NCBI GenBank assembly: GCA_003045995.1
Contig: PZPG01000004.1
Location: 30,588 to 85,558 of the forward strand
Direction of reading: 5' to 3'
DNA from: Bacteroidota bacterium
GTDB taxonomy: Bacteria; Bacteroidota; Rhodothermia; Balneolales; Balneolaceae
DNA length: 54,971 bases
How positions within the stretch are numbered: the stretch's first letter is position 1; every line of letters begins with the position of its first letter. The position numbers were made by a program, and so were the translations under genes. This document shows positions 1-54,971 of the stretch, piece by piece. Under the pieces are notes generated by a model. That model ran no database searches. It saw nothing but the letters and a program-made list of their open reading frames with translations, and was not told the DNA's origin.

Positions 1-165
1 GAGCATTGCATCCGGGTTATCTGGAATTTGTGAACTCCATTGTGAACTTGAAGGATCCAGATGTGAAACATCCTCTGCATGCAGTTCAACGATAGCCGAA
101 CCACCTATAACACACATGAGAATAATTGTATAACACAAACGATAGCAATGAGTTGTGATATTCAT
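1..165 (-). CDS. Exported protein of unknown function (N-terminal part, cut by window edge)
   Basis: An open frame of 55 codons starts at the ATG at 165 and runs off the window start without a stop. The first 30 residues look like a classical signal peptide: a short n-region with one Arg, a hydrophobic core (CYTIILMCVIGG), then a likely cleavage site after ELHA. The mature part begins with acidic and Ser-rich sequence. It lies 50 nt downstream of the symporter gene on the same strand, so it may share its transcript. No Shine-Dalgarno sequence is visible. The family cannot be told from this fragment. Confidence 0.55.
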   Translation of the reverse strand, partial: MNITTHCYRLCYTIILMCVIGGSAIVELHAEDVSHLDPSSSQWSSQIPDNPDAML

Positions 166-215
166 GGTCCAGTTAACACATATCTTATTTGGCATTGAAG
201 CACTGCTCATAACCC

Positions 216-1505
216 TCAATCATCAAAATGCAGGGTTCCAAGCTTTCCCTCTGTATGAGCTACAGCCACAGAAACGGCTGCATCACCGGTTACGTTGACC
301 GCTGTTCGAGCCATATCCAAGATGCGATCTACGCCCAGTATCAACGCGATTCCCTCCACCGGAACCTGCACGGCCTGTAACACAATCACTAACATAATGA
401 TTCCTGCACCCGGAACACCGGCCGCCCCAATAGACGCAGCAGTTGCTGTAAACACTATGGTTAGTTGTTGTGCAAGCGACAAATCCATCCCTATCGCCTG
501 GGCAATAAATACAGCGGCTACTGCCTGATAAAGACTGGTTCCGTCCATGTTTATGGTAGCTCCAACCGGCAATACAAAACTGGATACCTCTTCAGCAACA
601 CCAAGGTGTTTCTCTACCCTTTCCATCGTGACGGGTAGCGTTGCAAGGCTGGAACTGGTGCTGAATCCAAGAAGAATAGCGGGACGTATGGCCCTGAAAA
701 AGTCTGACAACTTCATCTTACTAAAGATCTTAAACAGAACCGAGTACACCACGAATACATGAATGAGGAGGCCAGCGACGACAGTGAGAGAGTACCAGGC
801 AAGAGCCTTTAGTAAAGTAACTGCATCCCGAAGATCATCTCCGGCAAGGTCAACAATGACGGAGGCCATCAATGCAAAGACTCCAATCGGGGCCAACTTC
901 ATGATCAGATCTACAATTTTAATGATCACCTCATTTAATGAGTCAAAAACTTCGATGAGCGTCTGACTTTTCTGAGCTGGGATGCTAATGATTCCAAGCC
1001 CCAGTAATATGGCGACAAATACAATTTGAAGCATGTTTCCGTTTTCGGATGCAGAAGCAAAAAAGTTTTGGGGTACAATCCGAACCAGAAAATCCAGAAT
1101 TGAGTTTTCCGAGGTATTTTTTGTATTTGTGCCTGTCCCAGAATAATTCTCCATTAAGGAAACTCGGGTGGATTCCGGCAATGAACTCCCCGGATCTACC
1201 ACATTTACCACGGTTAGCCCAATAGTTATCGCCAGCAAGGTAGTCGCGAGGTAGATCAGGATTGTTTTCCCGCCCATTCGCGTCAGCCTGGACATATTGT
1301 TCAAACTCGATACCCCAACCACAAGGGATACTAAAACAAGGGGGACAGCAACCAATTTTAGTAAGTTGATAAAGATGGTACCAAACGGCCGTATGGTTCC
1401 TGAGGTAAATTCATTCCAACCGGACGAAGCGGAAACCAACCCCCAGAGCAGACCCAGAACGAGCCCGATAATGATTTGCCAATGTAGTTTCTTATACCAT
1501 CGCAT
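216..1505 (-). CDS. Dicarboxylate/amino acid:cation symporter (DAACS family, glutamate/aspartate type)
   Basis: An inner-membrane secondary transporter of 429 residues that should couple uptake of an acidic amino acid or C4-dicarboxylate to Na+ or H+. The family landmarks are all present: the serine-rich re-entrant loop HP1 (STSSSLATLP, about 282-291), the TM7 motif NMDGT (319-323), the second re-entrant loop (GAAGVPGAG, about 360-368) and the TM8 motif with D393, D397, R400, N404 and D408. Arg at position 400 is the residue that, in GltPh-like proteins, binds the side-chain carboxylate, so an acidic substrate is more likely than a neutral one. Length is normal for the family. Glutamate, aspartate or a dicarboxylate cannot be separated from sequence alone. 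Confidence 0.9.
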   Translation of the reverse strand: MRWYKKLHWQIIIGLVLGLLWGLVSASSGWNEFTSGTIRPFGTIFINLLKLVAVPLVLVSLVVGVSSLNNMSRLTRMGGKTILIYLATTLLAITIGLTVVNVVDPGSSLPESTRVSLMENYSGTGTNTKNTSENSILDFLVRIVPQNFFASASENGNMLQIVFVAILLGLGIISIPAQKSQTLIEVFDSLNEVIIKIVDLIMKLAPIGVFALMASVIVDLAGDDLRDAVTLLKALAWYSLTVVAGLLIHVFVVYSVLFKIFSKMKLSDFFRAIRPAILLGFSTSSSLATLPVTMERVEKHLGVAEEVSSFVLPVGATINMDGTSLYQAVAAVFIAQAIGMDLSLAQQLTIVFTATAASIGAAGVPGAGIIMLVIVLQAVQVPVEGIALILGVDRILDMARTAVNVTGDAAVSVAVAHTEGKLGTLHFDD

Positions 1506-1518
1506 AGATTGTAGCCTG

Positions 1519-1791
1519 TTATTCCGTGAGATCTGTCACTTTCTTCCTGCGCGTTAGAATTGCCGCAATTACTGTACCATATCCACTTATAATCACAATA
1601 GGGGCAACATACAAAGAGATAAATCCGTATACCTCATTCTCCAGTCTCATTATTGAAAATCCAACAAGTATGAGAAAAATTCCAAGTATCAATATCAGAT
1701 AGTTCGAGCGATCAAACAGCATAGGCTTTGAGGATGAACCGGACTCTCTTCCGGTACGTTTAGCTGTTCTGGTTTTGTTTCGTTTTGCCAT
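1519..1791 (-). CDS. DUF3098 small membrane protein
   Basis: A 90-residue protein starting MAKRNKTR. It has a basic, Ser-rich N-terminus, then FDRSNY leading into a first membrane helix (about 33-50) and a second helix (about 62-80), ending in a charged tail (TRRKK). The aromatic-x-(K/R)-x-N-(Y/F) entry into the first helix and the VAP motif before the second match what I remember of DUF3098, a two-helix family found mainly in Bacteroidota; its function is unknown. An in-frame ATG at 1851 would overlap the divergent maf region, so 1791 is preferred. It ends 13 nt before the symporter gene starts, suggesting a shared transcript. Confidence 0.7.
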   Translation of the reverse strand: MAKRNKTRTAKRTGRESGSSSKPMLFDRSNYLILILGIFLILVGFSIMRLENEVYGFISLYVAPIVIISGYGTVIAAILTRRKKVTDLTE

Positions 1792-1958
1792 GTATTCTAT
1801 GAAATTATGTCGATGTACAGATCCATGAGAGGATGAAAATATTGGTCTCAAAGATGAGCATTATCCCGCTTGTGTGCAACTTTTCAGGCGACATGCTTTT
1901 CCCTATCTTCCATTCAATGAAAAATATGGATAAAGGACACGAACAGGTACAGGCAAAT

Positions 1959-2603
1959 ATGACGAAATGGATTCTTGGATCTGCAAGCCCTAGACGCATA
2001 GAATTACTTCGGCTTACCGGGCAAGCCTTTACAGTGATGACAGCCGACATCGAAGAACCTGTATTTCATCCAGGTGATCCGGTTGCATCATCCCTTGCAT
2101 TAGCAGAAAACAAACATCAGGCGCTTCTACCGCAATGTAGGAACATGCAACGGGATTCTTCTCCAGCAGATCCGGCAAGCACATTTCTCATTACAGCCGA
2201 CACCATGGTCTTTGCTGAAAATGAGATTTTAAACAAACCTGCAGATGAATCGGACGCTGAAAAGATGCTTCAAACACTGTCGGGAAGAATGCATGTAGTT
2301 GTTACTGCAGTTGTTCTGTCGAAATTAAATTCCAAAGGCACGATTTTGAAAAAGGAGTCGTTTTTCGAACAAACAAACGTTTATTTTCACGACTTGTCGA
2401 AGGAAGAGATTCAGGCCTACGTAGCTTCAGGAAGCCCGATGGACAAAGCGGGAGCCTACGGAATACAGGACGACCGTGGCGCTTTTTTCGTGCGTCGAAT
2501 CGAGGGTGATTATTACAATGTTGTTGGATTTCCCTTACAGGCATTTTATCAGGTTTTGAAACATTCATTTATTGAGGAGTATAACCAATGTTTTTCCATA
2601 TGA
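1959..2603 (+). CDS. maf: Maf/YhdE-type nucleoside triphosphate pyrophosphatase
   Basis: A cytosolic house-cleaning enzyme of 214 residues that hydrolyses non-canonical or excess dTTP/UTP-type nucleotides to the monophosphate and pyrophosphate. Visible motifs are the substrate loop SASPRR (8-13), ITADTMV with the likely catalytic D81, DKAGAYGIQ (162-170) and GDYYNVVGFPL near the C-terminus. The AGAYGIQ and NVVGFPL pattern favours the dTTP/UTP (YhdE) subgroup over the m7GTP subgroup. In-frame ATGs at 1833, 1917 and 1926 would add a non-conserved leader; the family starts just before LGSASPRR, so 1959 is chosen. About 15 Ser/Asp/Pro-rich residues (about 60-74) sit just before the ADT motif and look like an insertion. 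Its last 16 nt overlap the next gene. Confidence 0.9.
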   Translation: MTKWILGSASPRRIELLRLTGQAFTVMTADIEEPVFHPGDPVASSLALAENKHQALLPQCRNMQRDSSPADPASTFLITADTMVFAENEILNKPADESDAEKMLQTLSGRMHVVVTAVVLSKLNSKGTILKKESFFEQTNVYFHDLSKEEIQAYVASGSPMDKAGAYGIQDDRGAFFVRRIEGDYYNVVGFPLQAFYQVLKHSFIEEYNQCFSI

Positions 2604-4579
2604 TGATCAGACAAACCATGATAAAGAAGTTTTCTGTGTTGCTGTTTTTGGTATTCTTTTTCGGGCTGATGAACTCACCCGATGTGTCTGCACAAGATCG
2701 GGAATATCAATTAGCAACTCGCCTCATGCAGCAAAAAAAATATGAGCAGGCATGTCCGCTATTTGAGACCTTGCAAAAAACCTATCCAACCAGATTTCTG
2801 TTTTTTGAAAAACGGGTAGAGTGTTTACTCACGATGAATGATACCGAAGAAGCGATTCAAGTAGCCGAAGCACGGTTCCGTTCTGAAATGAAGGGTTCAG
2901 CGGATGATGGAACGGATGGTAGAATGGATGGAAATTTGGTCCCTCGGATTGAAACGCGACTGTTACTAGCTGAAACATTGCATGCGGGAGAACGAACCGA
3001 AGAAGCATTTTCGATCTGGAGTTCGATTATGGATGGTGCAGAAACGTACAAATCAGAAGCGGATGTCTCGCTCTTAATTCGCTCTCTGGAGAATCGTAGG
3101 GAGTTTTCACTTGCTGCACAGGTGATAGAAAAGCAACGGATTATCATTGGTAAGCCTGATTGGTACAGACAAGCTCTCAGCGAAATCTACATGCAGGGAG
3201 GTGAGTTTGAAAAGGGTGTTCAGGAACTGTATGAAATGGTGGTTGAAGAACCCCAAACGATGATCCAAGTGCAACAAAGATTGTTGCGAATGAGAGAAAC
3301 GAGTCTCTACGAAATTGCAGCGGTCGAACTGGAAGATCGACTTTTTACCCTGGATGAAGAACATATTGCCTACGGTCAGTTATTTCAACTTCTCTCGTGG
3401 TTGTATCTGGAAACCGAAAATTACGATCGAGCACTGCGATTTGCCCGTCGTTACGAATCAAGGTCGGAGCGTGCACGGCAACAGGTGTACGTTCTCGGTA
3501 TAAAATTTCGATCTGCTCATCAGTATGAACTGGCGGTGGAAGCGTTTCGTTTTTATGAAAAAGATGAGACCAACCTTCGTTGGAGAGCGCTGGAAGAGAT
3601 GGCCAATACCTATGGGGAGTGGGCCGGATACATTGTTGAAAAAAGCTTAGTTCAAGGACCTGCATCCGATGATCTATATCAACGGGCCTACCAAACCTAT
3701 GAGGTTCTGTACAGTATGGCACCAACCTATTCCAATACCCAGAAAGTGCTTACTTCTTTGCTCGACCTATCCCTGGACATCTATCACGATCCAGAGCTAG
3801 CAGAACAATGGCTGGATGCACTTCGGGGGTTTAAAGAAGATGGTATAGAAACAGCCTATACCCACTACGCCAAAGGCAGACTCTACCTTTTTGGGGAGGA
3901 GTACAGGATGGCCCGGCAGCGTCTTACCCGTGCAGATCGTTTGACACAGGATGCCAATCTAAGTGAAAAGGTCCGTTTCTATCTGAGTCTGGCCGACTTG
4001 TTTGCCGGTGATAACGATTTTGCTGTGATTCAGCTCGCATCCCTTCAACGCCGTTCGTCCTCCTGGTATGCGAATGAAGCGATCGTTCTGGAACAATGGA
4101 TACAATCCGGACTACGGGCAGATAGTACCGGCTCGCAGCTCCTGGATTTCACCCGACTCTATCGGCAGCTTTTGCAGGGTGACTATAAGGAAGCCTTAAA
4201 GGACGCCAACTGGATTACTGATCATCCGGACCATGCATTTGCCGGCCATGCATCCATTCAGTTGGCGCGCTATCTCCCCTCCTCTTATGCCCAGGAGGTA
4301 TTGCTATTGATCCGTCAGATCGAACCGCAATTCGAGTCGAAACCTATTCATGAGCGATTACTCTGGGAACAAGCGAAAGCTGCACGTATTCTTCTTCAAA
4401 CGGGTCAGAAGGATTCTGGTTCAGCAAAGGAGAATACTACAGAGGGCATTCAGATGGAAGAGTTGGATCAAATGGTTCAAAATCTATACGAAGAGTTATT
4501 ATATCGTTATCCAGGCGGATACTACACCGAACTGGCTCGGACCTACCTGCAACGGCAACAGCAGCCGGCAAGCTCTTAA
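2588..4579 (+). CDS. Exported tetratricopeptide-repeat protein
   Basis: A protein of 663 residues with a signal peptide: basic start, hydrophobic stretch FSVLLFLVFFFGLM, and likely cleavage after DVSA. The mature part is almost entirely helical and shows repeated TPR-like helix pairs, such as ATRLMQQKKYEQACPLFETL near the N-terminus and GGEFEKGVQELYEMV later, so it is probably a periplasmic or outer-membrane-associated scaffold. The start at 2588 is supported by GAGGAG at 2574-2579, 8 nt upstream, lying inside the end of maf; this implies translational coupling. A start at 2618 (MIKKFSV) is the alternative. A short Asp/Gly-rich repeat stretch (about residues 103-115) interrupts the helical pattern. 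The partner or process it serves is unknown. Confidence 0.75.
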   Translation: MFFHMMIRQTMIKKFSVLLFLVFFFGLMNSPDVSAQDREYQLATRLMQQKKYEQACPLFETLQKTYPTRFLFFEKRVECLLTMNDTEEAIQVAEARFRSEMKGSADDGTDGRMDGNLVPRIETRLLLAETLHAGERTEEAFSIWSSIMDGAETYKSEADVSLLIRSLENRREFSLAAQVIEKQRIIIGKPDWYRQALSEIYMQGGEFEKGVQELYEMVVEEPQTMIQVQQRLLRMRETSLYEIAAVELEDRLFTLDEEHIAYGQLFQLLSWLYLETENYDRALRFARRYESRSERARQQVYVLGIKFRSAHQYELAVEAFRFYEKDETNLRWRALEEMANTYGEWAGYIVEKSLVQGPASDDLYQRAYQTYEVLYSMAPTYSNTQKVLTSLLDLSLDIYHDPELAEQWLDALRGFKEDGIETAYTHYAKGRLYLFGEEYRMARQRLTRADRLTQDANLSEKVRFYLSLADLFAGDNDFAVIQLASLQRRSSSWYANEAIVLEQWIQSGLRADSTGSQLLDFTRLYRQLLQGDYKEALKDANWITDHPDHAFAGHASIQLARYLPSSYAQEVLLLIRQIEPQFESKPIHERLLWEQAKAARILLQTGQKDSGSAKENTTEGIQMEELDQMVQNLYEELLYRYPGGYYTELARTYLQRQQQPASS

Positions 4580-4586
4580 GAAACGG

Positions 4587-5951
4587 ATGACACAGAAAAA
4601 CCGGATGATACCCATGAAAATAGACAGGATCCTACAACCCATAAAGTGGCTCCATCAACCCGAAACTAATGAAAAATTGTATAGTTTAAGGAGGTTGCTC
4701 CTTGCGTTATTATTGTGTTTGATACCGATTGGTGCCGGAATTGCTCAAAGCAGAGTGCTGATCCCCATGGACGCAGGACAGACGAATCACCTGAAAGCGT
4801 ACGGGTTAATGTTTCAGCATCTTGCCACAGGTGAGACTGGAACTTGGTTGCTGAATTACCGGGGAGGGAGTTTTCTTACGACTAATCGTTCCGACATTGT
4901 TCGAAACGCCCGGATTCGTAATGTTGGGGTGGAGTTGCTTTCGGAGTCGCAGGCGCAAGCGTTGATTCGTGAGGTGGAGTCACAAGGAGCCAATACCGCA
5001 GCCGTGAATTTGGAGAAAGTCCCAAAAATTGCTGTTTATACGCCACCGCAAGCTCTCCCATGGGATGACGCAGTTACATTAGCGCTGGATTATGCCGAAG
5101 TTCCGTATGAAAAACTATACGATCGCGAAGTTTTGCGAGGAGATCTTGCCGAGTATGATTGGCTGCATCTGCATCATGAAGATTTTACAGGGCAGTATGG
5201 GAAGTTTTATGCCATGTATCGTAATGCACCGTGGTATATCGAGCGTGTGAATAAGCAAAAAGCGATGGCGCAAGAGCTCGGGTATGCGAAAGTGAGCGCC
5301 CTAAAACTGGACGTTGTTCTCACCATTAAGGAATACATTGGCAATGGCGGATTTCTGTTTGCAATGTGTTCGGGTACCAATACGTTCGATATTGCGTTAG
5401 CGGCGAGGGAACTGGACATTGTGCCTCCGGAAATTGGCGGTTTTCCCATGGATACGAACATTAACCAGCGACTTGATTATGAGGAAACGCTTGCTTTTTC
5501 CAATTTTTCACTGGTGAATGATCCGTTTATTTATCAACACGGTGATATTGATGTGGAGGTGAATTTAAATCAGCTTAGTGAGAGTCTAGACTATTTTACG
5601 CTGTTTGATTTTTCTGCTAAGTGGGATCCAGTGCCAACGATGCTTACACAGAATCATGTGAGTAGTATCCCAGGGTTTTACGGACAAACAACTGCATTTC
5701 GCAAAGATAAGGTGAAATCGAATGTTGTGATTTTGGCGGAATCACCCGGGCGGGATCAGGTCAAATATCTTCATGGTAATTATGGGAAGGGAACATTTAC
5801 ATTTTATGCCGGCCATGATCCGGAGGATTATACGCACAGAGTGGGGGATCCTCCGACGGATTTGAGTCTTCATGTGAATAGTCCTGGGTATCGTTTGATT
5901 CTTAATAATATCTTGTTTCCTGCTGCTGAAAAGAAAAAGAAGGAAACCTAA
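4587..5951 (+). CDS. Exported protein of the Bacteroidota family often labelled 'asparagine synthetase B'
   Basis: About 454 residues with a hydrophobic export signal (RRLLLALLLCLIPIGAG, cleavage probably near IAQS). I recognise the conserved blocks of a family found in Bacteroidota: LIPMDAGQTNHLKAYG, LNYRGGSF, YDWLHLHHEDFTGQYG, FAMCSGTNTFDIALAA, KWDPVPTMLTQNH, YAGHDPEDY and a C-terminal SPGYRLILNNILFPAA. These proteins are commonly annotated asparagine synthetase B, but there is no N-terminal catalytic Cys of a glutaminase and no ATP-pyrophosphatase SGGxDS motif, so that label is not supported; an exported enzyme or glutamine-amidotransferase-like fold (MCSGTNTFD) is more plausible. ATGs at 4587, 4605 and 4614 are all possible starts. 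It follows the TPR gene by 7 nt. Confidence 0.7.
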   Translation: MTQKNRMIPMKIDRILQPIKWLHQPETNEKLYSLRRLLLALLLCLIPIGAGIAQSRVLIPMDAGQTNHLKAYGLMFQHLATGETGTWLLNYRGGSFLTTNRSDIVRNARIRNVGVELLSESQAQALIREVESQGANTAAVNLEKVPKIAVYTPPQALPWDDAVTLALDYAEVPYEKLYDREVLRGDLAEYDWLHLHHEDFTGQYGKFYAMYRNAPWYIERVNKQKAMAQELGYAKVSALKLDVVLTIKEYIGNGGFLFAMCSGTNTFDIALAARELDIVPPEIGGFPMDTNINQRLDYEETLAFSNFSLVNDPFIYQHGDIDVEVNLNQLSESLDYFTLFDFSAKWDPVPTMLTQNHVSSIPGFYGQTTAFRKDKVKSNVVILAESPGRDQVKYLHGNYGKGTFTFYAGHDPEDYTHRVGDPPTDLSLHVNSPGYRLILNNILFPAAEKKKKET

Positions 5952-5975
5952 ATCGCAACTAAAACTGGCAGGATT

Positions 5976-6824
5976 GTGTCTGAAGTAAATGTGGAGTCAG
6001 AGTCTGAAGGGATGGATGAGAAAATTGGCAGGATGAAACCTTCGTCCTCGTTCAAGGATTTTGTGGATTTGGTCGAGATTCTTCGGAACCGTTGTCCATG
6101 GGATCGGGAGCAGACTCACGAATCATTGAAAGATCATCTGATTGAGGAGGCATACGAAGCGGTAGATGCCATTGAAAACCAGGACCAGGCGGAGCTCTCC
6201 AGAGAGTTAGGGGATCTTTTGCTTCAAGTTGTGTTTCACAGCAGAATGGCGCAGGAACAGCACCATTTTACAATCGAGGACGTCGTGTACCGAATCTCTG
6301 AGAAACTGATTCGACGGCACCCTCACATTTTTGCGAATACTGAAGTTGAGAATGTGGCTGACGTGGCGCGTAACTGGGAATCGATCAAAATGGGGGAAGG
6401 CAGAACCTCCGTACTGGACGGGCTTCCTGTTCAGCTGCCTGCACTTATTCGTGCGCACCGGATGCAAGAAAAGGCATCCAATGTGGGATTTGACTGGGGA
6501 AACTGGAAACCTGCTTTTGAAAAAGTAAAGGAGGAGATAGATGAGTTGGAGAATGCTTTAGATCATGGTTTTGATGGGAACGAGTTGTCGGCCAAGATCC
6601 GGGAAGAGTTCGGAGATCTTTTGTTCAGTCTTGTAAATGTTTCACGTCTGATGGGCTTTCAGTCGGAGGAGCTCTTGCGAGAGGCAGGCAGAAAATTTGA
6701 GAAACGATTTCGGTCTATTGAATTGGAGCTAAGAGAGGCCGGTAAAAAGATCAATGACACATCTCTGGAAGAGATGGATGAGATTTGGAATCGAATAAAG
6801 CGATCTGAATCGCGTGATTCATGA
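5976..6824 (+). CDS. mazG: Nucleoside triphosphate pyrophosphohydrolase MazG
   Basis: A two-domain all-alpha NTP pyrophosphohydrolase of 282 residues in the longest reading. The first MazG domain has CPWDREQTHESL followed by the metal-binding EEAYEAVDAI and ELGDLLLQVVFH helices (ExxE and ExxD). The linker carries NWESIKMGEGR. The second domain repeats the pattern with VKEEIDELENAL and EEFGDLLFSLVN. The enzyme hydrolyses NTPs and dNTPs to monophosphates, removing aberrant nucleotides. The outer start is GTG at 5976; ATGs at 6012 and 6033 are equally possible, and the last gives an N-terminus of typical length. It is on the same strand as maf and 24 nt after the AsnB-like gene, giving a small nucleotide-cleaning group. 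Confidence 0.92.
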   Translation: MSEVNVESESEGMDEKIGRMKPSSSFKDFVDLVEILRNRCPWDREQTHESLKDHLIEEAYEAVDAIENQDQAELSRELGDLLLQVVFHSRMAQEQHHFTIEDVVYRISEKLIRRHPHIFANTEVENVADVARNWESIKMGEGRTSVLDGLPVQLPALIRAHRMQEKASNVGFDWGNWKPAFEKVKEEIDELENALDHGFDGNELSAKIREEFGDLLFSLVNVSRLMGFQSEELLREAGRKFEKRFRSIELELREAGKKINDTSLEEMDEIWNRIKRSESRDS

Positions 6825-6855
6825 AACTTTTCCTGTAAAAAGGGCAGTTTTTTTG

Positions 6856-6863
6856 TACCTTTG
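6856..6863 (+). promoter_or_regulatory. Candidate Bacteroidota-type -7 element for citrate synthase
   Basis: TACCTTTG matches the Bacteroidota -7 consensus TAnnTTTG exactly. It lies 67 nt before the citrate synthase ATG, in the only gap between mazG and that gene. No convincing -33 TTTG is seen at the expected distance, so support is moderate. Confidence 0.4.
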
Positions 6864-6929
6864 AAGTCTACGAAAATCAAGGTGAAATCAACGCATAATG
6901 ACTCTGTTCACAGAATTACTTAAACGGTT

Positions 6930-8087
6930 ATGAGCAAACATAATTTAGAAAACATTACACGGGATGAGTATCCATATTTAAATCTTGGACTGGAGGGAAT
7001 TGTCGCTTTTTCAACCACGAAAAGTTTCATCGATGGCCAGAAAGGAGAATTGGTGTACAGTGGATATACGATCGACACACTAGCAGAATATGCAACCTTT
7101 GAAGAGGTGTGTTTTCTACTGTGGAATGATCGACTACCCTCAAAGAAGGAATTGGATGAGCTAAATTCTTTGCTAGTACATGAGAGAAAGCTTCCGAAGC
7201 CGGTACTCGACTACATTTGCACGACAGAGAAACATGCCGAACCCATGGCTGTGTTACGCTCCTCTGTATCGATGCTTGCAGATTTTACCGATCCGTCGTT
7301 GGATGATACAGGAAATGCTATTGTGATGACCGCTAAAATTCCAACGATTATTGCGGCATTTGCCCGGGCAAGACAGGGATTAGATGTTGTCTCTCCATTG
7401 GATGAAGGATCTACTGCCTACAATTTCCTCTATATGTTGAATGGAGTTCGGCCAGGAGCAGAGGCAGAAAAAACAATGGATTTGTGTCTGATTCTTCATG
7501 CAGAACATGGGATGAATGCATCCACCTTTACATGCCGAGCCATAGCTTCCACAGAGTCTGATATCTTCTCTGCTGTGACAGGAGCTGTTGGGTCTTTGAA
7601 AGGGCCTTTGCACGGTGGTGCAAATACGGCCGTTATGAATATGCTTTTGGCATTAGAGAGTGACTTAAAAACTGCGGATCCAGTGGCTTTCACCAAGGAA
7701 AAACTGGAAAAGAGAGAGAAGATCATGGGTTTTGGACATCGTGTGTACAAAACGTTTGACCCAAGGGCACGTTTGCTTCGGACTATGTCGAAAAGCTTAT
7801 CGGAAGAAACGGGGCACGAGATTCTGTATGAATGGTCGGAAGCCATATTGAAAACTATGAAAGAGGAGAAAAATATCGATCCGAATGTCGATTTCTTTTC
7901 TGCAACGGTGTACTATTCATTGGGAATTCAACCCGATCTGTATACAGCTATTTTTGCGATGAGTCGTATTTCCGGATGGACCGCCCACTATCTAGAGCAA
8001 ATGAGCAATAACCGGCTTGTGCGACCCCGAGCTCTTTATGTCGGGGATAAGCCTAAGGAGTGGACAGAGATTAGCGATCGATCCTAG
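6930..8087 (+). CDS. gltA: Citrate synthase
   Basis: The cytosolic enzyme that condenses oxaloacetate and acetyl-CoA into citrate, the entry step of the TCA cycle. Its 385 residues match the short type without the extra N-terminal domain of E. coli GltA. The active-site blocks are complete: LHAEHGMNAS (H193 region), GPLHGGANTA with catalytic H228, IMGFGHRVYK with H270, and NVDFFSATVYY with the catalytic aspartate D321. SRISGWTAHYLEQ near the C-terminus carries the substrate-binding Arg. A 2-methylcitrate synthase cannot be fully excluded because the families overlap, but no methylcitrate dehydratase or lyase gene is nearby. It stands alone after a 105 nt gap with its own candidate promoter. 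Confidence 0.93.
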   Translation: MSKHNLENITRDEYPYLNLGLEGIVAFSTTKSFIDGQKGELVYSGYTIDTLAEYATFEEVCFLLWNDRLPSKKELDELNSLLVHERKLPKPVLDYICTTEKHAEPMAVLRSSVSMLADFTDPSLDDTGNAIVMTAKIPTIIAAFARARQGLDVVSPLDEGSTAYNFLYMLNGVRPGAEAEKTMDLCLILHAEHGMNASTFTCRAIASTESDIFSAVTGAVGSLKGPLHGGANTAVMNMLLALESDLKTADPVAFTKEKLEKREKIMGFGHRVYKTFDPRARLLRTMSKSLSEETGHEILYEWSEAILKTMKEEKNIDPNVDFFSATVYYSLGIQPDLYTAIFAMSRISGWTAHYLEQMSNNRLVRPRALYVGDKPKEWTEISDRS

Positions 8088-8190
8088 AGGTCTTAGGGAT
8101 CCTGCTGATCACAGGCATTGTGAGAGGCCTATAAATACTACCTCACTGACCATTCAACCTCGAACTGCTTAGTAGAATTGAAGAGTAGGA

Positions 8191-9303
8191 TTAAAGAACC
8201 TCGTCCAGAGGTTTATATGGCAGGTCAAACGCATTCGCTACATCTTTGTAAACAACATCTCCACCGATAATGTTAGCTCCTTTCTGAAGTTCAGGATTCT
8301 CTTGCAAGGCAGATTTCCACCCCTTCCCTGCAATCTGAATCGCATATGGCAAAGTCGCGTTGGTAAGACCAAGTGTTGAAGTGTAAGGCACTGCACCCGG
8401 CATATTCGCAACACAGTAGTGCAAAATCCCATCTACATGATAGACAGGCTTATCATGTGTAGTTGGTACAGAGGTCTCAAAACATCCTCCCTGATCGATT
8501 GCAACATCAACCAGCACGGAGCCAGGTCGCAACAAGGACAGCATCTCTTTCGTAATGAGATGGGGGGCTTTCGCACCGGGCTTCAGTACACCACCAATGA
8601 CAAGATCCGTGCGTGGCAAGCGGTAACGAATGTTACTCTCACTTGAAAAGAGAGTGGACACATTACTTGGCATCACTTCATCCAGATACCGAAGCTTCTT
8701 TAAATTGATATCCAAAATGGTAACATTGGCACCCAGTCCGGCCGCCATTCTTGCCGCATTTACCCCTACAACTCCTCCGCCAAGAACCATTACTTCTGCC
8801 GGTGCCACACCTGGAATCCCTCCCATCAAAATTCCTCGCCCCCCCATCGGCTTTTCGAGATACTTGGCACCTTCCTGAGCCGACATCCGTCCGGCTACTT
8901 CACTCATCGGAATCAGAAGAGGAAGTGTACGATCCTCAGATTCCACCGTTTCGTAGGCAATTGCAATACAACCGGATTGAATGACAGCCTCGGTTAGCGG
9001 TCTGCTTGCCGCGAAATGGAAGTAGGTAAACACAATCAATCCTTCACGCAAAAAGCTGTATTCAGGCTCAATGGGTTCCTTTACCTTCATAATCATTTCG
9101 GCCTTTGCCCATACATCCCTGGCATCTTTTTCAAACTGAGCACCCGCTTCCCGGTATTGTTCGTCATCGAAGCCGCTACCCTCTCCGGCACCATGTTCAA
9201 TAATTACGGTATGCCCCATGCGCACAAGATGCTGAGCACCCGCTGGCTGAAGTGCAACTCGATTTTCGTGTGTTTTTATCTCTTTAGGGACTCCAATAAT
9301 CAT
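8191..9303 (-). CDS. ald: Alanine dehydrogenase
   Basis: An NAD-dependent enzyme interconverting L-alanine with pyruvate and ammonia. The 370 residues start MIIGVPKEIKTHENRVAL, the family signature. Catalytic and binding residues fall at the positions known from the Phormidium enzyme: K75 (KVKEP), H96 (YFHFAA) and D270 (VDVAIDQGG). The Rossmann motif VLGGGVVGVNAA is at 173-184. An upstream in-frame ATG (9351) exists, but 9303 is preferred because GGAG sits 7 nt before it and the signature begins there. The gene diverges from the DUF58 gene across about 100 nt. The gap to citrate synthase (8088-8190) shows no clear terminator. Confidence 0.94.
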   Translation of the reverse strand: MIIGVPKEIKTHENRVALQPAGAQHLVRMGHTVIIEHGAGEGSGFDDEQYREAGAQFEKDARDVWAKAEMIMKVKEPIEPEYSFLREGLIVFTYFHFAASRPLTEAVIQSGCIAIAYETVESEDRTLPLLIPMSEVAGRMSAQEGAKYLEKPMGGRGILMGGIPGVAPAEVMVLGGGVVGVNAARMAAGLGANVTILDINLKKLRYLDEVMPSNVSTLFSSESNIRYRLPRTDLVIGGVLKPGAKAPHLITKEMLSLLRPGSVLVDVAIDQGGCFETSVPTTHDKPVYHVDGILHYCVANMPGAVPYTSTLGLTNATLPYAIQIAGKGWKSALQENPELQKGANIIGGDVVYKDVANAFDLPYKPLDEVL

Positions 9304-9406
9304 TTTTTCACTCCATCCATTGGTTTTATTAGTGGCGTCGAAAAGATACAACGATCTGATACAACAAGGAAAGAAGGGTTCGATATTTCTTAGTATCTTT
9401 CACTTT

Positions 9407-10282
9407 ATGATATCTAAAGAGATCTTACAAAAAGTACAGTTGTTGGAAATTCGCACCAAAGGGATTGTAAATACCATCTTTGGTGGTGAATATCAGTCTG
9501 CTTTTAAGGGCAGAGGGATGGAGTTTTCTGAGGTTCGGGCGTATACGTTTGGAGATGATGTGCGGCAGATCGACTGGAATGTCACGGCCCGATCCAATGA
9601 ACCCTATATCAAAGTATTTGAAGAGGAACGAGAGCAGACACTGATGTTGTGTGTGGATATCTCTACGAGTGGTTTGTTTGGAAGTCACCGTCAAACCAAA
9701 ATGGAACTGGCAACGGAACTGAGTGCGGTACTCGCTTTCAGTGCCATAAAGAATGGGGATAAAGTAGGGATGGTATTGTTCAGTGATCGAATTGAAAAAG
9801 TGATACCACCCAAAAAAGGAAAGAACCATGTCTTACGTCTGATCCGTGAGATCTTTGCAACAAAGCCTTCAGGAAAGAAAACGGATATACAATCTGCGCT
9901 AAAGTATCTCGGAAAGCTTGTGAGCCGGAGAGCGATTATTGTATTGCTTTCTGATTTTGAGGATCAGAACTATGAAAAGCAGTTGAAAACAATCAACCGA
10001 AAGCATGATCTTGTGAACATAGTCATACGGGACCGGCTGGAGGATACGCTCCCCGAACTTGGGTTACTTCGGCTTCAGGATCCAGAAACAGGACAAATGA
10101 CAGTAGTGGACACATCTAGTAATACCGTTCGAAAAGCGTACCAGATCGAGCGCAAAAAACAAAGAGAGATGTTATTGACTTTTTTTCGAAAGCATCAAAT
10201 GGATCACGTAGAACTCTATACCAATGAATCGTACGTGAAGTCACTGTCCGGTTTCTTTCAGCGACGAATTGCTCACAATTAA
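9407..10282 (+). CDS. DUF58 domain protein (von Willebrand A-like fold)
   Basis: A soluble protein of 291 residues with the DUF58 signature GRGMEFSEVRAYTFGDDVRQIDW (split here as GRGMEFSEVRAY and DDVRQIDWNVTAR, about 35-62). It is followed by a vWA-like core with a metal-binding DxSxS motif (D84, S86, S88). Such proteins normally work with a MoxR AAA ATPase and with membrane-anchored vWA proteins (BatA/BatB) in envelope maintenance or stress resistance. Here the BatD-like and BatA genes follow on the same strand, but only after a divergent M23 peptidase gene, and no moxR is in the window. The longest ORF starts upstream at 9320, but the family begins at MISKEIL, so 9407 is chosen. Confidence 0.85.
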   Translation: MISKEILQKVQLLEIRTKGIVNTIFGGEYQSAFKGRGMEFSEVRAYTFGDDVRQIDWNVTARSNEPYIKVFEEEREQTLMLCVDISTSGLFGSHRQTKMELATELSAVLAFSAIKNGDKVGMVLFSDRIEKVIPPKKGKNHVLRLIREIFATKPSGKKTDIQSALKYLGKLVSRRAIIVLLSDFEDQNYEKQLKTINRKHDLVNIVIRDRLEDTLPELGLLRLQDPETGQMTVVDTSSNTVRKAYQIERKKQREMLLTFFRKHQMDHVELYTNESYVKSLSGFFQRRIAHN

Positions 10283-10319
10283 TCCTACAGAGAATATTGT
10301 ACTCGGCTCACAAGCACAG

Positions 10320-10373
10320 CAGCACCCATTGACGCAAGAACATCTGCTGACGCACCAACACCCACTGACTCAC
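10320..10373. repeat. Three imperfect 18-bp tandem repeats between DUF58 and M23 genes
   Basis: Units are CAGCACCCATTGACGCAA, GAACATCTGCTGACGCAC and CAACACCCACTGACTCAC, followed by a partial unit. The repeat lies just beyond the stop codon of the M23 gene (minus strand) and is in frame with it: after the stop the frame stays open for about 35 codons and encodes related six-residue units. It may be a former C-terminal tail or simple slippage. Confidence 0.75.
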
Positions 10374-10392
10374 CAATACTTACGAGAAGTCT

Positions 10393-11733
10393 TTATGGCA
10401 GATTGGACGCAAGTTCTTGTTGCAGTGGAAGATATTGCAATCGCAGATTCCCTCTTTCAACCACTCTTGAAAAATCTTCATGAAATACCTCCTCCAGGGA
10501 ATCAGAAGCAGGCAGATCGATATTACGTGAGTTCACGGGCTGATCATTTTTATAGAGTCGGTAGCAGAGATGTGGTCCGGTACTAAGTCCGGTATTACCA
10601 ACATACCCAATGACCGTTCCCTGAGTGACTTTTGCCCCTTTATAAATTCCCTTGGCAAATCCGTTCAAATGTAAATAGGCTGTTCTGTAGGTAGAATTAT
10701 GACGAATTTGAACAATGTTTCCGTTTGCTCCGCGGTATTGTGCTTCCGTGACAACTCCGTCACCCACCGCCAAAACCGGCGTTCCTTTTGGTGCAGCATA
10801 ATCGGTTCCATAATGTGGACGTCTTGTCTTTAGGACAGGATGAAATCGTGAATGGCTGAACCCGGAACTTATCCGCTGACTGTATTTAAAGGGTGCCTTT
10901 AAGAGCTCTTTCTGCAGACTGTTCCCGTGTTCATCGAAATAGCCTGTCCGATCAGGATGTTCGTACAAATAGGCGCGAAATACTTCTCCTTTATGCTGAA
11001 ACTCGGCAAATTGAATATCTCCAATTCCAATAAATTCACCGTTTGCAAACAACTCCTCATAAACCACCTTGAAGTGGTCGCCTTTTTGGAGCCCAAAGAA
11101 ATTTACCTGCCAGGCGAACAGGTCGGCCAATTCATTCACCAGTTGCGGAGTGCCGTTACGATCGCTCATCGACTCGTATAGAGAAGATGAGATAATCCCG
11201 GCGTACTCACTTTCTACCGGGGTTACTGGAAGCGAACCGCGTTCTACAGATAACTCTGTATCCCAATCAAACCGAACAAACTGTAGTGGGGATTGCATCC
11301 AGACAAATGAGATCGGTTTTTCATTTTCATAGTAGATACGATATTTCTGACCAGGGAGTAATCTTTTTAAGTTCACAACTCCACGGGAAGAATCAGTGAG
11401 ACGTTGAATTTCCAGCGCGGATAATCCATGCCTGCGAAGGATCAAATAAAAGCTCTCATTGCGACGGATTGTTCCCTCTTCATATTCTGTTTTTTGGGAG
11501 GAAAACCCAAAACTATCCAGAGGCTCGGAAGCCAGTATCTCCTCTGTGTCAGATGTGATGAGCAGATCAGTTTGTGCAGATCGAGGTAGACCTGTATCGA
11601 GTTCTAACTCGGACTTCGTTGAGAGAAACGTTGCATTACCACCCGGAGTTACTATAAAAAGTGCAGCGATCAAGAGTAGAATTGATCCAGGTACAATGGA
11701 AGATTTAACAAAGACGACAACATTTTTTTTCAT
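10393..11733 (-). CDS. M23 family metallopeptidase-like protein, membrane anchored
   Basis: A protein of 446 residues with one N-terminal membrane helix (SILLLIAALFIV), an OapA/Csd3-like middle region (NLKRLLPGQKYRIYY; the FVRFD segment) and a C-terminal M23 (LytM) domain. Zinc ligands H307 and D311 (HYGTDYAAP) and the YLHL strand are present, but the usual HxH motif is HLC (H388, C390), so the third ligand would be Cys. Members act as peptidoglycan endopeptidases in the periplasm or as inactive activators. My memory is that Cys at this place occurs in other Bacteroidota M23 proteins. The start is 11733 (MKKNVVVF); 11775 is possible. It diverges from the BatD-like gene. Confidence 0.85.
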   Translation of the reverse strand: MKKNVVVFVKSSIVPGSILLLIAALFIVTPGGNATFLSTKSELELDTGLPRSAQTDLLITSDTEEILASEPLDSFGFSSQKTEYEEGTIRRNESFYLILRRHGLSALEIQRLTDSSRGVVNLKRLLPGQKYRIYYENEKPISFVWMQSPLQFVRFDWDTELSVERGSLPVTPVESEYAGIISSSLYESMSDRNGTPQLVNELADLFAWQVNFFGLQKGDHFKVVYEELFANGEFIGIGDIQFAEFQHKGEVFRAYLYEHPDRTGYFDEHGNSLQKELLKAPFKYSQRISSGFSHSRFHPVLKTRRPHYGTDYAAPKGTPVLAVGDGVVTEAQYRGANGNIVQIRHNSTYRTAYLHLNGFAKGIYKGAKVTQGTVIGYVGNTGLSTGPHLCYRLYKNDQPVNSRNIDLPASDSLEEVFHEDFSRVVERGNLRLQYLPLQQELASNLP

Positions 11734-11848
11734 GATTGATAAGATAAAAAAGATTTTGAAGAGTACCATCTTCAAAGGGATGGTCGTTTTTTTTATCTTA
11801 CCTTGTCGAAAAAGAAACCCATGTGACTTCTATTCGTGAATTTCTTTC

Positions 11849-12892
11849 ATGATTGTTAATAAAGAACAAACCGAACGACTGCAGAATATGTTGAATCAGG
11901 TTCTGCTGAATATAGGAATTGGAATCCTTCTGAGTCTTTGCTTTTCAGTATTTTACGGAACCCATGTGCATGCTCAGCAGATTATTACGTATTTAGATAG
12001 AGATTCTGTGCGTATAGGGGATACATTTCAGATCTCCTATGTAGTGAAAGGCACATATGACAGGTTATTTTACCCAGATGAAACCACCTTTGAGGGGGAT
12101 CCGATCGTTCTTAAAGTAGAACGGTTCCGGGAATCATCTTCTACGGACAGCCTTGTCTACACGTTACAGTATTTTCAAAATGAGGACGTCATCATCCCTG
12201 CGCAGCCGATAACGCTTCGTTCCGGGGATTCCGATACAACTATATACACAAACCGAATTCCCGTTTTTTTTAAGAGCTCTCTGCAGGACTCCGTTTCGCA
12301 GTTTCGCCCGATGAAAGAGAATTATGCATTCAGTTCTGGTATCCTCCCATACTTATTTCTGCTCCTAATTCCACTTCTGGGTGCCATTCTTTTCTGGCTA
12401 AAACATAAAAAGAGATCCTCTCTGCAGCCCAAACAACGCAATTATCTAGGAACGGAATTCGAAGATCCGTTAATCCTGCTGAAACGTGAAATACGGGAGC
12501 TTCGAACCCACAAGGATATTCGCTCGCACGATCAGGCAGATCAGTTCTATGTACAACTCGGTGATTCAATTCGCAGATACATTAAACGAGTTTACGATTT
12601 TCCTGCTCTCGAGATGACTTCGGGGGAGATTGTGAGGGGGCTTGTGGATCATTATGCTTCATCGAGTGTGATTGAGAAAACGCGCAGAGTATTAATGGAG
12701 GCAGATATGGTGAAATTCGCAAAAATGACTCCCGAAGAAGAGTCGATTTTAAGTGCGTTGCATGTAGCAGATGAATTTATAGATACTGTGGAGCGGGATG
12801 ATTCGGCCCGCCTCGAGGAGCTTAGATTGAAACACATTGATATGGAGCGCCTGAAAAAGGAGGAATTTGAACAATCCGGGGGGACACCATGA
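11849..12892 (+). CDS. BatD-like membrane protein with cytoplasmic helical tail
   Basis: A protein of 347 residues: an N-terminal signal or membrane helix (IGIGILLSLCFSVFYG, cleavage possibly after VHA), a beta-rich extracytoplasmic domain of about 110 residues that starts with a BatD-like pattern (LDRDSVRIGDTFQISYVVKG), a membrane helix (about 156-173, LFLLLIPLLGAILFW) and a C-terminal cytoplasmic domain with DQFYVQLGDSIRRYIKRVY. It overlaps batA by 4 nt (ATGA). The domain order suggests a shortened BatD fused to the tail seen in DUF4381-type partner proteins; this is inference. It probably forms a membrane complex with BatA and the DUF58 protein. Confidence 0.6.
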   Translation: MIVNKEQTERLQNMLNQVLLNIGIGILLSLCFSVFYGTHVHAQQIITYLDRDSVRIGDTFQISYVVKGTYDRLFYPDETTFEGDPIVLKVERFRESSSTDSLVYTLQYFQNEDVIIPAQPITLRSGDSDTTIYTNRIPVFFKSSLQDSVSQFRPMKENYAFSSGILPYLFLLLIPLLGAILFWLKHKKRSSLQPKQRNYLGTEFEDPLILLKREIRELRTHKDIRSHDQADQFYVQLGDSIRRYIKRVYDFPALEMTSGEIVRGLVDHYASSSVIEKTRRVLMEADMVKFAKMTPEEESILSALHVADEFIDTVERDDSARLEELRLKHIDMERLKKEEFEQSGGTP

Positions 12893-13890
12893 TCTGGAAC
12901 AATCCCGAAATGTTCTGGTTTCTTGCTGTAATTCCGGTTTGGGGGGGCTTTTTGCTCTTCAGGTTGGTCCAAAAAAAACGTCGTTCGTTCACATTTTCTA
13001 CCATTCAAACATTACAACGCATCGATACAGGATGGCGCTCAAAAATAACATGGCTCCCACTGTTTCTTTTTTTAGTATCCTATCTACTGCTGGTTGCAGC
13101 TCTTGCCCGGCCGCAACTTCAGAACAGTACAACAGAGCAGACCAGCGAAGGAATCGATATACTATTAAGTATTGATATCTCTTCTTCGATGCTTGCGGAA
13201 GATTTTAAACCCAATCGCCTGATCGCCTCCAAAGATATCGCACGTGAATTTATCAATTCCAGAATCAACGATCGTATTGGAATTACGGTGTTTGCCAGAG
13301 AAAGCTTTACGGTTTGCCCGCCCACAGTCGACAGGCGTCTGGCCACAAACTTGCTGGAAACCGTAGATGTGGGGTTGCTAAAAGACGGAACTGCGATTGG
13401 TGTAGGAATTGCAACGTCGATAAATCGATTAAAAGACAGCGAAGCAACCAGTAAAGTGCTCATTTTGCTTACCGATGGCATGAATAATGCCGGTGAGATC
13501 GACCCGTTGACTGCCGGGAAACTCGCCTCCACTTATGGAATCAAAATTTACACTCTTGGCATCGGAAGTGTGGGAACAGCCCCCTACCCTATTGATGACC
13601 CAATTTTCGGACGACGTTATCAAAATGTAGAGGTCAATATTGATGAGGAGCAGTTGAAAGAGATTGCACGGATGACAGGGGGACTTTACTTCCGTGCAAC
13701 CAGTTCCGATGATCTGAAAACAATCTACTCCGAAATCGACCGGCTGGAAAAATCAATTGTGGAAGAGATCATCTATATAAACTACGAAGACCTGTATGCA
13801 CGTTATCTGCTTGCAGGGTTCGTTCTCCTTTTGCTCGGTTTCTTAACAGAGAGAACCCTTCTGCAATCCAGTCTTTATCTTATAAAATAG
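12889..13890 (+). CDS. batA: BatA-type membrane protein with von Willebrand A domain
   Basis: A protein of 333 residues with two N-terminal membrane helices (about 8-25 and 54-72), a cytoplasmic or periplasmic vWA domain and a C-terminal helix (YLLAGFVLLLLGFL). The MIDAS metal site is complete: DISSS (D96, S98, S100), the GTAIG loop threonine and LTDGMNNAG. The ARPQ motif after the second helix is typical of Bacteroidota BatA/BatB. It starts within the end of the BatD-like gene (ATGA overlap). Only one BatA-like gene is present; BatB, BatC and BatE are not in the window. Confidence 0.85.
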   Translation: MIWNNPEMFWFLAVIPVWGGFLLFRLVQKKRRSFTFSTIQTLQRIDTGWRSKITWLPLFLFLVSYLLLVAALARPQLQNSTTEQTSEGIDILLSIDISSSMLAEDFKPNRLIASKDIAREFINSRINDRIGITVFARESFTVCPPTVDRRLATNLLETVDVGLLKDGTAIGVGIATSINRLKDSEATSKVLILLTDGMNNAGEIDPLTAGKLASTYGIKIYTLGIGSVGTAPYPIDDPIFGRRYQNVEVNIDEEQLKEIARMTGGLYFRATSSDDLKTIYSEIDRLEKSIVEEIIYINYEDLYARYLLAGFVLLLLGFLTERTLLQSSLYLIK

Positions 13891-13896
13891 AATCGT

Positions 13897-16800
13897 ATGG
13901 CTCATCCTCTGGATGGTATCAAACAACATGTACTTCAGCACTTGCCTGTAGCAGATGCTTTGAAGTCTCTGCATAAAGGATCTTCAGTAAAGATGGAAGG
14001 ATTTACCGGATCTGCCGCAACTGTATTAATCGATGCATTATCTGGTCATTTTGATGCTGTACTGTTGCTAACACAGGATGATGAGGTATCGGTACAGATG
14101 GTTTCGGATCTGCGCCAGTTAGGGAATGATTCTGCTCTCTTTTTTCCCTCTACCCGTGCAAGACCCTACGATGTCTCGTTTGTTCCTGACCTCTCCGTGA
14201 TGGTGCAGCGTTCAGAGCTTTTAGCATCACTGCATCATACACAAAAACCTGTGTTGGTATCTTCCCTATCTGCTTTTGCAGAGAAAATGGTTTCAAAGAA
14301 GGAATTTCAAGAACGTTCCTTTACCATACGGCAGAATCAGACCGTGGCCCTCGAGGAGTTAAAAATCCAACTTGCTGATATCGGTTTTGTACCAGATCAT
14401 TTTGTGCGTCAACCGGGTGAATATGCAGTACGAGGAGGTATATTAGATATTTTTCCGTTCGCAGGGGAGTATCCTATTCGTCTGGAGTTTTTTGGTGATA
14501 CAATCGATTCTATCCGAGAATTTGATCCCGATTCGCAGCGTTCTATCTCCTTTCTCAACGAAACCACTCTGGTACCCAATGCTGCCTTCGATACCCATTC
14601 AGATCGGGTTCATCTTCTTTCATATCTCCCCGCCAATACACTTATTGTTCTACATAAGGCAGGCGAGTGGGATGTTTCCTATCGAACATTTTGGGAGACG
14701 ACGATAGCCGAGTATCAGACCCTCGCGAAAGAACAATCCGATCTCCCTTTCCCAGAAACGTACTATACCTCCTATATGGAGTGGACAAATATCCGTGAGA
14801 GAGTTCCACTCCTGCAGGGTGGGGCTCTGTCTTCACCGTATGAGGCATCCATGTCACTCACTCTGAGAACTTCTCCGCACCCCTCCTTTCAGGGCAGCGC
14901 GAAACTATTATCGGGATTTATACAGGAGCAAAGCAAAAAGGGCGGTGAAGTCGTAATTCTTTCGGAGCATCAAAATCAAAGCGACAGGCTGGAGGAGCTA
15001 TTGGGGGATGCATCGGAAGCATTTAACTATCGAATTTTGGTTCAGAATCTTCATGGCGGGTTTCTTCTGCACGATGCAAATCTATCCGTCTTAACCGATC
15101 ATGAAATATTTGGCCGTTATCATCGACCCGTAGTGCGACGCAAGCGTGTTTCCGGGGGGTTATCACTGAAAGAGCTGAAGGATCTGCAAACAGGCGATTT
15201 TGTGGTGCATGTGGATCACGGAATCGCCAGGTTTCGCGGTTTTAAGAAAATAAAAGTTCGGGATCACATTCAGGAAGCAGCTGTTCTTGAATACAGAGAA
15301 CAATCAATTCTGTACGTAAATGTTTCCAGCCTTCATAAACTTCAAAAATACTCCGGCAAAGAGGGTACGCAACCTACGGTTACAAAACTCGGTTCCGGAG
15401 AGTGGGCAAGAAAAAAAGCGGCCGCCAAGAAAAAGGTAAAAGATATCGCGAGAGATCTTATTCGCCTCTATGCGAAACGAAAAGCAGAGACGGCTTTCTC
15501 GTTCCCCCCCGATCACCCATGGCAAACCGAGTTGGAAGCCCGGTTTGAGTATGAAGAAACCAAAGATCAATTTGAAGCGATCCGGAAGGTTAAGGAGGAT
15601 ATGGAGTCCCCGAATCCCATGGATCGTTTGGTGTGCGGGGATGTTGGTTTCGGGAAGACTGAGGTAGCTGTTCGTGCTGCGTTCAAAGCGGTAATGGGGC
15701 AAAAACAGGTGGCTGTTCTGGTTCCTACTACGATATTGGCAGATCAGCATGCAAAAACGTTTCGCCGGAGAATGGAATCTTTTCCCGTGGTCATCGAATC
15801 GCTTTCTCGGTTCCGGACAGCGGCTGAACAGAAGCAGGTTCTATCCGATTTAAAAGAGGGAAAAGTAGATATTGTGATTGGTACACACCGACTTGTGTCG
15901 AAAGATGTACAGTTCAAAGATTTGGGATTGTTGATTATTGATGAAGAACAACGGTTTGGTGTTAGTGTCAAAGAGAAGCTCAAGCAGATGCGTTCGACAG
16001 TAGATGTACTCACCATGACGGCAACTCCGATTCCAAGAACGCTTCAGTTTTCTTTGATGGGAGCGCGGGATCTGAGTGTGATCCAGACACCGCCTGCAAA
16101 TCGTCAACCGGTTCTGACAGAGATCCATACTTTTAATCAAAAAATTATACGGGATGCGATTCTTTTTGAGTTATCGCGTGGCGGACAGATCTTTTTCATA
16201 CATAACCGGGTAAGTCAGATTGAAGAGATGGCAGCTATGTTAAGCTCTCTCGTGCCAAATGTGCGAGTTCGCTGGGCACATGGACAAATGGCTTCCGCTG
16301 AACTTGAAAACATTATTTCCGATTTTTATCTCCATAAATTCGACCTGTTAGTATCCACCAACATCGTTGAGAACGGCATCGATATTAGCAATGCCAATAC
16401 GATCATGATTCATCATGCAGACCGGTTTGGTCTTTCTGAATTGCATCAGCTACGTGGCCGCGTTGGGCGGTCGATGAGAAAGGCTTTTTGCTATCTTCTT
16501 ACAAGAGACTGGAACACTCTTTCATCCGACTCCAAAAAGCGGTTAACCTCGCTGGAGGAGTACTCCGAACTGGGTTCCGGTTTCAGCATTGCCATGCGAG
16601 ATCTGGATATACGTGGAGCCGGTGATATTCTTGGTGCGGAGCAAAGCGGTTTTGTTGCTGACATCGGATTTACCTTATATACAAAAATTCTGGATGATGC
16701 GGTTAATGAGTTGAAAGAGAGTGAATTCAGTGACATTTTTACATCCTACAAACCTACGATTGAACTTCCGGAAACGTCGGTTGAATTCGACCTGGATGCT

Positions 16801-17259
16801 TACATCGATCAGAACTATGTGGAGGATTCTGTTGAACGGGTGAATCTCTATCGACGTCTTGCCGAAGCTACCTCTCTGGAAGATCTGGATGAATGGGTAA
16901 AGGAGATGAAAGACCGCTTTGGTCCGGTTCCGGAATCGGTCCTGAATCTTGTAGATGGGGCGCGGATCAAATGGCTATCCTCAAGGCTGCTCTTAAAAAA
17001 GGTCACTATTCGATCCGATCGAATGTGGCTCTTATTTCCACAACCCGATCAGCCTTCAGCTGGACAAATGTATGAAAGCGGCTATTTTGTTTCACTCATT
17101 CGCGAACTAGGGGAGCAAAAGAAACACTCGATTAAACTCGTTCAAAAAGAGGGAGCAACTAGAGTTGTACTACATTCCATCTCCGATTTAGGAGACGCCA
17201 TCGAATTTCTAAAATCCTGTACCCCCTACGAAGTTTTCACGATGGAACCGGTCACATGA
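13897..17259 (+). CDS. mfd: Transcription-repair coupling factor Mfd
   Basis: An ATP-driven translocase of 1120 residues that removes RNA polymerase stalled at DNA lesions and recruits UvrA. Seen in order: a UvrB-homology region, the RNA polymerase interaction (CarD-like) domain with GDFVVHVDHGIARFRG, the helicase core with Walker A GDVGFGKTE, the DEEQRFG box, TATPIPRTLQFSLMG and a VSTNIVENGIDI segment, then the RecG-like QLRGRVGRS motif and GAGDILGAEQSGF. Length is usual. It starts 6 nt after batA and its end overlaps sua5 by 4 nt, so it sits in a tightly packed plus-strand run. Confidence 0.96.
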   Translation: MAHPLDGIKQHVLQHLPVADALKSLHKGSSVKMEGFTGSAATVLIDALSGHFDAVLLLTQDDEVSVQMVSDLRQLGNDSALFFPSTRARPYDVSFVPDLSVMVQRSELLASLHHTQKPVLVSSLSAFAEKMVSKKEFQERSFTIRQNQTVALEELKIQLADIGFVPDHFVRQPGEYAVRGGILDIFPFAGEYPIRLEFFGDTIDSIREFDPDSQRSISFLNETTLVPNAAFDTHSDRVHLLSYLPANTLIVLHKAGEWDVSYRTFWETTIAEYQTLAKEQSDLPFPETYYTSYMEWTNIRERVPLLQGGALSSPYEASMSLTLRTSPHPSFQGSAKLLSGFIQEQSKKGGEVVILSEHQNQSDRLEELLGDASEAFNYRILVQNLHGGFLLHDANLSVLTDHEIFGRYHRPVVRRKRVSGGLSLKELKDLQTGDFVVHVDHGIARFRGFKKIKVRDHIQEAAVLEYREQSILYVNVSSLHKLQKYSGKEGTQPTVTKLGSGEWARKKAAAKKKVKDIARDLIRLYAKRKAETAFSFPPDHPWQTELEARFEYEETKDQFEAIRKVKEDMESPNPMDRLVCGDVGFGKTEVAVRAAFKAVMGQKQVAVLVPTTILADQHAKTFRRRMESFPVVIESLSRFRTAAEQKQVLSDLKEGKVDIVIGTHRLVSKDVQFKDLGLLIIDEEQRFGVSVKEKLKQMRSTVDVLTMTATPIPRTLQFSLMGARDLSVIQTPPANRQPVLTEIHTFNQKIIRDAILFELSRGGQIFFIHNRVSQIEEMAAMLSSLVPNVRVRWAHGQMASAELENIISDFYLHKFDLLVSTNIVENGIDISNANTIMIHHADRFGLSELHQLRGRVGRSMRKAFCYLLTRDWNTLSSDSKKRLTSLEEYSELGSGFSIAMRDLDIRGAGDILGAEQSGFVADIGFTLYTKILDDAVNELKESEFSDIFTSYKPTIELPETSVEFDLDAYIDQNYVEDSVERVNLYRRLAEATSLEDLDEWVKEMKDRFGPVPESVLNLVDGARIKWLSSRLLLKKVTIRSDRMWLLFPQPDQPSAGQMYESGYFVSLIRELGEQKKHSIKLVQKEGATRVVLHSISDLGDAIEFLKSCTPYEVFTMEPVT

Positions 17260-18332
17260 TAGTAACACTGTCTCAGGCTGTTGAACAGATTCTGTCTGGG
17301 GAACCCGTTGCGATTCCCACAGAAACGGTATATGGACTAGCTGCCTCTCTTTTCCATCCGGATGCGATCCAGAAAACCTTTCGTATCAAAGGAAGACCTG
17401 CCGACAATCCACTGATCGTGCACATCTCGGATCTGCAGATGCTTGAGCATATAGCCGATAATATACCCGATGAGGTAGCCCAATTAGCACGGAATTTTTG
17501 GCCAGGGGCTCTCACATTAGTTTTGCCAAAGAATTCCAAAGTTCCAGATCATGCAACTGCAGGTCTGGATACGGTTGCTGTTCGAATGCCCGCTCACCCC
17601 CTAGCCTTACAATTGATCTCAGTGACTGGTCCTCTGACTGCACCTAGTGCCAATCGGTCCGGGAAACCAAGTCCTACTTCTGCACAACATGTTTTGGATG
17701 ATTTTAAGGGCCTTGTTCCGGTTCTTGACGGAGGTATATGCAGTATTGGACTCGAATCTACGGTTCTGGATCTTTCACAAAAACCATTCACAATCCTGCG
17801 ACCAGGTATGATCGGAGTGGCGGAATTACGACAGGTTTTGAAATGTGATGTGACCATGCCACACAATCATAAGGTGGTTCGTCTTGCGAACGAAACCGAA
17901 ACAGATTTCGAGAACAAAGACGAGAAAGATGAGAAACAAAAGATCGATAAACACGGGATCGATAAACTGCGAAAAAGTCCCGGTACCCGATACAAACATT
18001 ATGCCCCTCTTGCTCGTGTACTATGGGCGTCGTCGGAATCTTATCGGACCCATCACTCCAGAGTATTGGTAATTCGTCATCTGGCTCAAACGAAATTTGG
18101 TACTGAGATTCACACCTATGATCAGGGGCATGTTTACTCATTTCACGGAGATTACGAACAGTTTGCTACTCAATTATACGAACTATTTCGTAGAGCCGAC
18201 CGGGAAGGATATCAAACGATCCTCATTGAGCCATTTCCGGAACCAATCACGAATCCCGTTTGTCTGGCCTTAAAAAACCGAATTGAACATGCTATATCGC
18301 AAGATTCGAATCTACCGGAGACGTTGTCATGA
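17256..18332 (+). CDS. sua5: L-threonylcarbamoyladenylate synthase (Sua5 type)
   Basis: It makes threonylcarbamoyl-AMP from threonine, bicarbonate and ATP for t6A37 modification of ANN-decoding tRNAs. The 358 residues cover the YrdC domain (PTETVYGLAAS, KGRPADNPL, APSANRSGKPSPT, GLESTVLDL, ILRPGMI) and the C-terminal Sua5 domain beginning at SPGTRYKHYAP. Between them the linker is enlarged by a charged segment of about 30 residues rich in Glu, Asp and Lys, encoded partly by a 15-bp direct repeat (17942-17971). Start and stop overlap its neighbours by ATGA, so it is translationally coupled to mfd and the dehydratase. Confidence 0.93.
   Translation: MIVTLSQAVEQILSGEPVAIPTETVYGLAASLFHPDAIQKTFRIKGRPADNPLIVHISDLQMLEHIADNIPDEVAQLARNFWPGALTLVLPKNSKVPDHATAGLDTVAVRMPAHPLALQLISVTGPLTAPSANRSGKPSPTSAQHVLDDFKGLVPVLDGGICSIGLESTVLDLSQKPFTILRPGMIGVAELRQVLKCDVTMPHNHKVVRLANETETDFENKDEKDEKQKIDKHGIDKLRKSPGTRYKHYAPLARVLWASSESYRTHHSRVLVIRHLAQTKFGTEIHTYDQGHVYSFHGDYEQFATQLYELFRRADREGYQTILIEPFPEPITNPVCLALKNRIEHAISQDSNLPETLS
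17942..17971. repeat. 15-bp direct repeat inside sua5
   Basis: Two adjacent units, GATCGATAAACACGG and GATCGATAAACTGCG, share the first 11 bases. They keep the reading frame and encode IDKHG and IDKLR in the linker between the YrdC and Sua5 domains. Confidence 0.8.
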
Positions 18333-19429
18333 ATGATAATGCACCATCATCACCCCGAATACATTTACCCGAATATCCGGACATACTCGATGCATATAAA
18401 CGAATCCGCAAATCGATTCACAAAACACCAGTTCTTACATCAGAGACTTACAACCAACGTTTTGAGAGCTCTCTGTTCTTTAAATGTGAGAACTTCCAAA
18501 AATCGGGTTCATTTAAATTCCGCGGTGCACTTAATACCGTGCTGCAACTTGGGGAGGATGAAATTCAACGGGGGGTTGCTACACATTCATCCGGAAATCA
18601 CGGGCAAGCGGTGGCCAAAGCAGCAAAGACTCGCGGATGTAGATCGGTGGTTGTGATGCCGGAAAATGCTCCAAAAGTGAAGGTTGAAGCTGTAAAAAAC
18701 TATGGTGGCGAGGTGGTATTTTGCAAGCCAACCCTGGAAAGCAGAGAAGTTACACTTCAGGAGCTTGTTGAACGTGAAGGACTCGTAGTCATTCACCCGT
18801 TTGCAGATCCACGCGTGATTGCCGGCCAGGGAACGACTGCTCTTGAGTTAATGCTTGAGGTTCCAGATCTGGATTTAATGATTATGCCGATTGGTGGCGG
18901 TGGGTTAATATCGGGGTGCTCTCTTGCGGCATACAATAGATCGAATATACTCAGGGATGCTGTTTTCAAAGAAGATCTACCGAATACTGAAGATATACCG
19001 AATGTAGAACATCTACCGAACCCTGGAAAAACATCGCAGACAGGCAAAAGCAATCCCGGCATTCGCATTATTGGAACCGAACCCAAAATGGCCGATGATG
19101 CTTCCCGTTCTTTTCATTTCGGCATCTATACAACAACAGGCAATCGGCACACTATTGCCGACGGATTACGTGCAACCATCGGAAGGATCAATTATGATAT
19201 GATACGTCGATACGTAAACGATATCGTCACCGTGAAGGAATCTGCCATCATCCACGAAATGAAAACCTTTTGGGAGCGAATGAATCTTATTATCGAGCCC
19301 TCCTGTGCCGTTCCACTTGCTGCGCTTCCATTACTGGGTGATGAGATTCGCAATAAGCGTGTGGGAGTCATCATTACAGGCGGAAATCTGGATCTTAATC
19401 ATCTCCCATGGATGCAGGAGAGCGAATGA
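18329..19429 (+). CDS. Threonine/serine dehydratase, PLP dependent
   Basis: A fold-type II PLP enzyme of 366 residues that deaminates threonine to 2-oxobutyrate (or serine to pyruvate). The PLP lysine lies in SGSFKFRGA, the asparagine loop in SSGNHGQAVAKAA and the phosphate-binding glycine loop in IGGGGLISG. There is no C-terminal ACT regulatory domain, so it resembles catabolic TdcB or serine racemase more than biosynthetic IlvA. A Pro/Asn/Glu-rich insertion of about 30 residues follows SGCSLAAYN, encoded by three 18-bp tandem units (18971-19024); it would lie on a surface loop. ATGA overlaps on both sides couple it to sua5 and rnd. Confidence 0.9.
   Translation: MNDNAPSSPRIHLPEYPDILDAYKRIRKSIHKTPVLTSETYNQRFESSLFFKCENFQKSGSFKFRGALNTVLQLGEDEIQRGVATHSSGNHGQAVAKAAKTRGCRSVVVMPENAPKVKVEAVKNYGGEVVFCKPTLESREVTLQELVEREGLVVIHPFADPRVIAGQGTTALELMLEVPDLDLMIMPIGGGGLISGCSLAAYNRSNILRDAVFKEDLPNTEDIPNVEHLPNPGKTSQTGKSNPGIRIIGTEPKMADDASRSFHFGIYTTTGNRHTIADGLRATIGRINYDMIRRYVNDIVTVKESAIIHEMKTFWERMNLIIEPSCAVPLAALPLLGDEIRNKRVGVIITGGNLDLNHLPWMQESE
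18971..19024. repeat. Three 18-bp tandem repeats inside the threonine dehydratase gene
   Basis: Units GAAGATCTACCGAATACT, GAAGATATACCGAATGTA and GAACATCTACCGAACCCT encode EDLPNT, EDIPNV and EHLPNP. The unit length keeps the frame. Confidence 0.9.
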
Positions 19430-20610
19430 CCCAACCACATTCCCCGATTCACTTTATTCAGACACCCTCTGCACTGGAGAACCTATTAAGGGTGCTGGAG
19501 AGGGCAGAAATGTGTTCAATCGACCTTGAATTCGATAAAAATTACCATCGGTACGGATTCAACCTATGCCTTTTACAATTGGCTACCGGAGGTGAGTGCT
19601 ATTTGGTTGATCCGCTCCAAAAAGAGTTAGACCTATCTCCTCTTTTCCGTCACTTAGAGCGTCGGGATCTCAAAAAACTTGTATTTTCGTTTGGTGAAGA
19701 TCTCCGGCTTCTTCAATCACTTGGATGCCGACCGGTGAATCTGATCGATCTGAACAACTATGTCCGGCTACTGAACAACCCGCAGCGATCCCTTTCGAAT
19801 CTCCTTCTGGAACATCTTGAACTGGATCTTGATTCCGGAGAACAGCTCAGTAACTGGTATACGCGTCCTCTATCCCCCAGCCAGATTCAGTATGCAGCTA
19901 ATGACGTTTTCCATCTTGGCCCTCTCTACAATCTGTTCCATCCACTCGCTGAAAAAAAGGGTGTACTAGACTGGGTACAGCAGGAAAATCGTGTGGCCGA
20001 GGAGAAGGATTACACGAAGGCCGATCAGGAAACTCTCTTTAAAGAGAAGGATCAGAGTCAGTTTGATGAGTATGCATGGTATCTGTACAAAGCATTACTG
20101 ATATGGCGGGATCAACAAGCCAAAGCCATGAACCTGCCGGCTTTCAAAATCATGGATAAGTCGGTATTGAGCGATCTGGCAAGAGAGCCGGACATGTCTA
20201 CAGTTTGGACTACGAAACACGGTGTTCATCCGAGATTTCGAAGCCAATCCTATCAAGCCGAGCTTAACTCGATCTTGTCGAAGGCACAAAAAGAAGCAGA
20301 TACAATGGGGCTGTCCATAGATCGTCCCGCTCGCCAAAAACCCGATCCCGAACTGTTGAAACAGATACGAAAAGAGCAGTCTCTGATTAGCAAAGCGAAA
20401 CGAGGTTTATTTACACCCGTGAAACGTCGCATAAGCCAAGATTATGGGGAGGAGACAAGTACGTTTATTTTCAGTAACCGGATTATTACCGAGTTTGTTC
20501 GATCGAATCCGGATGAGATGCTTCCCTATAAAGTGGATCTTCTTCGAACGTATGCGTCACAGCTTCGGATCCCTGTGGAAAGGTACTTAAAATTACCGCC
20601 GAGTTCTTGA
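19426..20610 (+). CDS. rnd: Ribonuclease D-like 3'-5' exoribonuclease
   Basis: A DEDDy-family exonuclease of 394 residues that would trim the 3' ends of tRNA precursors and other stable RNAs. Exo I is SIDLEFD (D33, E35), Exo II lies in KKLVFSFGEDLRLLQSLG and Exo III is YAANDVFHLGPLY with the catalytic Tyr and Asp. The C-terminal half contains an HRDC-like helical region (FKIMDKSVLSDLAREPDMS). An ATG at 19408 is in frame, but 19426 gives the same ATGA overlap as the preceding genes and has GGAG 5 nt upstream. The stop codon is part of a palindrome (20608-20631) in the gap to the convergent asnS gene. Confidence 0.9.
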   Translation: MTQPHSPIHFIQTPSALENLLRVLERAEMCSIDLEFDKNYHRYGFNLCLLQLATGGECYLVDPLQKELDLSPLFRHLERRDLKKLVFSFGEDLRLLQSLGCRPVNLIDLNNYVRLLNNPQRSLSNLLLEHLELDLDSGEQLSNWYTRPLSPSQIQYAANDVFHLGPLYNLFHPLAEKKGVLDWVQQENRVAEEKDYTKADQETLFKEKDQSQFDEYAWYLYKALLIWRDQQAKAMNLPAFKIMDKSVLSDLAREPDMSTVWTTKHGVHPRFRSQSYQAELNSILSKAQKEADTMGLSIDRPARQKPDPELLKQIRKEQSLISKAKRGLFTPVKRRISQDYGEETSTFIFSNRIITEFVRSNPDEMLPYKVDLLRTYASQLRIPVERYLKLPPSS

Positions 20611-20631
20611 ATTCATGAAACTATGAATTCA
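20608..20631. terminator. Perfect 9-bp inverted repeat between convergent rnd and asnS
   Basis: TGAATTCAT, loop GAAACT, ATGAATTCA. The left arm includes the rnd stop codon. It is AT-rich and has no T run on either side, so it is at most a weak bidirectional terminator or an RNA 3'-end stabiliser. Confidence 0.4.
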
Positions 20632-20649
20632 TAATCTCTTATTTGCACC

Positions 20650-22158
20650 CTACGGACGAAGTCTTCCCAGCATCCTCGGAAACGGTATGGTTTCACGCAC
20701 ATGAGAAAGCCCGCAAATCCACGCCACCGTCCGCTCCAGCCCCAATCCAAATCCGGCATGAGGCACCGATCCGAACCGACGCAAATCCAGGTACCACGAA
20801 AACAGATCCTCTGGGAGATCATGCTCTGCAATGCGCTCCTTCAACAGCTCAATCTCATCCTCGCGAACACTTCCACCGATAATCTCACCGTATCCCTCCG
20901 GGGCCAGAACGTCCAGCGCCAGTGCTACACTTGGATCCTCCGGATCTCTCTTCATATAAAACGCCTTCACTGCAGCAGGATATCGGTGCACCATTACCGG
21001 CGTATCAAATTGCATCGTAAGTACCGTTTCGTCACTCCCTCCAAAATCGCTCCCCCATTCAAACCCGGCCGCCGATTCCTTCCATTTCGGAATATTTCGT
21101 AGATCTTCCTCTACCTGATCCATTCGCTTATGGATCTCCCGATTGCGCCGATCGATCTGCGCCTTTCTCCATTTTTTTGCCGATCCATGCTCCTTTTGAA
21201 GCTCTTCCAACTCTTCGCGGAGCGCAGTTTTCTCCTCCTCTCTTTCCGCCATCATCCGATCCAGCATATCTGCCGTCTTCATGCTAGTAAGAATCTCAAC
21301 CGCTTCACTATAGCTAATTCGAACAAACGGCTCCGCTATAGCCTTTTGAAGCGCACCCAGATCGCGTTCCAAAATGGCAAGTTCGGAAGGACAACGATCC
21401 AGCACCTCATTAATCACAAATTTCAACAAGCCTTCCGCAAGATCCATGTTCATATCCAGATCATAGAATGCCATCTCCGGTTCGATCATCCAGAATTCTG
21501 TAAGATGTCGCCGGGTTTTACTTTTCTCTGCTCGAAACGTTGGACCAAACGTGTAGATTTTCCGGTGAGCCATCGCCATCGCCTCCCCATATAGCTGGCC
21601 GGATTGCGTCAAATATGCCTTCTCATCAAAATAATCGGTTTCGAACAATGTCGTAGTCCCTTCCGCTGCATTTCCTGTAAATATTGGGGCATCCATCTGC
21701 ACAAACCCCTCCTGCTGGAAGTATCGATGAATCGCAAATTGAATGGCATTCCGAACCTGCATCGCTGCCCACTGACGTTGACTTCGAAGCCACAAATGGC
21801 GGTTTTCCATCAAAAATTCAGTCCCATGGTCCTTGGGAGTAATCGGATACTCTTCCGCTACCTGAATCACCTTGAGCCCCGTAGCGTGCAGCTCATATCC
21901 ACCCACACTACGCTCATCTTCCACCACTTTCCCGGTAATTTCAAATGAACTCTCCTGCTTCAACTGCCCTGCTTGCTCAAATAAAACCTCCCCCACATCA
22001 TCCAATGCAACAATACACTGGCACAGTCCGGTTCCGTCTCTCATCTCCAAAAAATGGATCGCTTTACTGCTGCGACTGTTATACACCCAGCCTTTCAGGG
22101 TTACGATCTCATCCCGGTGGGAATGCAATTCACGAATGGTCGTTTCAATAGGATTCAT
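20650..22158 (-). CDS. asnS: Asparaginyl-tRNA synthetase with a coiled-coil insertion
   Basis: A class IIb aminoacyl-tRNA synthetase of 502 residues charging tRNA-Asn. An N-terminal OB anticodon-binding domain (LKGWVYNSRSSKAIHFLEMRD) is followed by the catalytic core: motif 2 FRAEKSKTRRHLTEFWMIEPE (shown as FRAEKSKTRR and HLTEFWMIEPE) and motif 3 GFGLGLERTVAW. Residues about 295-362 form a highly charged, heptad-like helical insertion (EREEEKTALREELEEL, MDQVEEDL) before FEWGSDFGGSDE; the E. coli enzyme is about 36 residues shorter overall. A TTG at 22179 is possible but the ATG at 22158 is preferred. It follows the M16 gene by 57 nt. Confidence 0.93.
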   Translation of the reverse strand: MNPIETTIRELHSHRDEIVTLKGWVYNSRSSKAIHFLEMRDGTGLCQCIVALDDVGEVLFEQAGQLKQESSFEITGKVVEDERSVGGYELHATGLKVIQVAEEYPITPKDHGTEFLMENRHLWLRSQRQWAAMQVRNAIQFAIHRYFQQEGFVQMDAPIFTGNAAEGTTTLFETDYFDEKAYLTQSGQLYGEAMAMAHRKIYTFGPTFRAEKSKTRRHLTEFWMIEPEMAFYDLDMNMDLAEGLLKFVINEVLDRCPSELAILERDLGALQKAIAEPFVRISYSEAVEILTSMKTADMLDRMMAEREEEKTALREELEELQKEHGSAKKWRKAQIDRRNREIHKRMDQVEEDLRNIPKWKESAAGFEWGSDFGGSDETVLTMQFDTPVMVHRYPAAVKAFYMKRDPEDPSVALALDVLAPEGYGEIIGGSVREDEIELLKERIAEHDLPEDLFSWYLDLRRFGSVPHAGFGLGLERTVAWICGLSHVRETIPFPRMLGRLRP

Positions 22159-22215
22159 GGATTTCACGATGTATGGCAATCTATCTTTTTGTTTTTTCGG
22201 TTTGATGGAAATGCA

Positions 22216-23460
22216 CTATGCACTGGGTAAGAGGCGTGCCTCCGAGTAAGCGGCAGGATCGAAGAAGTTTCCGGAAAACTCGAGTAATTCCGCCGCCGTT
22301 ACCGTATCGATCTGTTCCACAAGTTCATCCAGGGTTACAAACCGGCCAAAATAGAGCTCACTTTTCGCCAGCCGTGTCATACGATTGCTGGTGCTTTCCT
22401 GTGCCAGAAGCAATTTTCCCTTCAGCTGCTGTTTCGCCTCGCTGAGTTCTTTCTCATCTACAAGGTTCGTACGTATGGTTTCAAATTCATCAAAAATCAG
22501 TGTCCGTACATGATCTACATACTCCTTGTCCGTTCCGATATAAACGCCAAACATGCCAGAATCTGTAAAAGATTGATTAAAAGTACCGATGGAGTAACAA
22601 TAGCCGTATTTCTCGCGGATGTTTTGATGCAACCGGGAACTCATTCCACCACCCAACAGTGTGTTGGCCAGAAGTAATGCGTACTTGTCTGCGTGATCAT
22701 AATGGAGGGAGCGCCTGCCAAGAATCATATGGGTTTGCTCGATTTGCCGGCTCTCCTCCAGTTCAAAATGAACCTCATCTGAGAGCGGTTGCTCCTCGGT
22801 AATCGTTTCCAGTTGCCCATTTCGATCCAGCAACTCCGACACAAGATCCACAACTTGCTCATGGTCTACATTGCCGGCAACTGCCACCAGAAGATTATCC
22901 CTTCTGTATCGCTGTTCCATATAATCGAACAGATCTTCGCGCTGAAATGCCGACACCGTCTCCTGAAAACCAATGATCGGTCTTCCAATTGGGTGATTTT
23001 GAAACAGACTAGAGCCAAAGATCTCGAAGATATAATCGTCCGGACTGTCCTTGTACATCTTCATCTCTTCTAAAACCACCTTTTTTTCTTTCTCCATGGC
23101 ATCCTCTTCAAAAACAGAGTGATTTACCATGTCGGTGAGAACATCGAGGGCACGTTCCAGCTGGGTGTCCAGGCATCGAGAGTAGTAGCAGGTGTATTCT
23201 GTGGATGTGAAAGCATTCAGGTACCCACCCACAGATTCCATACTCTGTGCAATTTCAAAAGCAGTCCTTTTGTGTGTTCCCTTGAACAGCATGTGCTCAA
23301 GATAGTGGGTTACCCCCGCTAGATTTTCGTTTTCATGACGACTGCCAGTTTTTACCCAGATGCCTGCCGTTACGCTCTTTACACCGTCTATATGCTCCGT
23401 GGCAATGGTAAGTCCGGAGGGTAGTGTCGTTTTCTGATGATGGATCGCGTCTTTAGTCAT
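22216..23460 (-). CDS. M16 family zinc peptidase (processing-peptidase-like)
   Basis: A protein of 414 residues with the inverted zinc motif HYLEHMLFKGT (HxxEH) near residue 48 and downstream glutamates (KKVVLEEMKMYKDSPDDY) where the third ligand is expected. The C-terminal half shows the second, inactive M16 domain (LANTLLGGGMSSRLHQNIREK). Members cleave peptides and degrade unfolded or targeting peptides; in many bacteria the gene lies just after pnp, as here. It starts after the pnp terminator, so it may have its own promoter. No export signal is evident. Confidence 0.9.
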   Translation of the reverse strand: MTKDAIHHQKTTLPSGLTIATEHIDGVKSVTAGIWVKTGSRHENENLAGVTHYLEHMLFKGTHKRTAFEIAQSMESVGGYLNAFTSTEYTCYYSRCLDTQLERALDVLTDMVNHSVFEEDAMEKEKKVVLEEMKMYKDSPDDYIFEIFGSSLFQNHPIGRPIIGFQETVSAFQREDLFDYMEQRYRRDNLLVAVAGNVDHEQVVDLVSELLDRNGQLETITEEQPLSDEVHFELEESRQIEQTHMILGRRSLHYDHADKYALLLANTLLGGGMSSRLHQNIREKYGYCYSIGTFNQSFTDSGMFGVYIGTDKEYVDHVRTLIFDEFETIRTNLVDEKELSEAKQQLKGKLLLAQESTSNRMTRLAKSELYFGRFVTLDELVEQIDTVTAAELLEFSGNFFDPAAYSEARLLPSA

Positions 23461-23513
23461 GGCAAGTTCACTAGGTTTTGATTCTTCAATACACGTAAAA
23501 AAATTAGTTTCCC

Positions 23514-23553
23514 AAAAAAAAAGCGCACCGGCCGTGTTCCGGAGTGCGCTTTT
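23514..23553 (-). terminator. Intrinsic terminator after pnp
   Basis: On the minus strand a GC-rich stem (AAAAGCGCAC paired with GTGCGCTTTT, with an inner CGG/CCG extension) is followed by a run of T. It lies 20 nt beyond the pnp stop codon. Confidence 0.85.
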
Positions 23554-23573
23554 GTCTATGGAGATTGGAAACT

Positions 23574-25691
23574 TTACTCCTCTTCAGGCTTGGGAAGAAG
23601 TGCTTTTCTGGAGAGACGCAATTTTCCTCCGTGCTCTACCTTCAGCAATTTCACCTCAATTTTATCACCTACCGCAAGCTCATCCTCTACCTTGTTTACA
23701 CGGGAGTGATTAATCTCTGAGATATGAAGCAATCCCTCTTTTCCGGGAACTAATTCTACGAAAGCTCCATACTCTTTAATCGCTTTCACGGTTCCAAGAT
23801 AGGTAGCGCCTTCGTCTAGATTACCAGCAATAGCCTGAATACGGCGTTTTGCGTTTTCCGCTTTGTCCAGACTGTCGGCAGAGATCGTAATTTGCCCCTT
23901 ACCGGCTTCATCCTCTTCAATCCAAATCTCTGTATCGGTCTCCTTCTGCAGCGTCTGAATGACTTTTCCACCCGGGCCAATCACGGCGCCAATGCTATCT
24001 CCGTCAATGGTCATGCGTAAGAACTGAGGAGCATAATCAGAGAGTTTTTCTCTTGGGGCAGAGATAGTTTCAGCCATTTTCTCTAAAATATGGAGTCGTC
24101 CCACACGTGCCTGCTCCAACGCTTTTTCGAGTACTTCAAAGCTAATGCCTTGTACTTTCATATCCATCTGCGTCGCTGTGATTCCATCTGCCGTACCAGC
24201 GGTTTTGAAGTCCATATCTCCCATGAAATCCTCCTCACCCCGAATATCGGATAGTACGACGGTTTCATCCTCGCCCACGATCATTCCCATGGCGATACCG
24301 GCTACAGGTTTTGGCAATGGCACTCCAGCGTCCATCAGGGCCATTGATCCGCCACATACGGATGCCATGGAAGAGGAACCGTTGGATTCCAAAATATCGG
24401 ATCGAACCCGGATTACGTATCCGAAATCCTCAAAATCCGGAAGAACCATCTTAAGCGCTCGCTCTGCAAGATGTCCATGTCCAATCTCACGGCGTCCAGG
24501 TCCACGCATAAATCCGGCTTCCCCTACACTGAATGGCGGGAAATTGTAATGGAGCATAAAAAGTTTATCCTCTTCATGAAACAGCGTATCTACGCTCTGG
24601 GCATCACGTTTGGTTCCCAAGGTAATCGATACCAAAGCCTGGGTCTCACCACGAGTGAAAATCGAGGAACCGTGTACACGTGGTAAATAACCAACTTGTG
24701 ACCAGATCGAACGGATATCTTCCGGTGAACGACCGTCAATTCGACGTTTATTCTTCAGAATCATCTGACGGAGCTCACGCTTCTCTATCTTTCCAAAAAA
24801 TTTAGCCACATCCGATGCGGATTCCTCGAGACCTTCCTCCCCGGTGATCTCCTTGATAACTTCTTCACGAAGCTCACGGAGCTTGCCATTGTAGTCCTCT
24901 TTACCCAATCCCATGGCAACAATTTCCCTCACTGCTTCCGCTGCCCGGTTTTCAACTTTTTCTTGGAGTGTTTCATTCTCTTGAACCGGTTCAAATGCAC
25001 GCTTCTCCACACCACACTCTGCTCTGAGCTCCTCCTGGAATTCACAGAGTTTCACAATGGAGGTGTGCGCTGTTTTAATCGCATCCAGCATTTCTGCTTC
25101 ACTGATCTGATTCATCTCGCCTTCAATCATAATCACACTGGATTTGGTTCCAGCAACGATCATATCCATGTCACTCTGTTTCAGTTCATCAATCGTTGGA
25201 TTGATAACAAAAGAACCGTCGATCCGGCCAACTTTCACTTGTGCCATTGGACCATCATACGGAATATCTGAGACGTGTAGCGCTGCAGAAGCACCGAATG
25301 CACCAAGTACGTCGGCTTCATTTTGTCCATCGGAAGAAAACACCTGACAAATTACCTGGGTATCATTGTAATATCCGGAAGGAAACAACGGCCGTAAACT
25401 ACGGTCGATCAAACGACTCGCCAGTGTTTCATTATCGGAGGGTCTTCCCTCTCGTTTCAGGAAACCGCCAGGAAATTTTCCGCCGGCTGTAAAGCTCTCG
25501 CGAAGATCCACAACCAGTGGAAAAAAATCTTGTCCCGGTTTTGCAGATCTGGCACTCACTACAGTGCATAATACCATCGTATCTCCCATACGAACCATCA
25601 TCGCACCATCGGCAAGTTTCGCAAGCCGTCCGGTTTCTACAGATAATGTTTTACCAGGTGCGAATTCAATACTCTTAAAATTTTCTTTCAT
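23574..25691 (-). CDS. pnp: Polyribonucleotide nucleotidyltransferase (PNPase)
   Basis: A phosphorolytic 3'-5' exoribonuclease of 705 residues and part of RNA-decay complexes. The two RNase PH-like domains are complete: the first contains GGKFPGGFLKREGRPSDNET and SRLIDRSLRPLFP, the second GDMDFKTAGTADGITA with the catalytic aspartates. A KH domain (IGAVIGPGGKVIQTLQKET) and an S1 domain (YLGTVKAIKEYGAFVELVPG) finish the protein, which ends in an acidic tail. It is separated from rpsO by a terminator but keeps the widely conserved rpsO-pnp order. No clear ribosome binding site is seen. Confidence 0.97.
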   Translation of the reverse strand: MKENFKSIEFAPGKTLSVETGRLAKLADGAMMVRMGDTMVLCTVVSARSAKPGQDFFPLVVDLRESFTAGGKFPGGFLKREGRPSDNETLASRLIDRSLRPLFPSGYYNDTQVICQVFSSDGQNEADVLGAFGASAALHVSDIPYDGPMAQVKVGRIDGSFVINPTIDELKQSDMDMIVAGTKSSVIMIEGEMNQISEAEMLDAIKTAHTSIVKLCEFQEELRAECGVEKRAFEPVQENETLQEKVENRAAEAVREIVAMGLGKEDYNGKLRELREEVIKEITGEEGLEESASDVAKFFGKIEKRELRQMILKNKRRIDGRSPEDIRSIWSQVGYLPRVHGSSIFTRGETQALVSITLGTKRDAQSVDTLFHEEDKLFMLHYNFPPFSVGEAGFMRGPGRREIGHGHLAERALKMVLPDFEDFGYVIRVRSDILESNGSSSMASVCGGSMALMDAGVPLPKPVAGIAMGMIVGEDETVVLSDIRGEEDFMGDMDFKTAGTADGITATQMDMKVQGISFEVLEKALEQARVGRLHILEKMAETISAPREKLSDYAPQFLRMTIDGDSIGAVIGPGGKVIQTLQKETDTEIWIEEDEAGKGQITISADSLDKAENAKRRIQAIAGNLDEGATYLGTVKAIKEYGAFVELVPGKEGLLHISEINHSRVNKVEDELAVGDKIEVKLLKVEHGGKLRLSRKALLPKPEEE

Positions 25692-25770
25692 GTCGTTCTG
25701 TTTTTTGGATTGCTTTTGCTCTCATCAATGTTGATGGAAGACCACAGCGAGCAAAGAACTGCAGTTCCAT

Positions 25771-25799
25771 AAAAAAAAGGCACGATCGTTTCGTGCCTT
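25771..25799 (-). terminator. Intrinsic terminator between rpsO and pnp
   Basis: On the minus strand AAGGCACGA, loop of 5 nt, TCGTGCCTT, then eight T. It starts 14 nt after the rpsO stop codon. Partial read-through would be needed if pnp depends on the rpsO promoter. Confidence 0.9.
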
Positions 25800-25812
25800 A
25801 TTTAATCCCTTC

Positions 25813-26082
25813 TTATTTACGAATACCGAGCTCTTTGATCAATTCCCGGTACCGTTCAATGTCACGGTCGGTAAGGTAATTTAGCAGTCTTCGTCTCTTT
25901 CCTACCATTTTCAGCAATCCTCTTCGTGAGGAGTGATCTTTCTTGTTCTCTTTCAGGTGCTCGGTAAGATGATTAATTTTTGCAGTCAGAATTGCAATTT
26001 GTGCATCGACAGACCCTGTGTTTTGCTCGGAACCACCAAATTTTTTGGTGATCTCATGTTTCACTTCTTTCGTTACGCTCAT
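25813..26082 (-). CDS. rpsO: 30S ribosomal protein S15
   Basis: Primary 16S rRNA-binding protein of the small-subunit platform, 89 residues, the normal length. Conserved blocks are [22 protein letters not shown], shown here as [12 protein letters not shown] and INHLTEHL, then [21 protein letters not shown] and the C-terminal [12 protein letters not shown]. It has its own candidate promoter overlapping the end of ribF and a terminator behind it. Confidence 0.97.
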
Positions 26083-26123
26083 GTCTAACTATTAGTTTAT
26101 GGAATGTAATATATTACAGCCAT

Positions 26124-26154
26124 CAAAAATAAGCGTAAATCTCTTCATTTACAA
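26124..26154 (-). promoter_or_regulatory. Candidate Bacteroidota-type promoter of rpsO
   Basis: On the minus strand a -33 TTG (26154-26152, in context GTTG) and a -7 TATTTTTG (26131-26124, exact match to TAnnTTTG) are separated by 20 nt, the expected spacing. The predicted leader before the ATG at 26082 is about 35 nt. Confidence 0.6.
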
Positions 26155-26156
26155 CA

Positions 26157-27107
26157 TTATGGATTATTTTTGTGATGTGTACGAATCACATCTTTCACAT
26201 ACTCTTTGTCTTTGAAAAGCTGAGTCTGAATATCAGAAACCGAATTAAATCTCATCTCATCCCGAACACGCTCCAGAAATCGAACCTGAACGTGCCTTCC
26301 ATAGATCATTTTATCAAAATCAAACAAATGAACCTCCATGGTGCGCTCCTTGCCGTCAAATGTAGGCCGAATTCCAATATTCATCATCCCGCCAATCCAT
26401 TCCTCGTCGATTTGAACCTGTACAGCATACACTCCATTCGCCGGAATCACTTTCCGCTCATTCTCCGCCATAAGATTGGCCGTTGGAAATCCCAGTGTTT
26501 TTCCACGCCCGTCACCCCGGACAACTCGGGCATCAAACCGATAAAATGTTCCCAGTAGTCGTGCAGCAAGACGGCAGCGTCCCTCCTCCTCCAGTAATTT
26601 TCGAATTTTTGAGCTACTTACTGTGTGTTCTCCAATCTCTTGACGGGATACCACCCGAACGGAGAACCCAAGTTCCTTACTCATTTTTTTCACCGAATCG
26701 ATGGTGCCAGCCCTGTCACGGCCAAACTGATGATCATATCCAATCACATAGGAGCTCATACCAATTTTTTCCCAGAGAAGATTTCGGATAAAATCTTCCG
26801 AAGACATCAGTGAAAAATCCCGGTCAAAAGGGATCACAATCATATCATCCACCCCAAGTTCGAACAACCGCTCGCTTCGCTCCTGAAGCGTTGTTAGCAG
26901 ATGAATACCTCTGCTGCCAGGATGAATAATATCTCTCGGGTGCGGGTCAAACGTCACAACAGCACTTCGCAAACCAGATTCGGCAGCCATCGTAACAATC
27001 GTACGGATGAGAACCTGATGCCCGCCATGCACGCCATCAAAAGTTCCGACGGTAAGTATACGATTTGGATTGTATTCTACCTGTTCGAGATGAGAAAATG
27101 AGCTCAT
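26157..27107 (-). CDS. ribF: Bifunctional riboflavin kinase / FAD synthetase
   Basis: It converts riboflavin to FMN and then FAD. In 316 residues the N-terminal adenylyltransferase domain shows VGTFDGVHGGHQVLI and VVTFDPHPR, and the C-terminal flavokinase domain shows GRGKTLGFPTANL with the PTAN motif and NGVYAVQV. TruB lies 13 nt upstream on the same strand, the common truB-ribF arrangement. No FMN riboswitch is seen in front of it. Confidence 0.95.
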   Translation of the reverse strand: MSSFSHLEQVEYNPNRILTVGTFDGVHGGHQVLIRTIVTMAAESGLRSAVVTFDPHPRDIIHPGSRGIHLLTTLQERSERLFELGVDDMIVIPFDRDFSLMSSEDFIRNLLWEKIGMSSYVIGYDHQFGRDRAGTIDSVKKMSKELGFSVRVVSRQEIGEHTVSSSKIRKLLEEEGRCRLAARLLGTFYRFDARVVRGDGRGKTLGFPTANLMAENERKVIPANGVYAVQVQIDEEWIGGMMNIGIRPTFDGKERTMEVHLFDFDKMIYGRHVQVRFLERVRDEMRFNSVSDIQTQLFKDKEYVKDVIRTHHKNNP

Positions 27108-27120
27108 GATGAATCTTCGT

Positions 27121-27849
27121 TTACGATATGGTAGCAGACTGTATCACACACTGGAGTTGTTCCGGTGACCATGCCTCTGTAACGGAATAGATGCCGGTCT
27201 TCGTTCGCTCAAGAGCATGAAGATGAGCTCCACAACCCAGAATCATACCAAGTTCATGGGCGATGGACCGGATATACGTACCCTTGCCGCATCGAATCTT
27301 CAAAAAAAGATCCGGCAGCTGAAAACTCGTTAACTCTATGGAATAGATGGTAACATTTCTTGGAGGAAGATCCACCTGTTCTCCACGCCTAGCCTTTTTG
27401 TATAGACGCTCCCCGCCAACCTTTATAGCACTATAGATAGGAGGTGTCTGAACAATATCCCCCGTAAAATGATTCTCAAGAATCTCAGAAACGCCTTCAT
27501 GCGTAACGTGCCCGTAACCTCCGCCTTGTTGAAGCGGAGTACCCCGATCGAAACTTTCCGTAGTTGCTCCCAAACGAATTACGGCCTTATACTCTTTCTC
27601 CATCTCCTGTATGTGCGAGATCGTCTTGGTTGCTTTCCCGAGACAGCAGATCAAGAGCCCGGTCGCAAGCGGGTCCAAAGTACCAGCATGTCCCACTTTT
27701 TTTACCCGTAACCGTGAACGCACAAATTTGACCACATCAAAACTGCTCCAGCCCTCCGGCTTATTCATAAGCATAACTGCCCCGGAACTGAGCGGAGTGG
27801 GCCATGAAGAGATAGGATCAGAAGGTTTAATGATGGGAATACGCAGCAT
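27121..27849 (-). CDS. truB: tRNA pseudouridine55 synthase
   Basis: It makes pseudouridine 55 in the T-loop of tRNAs. The 242-residue protein has the catalytic motif GHAGTLDPLATGLL with its Asp, the KxYKA-like MEKEYKAVIRLG segment, and CGKGTYIRSIAHELG. The ATG at 27849 is preferred over an in-frame TTG at 27858. It is 14 nt after rbfA. The C-terminal PUA domain seen in some TruB proteins is short or absent, as is common in Bacteroidota. Confidence 0.95.
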   Translation of the reverse strand: MLRIPIIKPSDPISSWPTPLSSGAVMLMNKPEGWSSFDVVKFVRSRLRVKKVGHAGTLDPLATGLLICCLGKATKTISHIQEMEKEYKAVIRLGATTESFDRGTPLQQGGGYGHVTHEGVSEILENHFTGDIVQTPPIYSAIKVGGERLYKKARRGEQVDLPPRNVTIYSIELTSFQLPDLFLKIRCGKGTYIRSIAHELGMILGCGAHLHALERTKTGIYSVTEAWSPEQLQCVIQSATIS

Positions 27850-27863
27850 ATGTGGCAATCAAG

Positions 27864-28226
27864 TCAGGCTTCATGATCGCCTCGTTCCGAACGAATTTTT
27901 GAAAACAGGGTTTCCATTCGATCTACATACGCGGACGTATCATCCTCAAAGAAGATCAGTTCGGGTATTCTCCGAACCTGATGCTTAATCCGCGAGGCAA
28001 GTTCATACCGTATCTCATCCTGATGATCATCGATCAACTTAAAAACACGCTCTGGATCTCCTTGCGGTGCAAATACGCTAATATACACCTTAGCGATCGA
28101 TAGATCATCCGTCACACGCACCGAGGCCACGGTCACAAACGTCCCGGATGGCTGATAATTCCGTTGCAGAATCTCCCCTAAGTCCTTCTGTAGTTCGGAT
28201 GCAAGCCGCTCTGTACGAATACTCAT
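27864..28226 (-). CDS. rbfA: Ribosome-binding factor A
   Basis: A late 30S maturation factor of 120 residues with a type II KH fold. It matches the family in SIRTERLASELQKDLGEIL, VTVASVRVTDDLSIAKVYISV (given as VTVASVRVTDDLS) and the conserved IKHQVRRIPELIFFEDDT. A short acidic C-terminal tail follows. It lies between infB and truB, its standard place; the 146-nt gap to infB contains no gene or clear terminator. Confidence 0.94.
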   Translation of the reverse strand: MSIRTERLASELQKDLGEILQRNYQPSGTFVTVASVRVTDDLSIAKVYISVFAPQGDPERVFKLIDDHQDEIRYELASRIKHQVRRIPELIFFEDDTSAYVDRMETLFSKIRSERGDHEA

Positions 28227-28372
28227 TTACGTTCCATGCGTTAAAGGTTGATCCAGCTCTATGAGATTAAAAACTGCTTCCAAAAGTCCGCTTCGTCTCC
28301 GAAAAATCACACCGTGGATATCGAAAGTTTCTTAATGCCGTTACGAATAAAGTGCCATTACCAAAGCACACA

Positions 28373-31243
28373 CTAGTTAACGTCGCTCAATTTACGTTTC
28401 GATTCCACCATGGTGTAGCTCTCGAACTCATCACCCACCTTGATGTCATTAAAATTCTCGATGCTGATTCCGCACTCATAGCCAGACTGTACTTCCCGGA
28501 CGTCCTCCTTGAATCGTTTTAGTGAATCGATCCTTCCTTCATATATTACAACGCCATCGCGAATTACACGTATCGGGTTGTTTCGAGTCACTTTTCCTTC
28601 GGTTACGTAACAACCGGCAATTGTTCCTACTTTCGACACTTTGAAAATATCCCGTACGGATACCATCGCCTTAATCTCTTCGCTGATTTCCGGACTAAGC
28701 ATGCCTTCCAGAGCATCGTGCACCTCATCTACTGCATCATAGATAACACTAAAGAGGCGCACATCAATACTCTCCGCTTCCGCGAGTTTTCTGGCAGCCG
28801 CAGTCGGCCGTACCTGAAACCCAATAATAATCGCATCCGATGCAGAAGCAAGCAACACATCCGATTCTGTAATTGCACCCGAACCAGTATGAATGATATT
28901 CACCGATACCTCTTCCGATCCCAATTTCTGTAGAGCACCCGACAGAGCCTCAATCGACCCATCCACGTCTGCCTTGATAATGATATTTAGCTCAGAAACT
29001 TCACCAAGAGCCATACGACGCGACAAATCATCCAGAGTCAGATGTTTCACATTCCGAAGAGACTGTTCCCGACGAATCTGCTGCCGCTGTGTGGCAATCT
29101 CTTTGGCTGTTCGCTCATCTTTGGGTACTACAAGCCGATCTCCGGCCTGAGGGGTTTCATCAAACCCGGTCAACTGCAATGGTGTGGAGGGTCCGGCTTG
29201 CTGAATCCGTTGCCCTTTTTCGTTTTCCATCGCCCGAACCCGCCCAAAACAGGAACCTGCTACAAACGGATCCCCCACTTTCAGGGTACCGTTTTGAATG
29301 AGAACATTGGCCACAGTACCCTTGCCCTTATCGATTCTGGATTCCAGAATAATTCCCTGAGCGTTCCGGTTCGGATTGGCTTTCAACTCCAACAATTCTG
29401 CCTCAATCAGAACCTTATCCAGTAGATCCGCAATACCCATTCCTGTATGCGCAGATACTTCTGCTACCTGGGTACTTCCACCATACTCCTCCACAATCAC
29501 ACCATGCTCCGACAATTGCCCTTTAATCCGATCTGGATTCGCCCCCTCCTTATCCATTTTGTTGATCGCGATAATCATAGGCACACCCGCTGCTTTCGCA
29601 TGATTAATTGCCTCAATCGTCTGAGGCATCACCGAATCATCAGCTGCAACCACAAGAATCACTATATCAGTAGCCTGTGCTCCCCGAGATCGCATCGCAG
29701 TAAAAGCCTCGTGACCTGGTGTATCCAAAAACGTAATTCTCTTTCCGTCATCCGTTTCCACCTCATACGCACCTACGTGCTGCGTAATACCCCCTGCTTC
29801 CCCGGCTGCAACCTTTGTTTTCCGAATATAATCCAATAACGACGTTTTCCCGTGATCCACATGACCCATCACCGTTATGATCGGTGAACGAGGTTCAAGA
29901 TCCTCAGGAGCGTCCTCTTCCTCTGCCAAAAGTTCATCCGTTGCCTCATCCGCATCCACGAAATTTACATCGGTATCGTATTCCGCAGCAACCAGTTCTA
30001 TCGCGGATGCATCCAAACGCTGATTAATCGATACCATCATTCCAAGCGTCATACAGGAGGTAATGATGTCTGTCGGACTTACATCCAACAAATCAGCAAG
30101 ATCACTCACAGTAATAAACTCCGTCACATCAATTACATCATTCTCAAGATCTTCCAGCTCCTGCTGAAACTGAAGCTCCTCCTCCCGATCCTCGCGTCTC
30201 TGCTTACGACGCTTTTGACGTTTTTTACCGGCAGCCCCACCCTCCTGAATCTTCAGCAACGTCTCTTTCAGTTTTTTCTCTGCTCCCTCCTCATCCGCTA
30301 CAGACGACTTTCTCTTTTTCGATTTCTTACCGGCTTTTTTGCCTTTTTTGGCATCAGTCGCTGTATCTGTTTTTGTTGAAACCTGTTCCGGTTCCTCCCG
30401 GTCCTTCTTCCTCTTCCGTTTTTTAACCTTCTTCTCTGTCTCAAAGGTTGTTGCAACTTTCCCAACAACTTTGGTTCCCTTCAGCTTTTTAGCCGACCCC
30501 CGAATAATCTCATCCTCCTCTTTTTCATCGGGTTGATGAGGTTCGGAACCGGGCTCTTGAGACTCCTTTTCCTCCGCCAGTTCAGTAATTTGAGCATCTT
30601 CCTTTTTGGAAGTCTCTTCTATTTCCGATGGTTCAGTCCCTTCCGATGGTTCAGTGCCTTCTGATGGCTTAATCGCTTTAGTAGTATCTGAAACTGCTGA
30701 TTTTCCAGTGGGAGTCAATACCTCGGCAGGCTTTGCCTCATCTTGTGCAGTTTCAGCCGGTTTCTGATCGGCAGATAATGGAGCCTCAGGTGTAAGATCC
30801 TCTGGTTCGACAGACGCAGGTTCCTCCGACAAAGGCTCAAGATCGGCAGGCTCCACATCTGCAGGTTCCAACTCTACTGGTTCAAGTTTGGGCTGTTTTG
30901 GTTCTTCCGGTTCCAAATCCACTGGTTCCAAACCTGCGGGCTCAAGCCCCGGCTCGTCCAACGGTTCCAGAAAACTATCAATGGTAACCCGTTCATCCTT
31001 GCCAGCCAACATTTGCGATCGACGAGACTCATATTCTTCCCGGGACTTCTCATGTTCCAGACTTTTTACCCGGTCGTCGCCGTACACATCCAGCAGTACA
31101 GCGTACATCTCCGGTGTAATTTTTGTATTTGGCCGATTCGCGACTTCAAAATCCCGCTCTCCCAGTGTGTCCACAATTGATTGTGTAGAAACATTGAATT
31201 CTGAGGCAACTTTGAAAAGTCTCTTTGGTTTTTCTATCGACAT
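28373..31243 (-). CDS. infB: Translation initiation factor IF-2
   Basis: A GTPase of 956 residues that places initiator tRNA on the 30S subunit. The G domain begins near residue 456: GHVDHGKTS (G1), [16 protein letters not shown] (G3), NKMD (G4) and SAHTGMG (G5), followed by domains II-IV with the C-terminal fMet-tRNA-binding part. An N-terminal IF2_N motif ([18 protein letters not shown]) is followed by about 300 residues of low complexity: many LEP units (residues about 95-150), [16 protein letters not shown] (about 193-208) and a strongly basic Lys/Arg stretch (about 285-355). Such variable linkers are normal for IF-2, but the near-identical short units suggest repeat expansion. Confidence 0.97.
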
Positions 31244-31279
31244 AAGCCTGGTTTTAATCGTAAATATGGAAACGTACTA

Positions 31280-32536
31280 CTACTCCTCTTCCTCAAATTC
31301 GTACTCAATCAGATCCATAATTTTTTCCGCGGTTTCGCGGTTGATCCGTTCATTCGTACGACTAATCAGTTCATCCTCCGTGAGTTGCAACACCGCTCGA
31401 GCCGTATCGCATCCAATCTCATGCAGGATTGCAATCACTTCCTCCCCAAAGTCCTCTGCAAACTCGCTTAGATCAATATCATCCTCCTCCTCAACATCCC
31501 TGAAGACATCAATTTCACATTCTGCCAGTTTGGAAGCAAGCCGGATATTCACTCCACCGCGTCCAATCGCCTTGGAAACCTCATCCGCGGGAACCAATAC
31601 ATGTGCTTTTTTCCCATCCTCCGATAGTTCTACTTTCAAAACACTTGCAGGTTGCAGAGCTCGTTTAATAAACTCGATTGGATCTTTCGTGTAGTTAATT
31701 ACATCAATGTTCTCATTTTGAAGTTCCCGTACAACAGAGTGAATCCGGATTCCCTTCATACCTACGCAGGCACCCACCGGATCGACCCTTTCATCGTGGG
31801 AAAGAACCGCTACTTTGGATCGGTCACCGGGTTCCCGTGCGATCTTCACCAGATCAATAATCCCATCAAACACTTCCGGAATCTCATTCTCGAAGAGTCG
31901 CTCCAGGAACATTTCCGATGTACGGGAGATAATGACTGTTGGATTTCCAGCAACCCGCTTTACCTCAACAACCACGGCACGGATGGAATCCCCCTTCCGA
32001 TAACGGTCTTTGTAGATCTGCTCACTTCGAGGTAACAGCAGTTCCACACCATTATGATTCACCAAAATGTCTTTGTTAGGTCGCACTTGATAGACATCCC
32101 CCAGAATGATATCCCCGACCCGGTCCGAATAATCTTCAAAGATGTTATCTTTTTCAATCTCACGGATCCGCTGCGAGAGTGTCTGGCGGGCCATCGTGAC
32201 CGCTCTTCGGCCAAAGTCCGTAATCATGATCTCTTGGGCATACTCATCGTAGAGTTCCAGATCGGGATCCTGCTTTTGAGCCTCCTCCAGTGAGATTTCC
32301 GACACAGGATCGGTAAGTTCTTCTGCAGGTACCACTTCCCGTATGTGCAAAATCTGAATCTCTCCCCGATCTGCATTCAGAATCACTTCAAATGCCTCGT
32401 CTGATTCATATTTTTTACGAATCATAGTGCGAAAAACATCCTCAAGAATGGACAACAAGAGATCTCTATCGATTCCTTTCTCCCTTGCAATCTCGGAAAA
32501 GGACTGAATGATCAGTTTTGATACGTCATTTTGCAT
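31280..32536 (-). CDS. nusA: Transcription termination/antitermination factor NusA
   Basis: An RNA polymerase-associated factor affecting pausing, termination and antitermination. The 418 residues contain the N-terminal polymerase-binding domain, an S1 domain (GDIILGDVYQVRPNKDILVN) and KH modules with DPVGACVGMKGIRIHSVVREL and AIGRGGVNIRLASKL. The C-terminus is one helical repeat plus an acidic tail, shorter than in E. coli but usual outside the gammaproteobacteria. It sits 17 nt after rimP and 36 nt before infB. Confidence 0.96.
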   Translation of the reverse strand: MQNDVSKLIIQSFSEIAREKGIDRDLLLSILEDVFRTMIRKKYESDEAFEVILNADRGEIQILHIREVVPAEELTDPVSEISLEEAQKQDPDLELYDEYAQEIMITDFGRRAVTMARQTLSQRIREIEKDNIFEDYSDRVGDIILGDVYQVRPNKDILVNHNGVELLLPRSEQIYKDRYRKGDSIRAVVVEVKRVAGNPTVIISRTSEMFLERLFENEIPEVFDGIIDLVKIAREPGDRSKVAVLSHDERVDPVGACVGMKGIRIHSVVRELQNENIDVINYTKDPIEFIKRALQPASVLKVELSEDGKKAHVLVPADEVSKAIGRGGVNIRLASKLAECEIDVFRDVEEEDDIDLSEFAEDFGEEVIAILHEIGCDTARAVLQLTEDELISRTNERINRETAEKIMDLIEYEFEEEE

Positions 32537-32553
32537 AGTTCCAGTGAATTAGT

Positions 32554-33048
32554 TTACGAATGAAATACAGGAATAATTTTGATCTCCCTGATGTCGGAGA
32601 ACAATATCTTTTTTGTTTCCATGGTACGACCCTTCTTCGAAGTTACAGAGATCAAAACAGCATCCTCTAGAACGTCCGTTAGTTCGCCCTGGTATATCAC
32701 ATCTTTCTCGTTTTCGGTGGTACTAACCCGGCATTGTCTGCCAATATTCTTAGCATATTGTCTTACATCCGTCAGTGGCCGATCCAGACCGGGGGAGGAA
32801 ACATTAAGACGAAACCCTCCATCGATCAAATCCTCCCGATCCAGCCATTCCGATAACTCCCTGCTGATCCGGGAGCACTGCTCGATCGTCACATCCGCAT
32901 ACTCCGAATCTAGAAAAACCCAGAGCTGACCAGGATTGCCCTTCTTGAGCTCAACTCCAACCAGAAAAGGATCCCGTTCCCCCAGATACTCTCTGCAGGC
33001 GGCTTCAATGGTCTGTTCGGTTGTCGTGGATTGCATCATGGGCTGCAT
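32554..33048 (-). CDS. rimP: Ribosome maturation factor RimP
   Basis: A 30S maturation factor of 164 residues with the conserved NVSSPGLDRPLTDVRQYAKNIG segment (SSPGLDRPL core) and a C-terminal Sm-like domain (YQGELTDVLEDAVLI, KKILFSDIREIKII). The open frame extends upstream to a TTG at 33138, across the hairpin described below, but the ATG at 33048 fits the family start. It is the first gene of the rimP-nusA-infB-rbfA-truB-ribF operon. Confidence 0.92.
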   Translation of the reverse strand: MQPMMQSTTTEQTIEAACREYLGERDPFLVGVELKKGNPGQLWVFLDSEYADVTIEQCSRISRELSEWLDREDLIDGGFRLNVSSPGLDRPLTDVRQYAKNIGRQCRVSTTENEKDVIYQGELTDVLEDAVLISVTSKKGRTMETKKILFSDIREIKIIPVFHS

Positions 33049-33076
33049 GAAGGATGTTTCCAAAAATAATACATAC

Positions 33077-33107
33077 AAAAAAAAGTGAGAACCTCCCTGG
33101 CGCTCAC
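33077..33107 (-). terminator. Terminator-like hairpin in the rimP-nusA operon leader
   Basis: On the minus strand GTGAGCGCC, loop AGGGA, GGTTCTCAC, followed by eight T. The stem has one C/T mismatch and one G/T pair. It ends 28 nt before the rimP ATG. No other minus-strand gene ends here (coaE ends about 700 nt upstream), so it may act as a leader attenuator or stop read-through from coaE. Confidence 0.55.
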
Positions 33108-33118
33108 TTCTTAGAATT

Positions 33119-33149
33119 GGAAAATACGCAGAAACCAAGTAAAAACAAA
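33119..33149 (-). promoter_or_regulatory. Candidate promoter of the rimP-nusA-infB operon
   Basis: On the minus strand TTTG (33149-33146), 19 nt spacer, TATTTTCC (33126-33119). This agrees with TTTG-N19-TAnnTTTG except for the last two bases. Transcription would start just before the hairpin at 33107-33085. Confidence 0.35.
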
Positions 33150-33237
33150 CTGTGCGATCCAGTCGAAAGAACCTTCTTCCGTCATCCCGTTGGAAGTAGT
33201 ATCTTCCCTTCGTTCACGAAACTCACACGCTTTTCCT

Positions 33238-33807
33238 ATGAAACTTTTCCGCATACCAGTACACATATCATCGGTCTTAACCGCTTTTTCATCACCCCGA
33301 ACCCTACTCCACTTCGCAAACATTCCTTTTTTTTTCGGGTTGATGGGATTGCTTTTTCTAAGTGGATGCTCGGGTGAGAAGCGCCAGGTACCAACCTTAC
33401 AGCAAGATCCTGTACTTGAGTTTGTGGCGGAAGTGATCTTTTATGATGATGCACAGCAAGAGATTACGCGTATTGACGCTGCTGTTGCGGATGATGATCG
33501 TGAGCGAGCCGCCGGGCTGATGAATGTGCGTTCTATGCAGGATGATCAGGGGATGATCTTTTTGTTTGAGCAGGAGCAACCACGAAGTTTTTGGATGATG
33601 AATACATTTCTTTCGCTGGATATCGTGTATGTGAATGCGGCAATGGAGATTGTGCGGATCCACCGGTACACAACTCCATTTTCACAAGAGGGGATCTTAT
33701 CGGAGAAACCAGCGAAATATGTGGTGGAGGTGAAGGCCGGTTTTACGGTGGTGCATGACATTAATGAGGGAGATTCCATCTCATTTTCGATCAGGGACCA
33801 GGGATAG
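33238..33807 (+). CDS. DUF192 lipoprotein
   Basis: A protein of 189 residues with a hydrophobic segment IPFFFGLMGLLFLSGC ending in a lipobox (LSGC), so probably a membrane-anchored lipoprotein outside the cytoplasm. The rest is a DUF192 domain: RERAAGLMNVRSM, GMIFLFEQEQPRSFWMMNTFLSLDIVYV and VVEVKAGF. The function of the family is unknown. The n-region before the hydrophobic core is unusually long, so the true start may be later. It converges with coaE, with only 3 nt between the stop codons. Confidence 0.8.
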   Translation: MKLFRIPVHISSVLTAFSSPRTLLHFANIPFFFGLMGLLFLSGCSGEKRQVPTLQQDPVLEFVAEVIFYDDAQQEITRIDAAVADDDRERAAGLMNVRSMQDDQGMIFLFEQEQPRSFWMMNTFLSLDIVYVNAAMEIVRIHRYTTPFSQEGILSEKPAKYVVEVKAGFTVVHDINEGDSISFSIRDQG

Positions 33808-33810
33808 CAC

Positions 33811-34407
33811 TTATCCGTTTTGCAACCATCGATCTGCGACGGCTTTCACGGTTTGGGTGAGTTCTTCGAGTGTTCCGTTGTTCTGAATTACGTCATCTGC
33901 CAGATGTGAAAGGGTGCTGAAATCGGGTTGGGCGGCCATTCTCTGTAGAATCTCCTCTTCGGTGGCCTGGTCTCTCTCTTTTACGCGTTGTAGCTTTAGG
34001 GCACGATCGCTCTGGATGATGAGAATTTTATCCAGATGATCCGGACGGCCCCGATTGAGAAGCAACGCTCCCTCTATGACAAAAAAGGGTGGATTTTGTT
34101 TTTCGGCCTCTTTCATAAGGCGGATGGTTTCTTTTTTTACAGCCGGATGGACGATGCTGTTAAGTTCCTCAGCTCTTCCCTTGGTAAAGGCTTCAGTAAT
34201 GAGGTGCTGTTTGTTGAGGTACCCTTCCCGGGTGAACGTTTGCGGGCCAAATATTTTCAAAAGCCGGGTACGAACCTCATCATCCCGAACCATAATCTCT
34301 TTTGCAAGTTTGTCGGCATCGATGACGACTGCGCCTAATGATGCAAAGATAGCCAGTACCGCGGATTTTCCAGCCCCAATCGGTCCGGCAATCCCAACGC
34401 GAATCAA
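33811..34407 (-). CDS. coaE: Dephospho-CoA kinase with TTG start overlapping prfB
   Basis: The last step of coenzyme A synthesis: phosphorylation of the ribose 3'-OH. The 198-residue protein has the P-loop GPIGAGKSA, VIDADKLAKE, SIVHPAV and the lid region QRVKERDQATEEE. The longest open frame extends to 34701, but that part lies inside prfB and is not kinase-like. The likely start is TTG at 34407, overlapping the prfB stop as TTGA, with GGAGG at 34419-34415 at 7 nt spacing. So translation is probably coupled to RF2. Confidence 0.92.
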   Translation of the reverse strand: MIRVGIAGPIGAGKSAVLAIFASLGAVVIDADKLAKEIMVRDDEVRTRLLKIFGPQTFTREGYLNKQHLITEAFTKGRAEELNSIVHPAVKKETIRLMKEAEKQNPPFFVIEGALLLNRGRPDHLDKILIIQSDRALKLQRVKERDQATEEEILQRMAAQPDFSTLSHLADDVIQNNGTLEELTQTVKAVADRWLQNG

Positions 34408-35535
34408 GGGGTTTCCTCCGACAATCGCATCATCAGATAGCCTTTCATGAAGGCGTCCAAGTCTCCGTCCATGACTGATTGTACGTCCCCTGTTTCCACT
34501 TCTGTGCGGTGATCTTTTACCATGTTGTAGGGATGAAATACATAGGAACGGATCTGTGACCCCCATTCGATACTGCTTTTGGAGTCCTGCAGCTTTTGTT
34601 TCTCCCGCTCGCGGATGTTTTTTTCCAGTTCGTAGATGCGGGATTTCAGGAGGATCATCGCCTTTTCGCGGTTTTGCAGCTGGGAACGTTCTTGCTGGCA
34701 CTCGGCTACTACACGCTCTTCGCTGCCATCTGATAGTGTTCCCTTCCAGATGAGGCGTACCCCGGTTTCTACTTTGTTAACGTTCTGGCCACCGGCTCCA
34801 CTGGAGTGGAATCGCTGTAGCTCGACTTCACTTTCGTTGATATCCACATCGATTGAATCATCAATCACCGGGGAGACAAAGATCGAGCAGAATGAGGTGT
34901 GGCGTTTTGCGTTGCTGTCGAATGGCGATATTCGTACAAGTCGGTGGACGCCGCTTTCCGATTTCAGAAACCCATAGGCCTGATCGCCTACAATTTCCAG
35001 TGTCGCACTTTTGAGTCCTGCAACTTCCCCATCCTGATATTCCAAAACCCGAACATCATACCCTTTCTTTTCGGCCCATCGGGTAACCATCCGAAACAAC
35101 ATTTGGGCCCAGTCCTGGCTCTCCGTTCCTCCTGCTCCTGGATTGATGGTGACGATTGCATCCCGGAAATCGTCTTCGCCGGTAAGCATGTTGCGGAGTT
35201 CCAGGGCTTTCAGTCCGTTCATAAAGATCCCCCACTCTCTCTCCATGTCTTCTTTCACATCCTCCCCTTCCTCCAGAAACTGGCGATACACTTGTAAGCT
35301 TTCCCGAAGCTCGTCCAACTCATCCCACTTCGATACCAGATCTTTTTCATGATCCAGTTTACGCATCACCGTTCGGGCTTTTTCCGGATCCATCCAAAAT
35401 GCAGGGTCCTGTGTCTGATCCTGCAACTCAATAATGGTTACTTTTCTTCGATCGTAGTCAAAGATACCCCCTGAGCAGATCCAGCCGCTCGAATTCGTCG
35501 TTCATTTTATGGATTTGTAATTCACTCATGCTCAT
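34404..35535 (-). CDS. prfB: Peptide chain release factor 2, with programmed +1 frameshift
   Basis: RF2 releases peptides at UGA and UAA. Two frames join to make it: codons 1-25 from ATG 35535 end at an in-frame TGA (35460-35458), and the rest continues in the +1 frame from GAC at 35459. The slippery CTT-TGA-C and the upstream AGGGGG are the same as in E. coli. The fused product would be 376 residues with the SPF stop-recognition tripeptide (about 203-205) and the GGQ catalytic motif (about 248-250). High RF2 terminates at the early TGA; low RF2 favours the shift. A second possible start is the ATG at 35529. Confidence 0.95.
35457..35472 (-). promoter_or_regulatory. prfB +1 frameshift site
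   Basis: AGGGGGTATCTTTGAC on the minus strand: an internal Shine-Dalgarno-like AGGGGG, a 3-nt spacer, the slippery CTT, the UGA stop at codon 26, then C, the poor termination context. It is the autoregulatory recoding element of RF2 genes. Confidence 0.96.
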
Positions 35536-35634
35536 TTGGTTATAAATATTTGCGGTAACCACATAACTTTGGTGGCCAAATGTCCCTGGTTTCAGAACGA
35601 TTGGCATGCACGTAGAAGATACACAAATGGTTCT

Positions 35635-37533
35635 TTAGGCGGAATCCAAAAGCTGATCTTTGTACTGATATTCTACCAGTTTTCGATAGATCCCCTCTGG
35701 TTGCTTCACCAACTCGTCATGCGTACCGGTTTCCCGAATCTGTCCTTTATGCATAACCAGAATCTTATCTGCATTTCGGATCGTCGACAGCCTGTGGGCA
35801 ATCACCAGCGAAGTACGGTCTTTCATCATCTTTTCACAGGCTCGGGACACAAGATGTTCGGTTTCCGAGTCCACATTGGATGTTGCCTCATCCAAAATGA
35901 GAATATCCGGTTCATACACCATTGCTCTTACAAAACAGATCAGCTGCTTTTGTCCCATCGACAAGGAACCACCCCTCTCTGCCAACGGGTAGTTGAGTGC
36001 TCCGGGAAGCCTCGAAATAAAGTCATATGCTTCCACTTCCATCGCTGCTTCTCTCACGCGCTCTTCTCGGATCCCCGGATGCCCGAGGGTAATATTCTGG
36101 AGAATCGTTCCAGAAAAAAGCGTATGATCCTGCAAAACCAGTCCAAAGTGGCTTCGAAGCTCATCGAGTGAATAGGTATGCAGAGGGCGGTCGTCCAGCA
36201 ATATTTCTCCGCGCTGGATGTCATAAAATCGCATCAGTAGATTGATTATGGTCGTTTTACCCGAGCCGGTTGCACCAACAATCGCTGCCAGTTCTCCCGG
36301 CATAACCTCAAAAGATACATCTTTCAAAATCCACTCTTGATCCTCCCGATACCGAAACCATACATTTTTAAATCGAATATGCCCACTGCCCTCTTTTCTG
36401 ATTCCCGGCTGTAATTGTTTACGTTTCGGGTGGATGAGAGAGCCATTCGGATCCGATGCTTCAGATGAACTATATGTGCCAGTACCCATAGAATAGTCTT
36501 TGTCTCCGGAATGTGTGACCAAGCCTACACCTGGACGATCCTGTATTGGATTTTCCTGATCCAAGATTTGGAAAATACGTTCCGATGACGCGAGCGCAGA
36601 CTGCAGTGTGTTGTATTTTTCCGACAAACCACGGATAGGCGCAAAGAACTGTCTCACATATTGTATAAACGCAAGCAAAACGCCAAAAGTAACCCCTCCC
36701 GATAACACTCTTGCACCGCCATACCAAACCACAAGTGCCATGGCAAAACTGGCAAGAACCTCGACTATGGGCCAAAAAATTGAAAAGTAGAAAATTGTTT
36801 GAACATGAGCATCCCTGTGGTCTGCATTTAAGCTTCGGAATGTTTCACCCTCTCGTTTCTCCCTGTTAAAAAGCTGAATTACGGCCATTCCGGCAATATG
36901 CTCTTGGATAAATGAGTTCAGTCTGGAAACCTGATCGCGAACATTCAGAAATGCAACACGAACTTTGTTTTTGAACCAAAATGTAGAATAGAATAGGACA
37001 GGTAGCACCAAGATAGAAATGATGGTAAGTTCCCAGCTCATCGCCAGCATAAAGGACAGAATGAACACAATCCGGAAAAGATCCCCTATCATGTTAATCA
37101 CCCCATCAGATAACAGCGAACTAAGCGCTTCTATATCACTTGTGGTTCTGGTGATGAGCCGACCAATCGGATTGTTATCAAAAAACTGAACATGCAGAGA
37201 TTGGATTTTCCTGAAGACCGCATTACGTAGTGAAAATAGTGCACCTTGTCCAAACCAACGTGTGATGTAGGTATTTGCAATGAGAACCACAAACTCCCCA
37301 ATCAGAGCAGCCAATAAGAGTAATATGATAAATAGTAGTCCCTCTTTGTCGCCCGTGAAGATGTAGTCATCCACCGCGATCTGCGTGAGTTTAGGACCCA
37401 AAGTTCCCAAAAAGGATGCAGTGAGCGTAAGTATGAGAGCTAGCAATGCCCAGTATCTGTAAGGTCTGAAAAAGACATACAGTCTGCGCAGCAATTCTGA
37501 GTCAAAAGACGTTTCTTTTGAAGTTTTACTCAA
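35635..37533 (-). CDS. ABC exporter half-transporter (MdlB-like; canonical ATPase Walker B)
   Basis: A protein of 632 residues: six membrane helices followed by a nucleotide-binding domain. Walker A is GATGSGKTT, the Q-loop LVLQDHTLF, and Walker B ILILDEATSNVD with the catalytic Glu. The signature is LSMGQ instead of LSGGQ. The linker before the ATPase carries about 50 extra polar residues (about 343-393, Ser/Gly-rich). The start is a TTG at 37533; no ATG precedes the membrane domain. It follows RNase Z by 14 nt and most likely pairs with the exporter half at 38991-40796. Family members export lipids, drugs or peptides; the substrate is unknown. Confidence 0.88.
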   Translation of the reverse strand: MSKTSKETSFDSELLRRLYVFFRPYRYWALLALILTLTASFLGTLGPKLTQIAVDDYIFTGDKEGLLFIILLLLAALIGEFVVLIANTYITRWFGQGALFSLRNAVFRKIQSLHVQFFDNNPIGRLITRTTSDIEALSSLLSDGVINMIGDLFRIVFILSFMLAMSWELTIISILVLPVLFYSTFWFKNKVRVAFLNVRDQVSRLNSFIQEHIAGMAVIQLFNREKREGETFRSLNADHRDAHVQTIFYFSIFWPIVEVLASFAMALVVWYGGARVLSGGVTFGVLLAFIQYVRQFFAPIRGLSEKYNTLQSALASSERIFQILDQENPIQDRPGVGLVTHSGDKDYSMGTGTYSSSEASDPNGSLIHPKRKQLQPGIRKEGSGHIRFKNVWFRYREDQEWILKDVSFEVMPGELAAIVGATGSGKTTIINLLMRFYDIQRGEILLDDRPLHTYSLDELRSHFGLVLQDHTLFSGTILQNITLGHPGIREERVREAAMEVEAYDFISRLPGALNYPLAERGGSLSMGQKQLICFVRAMVYEPDILILDEATSNVDSETEHLVSRACEKMMKDRTSLVIAHRLSTIRNADKILVMHKGQIRETGTHDELVKQPEGIYRKLVEYQYKDQLLDSA

Positions 37534-37547
37534 AACACGGAACCGGA

Positions 37548-38768
37548 TTAGAATCGGTCGAAATCATCAAAGGGAGTTCGGGGAGTGATATGTTTTGGCT
37601 TTCTGGTCTGATAATCGGAAGAGTTGTCCCTGTCGCGATAATTTTGGCGACCGGAGCTTTGATCGGAACTCGACCGGCCAGTGGTATGCGTAGATGCGGG
37701 ACGGCGCTTTCTGGGTTTCATCCCTTCTGCCGGTTTTTTTCTCTTCCGCATTCTCTTTGGAGAATCATTTTTCTTGTTCGTGTCGTTCCCCTGCTGTTGT
37801 TCGTCAATCTCTTTGAGGAATACCCGTTGCTTAATGACGCCTTTCTCTTGAGCCGGATCGGTAAAGATGGGACGAAGTTCGGTGGCAAGCCATGCCGGAA
37901 AAAACTTCTCACGGGCTTCTTTTAGCAGCAGAAACGAGTTCGTGTAGCGGGCTGAGAAGTGGGCAATCACAAGAAGTTTGGTTTGTGATTCGGTGGCCAC
38001 TCTGGCTGCGTCTGCAGCAGTTGAGTGGCCCGTTTCATAGGCTTTTTCGGCCAATTCGGAACTAAACGTTGACTCATGGTAGAGAATATTGGTATTCATC
38101 GCCAATTTCACAGAATTGGGACAATACCGGGTGTCTGTAATGTAGGCAAAACTATCTCCAGGACGGGGATGACCAACGATGTCATACGACTTAATCACTC
38201 TCCCATCTTCCAGTGTCACATCTTCGCCCGCTTTTAGTGCTTTAAAGTGCGCGTCCTCCATGATTCCGAACTTCTCAGCCTTATCGGCATCAACTTTCCC
38301 GGGTTTGTCTTTCTCCTGAAACCGGTACCCGACGCAAAATTTTGTGTGATTAAGCGGCCGCGCCTCAATAAAATATTCCTCCTCATCTACGACTCGCATC
38401 TCATCGATATCTTCCTGAATCTCAACATACTCAAGTTCATAACTGAGTTTCGTTCCTGTAAAATTCAGATTCCACTCCACATACTCCCGTATTCCGGCAG
38501 GAGCAACGATTCGGAGCGCTTCTTCCCTGCGCTGCAATTGTAAGGTAGATAGTAAACCAATCAATCCGGAAAAATGGTCTATGTCAAAATGGGAGATAAG
38601 AATATTTGCGATGCGTGAACGTTTGATTCCGGCCTGAAGCATTCGCATTTGAGTATTTTCCCCGCAATCGAAAATGTGAACTTCACCATTTCGCCATAAT
38701 GCGACGGATGGCAAATGCCGAGTAGCCGTTGGCGTAGCAGATGCAACCCCGAGTGGAACAATTATCAT
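37548..38768 (-). CDS. rnz: Ribonuclease Z-like metallo-beta-lactamase with basic C-terminal tail
   Basis: A protein of 406 residues resembling the endonuclease that removes tRNA 3' trailers. Family blocks: LPSVALWRNGEVHIFDCGENTQ, TDTRYCPNS, TGHSTAADAARVA and AHFSARY. The metal motif reads ISHFDIDH (H60, D62, D64, H65) where HxHxDH is expected, so one His ligand is Asp. A tail of about 75 residues rich in Lys, Arg, Ser, Gln and Asn (from about 330) follows, suggesting RNA binding. The start is supported by AAGGAG (38780-38775). It lies between the two ABC half-transporter genes. Confidence 0.85.
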   Translation of the reverse strand: MIIVPLGVASATPTATRHLPSVALWRNGEVHIFDCGENTQMRMLQAGIKRSRIANILISHFDIDHFSGLIGLLSTLQLQRREEALRIVAPAGIREYVEWNLNFTGTKLSYELEYVEIQEDIDEMRVVDEEEYFIEARPLNHTKFCVGYRFQEKDKPGKVDADKAEKFGIMEDAHFKALKAGEDVTLEDGRVIKSYDIVGHPRPGDSFAYITDTRYCPNSVKLAMNTNILYHESTFSSELAEKAYETGHSTAADAARVATESQTKLLVIAHFSARYTNSFLLLKEAREKFFPAWLATELRPIFTDPAQEKGVIKQRVFLKEIDEQQQGNDTNKKNDSPKRMRKRKKPAEGMKPRKRRPASTHTTGRSSSDQSSGRQNYRDRDNSSDYQTRKPKHITPRTPFDDFDRF

Positions 38769-38990
38769 AATGATCTCCTTGGTTTATTCTTTATCTTAAT
38801 GTATTTCGAACAACGTATGTATTTTCCTTTTTGGAATTGTTAGCTGTATTTGTTTTCTATTTTCAATCTGCTCACGTGAGAAGCATCTTTTGAAAAGAAA
38901 CAGAGGTGTTTACTTTATTGTAATGTGTCTCTGCTCAGAGATAGATTTATAAACGAGTTTTCAAAAACTAATTGTAGAGGCAAAACAACT

Positions 38991-40796
38991 TTATAATTGC
39001 TGTATCTCCTTTTCGAGGAGTTGCCTGTGATACATTCCGGCATATTTACCATCTCTCTCAAGTAACTCTTCATGAGTTCCCTGCTCGATGATTTCACCGC
39101 GGTCAATATAGTAAATAATATCGGACTTTTGAATAGTAGAAATTCTATGAGAAACAATTAGTTTTGTTATTCCGGCTAAGGACCCTTGTAGATAGGTCAA
39201 GATACGGTTTTCAGTCTCCGTGTCGACGGCACTAAGAGAGTCATCAAAAATGAGAACCTGTGGTTTTCGAATCAGTGCTCTGGCTATCGCAATACGCTGT
39301 TTCTGCCCACCTGAAAGTGTAATTCCACGTTCTCCTGTTCGAGTTTCAAACTGATTTTCAAACTCCATAATGTTCTCCAGGATACCGGCATGGTCAGCGG
39401 CAGCTTGGATGGTCTCGAAGTCATCCTTATCATCCCCAAATGCTATATTTTCACGGATTGTTGCCGAAAATAAAAACGTGTCCTGTGGCACAAAGCCAAT
39501 CTGCTGGCGTAGTTGATGCAAATCATGTTTACGTATATCTACTCCGTCGATAAGAATAGTTCCACGGGTTACATCATAGAGCCGCGGTATGAGCTGCAAA
39601 AGTGTAGACTTTCCCGAGCCGGTTCTTCCAACGATAGCAACTGTTGTCCCGGCTTTTATATGGATATTGACATTTTTGAGCATCTCCTGATCCGCATTCG
39701 GGTAGGTAAATGAAACATTTCTGAACTCAATATCCCCTTGAAGACGTCTGTTGGAGTCGGTTATTTTGTTGGAAGTGTAAGTGTCCATTTGTTCAGGTTC
39801 ATGAAGAACTTCCTTGATACGATCCCAGGATGCAACTGATTTTTGAAACAAATTTAATGTGTAACCCAGCGAAGCGATCGGCCACGTCAGATAAGCCACA
39901 TAAATCACAAATTCTGCAATGTTTCCGATGGAAATGCTGCCATCAATTACCATTATTCCACCCTGCCATACTACAATAAGGACCGAACTTCCAATGAGTG
40001 CCGTCAATGTTGGATGAAACAGAGATTCTACCAGATCCAGCTTAAGTTTCTCCTTCCTGTAATCATCACTTTCCTTCTCAAATCGTTCCGCTTCATAATC
40101 TTCCCGGTTGTAGGCTTTCACTAATCGTATGCTACTAAAGGCTTCCTGAGCCAAGCCGGCTAGATCGGAGTATTTTTCCTGGATGATGGTCTGGTACCTA
40201 TGGATGTAACCACTGACCCAATATGCGAAAACGGAAAGGAAGGGTAGCGGTATCAGTGCCCAAAGTGTTAGTTCCGGTGATACGATCAGCATCATGGTAA
40301 TGATAAACCCGGCCCTTGTGATTGTGTTGATATTATACATGATGACCGGCCCGAAGTAGTCACGAACCCTAGAGATATCTTCCGTGGTACGGATATACGT
40401 CTCTCCCCCTTTGTGCAGGTCGAAATATCGTTGTGGCAAACGAAAGAGTTTTTCGATTACCTCATTTCGAAGATCGAATTCGATTTTCCTGGAACCAACA
40501 ATCAAGGTCTGTCGTGTTGCAAAAAGCAGCACTCCATAAGCGGTTACTGCACCGATCAACAGCAGTGAGTTAACGGCCAGAACCGATGATGCTTCACTGC
40601 GAAAAAGGATCGTAATGACGGATTCACCGTTGAGGTTGTAAGCAGTTGCAACCCGCTCTACTTCATCCATTGTTTTACGAATCAGAGCCGGAGTCCATAT
40701 CAAGAAGAGGTTTGAAGCCGTTAAAAAAAACGCCCCGGCCAGATAGAGCCAAACGTAAGGTCGTACATATTTGTTAAGCTCACGGATTGATTTCAT
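38991..40796 (-). CDS. ABC exporter half-transporter (MdlA-like; degenerate Walker B)
   Basis: A protein of 601 residues with a six-helix membrane domain and an ATPase domain. Walker A is GRTGSGKST, the Q-loop GFVPQDTFLF, the signature LSGGQ, and Walker B VLIFDDSLSAVD, where the catalytic Glu is replaced by Asp. This DD version is the mark of the degenerate subunit of heterodimeric exporters such as MdlA or TM287. Its start shares one base with the stop of the flavoprotein gene (TGATG), so the two are coupled. A 222-nt AT-rich gap to rnz contains nothing recognisable except the rnz ribosome binding site. Confidence 0.9.
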   Translation of the reverse strand: MKSIRELNKYVRPYVWLYLAGAFFLTASNLFLIWTPALIRKTMDEVERVATAYNLNGESVITILFRSEASSVLAVNSLLLIGAVTAYGVLLFATRQTLIVGSRKIEFDLRNEVIEKLFRLPQRYFDLHKGGETYIRTTEDISRVRDYFGPVIMYNINTITRAGFIITMMLIVSPELTLWALIPLPFLSVFAYWVSGYIHRYQTIIQEKYSDLAGLAQEAFSSIRLVKAYNREDYEAERFEKESDDYRKEKLKLDLVESLFHPTLTALIGSSVLIVVWQGGIMVIDGSISIGNIAEFVIYVAYLTWPIASLGYTLNLFQKSVASWDRIKEVLHEPEQMDTYTSNKITDSNRRLQGDIEFRNVSFTYPNADQEMLKNVNIHIKAGTTVAIVGRTGSGKSTLLQLIPRLYDVTRGTILIDGVDIRKHDLHQLRQQIGFVPQDTFLFSATIRENIAFGDDKDDFETIQAAADHAGILENIMEFENQFETRTGERGITLSGGQKQRIAIARALIRKPQVLIFDDSLSAVDTETENRILTYLQGSLAGITKLIVSHRISTIQKSDIIYYIDRGEIIEQGTHEELLERDGKYAGMYHRQLLEKEIQQL

Positions 40797-41836
40797 CAGG
40801 AGCTAAATTTCCGGATCCAGTCTTGTGCCAGTGCATATCCGGAATGGTATGCATCTTCAAGACGATTTCCACTAAAATAATCGCCTGTGAGAGCTAAAGG
40901 TGCATCATCGGAACCCACCTGCATATATGGCTGATCGAGAGTTTGAACTGCTCTGCTATATCTCCAGAAATGCAGTTGCGACCATTGTGGATGAAGAGGA
41001 AATAGGCCAGTTTCTTCCGCAAGTGCCTTCAGAATCTCTTTTTCTGCTTTTTCTTTGTCGTTAAGAGAGGCTAGTACTTCACTAAAGGCAGGGGAAGTAT
41101 GTACAACCAGCGTACATCCGGATTCATTTCTTCCTTTCGAATTTTCATTAGAAACCATCTGTAACCGACTGTTTCTAAATGAGATAGAATCCCAATCAGG
41201 CGGTTCTATGCCATCATATCGAAGCATCAATGAGAAACTCTTTTCGTATCGGATCTCATCGATCACACGAATCATTCGAAGCATATCGGTTTCATCCGTT
41301 GCTGTTTGCAGAAGACCATACGCCTGGGGTGCAGGAACGGCAACAATCACCGCATCCGCCTCAAAAACACCCGAAGAAGTTAAATTGATCATCCAGGCTC
41401 TTTTCCTGGATCGTCGGGGACCAAAATAGGTTAAACCGCCAACCAAAGTATTGGTCTTCACTTCTACCCATCGGCTCAAATACCTGCCAATCCGGTTCAT
41501 TCCACCCTTCGCGGTGAATTGTGGCAAAGGGTTAGCGGCAGGATCTTTCATCAGCGTTTGATCTTCATTACAGATCCATCGATTGTCTCCCCAGCGCATC
41601 ACCAGGTCTTGCTCCATGAGTTCGGCTACAAATTTCTTGAATTCAGGGGTGGTCGCCTCAAAGGATGCAATTCCATGATCAAATTTCACAGAAGGATTGT
41701 CAGACTCATAGCGTGTTGCCAATCTGCCACCGAAACCTCTGCTTTTTTCCAACACCGTCACATCATGCCCCGCCCTTGATAATTCCCGTCCGGCAATAAG
41801 ACCAGATAAACCTGCACCGATAATTCCAATAACCAT
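40796..41836 (-). CDS. Renalase-like NAD(P)/FAD-dependent oxidoreductase
   Basis: A flavoprotein of 346 residues. The FAD-binding GAGLSGLIAGRELSRAG starts at residue 7, followed by VLEKSRGFGGRLATR and FDHGIASF, the pattern of bacterial renalases, which oxidise isomeric (2- and 6-) dihydro-NAD(P) back to the normal cofactor. The C-terminal FAD contact LTGDYFSGNRLEDAYHSG is also present. General amine oxidase is the looser alternative. It is coupled to the downstream ABC exporter gene by TGATG; the 128-nt upstream gap shows no promoter I can defend. Confidence 0.8.
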   Translation of the reverse strand: MVIGIIGAGLSGLIAGRELSRAGHDVTVLEKSRGFGGRLATRYESDNPSVKFDHGIASFEATTPEFKKFVAELMEQDLVMRWGDNRWICNEDQTLMKDPAANPLPQFTAKGGMNRIGRYLSRWVEVKTNTLVGGLTYFGPRRSRKRAWMINLTSSGVFEADAVIVAVPAPQAYGLLQTATDETDMLRMIRVIDEIRYEKSFSLMLRYDGIEPPDWDSISFRNSRLQMVSNENSKGRNESGCTLVVHTSPAFSEVLASLNDKEKAEKEILKALAEETGLFPLHPQWSQLHFWRYSRAVQTLDQPYMQVGSDDAPLALTGDYFSGNRLEDAYHSGYALAQDWIRKFSS

Positions 41837-41964
41837 AATCTGATAAGTTTAATCCATCATGTTGGCGAAACAATCCCTCGCCACGAGTTGGAAGGTAAGA
41901 AAGTTCTTAGACACGATGAACAAGTTTTGACCAGCCTCCGGGTTATGTTTTTTTGTGGAGAAAA

Positions 41965-43338
41965 TCAGAGATGAAAGAACTCTACGATCGGCTGCACAGC
42001 CGATTTCTCTAAAAGAGCTGGCCAATATGCAACAATTTCCGAGGCTTTGGGACGGCCACCGGCAAATCCCGTAACACCGGACGGACCGGTGAGAATCAGT
42101 GGTGCTACTTCCTTTCCAAGACGGTTTAGGTCTTCTCGACTGGAACTCTTTGCAGCAATCCTAAGCTGAATTTCGGGAATATCAGTCAGGTTTGGGTTGG
42201 GATGCGATACAGGGTGTTCATCGCAGGCATTCAATCCGATCAACTCGAATCGAAACTCGTCCAGTTTCAAACCCAGGCGATCCGATCGTTTTTTTAACAG
42301 GTCTGCCGCATATTGCGCCTTTTTTACAGCATCAGGCCAGCAGTATACCAGTGTTGAAAAAAGTTTGTAGCCGTCGGTAAAACTTGCAGAAATTTTATAG
42401 GTATCGGTCGCCGGCCGTCCTTTTATTCCAGATACTTTTACCCGGTTTGGCCCCTCTTGTGATAACTGAATGGTCGTAAAATCAGCGATTCCATCCGGCG
42501 TGATGTAACTGCCAGGGTCACCAATTTCGTATAAAAGCTGCTCTTTAACGGTCATTTCAGAAACCAGCCCTCCTGTACCTGGTTGCTTTGTTACATAAAA
42601 TGTGCCGTCTGCATGAGCTTCGATCACGGGAAACCCAATCGATTCCAAATGTGGCACACTCTCCCAGTCGGTAAAATTCCCGCCACTGACCTGCCCGCCA
42701 CACTCGATAATATGTCCTGCAATGGTTCCGGTTGCCATGAGATCTGCATCGAGCATATCCCATCCAAATTCATAGATCATAGGTGCAAGTGTAAGCCCCG
42801 TGTCGGTCACACGTCCTGTAATTACGATGTCTGCCCCGGTTTCTAGCGCTTGCACAATCGGTTTTGCCCCAAAATAAACATTGGCACTTAGTAGTTGGTC
42901 TTTTATAGTCTGAATGGAATCTCCTGTTTCCATATTGAAAAGCTCGTGCCCCTTACCAAGGTAGGTATCCAGTTCGGGAAGGATATCGTCCCCGTGAACG
43001 ACGGCTACCTTCAGAGTATCGTATCCTCCTTCTCTAGCCGCCTGCATAATGGCATCTTTACATGCCATCGGGTTGACGCCACCAGCATTAGAGATCACAG
43101 TAAGGCCGGATTGTGAAATTTCAGGGAGTACCTCTTTGATAACATCAACAAAATCCCTGGCATACCCAAACGCTGGATTCCGCAAACGCTGCTTTTGCAT
43201 GATAGACATGGTTACCTCTGCCAGGTAATCCATTACCAGATAGTCTGCAGATCCATTTTTTACCTGTTCGGCAGGTGCATTAGGCAGGTCACCCCAAAAT
43301 CCTTGCCCAGATGCTATTCGAATGGTATTTCGTAACAT
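41965..43338 (-). CDS. AtuA-like (DUF1446) protein
   Basis: A protein of 457 residues with the DUF1446/AtuA pattern: IASGQGFWGD at the N-terminus, YLVMDYLAEVTMSI, VISNAGGVNP, DIVITGRVTDTGLTLAPMIYEFGW and HIIECGGQVSGGNFTDW. AtuA is needed for acyclic terpene (citronellol/geraniol) catabolism in Pseudomonas, but the biochemical role is not known and homologues are found far beyond terpene users. None of the usual atu or liu partners (acyl-CoA carboxylase, dehydrogenase, enoyl-CoA hydratase) is nearby. AAGGAG lies 4 nt upstream of the ATG. Confidence 0.82.
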   Translation of the reverse strand: MLRNTIRIASGQGFWGDLPNAPAEQVKNGSADYLVMDYLAEVTMSIMQKQRLRNPAFGYARDFVDVIKEVLPEISQSGLTVISNAGGVNPMACKDAIMQAAREGGYDTLKVAVVHGDDILPELDTYLGKGHELFNMETGDSIQTIKDQLLSANVYFGAKPIVQALETGADIVITGRVTDTGLTLAPMIYEFGWDMLDADLMATGTIAGHIIECGGQVSGGNFTDWESVPHLESIGFPVIEAHADGTFYVTKQPGTGGLVSEMTVKEQLLYEIGDPGSYITPDGIADFTTIQLSQEGPNRVKVSGIKGRPATDTYKISASFTDGYKLFSTLVYCWPDAVKKAQYAADLLKKRSDRLGLKLDEFRFELIGLNACDEHPVSHPNPNLTDIPEIQLRIAAKSSSREDLNRLGKEVAPLILTGPSGVTGFAGGRPKASEIVAYWPALLEKSAVQPIVEFFHL

Positions 43339-43385
43339 ATAACTCCTTTTTTTGGCTCCGTTTACTTCGATAATGACATTTTACC

Positions 43386-43393
43386 CAAAACTA
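43386..43393 (-). promoter_or_regulatory. Candidate -7 element for the AtuA-like gene
   Basis: TAGTTTTG on the minus strand matches TAnnTTTG and lies 47 nt before the ATG at 43338. No -33 TTTG is visible at 19-21 nt, so this is tentative. Confidence 0.3.
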
Positions 43394-43504
43394 AAAACCC
43401 CTCAGCGTCCACGTCTATTTATGCTTCATAAGACCTGTGCAATTATGTGGCACATTCCAGCTCTTTGGTACCTTCCAGCTCTGTGAGTCTACGGAAAGAC
43501 CATT

Positions 43505-44668
43505 TTACGTCTGATGCGAATCGCTCCCCTGTTCCGTATCATCACCGGATAATTGCCTTATTTTTTTTCCCAATCGATTGGATTGCAGGTCCTCTTCATC
43601 CGGAACTCTTCCCATCAAAAAGCCATAGGGTTCCAGAGATTCAACCTCATCAAAAATCACCTTTAAAATGGCTCCGATAGGAATGATCAGAATCATCCCT
43701 ACAAGACCCCAGATCTGTGCCCCAACAAAGAGTAGCAGTAATGCAACAAAGGCATTCAAACTTACCTGACTTCCCACAATGAGCGGCGTTAAAAGATTAC
43801 CTTCAATCATCTGAACTACATAGAACCCGGCAAAAATGATGATCGGATAGAGGAGTGAATCCATGGTGAAAATGGAATATAGGATTGGCAACACCGATCC
43901 AAGCAACGGGCCGATAAAGGGAATCACATTTAGAACCGCTGCAAAAACACCGAAGAATAGAGGGTGGTCGATTCCAATAAACCAGAGCATCGTGGAGTAT
44001 AAAGTCCCTAGAATAGTGATCACAATGATCACTCCGGTGATGTACTTTTGGATCACGGTTTGAATGTTGTTGATAATGGTGCTCACTTTTTCTGTGTACT
44101 CATCACTACCCCGGCCAAACAGTTTTAGCAGAAACTCTTTGAGAAATCCACGGAAAAGAAGAAGAAAAAACATCAGGACCGGGACTAGAAATATGGCCGT
44201 GAAGGCGGAGGCTGCATTGGCCAGGCCGCTAACGAGAGAGTTAGAATTATTGGTAAAGAAACTGGTAACACTCTCCCGCACAAGGGTCAGATCTAGTATT
44301 CCCTCATACCCAAACTGCTTGTTGAGATACTCCTGTGTAGCAATCAGGAGCTCTTCAAACCGATCGCGAAATATGTCAATATCCTGGGAAAAATCGATGA
44401 CCTGTGTGTAGAAAAAGGAGATCACAGCGACCAAAAACAGGACGCCAATAATGATGGCTATCAGAACAGACAAAACTCTTGGTACTTTGTACCTCTCCAT
44501 AAAATTACAGAGTGGGGACAGAAGAATCGAAAAAAAGACTGCAAAGAATAGCGGCTGAAGAATCGATTTTGCAATGATCATGGCGTACACAGTCATAATC
44601 AAACCTGCCAAAATAAATGCATACCGTACGTACCAGGTATTTGTATCTATCTCATTCGTTGGGATCAT
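43505..44668 (-). CDS. AI-2E family (PerM/UPF0118) membrane permease
   Basis: A protein of 387 residues with about eight hydrophobic segments in the UPF0118 arrangement: two N-terminal pairs (FILAGLIMTVYAMIIA, FFAVFFSILLSPL), a polar amphipathic middle, and the conserved C-terminal VLNVIPFIGPLLGSVLPILY and GNLLTPLIVGSQVSLNAFVALL. Members are named after autoinducer-2 export, but tested relatives include Na+/H+ antiporters, so the substrate is open. An Asp/Glu-rich hydrophilic tail of about 40 residues ends the protein. It diverges from ade over 227 nt, in which I see nothing else convincing. Confidence 0.85.
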   Translation of the reverse strand: MIPTNEIDTNTWYVRYAFILAGLIMTVYAMIIAKSILQPLFFAVFFSILLSPLCNFMERYKVPRVLSVLIAIIIGVLFLVAVISFFYTQVIDFSQDIDIFRDRFEELLIATQEYLNKQFGYEGILDLTLVRESVTSFFTNNSNSLVSGLANAASAFTAIFLVPVLMFFLLLFRGFLKEFLLKLFGRGSDEYTEKVSTIINNIQTVIQKYITGVIIVITILGTLYSTMLWFIGIDHPLFFGVFAAVLNVIPFIGPLLGSVLPILYSIFTMDSLLYPIIIFAGFYVVQMIEGNLLTPLIVGSQVSLNAFVALLLLFVGAQIWGLVGMILIIPIGAILKVIFDEVESLEPYGFLMGRVPDEEDLQSNRLGKKIRQLSGDDTEQGSDSHQT

Positions 44669-44895
44669 CTCTGTTTGGATTGTTTGACCGAATCATGATG
44701 TAAAACTAAGTGCCTTATATGGCAGTGTGCTCTAATGATGGTAGTTTGTTTAAGATTGTACACAAGTGGAAAAATCAGCAATGGTAGCACCAAATGATAC
44801 GCTGCAACATTAATTTGCGCAATCTGATAATACCAAAAAATTTGTAACTTCAGTAGAGCAAAAATCATGAATCATACACCCGGTAAAACAAAATT

Positions 44896-46536
44896 ATGAC
44901 CGTCATAGAAGGTAATCTAGTTGACCCTGTAAAGAGAGAAATCTACCCGGCTCTCCTGGAAATTGAAGATGGTATCATTTCTCATATCAAACCGGCTGAA
45001 AAGGTAACCGCAGGAAGGTACATCATTCCGGGGTTTGTGGATGCACATATTCATATTGAAAGTTCGATGGTGGTACCCGCTGAATTTGCACGACTTGCTG
45101 TGCAGCATGGTACCATCGCCACGGTATCAGATCCTCACGAAATTGCCAATGTATGCGGAATCGAAGGGGTTGAGTATATGATTGAAAATAGCAGACTGGT
45201 GCCTATGAAGTTTCATTTTGGGGCTCCTTCCTGTGTTCCTGCTACCGATTTTGAAACATCGGGGGCTCGGTTGGATTTTGAGGAGGTGGAACAGTTGCTG
45301 GATCGGGAGGATATCCTCTATCTCTCGGAAATGATGAACTGGCCGGCTGTTTTGAACGATGATCCTGCAGTATATGCCAAACTCAATGCCGCAAAGAAAC
45401 GCGGAAAGCCCATCGACGGACATGCTCCTGGGCTGATGGGTGAACGAGCAAAAAAGTATGCGTCTGCAGGAATAACTACCGATCACGAGTGTTTCACCTA
45501 TGAGGAGGGACTCGACAAAATTCGATGTGGAATGATGATTGCCATTCGCGAAGGAAGTGCTGCAAAAAATTTTCAGTCACTAATCCCGTTGCTTGGTGAA
45601 TTTCCGGATAGAATCATGTTCTGCTCTGACGACAAGCACCCGGATGATCTTCTCGAAGGACACATCAATCAGTTGGCTGCCAGAGCAGTCGCACAGGGTT
45701 TCGATCTGTTTGACGTTCTATCTGCATGCTCGGTAAATACCATACGGCACTACAATCTGCCGGTTGGTATGCTACAAAAGGGGGATCGTGCAGATTTTGC
45801 CATTGTATCTGATTTGGAACAATTTCATGTAAGCGAAACCTGGATCGATGGTGAATGTGTCTATAACGGATCCGTTCAATTTTCCAATCCGGAGGCGGCA
45901 CCCATCAATCATTTTACAAAGTCAGAGGTCAAAAACCAGGATTTCGAAATCCGAACGGATCATGACGGACTGTTGGAAGTTCCTGTAATAGTGGCTCTGG
46001 ATGGTGAATTGATCACTGAGAAACATGTGGAAACGCTCCAGGCAGATCAGGGCCTGATTCTTCCGGATCCAGATCGTGACATTCTCAAAATTGCACTCAT
46101 CAATCGCTATAAAAAATCACCGGTCAGTGTTGGATTCATCAAGAATTTCGGACTTACAGCAGGAGCGATTGCCAGCTCGGTTGCACACGATTCACATAAT
46201 ATCATTGCCGTTGGAACGGACGATGAATCACTTCGGAGAGTTGTTCAGCTGATTATGGATCATGAGGGGGGAATTGCGGTTGCATCTCCGGATGGGGATG
46301 AAATTCTGCCGCTTCCGGTTGGCGGAATAATGAGTAGTGAACCTGCGGAGCAGGTGGCCGAGAAATATAAACATCTCACCGAAAGAGCTAAAGCGATGGG
46401 ATCGAAATTACAAGCTCCATTTATGACGATATCGTTCATGGGACTATTGGTTATCCCCAGCCTGAAAATGAGTGATCTGGGTCTGTTTGACGGTGAAACG
46501 TTTCAGTTTGTTTACCGCACCGGAGATCGTTTGTAG
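44896..46536 (+). CDS. ade: Adenine deaminase
   Basis: An amidohydrolase of 546 residues converting adenine to hypoxanthine and ammonia in purine salvage. The metal and active-site blocks are FVDAHIHIESSM, TVSDPHEIANV, IDGHAPGLMG, DHECFTYEEGLDKI and CSDDKHPDDL, followed by a C-terminal region with TAGAIASSVAHDSHNIIAVG and PVGGIMS. This is the Ade2-type enzyme, not the adenosine deaminase-like type. Length is usual. Its last 25 nt overlap the end of the convergent methyltransferase gene. No purine riboswitch is seen upstream. Confidence 0.95.
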   Translation: MTVIEGNLVDPVKREIYPALLEIEDGIISHIKPAEKVTAGRYIIPGFVDAHIHIESSMVVPAEFARLAVQHGTIATVSDPHEIANVCGIEGVEYMIENSRLVPMKFHFGAPSCVPATDFETSGARLDFEEVEQLLDREDILYLSEMMNWPAVLNDDPAVYAKLNAAKKRGKPIDGHAPGLMGERAKKYASAGITTDHECFTYEEGLDKIRCGMMIAIREGSAAKNFQSLIPLLGEFPDRIMFCSDDKHPDDLLEGHINQLAARAVAQGFDLFDVLSACSVNTIRHYNLPVGMLQKGDRADFAIVSDLEQFHVSETWIDGECVYNGSVQFSNPEAAPINHFTKSEVKNQDFEIRTDHDGLLEVPVIVALDGELITEKHVETLQADQGLILPDPDRDILKIALINRYKKSPVSVGFIKNFGLTAGAIASSVAHDSHNIIAVGTDDESLRRVVQLIMDHEGGIAVASPDGDEILPLPVGGIMSSEPAEQVAEKYKHLTERAKAMGSKLQAPFMTISFMGLLVIPSLKMSDLGLFDGETFQFVYRTGDRL

Positions 46537-47237
46537 TTATTCTTTTGACCGAACTCCTTATGTAATAGCACTACACGCTCCGAAAGGAAGCTCGCTCTTG
46601 CGTGGAGCAATGTAGTAATGTATTGAACTGTGATATCACTGTAAAAACAGACATGTGTGTCGTCCATTCTGTAATGCCAATTTTGAAAGTCTATGGCAGG
46701 AGAGTGTCGTAAGGTCATCATGCCAAAGATGCCTCCCTCCTTCAGACAGTTCCAACAACGTAGCAATTCGCGCCTTGGATTTGAAACATGTTCCATGGTT
46801 TCACTGGTTATGATAAAGTCAAATGTCTGAAGAAAAACACTTGGGTCGCGATTGTATAAAGGGTCATAGAGACGTACTGAATGCCCAAATGGCCCGAAAA
46901 GTTTCTGCATGGCAGGGCCAGGACCGGATCCAAAATCTAAGCCGGTTGATTGAGGTGGAATCGATTCCAGCATAGGGTTTGCTAACTGCGAAAGAAACGC
47001 AAGATATCGTGGATCATCGGGATCATTTTCGTGCTGGTCGTATCGAACTTTTTCCTCGACAGGGGTCAGCAGCTGATCGGGTGGTACAAAGATCAGATCA
47101 CACTCTATGCACCGATAATAATCTCTTTCCGACTCAAAGCGTGTAGTATCGTGGCAAATGCCCCTCACGTTTTCGGAACGACATAAAGGGCATGTAAGTG
47201 CAGTTTCTCCGGCAGGTATTTTCTCTTTCACTGACAT
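46512..47237 (-). CDS. Class I SAM-dependent methyltransferase with N-terminal zinc ribbon
   Basis: A protein of 241 residues. The N-terminus has two Cys pairs, CPLC (about 16-19) and CIEC (about 42-45), forming a probable zinc ribbon, with another Cys between. The methyltransferase domain has the SAM motif LDFGSGPGPAM, then FIITSETMEHVSNP and LKEGGIFGMMTLRH, typical of the Methyltransf_23 group. The arrangement resembles small proteins that methylate sugars or other small molecules, but no substrate can be inferred. It converges on ade and diverges from the iron permease. Confidence 0.8.
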   Translation of the reverse strand: MSVKEKIPAGETALTCPLCRSENVRGICHDTTRFESERDYYRCIECDLIFVPPDQLLTPVEEKVRYDQHENDPDDPRYLAFLSQLANPMLESIPPQSTGLDFGSGPGPAMQKLFGPFGHSVRLYDPLYNRDPSVFLQTFDFIITSETMEHVSNPRRELLRCWNCLKEGGIFGMMTLRHSPAIDFQNWHYRMDDTHVCFYSDITVQYITTLLHARASFLSERVVLLHKEFGQKNNYKRSPVR

Positions 47238-47245
47238 GATGGATA

Positions 47246-47277
47246 GATAGTAAGGATTTTTTATCTTGCTATCTTTG
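47246..47277 (+). promoter_or_regulatory. Candidate promoter with overlapping inverted repeat before the iron permease
   Basis: TATCTTTG at 47270-47277 matches TAnnTTTG exactly and lies 43 nt before the TTG start. An imperfect inverted repeat, GATAGTAAGGAT / ATCTTGCTATC with a TTTTT centre (47246-47273), overlaps its first bases and could be an operator or a hairpin. Confidence 0.4.
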
Positions 47278-47320
47278 TCAATATGACACTATCGTTCGCG
47301 GAACATCCTAGTCCTCTGTT

Positions 47321-49003
47321 TTGAACCTATTCAAAAGATCGTTCCCCCAATCACATCCAAAGGCATTTCGCCTGAATCGGTGGTCTGTAGCAACCATTGC
47401 TCTGGCAGTGCTCTTTTCGATTCCCATCCTCACGATTGCCGTGCACATTTTCGCACCCGCCGGGGAGGTTTGGAAACATCTATCATCCACCGTTCTCGAC
47501 GATTATCTCATCAATTCATTCTGGTTGATGGTGGGAGTGGGTTTCGGCGTATTGATCATCGGAGTTGGTACTGCTTGGTTGGTGACAATGTACCGGTTTC
47601 CAGGAAGCGGAGTCCTTACATGGCTTATGATTTTGCCGATGGCTGTTCCAGCGTACCTAATGGCATATACCTATACCGATTTTCTGTCCGTGACAGGTCC
47701 GGTACAGGAAGCAATCCGCTCTCTAACTGGTTGGGGACCTAACGAGTATTGGTTTCCGCAAATCCGCTCTCTGGGAGGAGCCATCCTTCTCATGTCTTTC
47801 GTGTTCTATCCCTATGTCTATTTGCTAACCCGATCCGCCTTTCTGGATCAGTCTTCGAGCCAACTGGAAGCAGCCAGAGGACTTGGTGCCGGAATGCAAG
47901 AGATTTTCTTCAGGATTGGACTCCCACTTGCGAGGCCATCTATAGCAGCCGGATTGGCCCTGGTTCTAATGGAAACTCTTAATGATTTTGGAACCGTAGA
48001 CTATTTTGGAATTCAAACTTTCACAACAGGGATCTATCGTACCTGGTTCGGACTTGGAGATCGGATTGCTGCCGCACAACTCTCCGCTTTCTTAATGACG
48101 TTTATCCTGATGTTGCTTCTTTTGGAGCGATGGTCGAGGAACAGGATCCGCGATAACCAGGTGAGTACCGAACGCTACGGCCGCCTCACACAAATACAGC
48201 TTTCAGGATGGCGGAAATGGGCAGCATCACTCAGTTGTTTTCTGCCAGTTGCGATCGGATTTCTTATCCCGGTTGTGATTTTGCTCTCCCTACTCTTCGA
48301 AAATCCATCAGCTGCAATCGATGAACGCTTTTTTCGCTTTACCTTTAACTCTGTATCTGTGGCACTGATTGCAGGGTTCTTTGCACTGGTCTCTGCTCTC
48401 CTTCTTTCATACGGGGTTCGGCTACACCCAACTTGGATCACACGTGCATCCGCCAGAGTTGGAACCCTGGGATACGCCATTCCGGGATCCGTCATAGCTG
48501 TAGGGTTACTTATCCCCTTTGGACTGGCAGATCAAACCCTAAACGATTTGAGCCGACGTCTTTTCGGATTTTCACCAGGTCTGCTCCTAAGCGGAACCCT
48601 TTTTGCTCTTGTTTTCGCGTATGTAGTTCGATTTCTTGCCGTTGCCCATCAATCCGTAGATACTGGGTTATCAAATATCACAAGAAATATGGATGAAGCT
48701 GCGGAGGGGCTGGGTTACACTTTTGGAGGAATTCTACGAAAAGTTCACATACCTATGTTGACGGGAAGCCTGCTCACTGCGATGCTCCTTGTGATGGTGG
48801 ATGTACTAAAGGAACTGCCAGCAACCCTGATTGTACGCCCCTTCAACTTCGACACTCTCGCTGTACAAGTCTACAGACTGGCGAGTGACGAACGACTTGC
48901 AGAATCATCCGGAGCTGCCCTTGTCATTGTACTGGTGGGTCTTATTCCTGTTTATGTTCTCAGCCGTTCCATTACCAAGCTACGCAGCAGGAAATTTGAA
49001 TAG
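47321..49003 (+). CDS. Iron(III) ABC transporter permease (FbpB/SfuB type)
   Basis: A fused double permease of 560 residues with about twelve membrane helices in two halves. Each half has an EAA-like loop: GLGAGMQEIFFRIGLPLARP in the first and GLGYTFGGILRKVHIPML in the second. This fits the FbpB family, which moves ferric iron across the inner membrane. The start is TTG at 47321: a stop codon lies 12 nt upstream in frame and no ATG occurs before the first helix. It converges on the binding-protein gene. The matching ATPase gene (FbpC) is not in the window. Confidence 0.88.
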   Translation: MNLFKRSFPQSHPKAFRLNRWSVATIALAVLFSIPILTIAVHIFAPAGEVWKHLSSTVLDDYLINSFWLMVGVGFGVLIIGVGTAWLVTMYRFPGSGVLTWLMILPMAVPAYLMAYTYTDFLSVTGPVQEAIRSLTGWGPNEYWFPQIRSLGGAILLMSFVFYPYVYLLTRSAFLDQSSSQLEAARGLGAGMQEIFFRIGLPLARPSIAAGLALVLMETLNDFGTVDYFGIQTFTTGIYRTWFGLGDRIAAAQLSAFLMTFILMLLLLERWSRNRIRDNQVSTERYGRLTQIQLSGWRKWAASLSCFLPVAIGFLIPVVILLSLLFENPSAAIDERFFRFTFNSVSVALIAGFFALVSALLLSYGVRLHPTWITRASARVGTLGYAIPGSVIAVGLLIPFGLADQTLNDLSRRLFGFSPGLLLSGTLFALVFAYVVRFLAVAHQSVDTGLSNITRNMDEAAEGLGYTFGGILRKVHIPMLTGSLLTAMLLVMVDVLKELPATLIVRPFNFDTLAVQVYRLASDERLAESSGAALVIVLVGLIPVYVLSRSITKLRSRKFE

Positions 49004-49029
49004 GTATTTCCACCCCGGCTCGCAGTTGG

Positions 49030-50034
49030 CTATTTCCAGCCCGCACGATCCATCATACGGATTGCTTCCGGGTTATTCTCCCCGTAGGTGCTTACATGTA
49101 TGCCGTCTCCCATCAACCCGTCACCTTCTGCACCATCCTCCAGGATACTGAACTCTCGGTTGGCAATGGCATATAGTTGCTGTGCTTCCGGAGTGATGAG
49201 AAATTCCAAAAACCGTAGTCCATTCTCCTGGTTCGGTGCATATTTCGCCAACCCTGCACCGCTAATATTCACATGAGTCCCTCCAAATTCTTGCGGTGGG
49301 AACCAGATGCCCACCTGCGCTGCTGTAGTTCGATCACTTTCCTGTTCCGATAACCGAAGTCGTTCCAAATAATAGTGGTTCACAATCGCTATATCACAAA
49401 TCCCCGCAGCAACAAATCGTATCTGATCTGTATCTCCGCCCTGAGGTGTTTGTGCAAAATTCCCAACCAACGATTCCGCCCATGCCTGAGCCTCCTCTAC
49501 CCCCTCTTTTTCAATTAGAGATGCCAGCAACGATTGATTGTAGATGTTGTTCGACGACCGGATACATATCCGTCCCTTCCAAGATTCATGGGCCAGCTCT
49601 TTGTAGCCCTTGAGTTGCGAAACATCCACCCGATCCTTGTGATACACAATCCCGCGAACCCGTTTCGATAAACCTATCCACAAATCTTCTTCATCCCGAT
49701 ACACTTCCGGAACGGCGGCATTCAATGCATCAGAATCGTGAGACTGAAAAACGCCTGCCTGTTCTGCCCTCCAAAGTCGGCCTGCATCCACCGTAATCAG
49801 GATATCGGCCGGACTATTTTCGCCCTCATTTTTCATCCGTTCGATGAGCTCATCCCCACCCCCTTCAATGGTACGAACCTCAATACCGGTCTGCTTGGTA
49901 AAAGCATCGTACAACGCCAGATCGGAATCGTAATGTCGTGATGAATAGATATTTACTACTTCGCTCTGATTGCAGGAACTGAGTACTATCAAAGTTAGAA
50001 TGGCGGCGCTTATACTCGTGAATCGTTTTTTCAT
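49030..50034 (-). CDS. Iron(III) ABC transporter substrate-binding lipoprotein
   Basis: A binding protein of 334 residues with a lipoprotein signal (LTLIVLSSC). The fold pattern NIYSSRHYDSD at the N-terminus matches FutA/FbpA-type proteins, and NHYYLERL supplies the paired tyrosines that bind ferric iron. SISGAGLAKYAPN-like (NISGAGLAKYAPN) and FLEFLITPEAQQLYA segments also fit the family. It would be anchored in the membrane outside the cytoplasm and deliver iron to the permease that faces it. A 21-bp palindrome lies 116 nt upstream. Confidence 0.9.
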   Translation of the reverse strand: MKKRFTSISAAILTLIVLSSCNQSEVVNIYSSRHYDSDLALYDAFTKQTGIEVRTIEGGGDELIERMKNEGENSPADILITVDAGRLWRAEQAGVFQSHDSDALNAAVPEVYRDEEDLWIGLSKRVRGIVYHKDRVDVSQLKGYKELAHESWKGRICIRSSNNIYNQSLLASLIEKEGVEEAQAWAESLVGNFAQTPQGGDTDQIRFVAAGICDIAIVNHYYLERLRLSEQESDRTTAAQVGIWFPPQEFGGTHVNISGAGLAKYAPNQENGLRFLEFLITPEAQQLYAIANREFSILEDGAEGDGLMGDGIHVSTYGENNPEAIRMMDRAGWK

Positions 50035-50149
50035 GATGAACTACGTAAAAGGATTGCGTGATTGGGAAACGTGCATGATGTATCTCAAAAATGATGTGAT
50101 TGTCCCATAGCTTCGGTTTCAATCGTTGGAAATATACGGTAAATCGTTC

Positions 50150-50170
50150 TATTTAGAAATGGTCTAAATA
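50150..50170. promoter_or_regulatory. Palindrome between iron-binding protein and asparaginase genes
   Basis: TATTTAGA, spacer AATGG, TCTAAATA: perfect 8-bp arms. The TTAG-N7-CTAA core resembles operators of DtxR/MntR-type metalloregulators, which have TTAG-N6-CTAA in the best-known cases. It is 116 nt before the binding-protein ATG and 88 nt before the asparaginase ATG. Confidence 0.4.
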
Positions 50171-50257
50171 ATAAATTGCGCGCATCGAACAGGAACTTTG
50201 TGTTTTTTGACACAGGGTCGATTATCTTTCAAATCGAACCAATACATACTATCGACT

Positions 50258-51253
50258 ATGAAAAAGATCCTTCTTATCCAGACCGGCGGCACCATTGCGA
50301 TGCATCTTGATAACCGGCAAACACGACTCGATCCGGACCGTTTTACGCATTTGCTACTCATGGAGATGCCGGAATTAGGGAAGATCGCAGAGATCGAAAC
50401 TCTGAAACTCTTTTTTGAGGACAGCTCGGACATCCACCCGACCCACTGGACCCAACTGGCAAACTGCATTCATGATCACTGGAACCGTGCCGACGGATTT
50501 GTGATTCTGCATGGTACAGACACTATGGCCTACACCGCGTCTGCCCTCTCTTTCGCTCTTCAGCACCTTTCTAAACCGGTCATTTTTACCGGAAGCCAGA
50601 TTCCCATGAGTAACATCCGCAGCGATGCGAGGCGGAATCTCATCAATGCAATCGAACTGGCAACCATGCCTCTTAACGAGGTCGCCATTTGCTTTAATGA
50701 TAAACTGTTCAGGGGGAACCGCTCCACCAAGATCAGTATTGGAGACTTTGACGCATTTGCATCCCCCAATTACCCACCGCTTGCCGATATCGGAACCCAG
50801 ATCGAGCTGCACGAAACCTGGAAACGATCGCGAGGTTTTTTTTCCATACAGCCTACCTACAGTCGCAAGATTCGCCTTGTTAAACTATATCCGGGCATGG
50901 ATCTGCAACCCTGGTACCGGATCACAGAGGACGATCCTGGAGTGGTGATTATTGAAGCCTACGGAAGTGGAAATATTCCTATGAAAGAGCCAGCCAACGT
51001 TCCTGCCTGGATTCGGCATTGTCGCGATGGTGATTGGCAGGTTGTGATCACTTCTCAAGCGGTGTACGATGCGGTTCATTTGAATGTGTATGAAGGGGGA
51101 GCTGCGGCGGCCAATTTAGGAGCGGTGAGTGCCGGCGATATGACTTTGGAAGCCACGTTAACAAAATCGATGTACCTGTTGGGTGCTGGGTTTCGGGGTG
51201 ATGAGTTTCAAATGCAGTTTCTAACGAACATACGAGGGGAACGGTCTTTTTAG
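50258..51253 (+). CDS. ansA: Type I L-asparaginase
   Basis: It hydrolyses asparagine to aspartate and ammonia. The 331-residue protein starts MKKILLIQTGGTIAM, with the nucleophilic Thr in TGGTIA (T12), and has the second active-site block HGTDTMAYTASALSF and FTGSQIPMSNIRSDA. No signal peptide, so it is the cytosolic type. The open frame begins at 50198, but that leader is not family-like. TATCTTTC (50223-50230) resembles a -7 element but lacks the final G and its best TTTG partner is 22 nt away, so I leave it as a weak hint. Confidence 0.93.
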   Translation: MKKILLIQTGGTIAMHLDNRQTRLDPDRFTHLLLMEMPELGKIAEIETLKLFFEDSSDIHPTHWTQLANCIHDHWNRADGFVILHGTDTMAYTASALSFALQHLSKPVIFTGSQIPMSNIRSDARRNLINAIELATMPLNEVAICFNDKLFRGNRSTKISIGDFDAFASPNYPPLADIGTQIELHETWKRSRGFFSIQPTYSRKIRLVKLYPGMDLQPWYRITEDDPGVVIIEAYGSGNIPMKEPANVPAWIRHCRDGDWQVVITSQAVYDAVHLNVYEGGAAAANLGAVSAGDMTLEATLTKSMYLLGAGFRGDEFQMQFLTNIRGERSF

Positions 51254-51288
51254 CCGTGTGGGTTTGCAATCTATTTTCTATTTTAGGG

Positions 51289-51377
51289 TTGCTCTGGGAG
51301 TGGCTTTCGAGTAGTCTTAGAGAAGCCTTTGAGTTGTCTTAGAGCAGCCTTGGAGTTGTCTCAGAGTGGCGTACTAC
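51289..51377. repeat. Four imperfect 22-bp tandem repeats in the ansA-exonuclease gap
   Basis: Copies start at 51289, 51312, 51334 and 51356; the clearest are TAGTCTTAGAGAAGCCTTTGAG (first 20 bases TAGTCTTAGAGAAGCCTTTG) and TTGTCTTAGAGCAGCCTTGGAG (first 20 TTGTCTTAGAGCAGCCTTGG). They fill most of the 151-nt gap and end 27 nt before the exonuclease ATG. The unit is not a multiple of three, so it is not coding. Confidence 0.85.
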
Positions 51378-51404
51378 AAATTGGTTACTTAATCCTTCGC
51401 TTTT

Positions 51405-52310
51405 ATGTTTTTTGTTTTTGATGTTGAAAGCATACCCGATACACGGCTGATAGGTCAGGTTTTGGAACGGCCTGAAGTTCCGGAGGATGAACTATTAGAG
51501 AGTGCCTCACAAGAGTTAACGAAAGGAGGATCCACATTTTTTCCACCAATGTTTCATCAAATGGTGAGTTGGGCTGGATTGTGGATTGAAGATAATGGGA
51601 AACCGGTGAGGGAGGATGCGTGGTCTGGAAATGATGAAAAGCAGGGATTGCAGAAGCTCTTTGACCAGATGAACACGTATAAAGATTTTGGACTGATTCA
51701 TCACAACGGGCGTGGTTTTGACCTTCCTCTTCTTACCTATCGAGCTATGCGTCATGAGCTTCAAATGCCGGTTCGCCTGGGGCAGCATGCAATACGATAT
51801 CGCTACAGCCGTGAAAATATCGATCTAATGGATGAATTCAGCAATTATGGAGCCAGTTCATATCCTAAACTCAAGTATCTGGGACATCTCATGAATATAC
51901 CTTTTAAAAAAACAGCGGAAGGTTCAGAGGTGTATGCGTTGTTTAAGCGAGGGGAACTGGAGCAGATTCAAACCTATTGCCACGAAGATGTAATTGCCAC
52001 GTATCTGGTGTGGTTGTCTTTCAAATTCACTACCGGTGAGATCGCCAAAACCTCATACATCAACCTGAAAGAACGGGCACTCCAGAAACTGAAGAGTTTG
52101 CAGGAGTTACAGGACGCTGGGGATGCTGAGGTGTCTGGGGTGACTGAGGTGTCTGAAGAGGCTGAGGAAGCTGAAGTGTCTGGGGAGACTGAGGTGACTG
52201 GGGTGACTGATGAGGCTGGGAAGGCTGAGATGACTGGGGTGACTAGGGAGGCTGGAGAGGCTGGTTTGTCACAACAGGGAGTTCATTCATCCGATAAGGG
52301 GGAGTTATGA
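51405..52310 (+). CDS. PolB-like 3'-5' exonuclease with low-complexity tail
   Basis: A protein of 301 residues. The first 225 form a DEDDy exonuclease of the predicted PolB exonuclease family: Exo I FDVESIPD (D6, E8), Exo II HHNGRGFDLPLL (D106) and Exo III YCHEDVIATYL (Y191, D195). It could degrade DNA or RNA; its role is unassigned. Residues about 238-290 are made almost only of Glu, Val, Thr, Ser, Gly and Ala in EVSGVTEVS-like units, a repeat expansion not expected in the family. It overlaps yicC by ATGA. Confidence 0.82.
   Translation: MFFVFDVESIPDTRLIGQVLERPEVPEDELLESASQELTKGGSTFFPPMFHQMVSWAGLWIEDNGKPVREDAWSGNDEKQGLQKLFDQMNTYKDFGLIHHNGRGFDLPLLTYRAMRHELQMPVRLGQHAIRYRYSRENIDLMDEFSNYGASSYPKLKYLGHLMNIPFKKTAEGSEVYALFKRGELEQIQTYCHEDVIATYLVWLSFKFTTGEIAKTSYINLKERALQKLKSLQELQDAGDAEVSGVTEVSEEAEEAEVSGETEVTGVTDEAGKAEMTGVTREAGEAGLSQQGVHSSDKGEL
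52117..52265. repeat. Degenerate GAG/GTG/ACT/GGG-rich repeat in the exonuclease C-terminus
   Basis: Purine-rich in-frame sequence with recurring units such as GAGGTGTCTGGGGTGACT and GAGATGACTGGGGTGACT. It encodes the acidic low-complexity tail. Confidence 0.8.
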
Positions 52311-53188
52311 TTGCATCGATGACTGGTTTTGGACGCGGGGAGTCGTCAGACGGCGGATATGTCGTAACGGCGGAGATTAAATCACTAAACAGCCGGTATC
52401 TTGACATCAGTCTGAAGTTGCCTCCATCGTTGCAGGAGAAGGAGTTTGAATTAAAGTCGCTGGTTCAGAACTCTATGTCGCGTGGTAAGCTACTGATCAA
52501 TTTGAATCTGGAGATGACAGAAACGGAACTTCCCCGAATCCGTTATCGTCCCGAGCTTGTAAAATCGTACAGCAAGATGCTGGATGAGATTCGTTTTCAT
52601 GCGGGCATATCTCAACCGCTGATGTTGAAAGACCTGCTTTCGTTTCAGGATATCTGGGTATCCAAAGAAGCGGATGCTACAGATCTCGAGGTTATTTGGT
52701 CATGTGCTCAGAAAGCCGTGAAGGAAGCTGTTGCACAACTTCAGGAGATGCGCCAGAAAGAGGGAAATGAGCTGATGACCGATCTTTTGAAGCAACTCGA
52801 TGATATTGATCAACTGATAGTGAAGGTTCAGAAACTGGCAGAGCAGCGGATTCCAGAGCTTAGAGATCGTTTTCGTGCCAGAGTAGATCGACTCATGAAC
52901 GATAAGACACGGGATGATGCTCGTATCGAAATGGAAATTGTTCTGCTTGCAGACAAGATGGACGTGAATGAAGAGATTGTTCGGATGCAATCTCATGGTA
53001 AATTTTTCCGCGAAGCTCTTCGGTCGGGGGATCCGGTTGGACGTCGTCTCAATTTTTTGTGTCAGGAGATGAATCGGGAGTTGAATACCATCGGATCGAA
53101 GGCAAGTGACTCCGAGATCGCACAAGATATGGTCGTTGCGAAGGAGAAGTTAGAGCAAATTCGTGAGCAGGTACAGAACATTGAATAA
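52307..53188 (+). CDS. yicC: YicC/YloC family endoribonuclease
   Basis: A protein of 293 residues with the family start MIASMTGFGRGE, the EIKSLNSRYLDI block and the C-terminal GRRLNFLCQEMNRELNTIGSKA (given as GRRLNFLCQEMNRELN and TIGSKASD). E. coli YicC is an endoribonuclease acting on small RNAs and envelope-stress transcripts. It overlaps the exonuclease gene by 4 nt and gmk by 26 nt; yicC-gmk-rpoZ-coaBC is a widespread order. Confidence 0.93.
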   Translation: MIASMTGFGRGESSDGGYVVTAEIKSLNSRYLDISLKLPPSLQEKEFELKSLVQNSMSRGKLLINLNLEMTETELPRIRYRPELVKSYSKMLDEIRFHAGISQPLMLKDLLSFQDIWVSKEADATDLEVIWSCAQKAVKEAVAQLQEMRQKEGNELMTDLLKQLDDIDQLIVKVQKLAEQRIPELRDRFRARVDRLMNDKTRDDARIEMEIVLLADKMDVNEEIVRMQSHGKFFREALRSGDPVGRRLNFLCQEMNRELNTIGSKASDSEIAQDMVVAKEKLEQIREQVQNIE

Positions 53189-53768
53189 AAGTACTGCTAA
53201 ACGGGGTAAGGTTCTCATTCTTGTTTCGCCGAGTGGTGGTGGAAAATCGACTATGACGAAGCGACTTCTGAGGGATTTTCCTTTGATCCGGTTCTCGGTA
53301 AGTGCGACCACACGGAAGCCACGCGAGGGGGAAATCGACGGAGTGAATTATCACTTTCTGTCCGAGGAGGATTTCATGGAGCGGGTCCGGGATGGACAAT
53401 TTTTGGAGTGGGAAGAGGTGTACAATGGCATCCGGTACGGAACCCTACGTGAGGATGTTGAACATCAGCTAGAAAAAGGGTATTTTGTCTTGCTCGACGT
53501 AGATGTATTGGGGGCTTTGAATGTTTGTGATGAGCTAGGTAATCAGGTGATGTCGATATTTTTGATGCCGCCATCACTAGACGTACTAAAAGATCGTCTT
53601 GTCAGGCGCGGAACAGAAACCCAAACCAGTTTGGAACAGAGACTGGCAAGAGCAGAAAAAGAGATTTCGCTCGCCGAAAAGTTTGATCATATTGTGGTGA
53701 ATGATGATCTGGAGGTAGCTTACAGCGAAATGAAATCGATCGTATCAACCTTTATTTCCATAGAATAA
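53163..53768 (+). CDS. gmk: Guanylate kinase
   Basis: It phosphorylates GMP to GDP. The 201 residues include the P-loop VSPSGGGKST, FSVSATTRKPREGEIDG with GMP contacts, NYHFLSEEDF, and EWEEVYNGIRYGT. The start is GTG at 53163, inside yicC; a TTG at 53181 is the other candidate. No ATG is available before the P-loop. Length is usual. Confidence 0.95.
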   Translation: MSRYRTLNKSTAKRGKVLILVSPSGGGKSTMTKRLLRDFPLIRFSVSATTRKPREGEIDGVNYHFLSEEDFMERVRDGQFLEWEEVYNGIRYGTLREDVEHQLEKGYFVLLDVDVLGALNVCDELGNQVMSIFLMPPSLDVLKDRLVRRGTETQTSLEQRLARAEKEISLAEKFDHIVVNDDLEVAYSEMKSIVSTFISIE

Positions 53769-53778
53769 ACACGAAACT

Positions 53779-54072
53779 ATGCCGATTAAAACACTCGATA
53801 TTGATAAAATCACAGAAAAGAGCAACAATAAGTATGAAAAGGTTGTGATTCTCTCAAAGCGTGCACGACAGATCGCTGCCGAGGAGAAGATGGAGATCGA
53901 TGAAAAACTGAAGTATTTTGAGGGTTTTGAAGATGAAGATGAATTCACCTTCAATGAAGAGCAGCAAAACATCTCCCGAATGTACGAGGAACTGCCCCAC
54001 GCTACACAACGGGCTGTTCATGAGATGGAAGAGGATCAAACAACATTCAGATATCCTGAGAGAGAAAGTTGA
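53779..54072 (+). CDS. rpoZ: DNA-directed RNA polymerase omega subunit
   Basis: A small protein of 97 residues. The N-terminal half, [20 protein letters not shown], is the omega/Rpb6 motif that wraps the beta' C-terminus and helps polymerase assembly. The C-terminal half is acidic and poorly conserved. It starts 10 nt after gmk and its stop shares one base with the coaBC start (TGATG). Confidence 0.85.
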
Positions 54073-54971
54073 TGTTTTCCGGCAGACGTATTGTTCTGGG
54101 AGTTACCGGAGGAATCGCTGCTTACAAATCTGTAACTCTTCTTCGTGAGCTTCAAAAGGCAGGGGCAGATGTTCGGGTGATGATGACTCCTGCAGCAACC
54201 CGCTTTGTGGGGGTTGAAACATTTCGTGCCCTTAGCCGACACCCGGTTCCTGTACACATATTTGAGGATGGTACAGGTGTTGACAGTTCGCCTTTACACG
54301 GAGGCGTTGTTAAAGATAACCATCGTTTTGGGGAAACGAGTCATACGGAGGGCACGGGATCTTCTTCGGGCGATGATGCAGAGCGAATTGAGGGTGTTGG
54401 TTGGTCCGAAAAGGACACTACAGGGTCTCATTGGACAAAGCATATCGAGTGGGGTGAGTGGGCCGATCTGATGTTGATTGCTCCTTGCACGGCGAATACG
54501 TTATCGGATATTGTTCATGGCCGTTCGAACAACATGGTGCTGGTAACACTACTTGCAGCTCGATGTCCGGTAATGATTTGCCCGACGATGGATGGTGAAA
54601 TGATCCGCCATCCTGCAGTGCAACAAAATTTAAAGCACGCGAGAGAGATGGGATATACCGTTCTGGATCCGGATGTTGGATATCTGGCCAGCGGCCTTCA
54701 CGACCAGGGTCGATTGCCCGAGACGGAGCGTATTATAGAGGTTGCGTATGAGACGCTGAAGAGGTCTCGTTTGGGAGGGCCGCTGGCGGGTCGGCGTGTG
54801 CTGGTGACAGCGGGTCCGACAAGGGAGTTTTTGGATCCTGTGCGGTTTCTGTCGAATCCCAGTAGCGGGAAGATGGGGTTGGCGATGGCGGATGCGGCCT
54901 TCGCCTTGGGCGGGGACGTTATTTTGTTGCGAGGGCCGGGAGTTGGGGATGCGTCGGAGCGGATGACGGAG
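54072..54971 (+). CDS. coaBC: Phosphopantothenoylcysteine decarboxylase/synthetase CoaBC (5' part)
   Basis: A bifunctional CoA-pathway enzyme; 300 codons are seen and the gene runs off the window. CoaC (flavin) domain: [11 protein letters not shown], the catalytic His in [11 protein letters not shown] (H124), [10 protein letters not shown] and PTMDGEM. CoaB begins at [15 protein letters not shown] and NPSSGKMG. Compared with E. coli Dfp, where the catalytic His is residue 75, about 50 extra residues (about 67-121, Gly/Ser/Asp/Thr-rich) lie before it. PxMD in place of PxMN is, as I recall, the normal Bacteroidota form. Confidence 0.92.

Follow-up and report, generated by a model that had tools for sequence, protein, structure and literature searches.

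The window, by which we mean the whole 54,971-nt stretch of DNA analysed here, comes from a Balneolaceae genome assembled as 2.37 Mb in 117 contigs and carries a rimP-nusA-infB operon preceded by a hairpin and a run of eight T. This locus raises the question of whether the hairpin controls the operon from its leader and, if so, which product of the operon would be the reader. An earlier note had placed the hairpin and T8 tract between a plausible promoter and rimP and had proposed that they form an attenuator in the operon leader. The arrangement is real, with the hairpin and tract occupying 33109-33077 of the minus strand and a promoter-like box just upstream, and comparison with other genomes supports the proposal by the position of the box before the stem, by a divergent neighbouring gene and by the retention of the leader where rimP is missing. 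From these sequence comparisons we consider it probable that the promoter-proximal intrinsic terminator serves as an attenuator of rimP-nusA-infB, at which NusA would stimulate termination and low NusA would permit readthrough. The features of the locus are collected in Table 1.

Table 1. Features of the rimP-nusA-infB operon and its leader, in window coordinates
Feature	Position	Strand	Detail
rimP	32554..33036	-	Pfam RimP_N 1.1e-15, DUF150_C 9.3e-7
nusA, proposed regulator	31280..32536	-	NusA_N 1.5e-33, KH_5 1.3e-27, S1 4.5e-4
infB (IF2)	28373..31243	-	IF-2 8.6e-41
Interrupted terminator hairpin, AAGTGAG / C / GCC / loop AGGGA / GGT / T / CTCAC	33085..33109	-	fold and conservation in 89/89 family rimP loci
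Hairpin part AA	33109-33108	-	
Hairpin part GTGAG	33107-33103	-	
Hairpin part C	33102	-	unpaired
Hairpin part GCC	33101-33099	-	
Hairpin part AGGGA	33098-33094	-	loop
Hairpin part GGT	33093-33091	-	
Hairpin part T	33090	-	unpaired
Hairpin part CTCAC	33089-33085	-	
T8 tract	33077..33084	-	first two T able to pair with AA 33109-33108
Promoter-like -33 element TTTG	33146..33149	-	part of the best -33/-7 match within 75 nt before the stem; spacer 19
Promoter-like -7 element TATTTTCC	33119..33126	-	consensus TAnnTTTG; best-match position in family loci
Predicted transcription start, ~33114	33112..33116	-	inferred from the position of the box in Flavobacterium

Read along the minus strand from 33149 to 33077, the leader consists of TTTG, 19 bases of spacer, TATTTTCC, nine bases, the hairpin and the T8 tract. 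The rimP start at 33036 is set by alignment with relatives, with ATG codons at 33039 or 33048 as alternatives, and the T8 tract lies 28, 37 or 40 nt from these candidate ATGs (13-95 nt across 89 family loci). The operon itself encodes a NusA with RNA-binding domains, composed of the N-terminal domain, S1 and KH, the S1 match falling just below the Pfam cut-off. The RNA of the hairpin folds at -15 kcal/mol (z -2.77), which 4 of 200 shuffles equal. The opposite strand also folds (-11.8) but carries no T-run after the stem, and thus the terminator is unidirectional. The earlier note had further described the mismatched stem as that of a weak terminator dependent on NusA. This description holds for the interruption, as none of the 89 family loci pairs the spot above the lower stem, yet the lower stem is intact, the T8 tract is perfect and the U-tracts of the family run uninterrupted for at least seven bases. 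Indeed, the perfect U-tract and the -15 kcal/mol fold may permit termination without NusA. The hairpin is one of seven elements found when both strands of the window were scanned for a dG <= -9 and at least seven T of eight. It is absent from the output of a simple terminator scan, presumably because the mismatch lengthens the loop beyond the rule of that scan, which between 26000 and 45000 returned terminators in no excess (13 found, 16.7 expected). Elsewhere on the minus strand, terminator-like hairpins with T-runs stand at 25777-25799, between rpsO-like and pnp-like genes, and at 23519-23553, past the pnp-like one; the genes were named by eye from their translations.

The promoter-like elements were scored against the -33 TTTG and -7 TAnnTTTG consensus given for B. 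fragilis in PMC7366714, which adds that in F. johnsoniae no -33 part was found. A score of at least 9 of 11 is reached by all 89 family loci but also by 38% of shuffles, and therefore the promoter argument rests on position and not on score. The distance from the end of the best match to the stem is 7-12 nt in 82 of the 89 loci, compared with a distance within 5-14 nt in 16% of shuffles; these shuffles, like those used for the rimP-less family below, preserve base composition only. In the window, the second half of the -7 box is poor relative to the consensus. When the box is taken to lie at -12 to -5, the position reported for F. psychrophilum (PMC9723704), transcription would start near 33114, and the RNA up to the end of the T8 tract would measure ~38 nt.

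Of the 89 family loci, 6 could not be classified by their closest long upstream frame; in the other 83, this frame is divergent in 78 and on the same strand in 5. We accordingly rejected the reading in which the hairpin ends the transcript of an upstream gene, on what is a crude longest-open-frame test. Together, the box before the stem in 82/89 loci and the divergent frame in 78/83 indicate that the hairpin is a leader element and not the 3' end of a neighbour. In the window, a DUF192 gene on the plus strand and coaE on the minus strand converge, with 3 bases between their ends (33807-33811).

The conserved hairpin that the earlier note had suggested seeking in relatives is present upstream of all 89 family rimP loci, nearly letter for letter. 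These loci correspond to the 89 of 92 family genomes with a match in the RimP protein search, the 88 relatives being 35-50% identical to the RimP of the window. The T-run measures 8 in 75 loci, 7 in 12 and 9 in 2. The 5' arm reads GTGAG in 81/89 and GTGGG in 8/89, and the 3' arm reads CTCAC in 59, CTCGC in 22 and CCCGC in 8, such that a change in one arm is matched by the other or kept as G-U. Across the 79 distinct sequences, 95.9% of 790 stem cells are paired, a fraction that none of 500 shuffles attains, and sliding the pairing partner lowers it to 36-58%. Pair 10-27 changes from A-U to G-C in 8 of the 79 sequences, and pair 13-24 occurs among them as G-U, G-C, A-U and C-G. Covariation is modest, with two pairs altered on both sides (attained by 7/500 shuffles), and the number of pair types does not exceed that of shuffles, 304/500 of which attain it. 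The position between the stems places C opposite U, A or C, with U replacing the C in two cases, and makes no standard pair in any of the 79 distinct sequences; in 2 of the 89 loci, both from one genus, the fold turns this mismatch into a bulge. Overall, the stem letters are near-invariant over 21 genera. The loop is a GNRA tetraloop in 62/89 loci, though not in the window. The three family genomes that lack a match to the hairpin model also lack a RimP match; in two of them NusA_N is not matched either, while the third has just a fragment of it at the end of a contig, and thus assembly gaps are the likely explanation.

The hairpin is also specific to this site. In its own genome the covariance model finds one strong copy, at 51.1 bits, with the next match at 17.2 bits, and the possibility of a repeated element or regulon was rejected on this basis. 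In the order, 100 of 128 genomes match, namely 89/92 within the family and 11/36 outside it, and the three model matches that were read from two other families of this order each lie directly before a RimP-like frame. In a phylum draw, 50 of 394 genomes match at E <= 0.01, of which 45 belong to the family, 3 to the order and 2 are distant and near the threshold. Comparable hairpins precede 11 of 222 other gene starts at dG <= -9 and 34 of 222 at dG <= -6, in a control covering the loci of 53 relatives, up to 8 kb each; the 39/39 rimP starts of this control and the 53 rimP-type hairpins of the hairpin scan were selected by pattern and are not independent counts. The presence of the hairpin in 89/89 family rimP loci, compared with 11/222 other gene starts, excludes chance. 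The second match of the model in one relative, G018, is a terminator with full pairing, placed just past a gene end, and a second copy in another, G038, accompanies a second rimP-nusA copy on another contig. Weak model matches in G222 and G290 were aligned as well. Other terminators of relatives comprise 4 with continuous and 3 with interrupted stems, in seven cases only. Searches led us to reject a tRNA or a known RNA family as the identity of the hairpin.

How the leader might act follows from this layout as a model. Transcription would begin no more than a few bases from the hairpin, the RNA would fold into this interrupted structure upon leaving RNA polymerase and, at the U8 tract, a fraction of polymerases would release the short RNA. 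NusA would promote folding of the hairpin, such that high NusA would yield more termination and less rimP-nusA-infB mRNA, while at low NusA polymerase would read through. As the predicted start leaves no upstream room for an aptamer, an antiterminator or a leader peptide, the terminator itself would be the sensor. We infer the exact start, the partial termination and the NusA dependence in this organism.

A family without rimP bears directly on which product is served. One of 148 genomes of another phylum draw has no RimP match and carries a GGGC..GCCC terminator directly before nusA. In its family, f40 (G186 and 53 others), RimP_N is matched in 1/54 genomes and NusA_N in 47/54. The sole RimP_N match (L305, contig C71 of G476) sits apart from nusA on a small contig and, judged by eye, is probably a foreign contaminant of the assembly. 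The family thus appears to have lost rimP. Among the 47 f40 nusA loci (L256, L259-L304), 42 contain a GGGC...GCC(C) stem with a T-run within 230 nt before nusA; the GGGC...GCC pattern occurs elsewhere in f40 loci twice in 227,340 strand-bases and in none of 2350 shuffled 230-nt stretches. Of the remaining five loci, two are cut by contig ends and three fail the pattern: L264 has a hairpin with a displaced T-run, L295 has, by eye and fold, a hairpin with another stem before its T-run, and L271, alone among the 45 uncut loci, has no such hairpin before nusA. In the 31 f40 loci checked, one of them cut at 97 nt, no RimP-sized frame adjoins nusA, and the single frame exceeding 88 aa stops before the hairpin. 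The one f40 locus that was read further has an IF2-like frame after nusA. That the terminator leader persists at nusA fits an attenuator directed at nusA, and its persistence without RimP argues against RimP as the target or the reader. The family is thus a natural experiment against RimP as reader, and it leaves NusA and IF2 unseparated as the product served. We found no report of such a rimP-less case in the open-access literature searched.

Four other accounts of the hairpin were weighed against NusA-responsive attenuation. A fixed, unregulated promoter-proximal terminator that merely reduces operon output would fit the finding that the sequence bears no sign of regulation, and a hairpin of -15 kcal/mol followed by U8 could act unaided. 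Such a terminator needs just a stem, however, while here the letters are near-invariant and the unpaired spot never pairs. Moreover, the 3' terminator of G018, of the same shape, is fully paired at -18.4 kcal/mol, though this is a single case; three rimP hairpins trimmed to its length fold at -10.4 to -11.8 kcal/mol. We therefore judge a fixed terminator improbable. It is somewhat less probable still that the attenuator is the same but is read by RimP, IF2 or another product of the operon in place of NusA. Any RNA-binding operon product might recognise a conserved hairpin, and Naville and Gautheret, who favour NusA, also mention RimP as possible (PMC2965389). Against RimP stand the leader kept before nusA in 42/47 f40 loci and the near-absence of RimP from that family. 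IF2 or another product may be the reader; the autoregulation published for B. subtilis is that of NusA (PMC12288461).

The hairpin could also insulate the operon against antisense or coaE readthrough RNA, in which case the rimP promoter would lie after the hairpin, at TATTTTTG (33068-33061). The converging coaE and DUF192 genes and the presence of TATTTTTG in the window are what this account has in its favour. Between the hairpin and the start, however, a TAnnTTTG box is found in only 2/89 family loci, one of them the window, compared with the promoter-like box right before the stem in 82/89. A rimP promoter downstream of the hairpin was thus rejected as a general rule, and insulation is very unlikely. 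Finally, the predicted start would place the hairpin at the 5' end of the mRNA, where it might guard against decay without terminating. Protection of this kind does not need a T-run, whereas at least seven T directly follow the stem in 89/89 loci, as terminators require, and we give this account hardly any credence. A bolder form of the preferred reading, NusA-stimulated attenuation, takes the hairpin as an element that NusA binds by its specific sequence. Its unpaired C and its fixed GTGAG/CTCAC arms would be read by the S1-KH domains of NusA, each Bacteroidota lineage would have its own stem code, and the whole would be a one-part switch at the 5' end, kept with nusA after the loss of rimP. 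We regard this form as doubtful.

Leaders of rimP elsewhere in the phylum carry other stems. From the 128 non-family genomes with a RimP match in the draw that led to f40, 64 leaders were sampled, and 60 of these contain a terminator-like hairpin whose stem differs from that of Balneolaceae; the gene-start control set out above comes from Balneolaceae only, and its figure under equally loose criteria is the 34/222 at dG <= -6. The stems are lineage-specific, for example GTGGGG..CCCCAC, AGCCCG..CGGGCT, TCGCCC..GGGCGA and GAGGGGAC..GTCCCCTC, and L182, outside the 64, shows by eye TCGCCC..GGGCGA followed by T5. Of the four leaders that failed our settings, L188 and L198 give hairpins under looser ones, L241 has a hairpin just past the distance limit and the hairpins of L249 are weak. 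In 11 of 14 class-level relatives outside the order, two hairpins lie within 190 nt before the rimP start, although in two of the 11 the first hairpin, over 130 nt distant, is possibly unrelated. Tandem hairpins of this sort were noted in the rimP leaders of L218, L220, L221, L223, L201, L209, L219, L217 and L224, and E. coli is alike.

Among described systems, the closest is the rimP-leader of Naville and Gautheret (2010), which a section heading of that paper titles the most ubiquitous transcription attenuator and for which NusA was favoured as the reader and RimP was not excluded (PMC2965389). The Balneolaceae leader resembles it in belonging to the same operon and in having a terminator hairpin and T-stretch shortly before the first gene. 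The described leader has no visible antiterminator, and here the predicted start would leave no space for one ahead of the stem. The distance from terminator to gene in the window also falls within the 4-130 nt given there. It differs from the GGGc(...)gCCC stem of that description, the window reading GAGc...tCTC and 8/89 family loci reading GTGGG...CCCGC. The main text of PMC2965389 contains no word starting with 'Bacteroid'. The corresponding Rfam model, RF01770 (rimP), has no match in the window at its gathering score of 47 bits and none up to E 10 in 32980-33350; five sub-threshold matches, the best at 24.6 bits, lie on other contigs of the genome. As it fits neither the stem motif of that paper nor the Rfam model, we file the Balneolaceae leader as similar in its working to the rimP-leader but outside its strict membership.

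That NusA autoregulation through leader termination is known in other bacteria, as the earlier note had stated, is borne out for B. subtilis, where a 2025 review citing Mondal 2016 states that NusA is autoregulated by NusA-stimulated leader termination (PMC12288461); PMC6200986 mentions negative feedback that depends on NusA at the ylxS promoter of B. subtilis. The two leaders share an intrinsic terminator, the same operon and, as proposed here, negative feedback by NusA; the predicted ~38 nt contrast with the 180-nt B. subtilis rimP leader (PMC2965389). Closer in phylogeny, transcriptome mapping in F. psychrophilum revealed a structured 5' region of rimP, which other genera of that family also have and which is described as probably an original cis-regulatory element (PMC9723704); it shares with the present leader the gene, the phylum and the lack of an Rfam hit, a likeness drawn from its description. 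In the B. thetaiotaomicron map (PMC7366714), rimP and nusA are not named in the main text. In E. coli (NC_000913), terminator-like hairpins likewise stand between metY and rimP, but as two tandem hairpins (GCCCCGAT..ATCGGGGT and GGGC..GCCC) with a tRNA gene upstream, compared with the one hairpin found here. The mechanism is thus known in kind, and the interrupted GTGAG stem of Balneolaceae is a lineage variant of it. With a promoter-like box, a hairpin and a T-run all inside 73 bp, few conceivable leaders are simpler than that of Balneolaceae, and NusA feedback in Bacteroidota is therefore directly testable with a short template.
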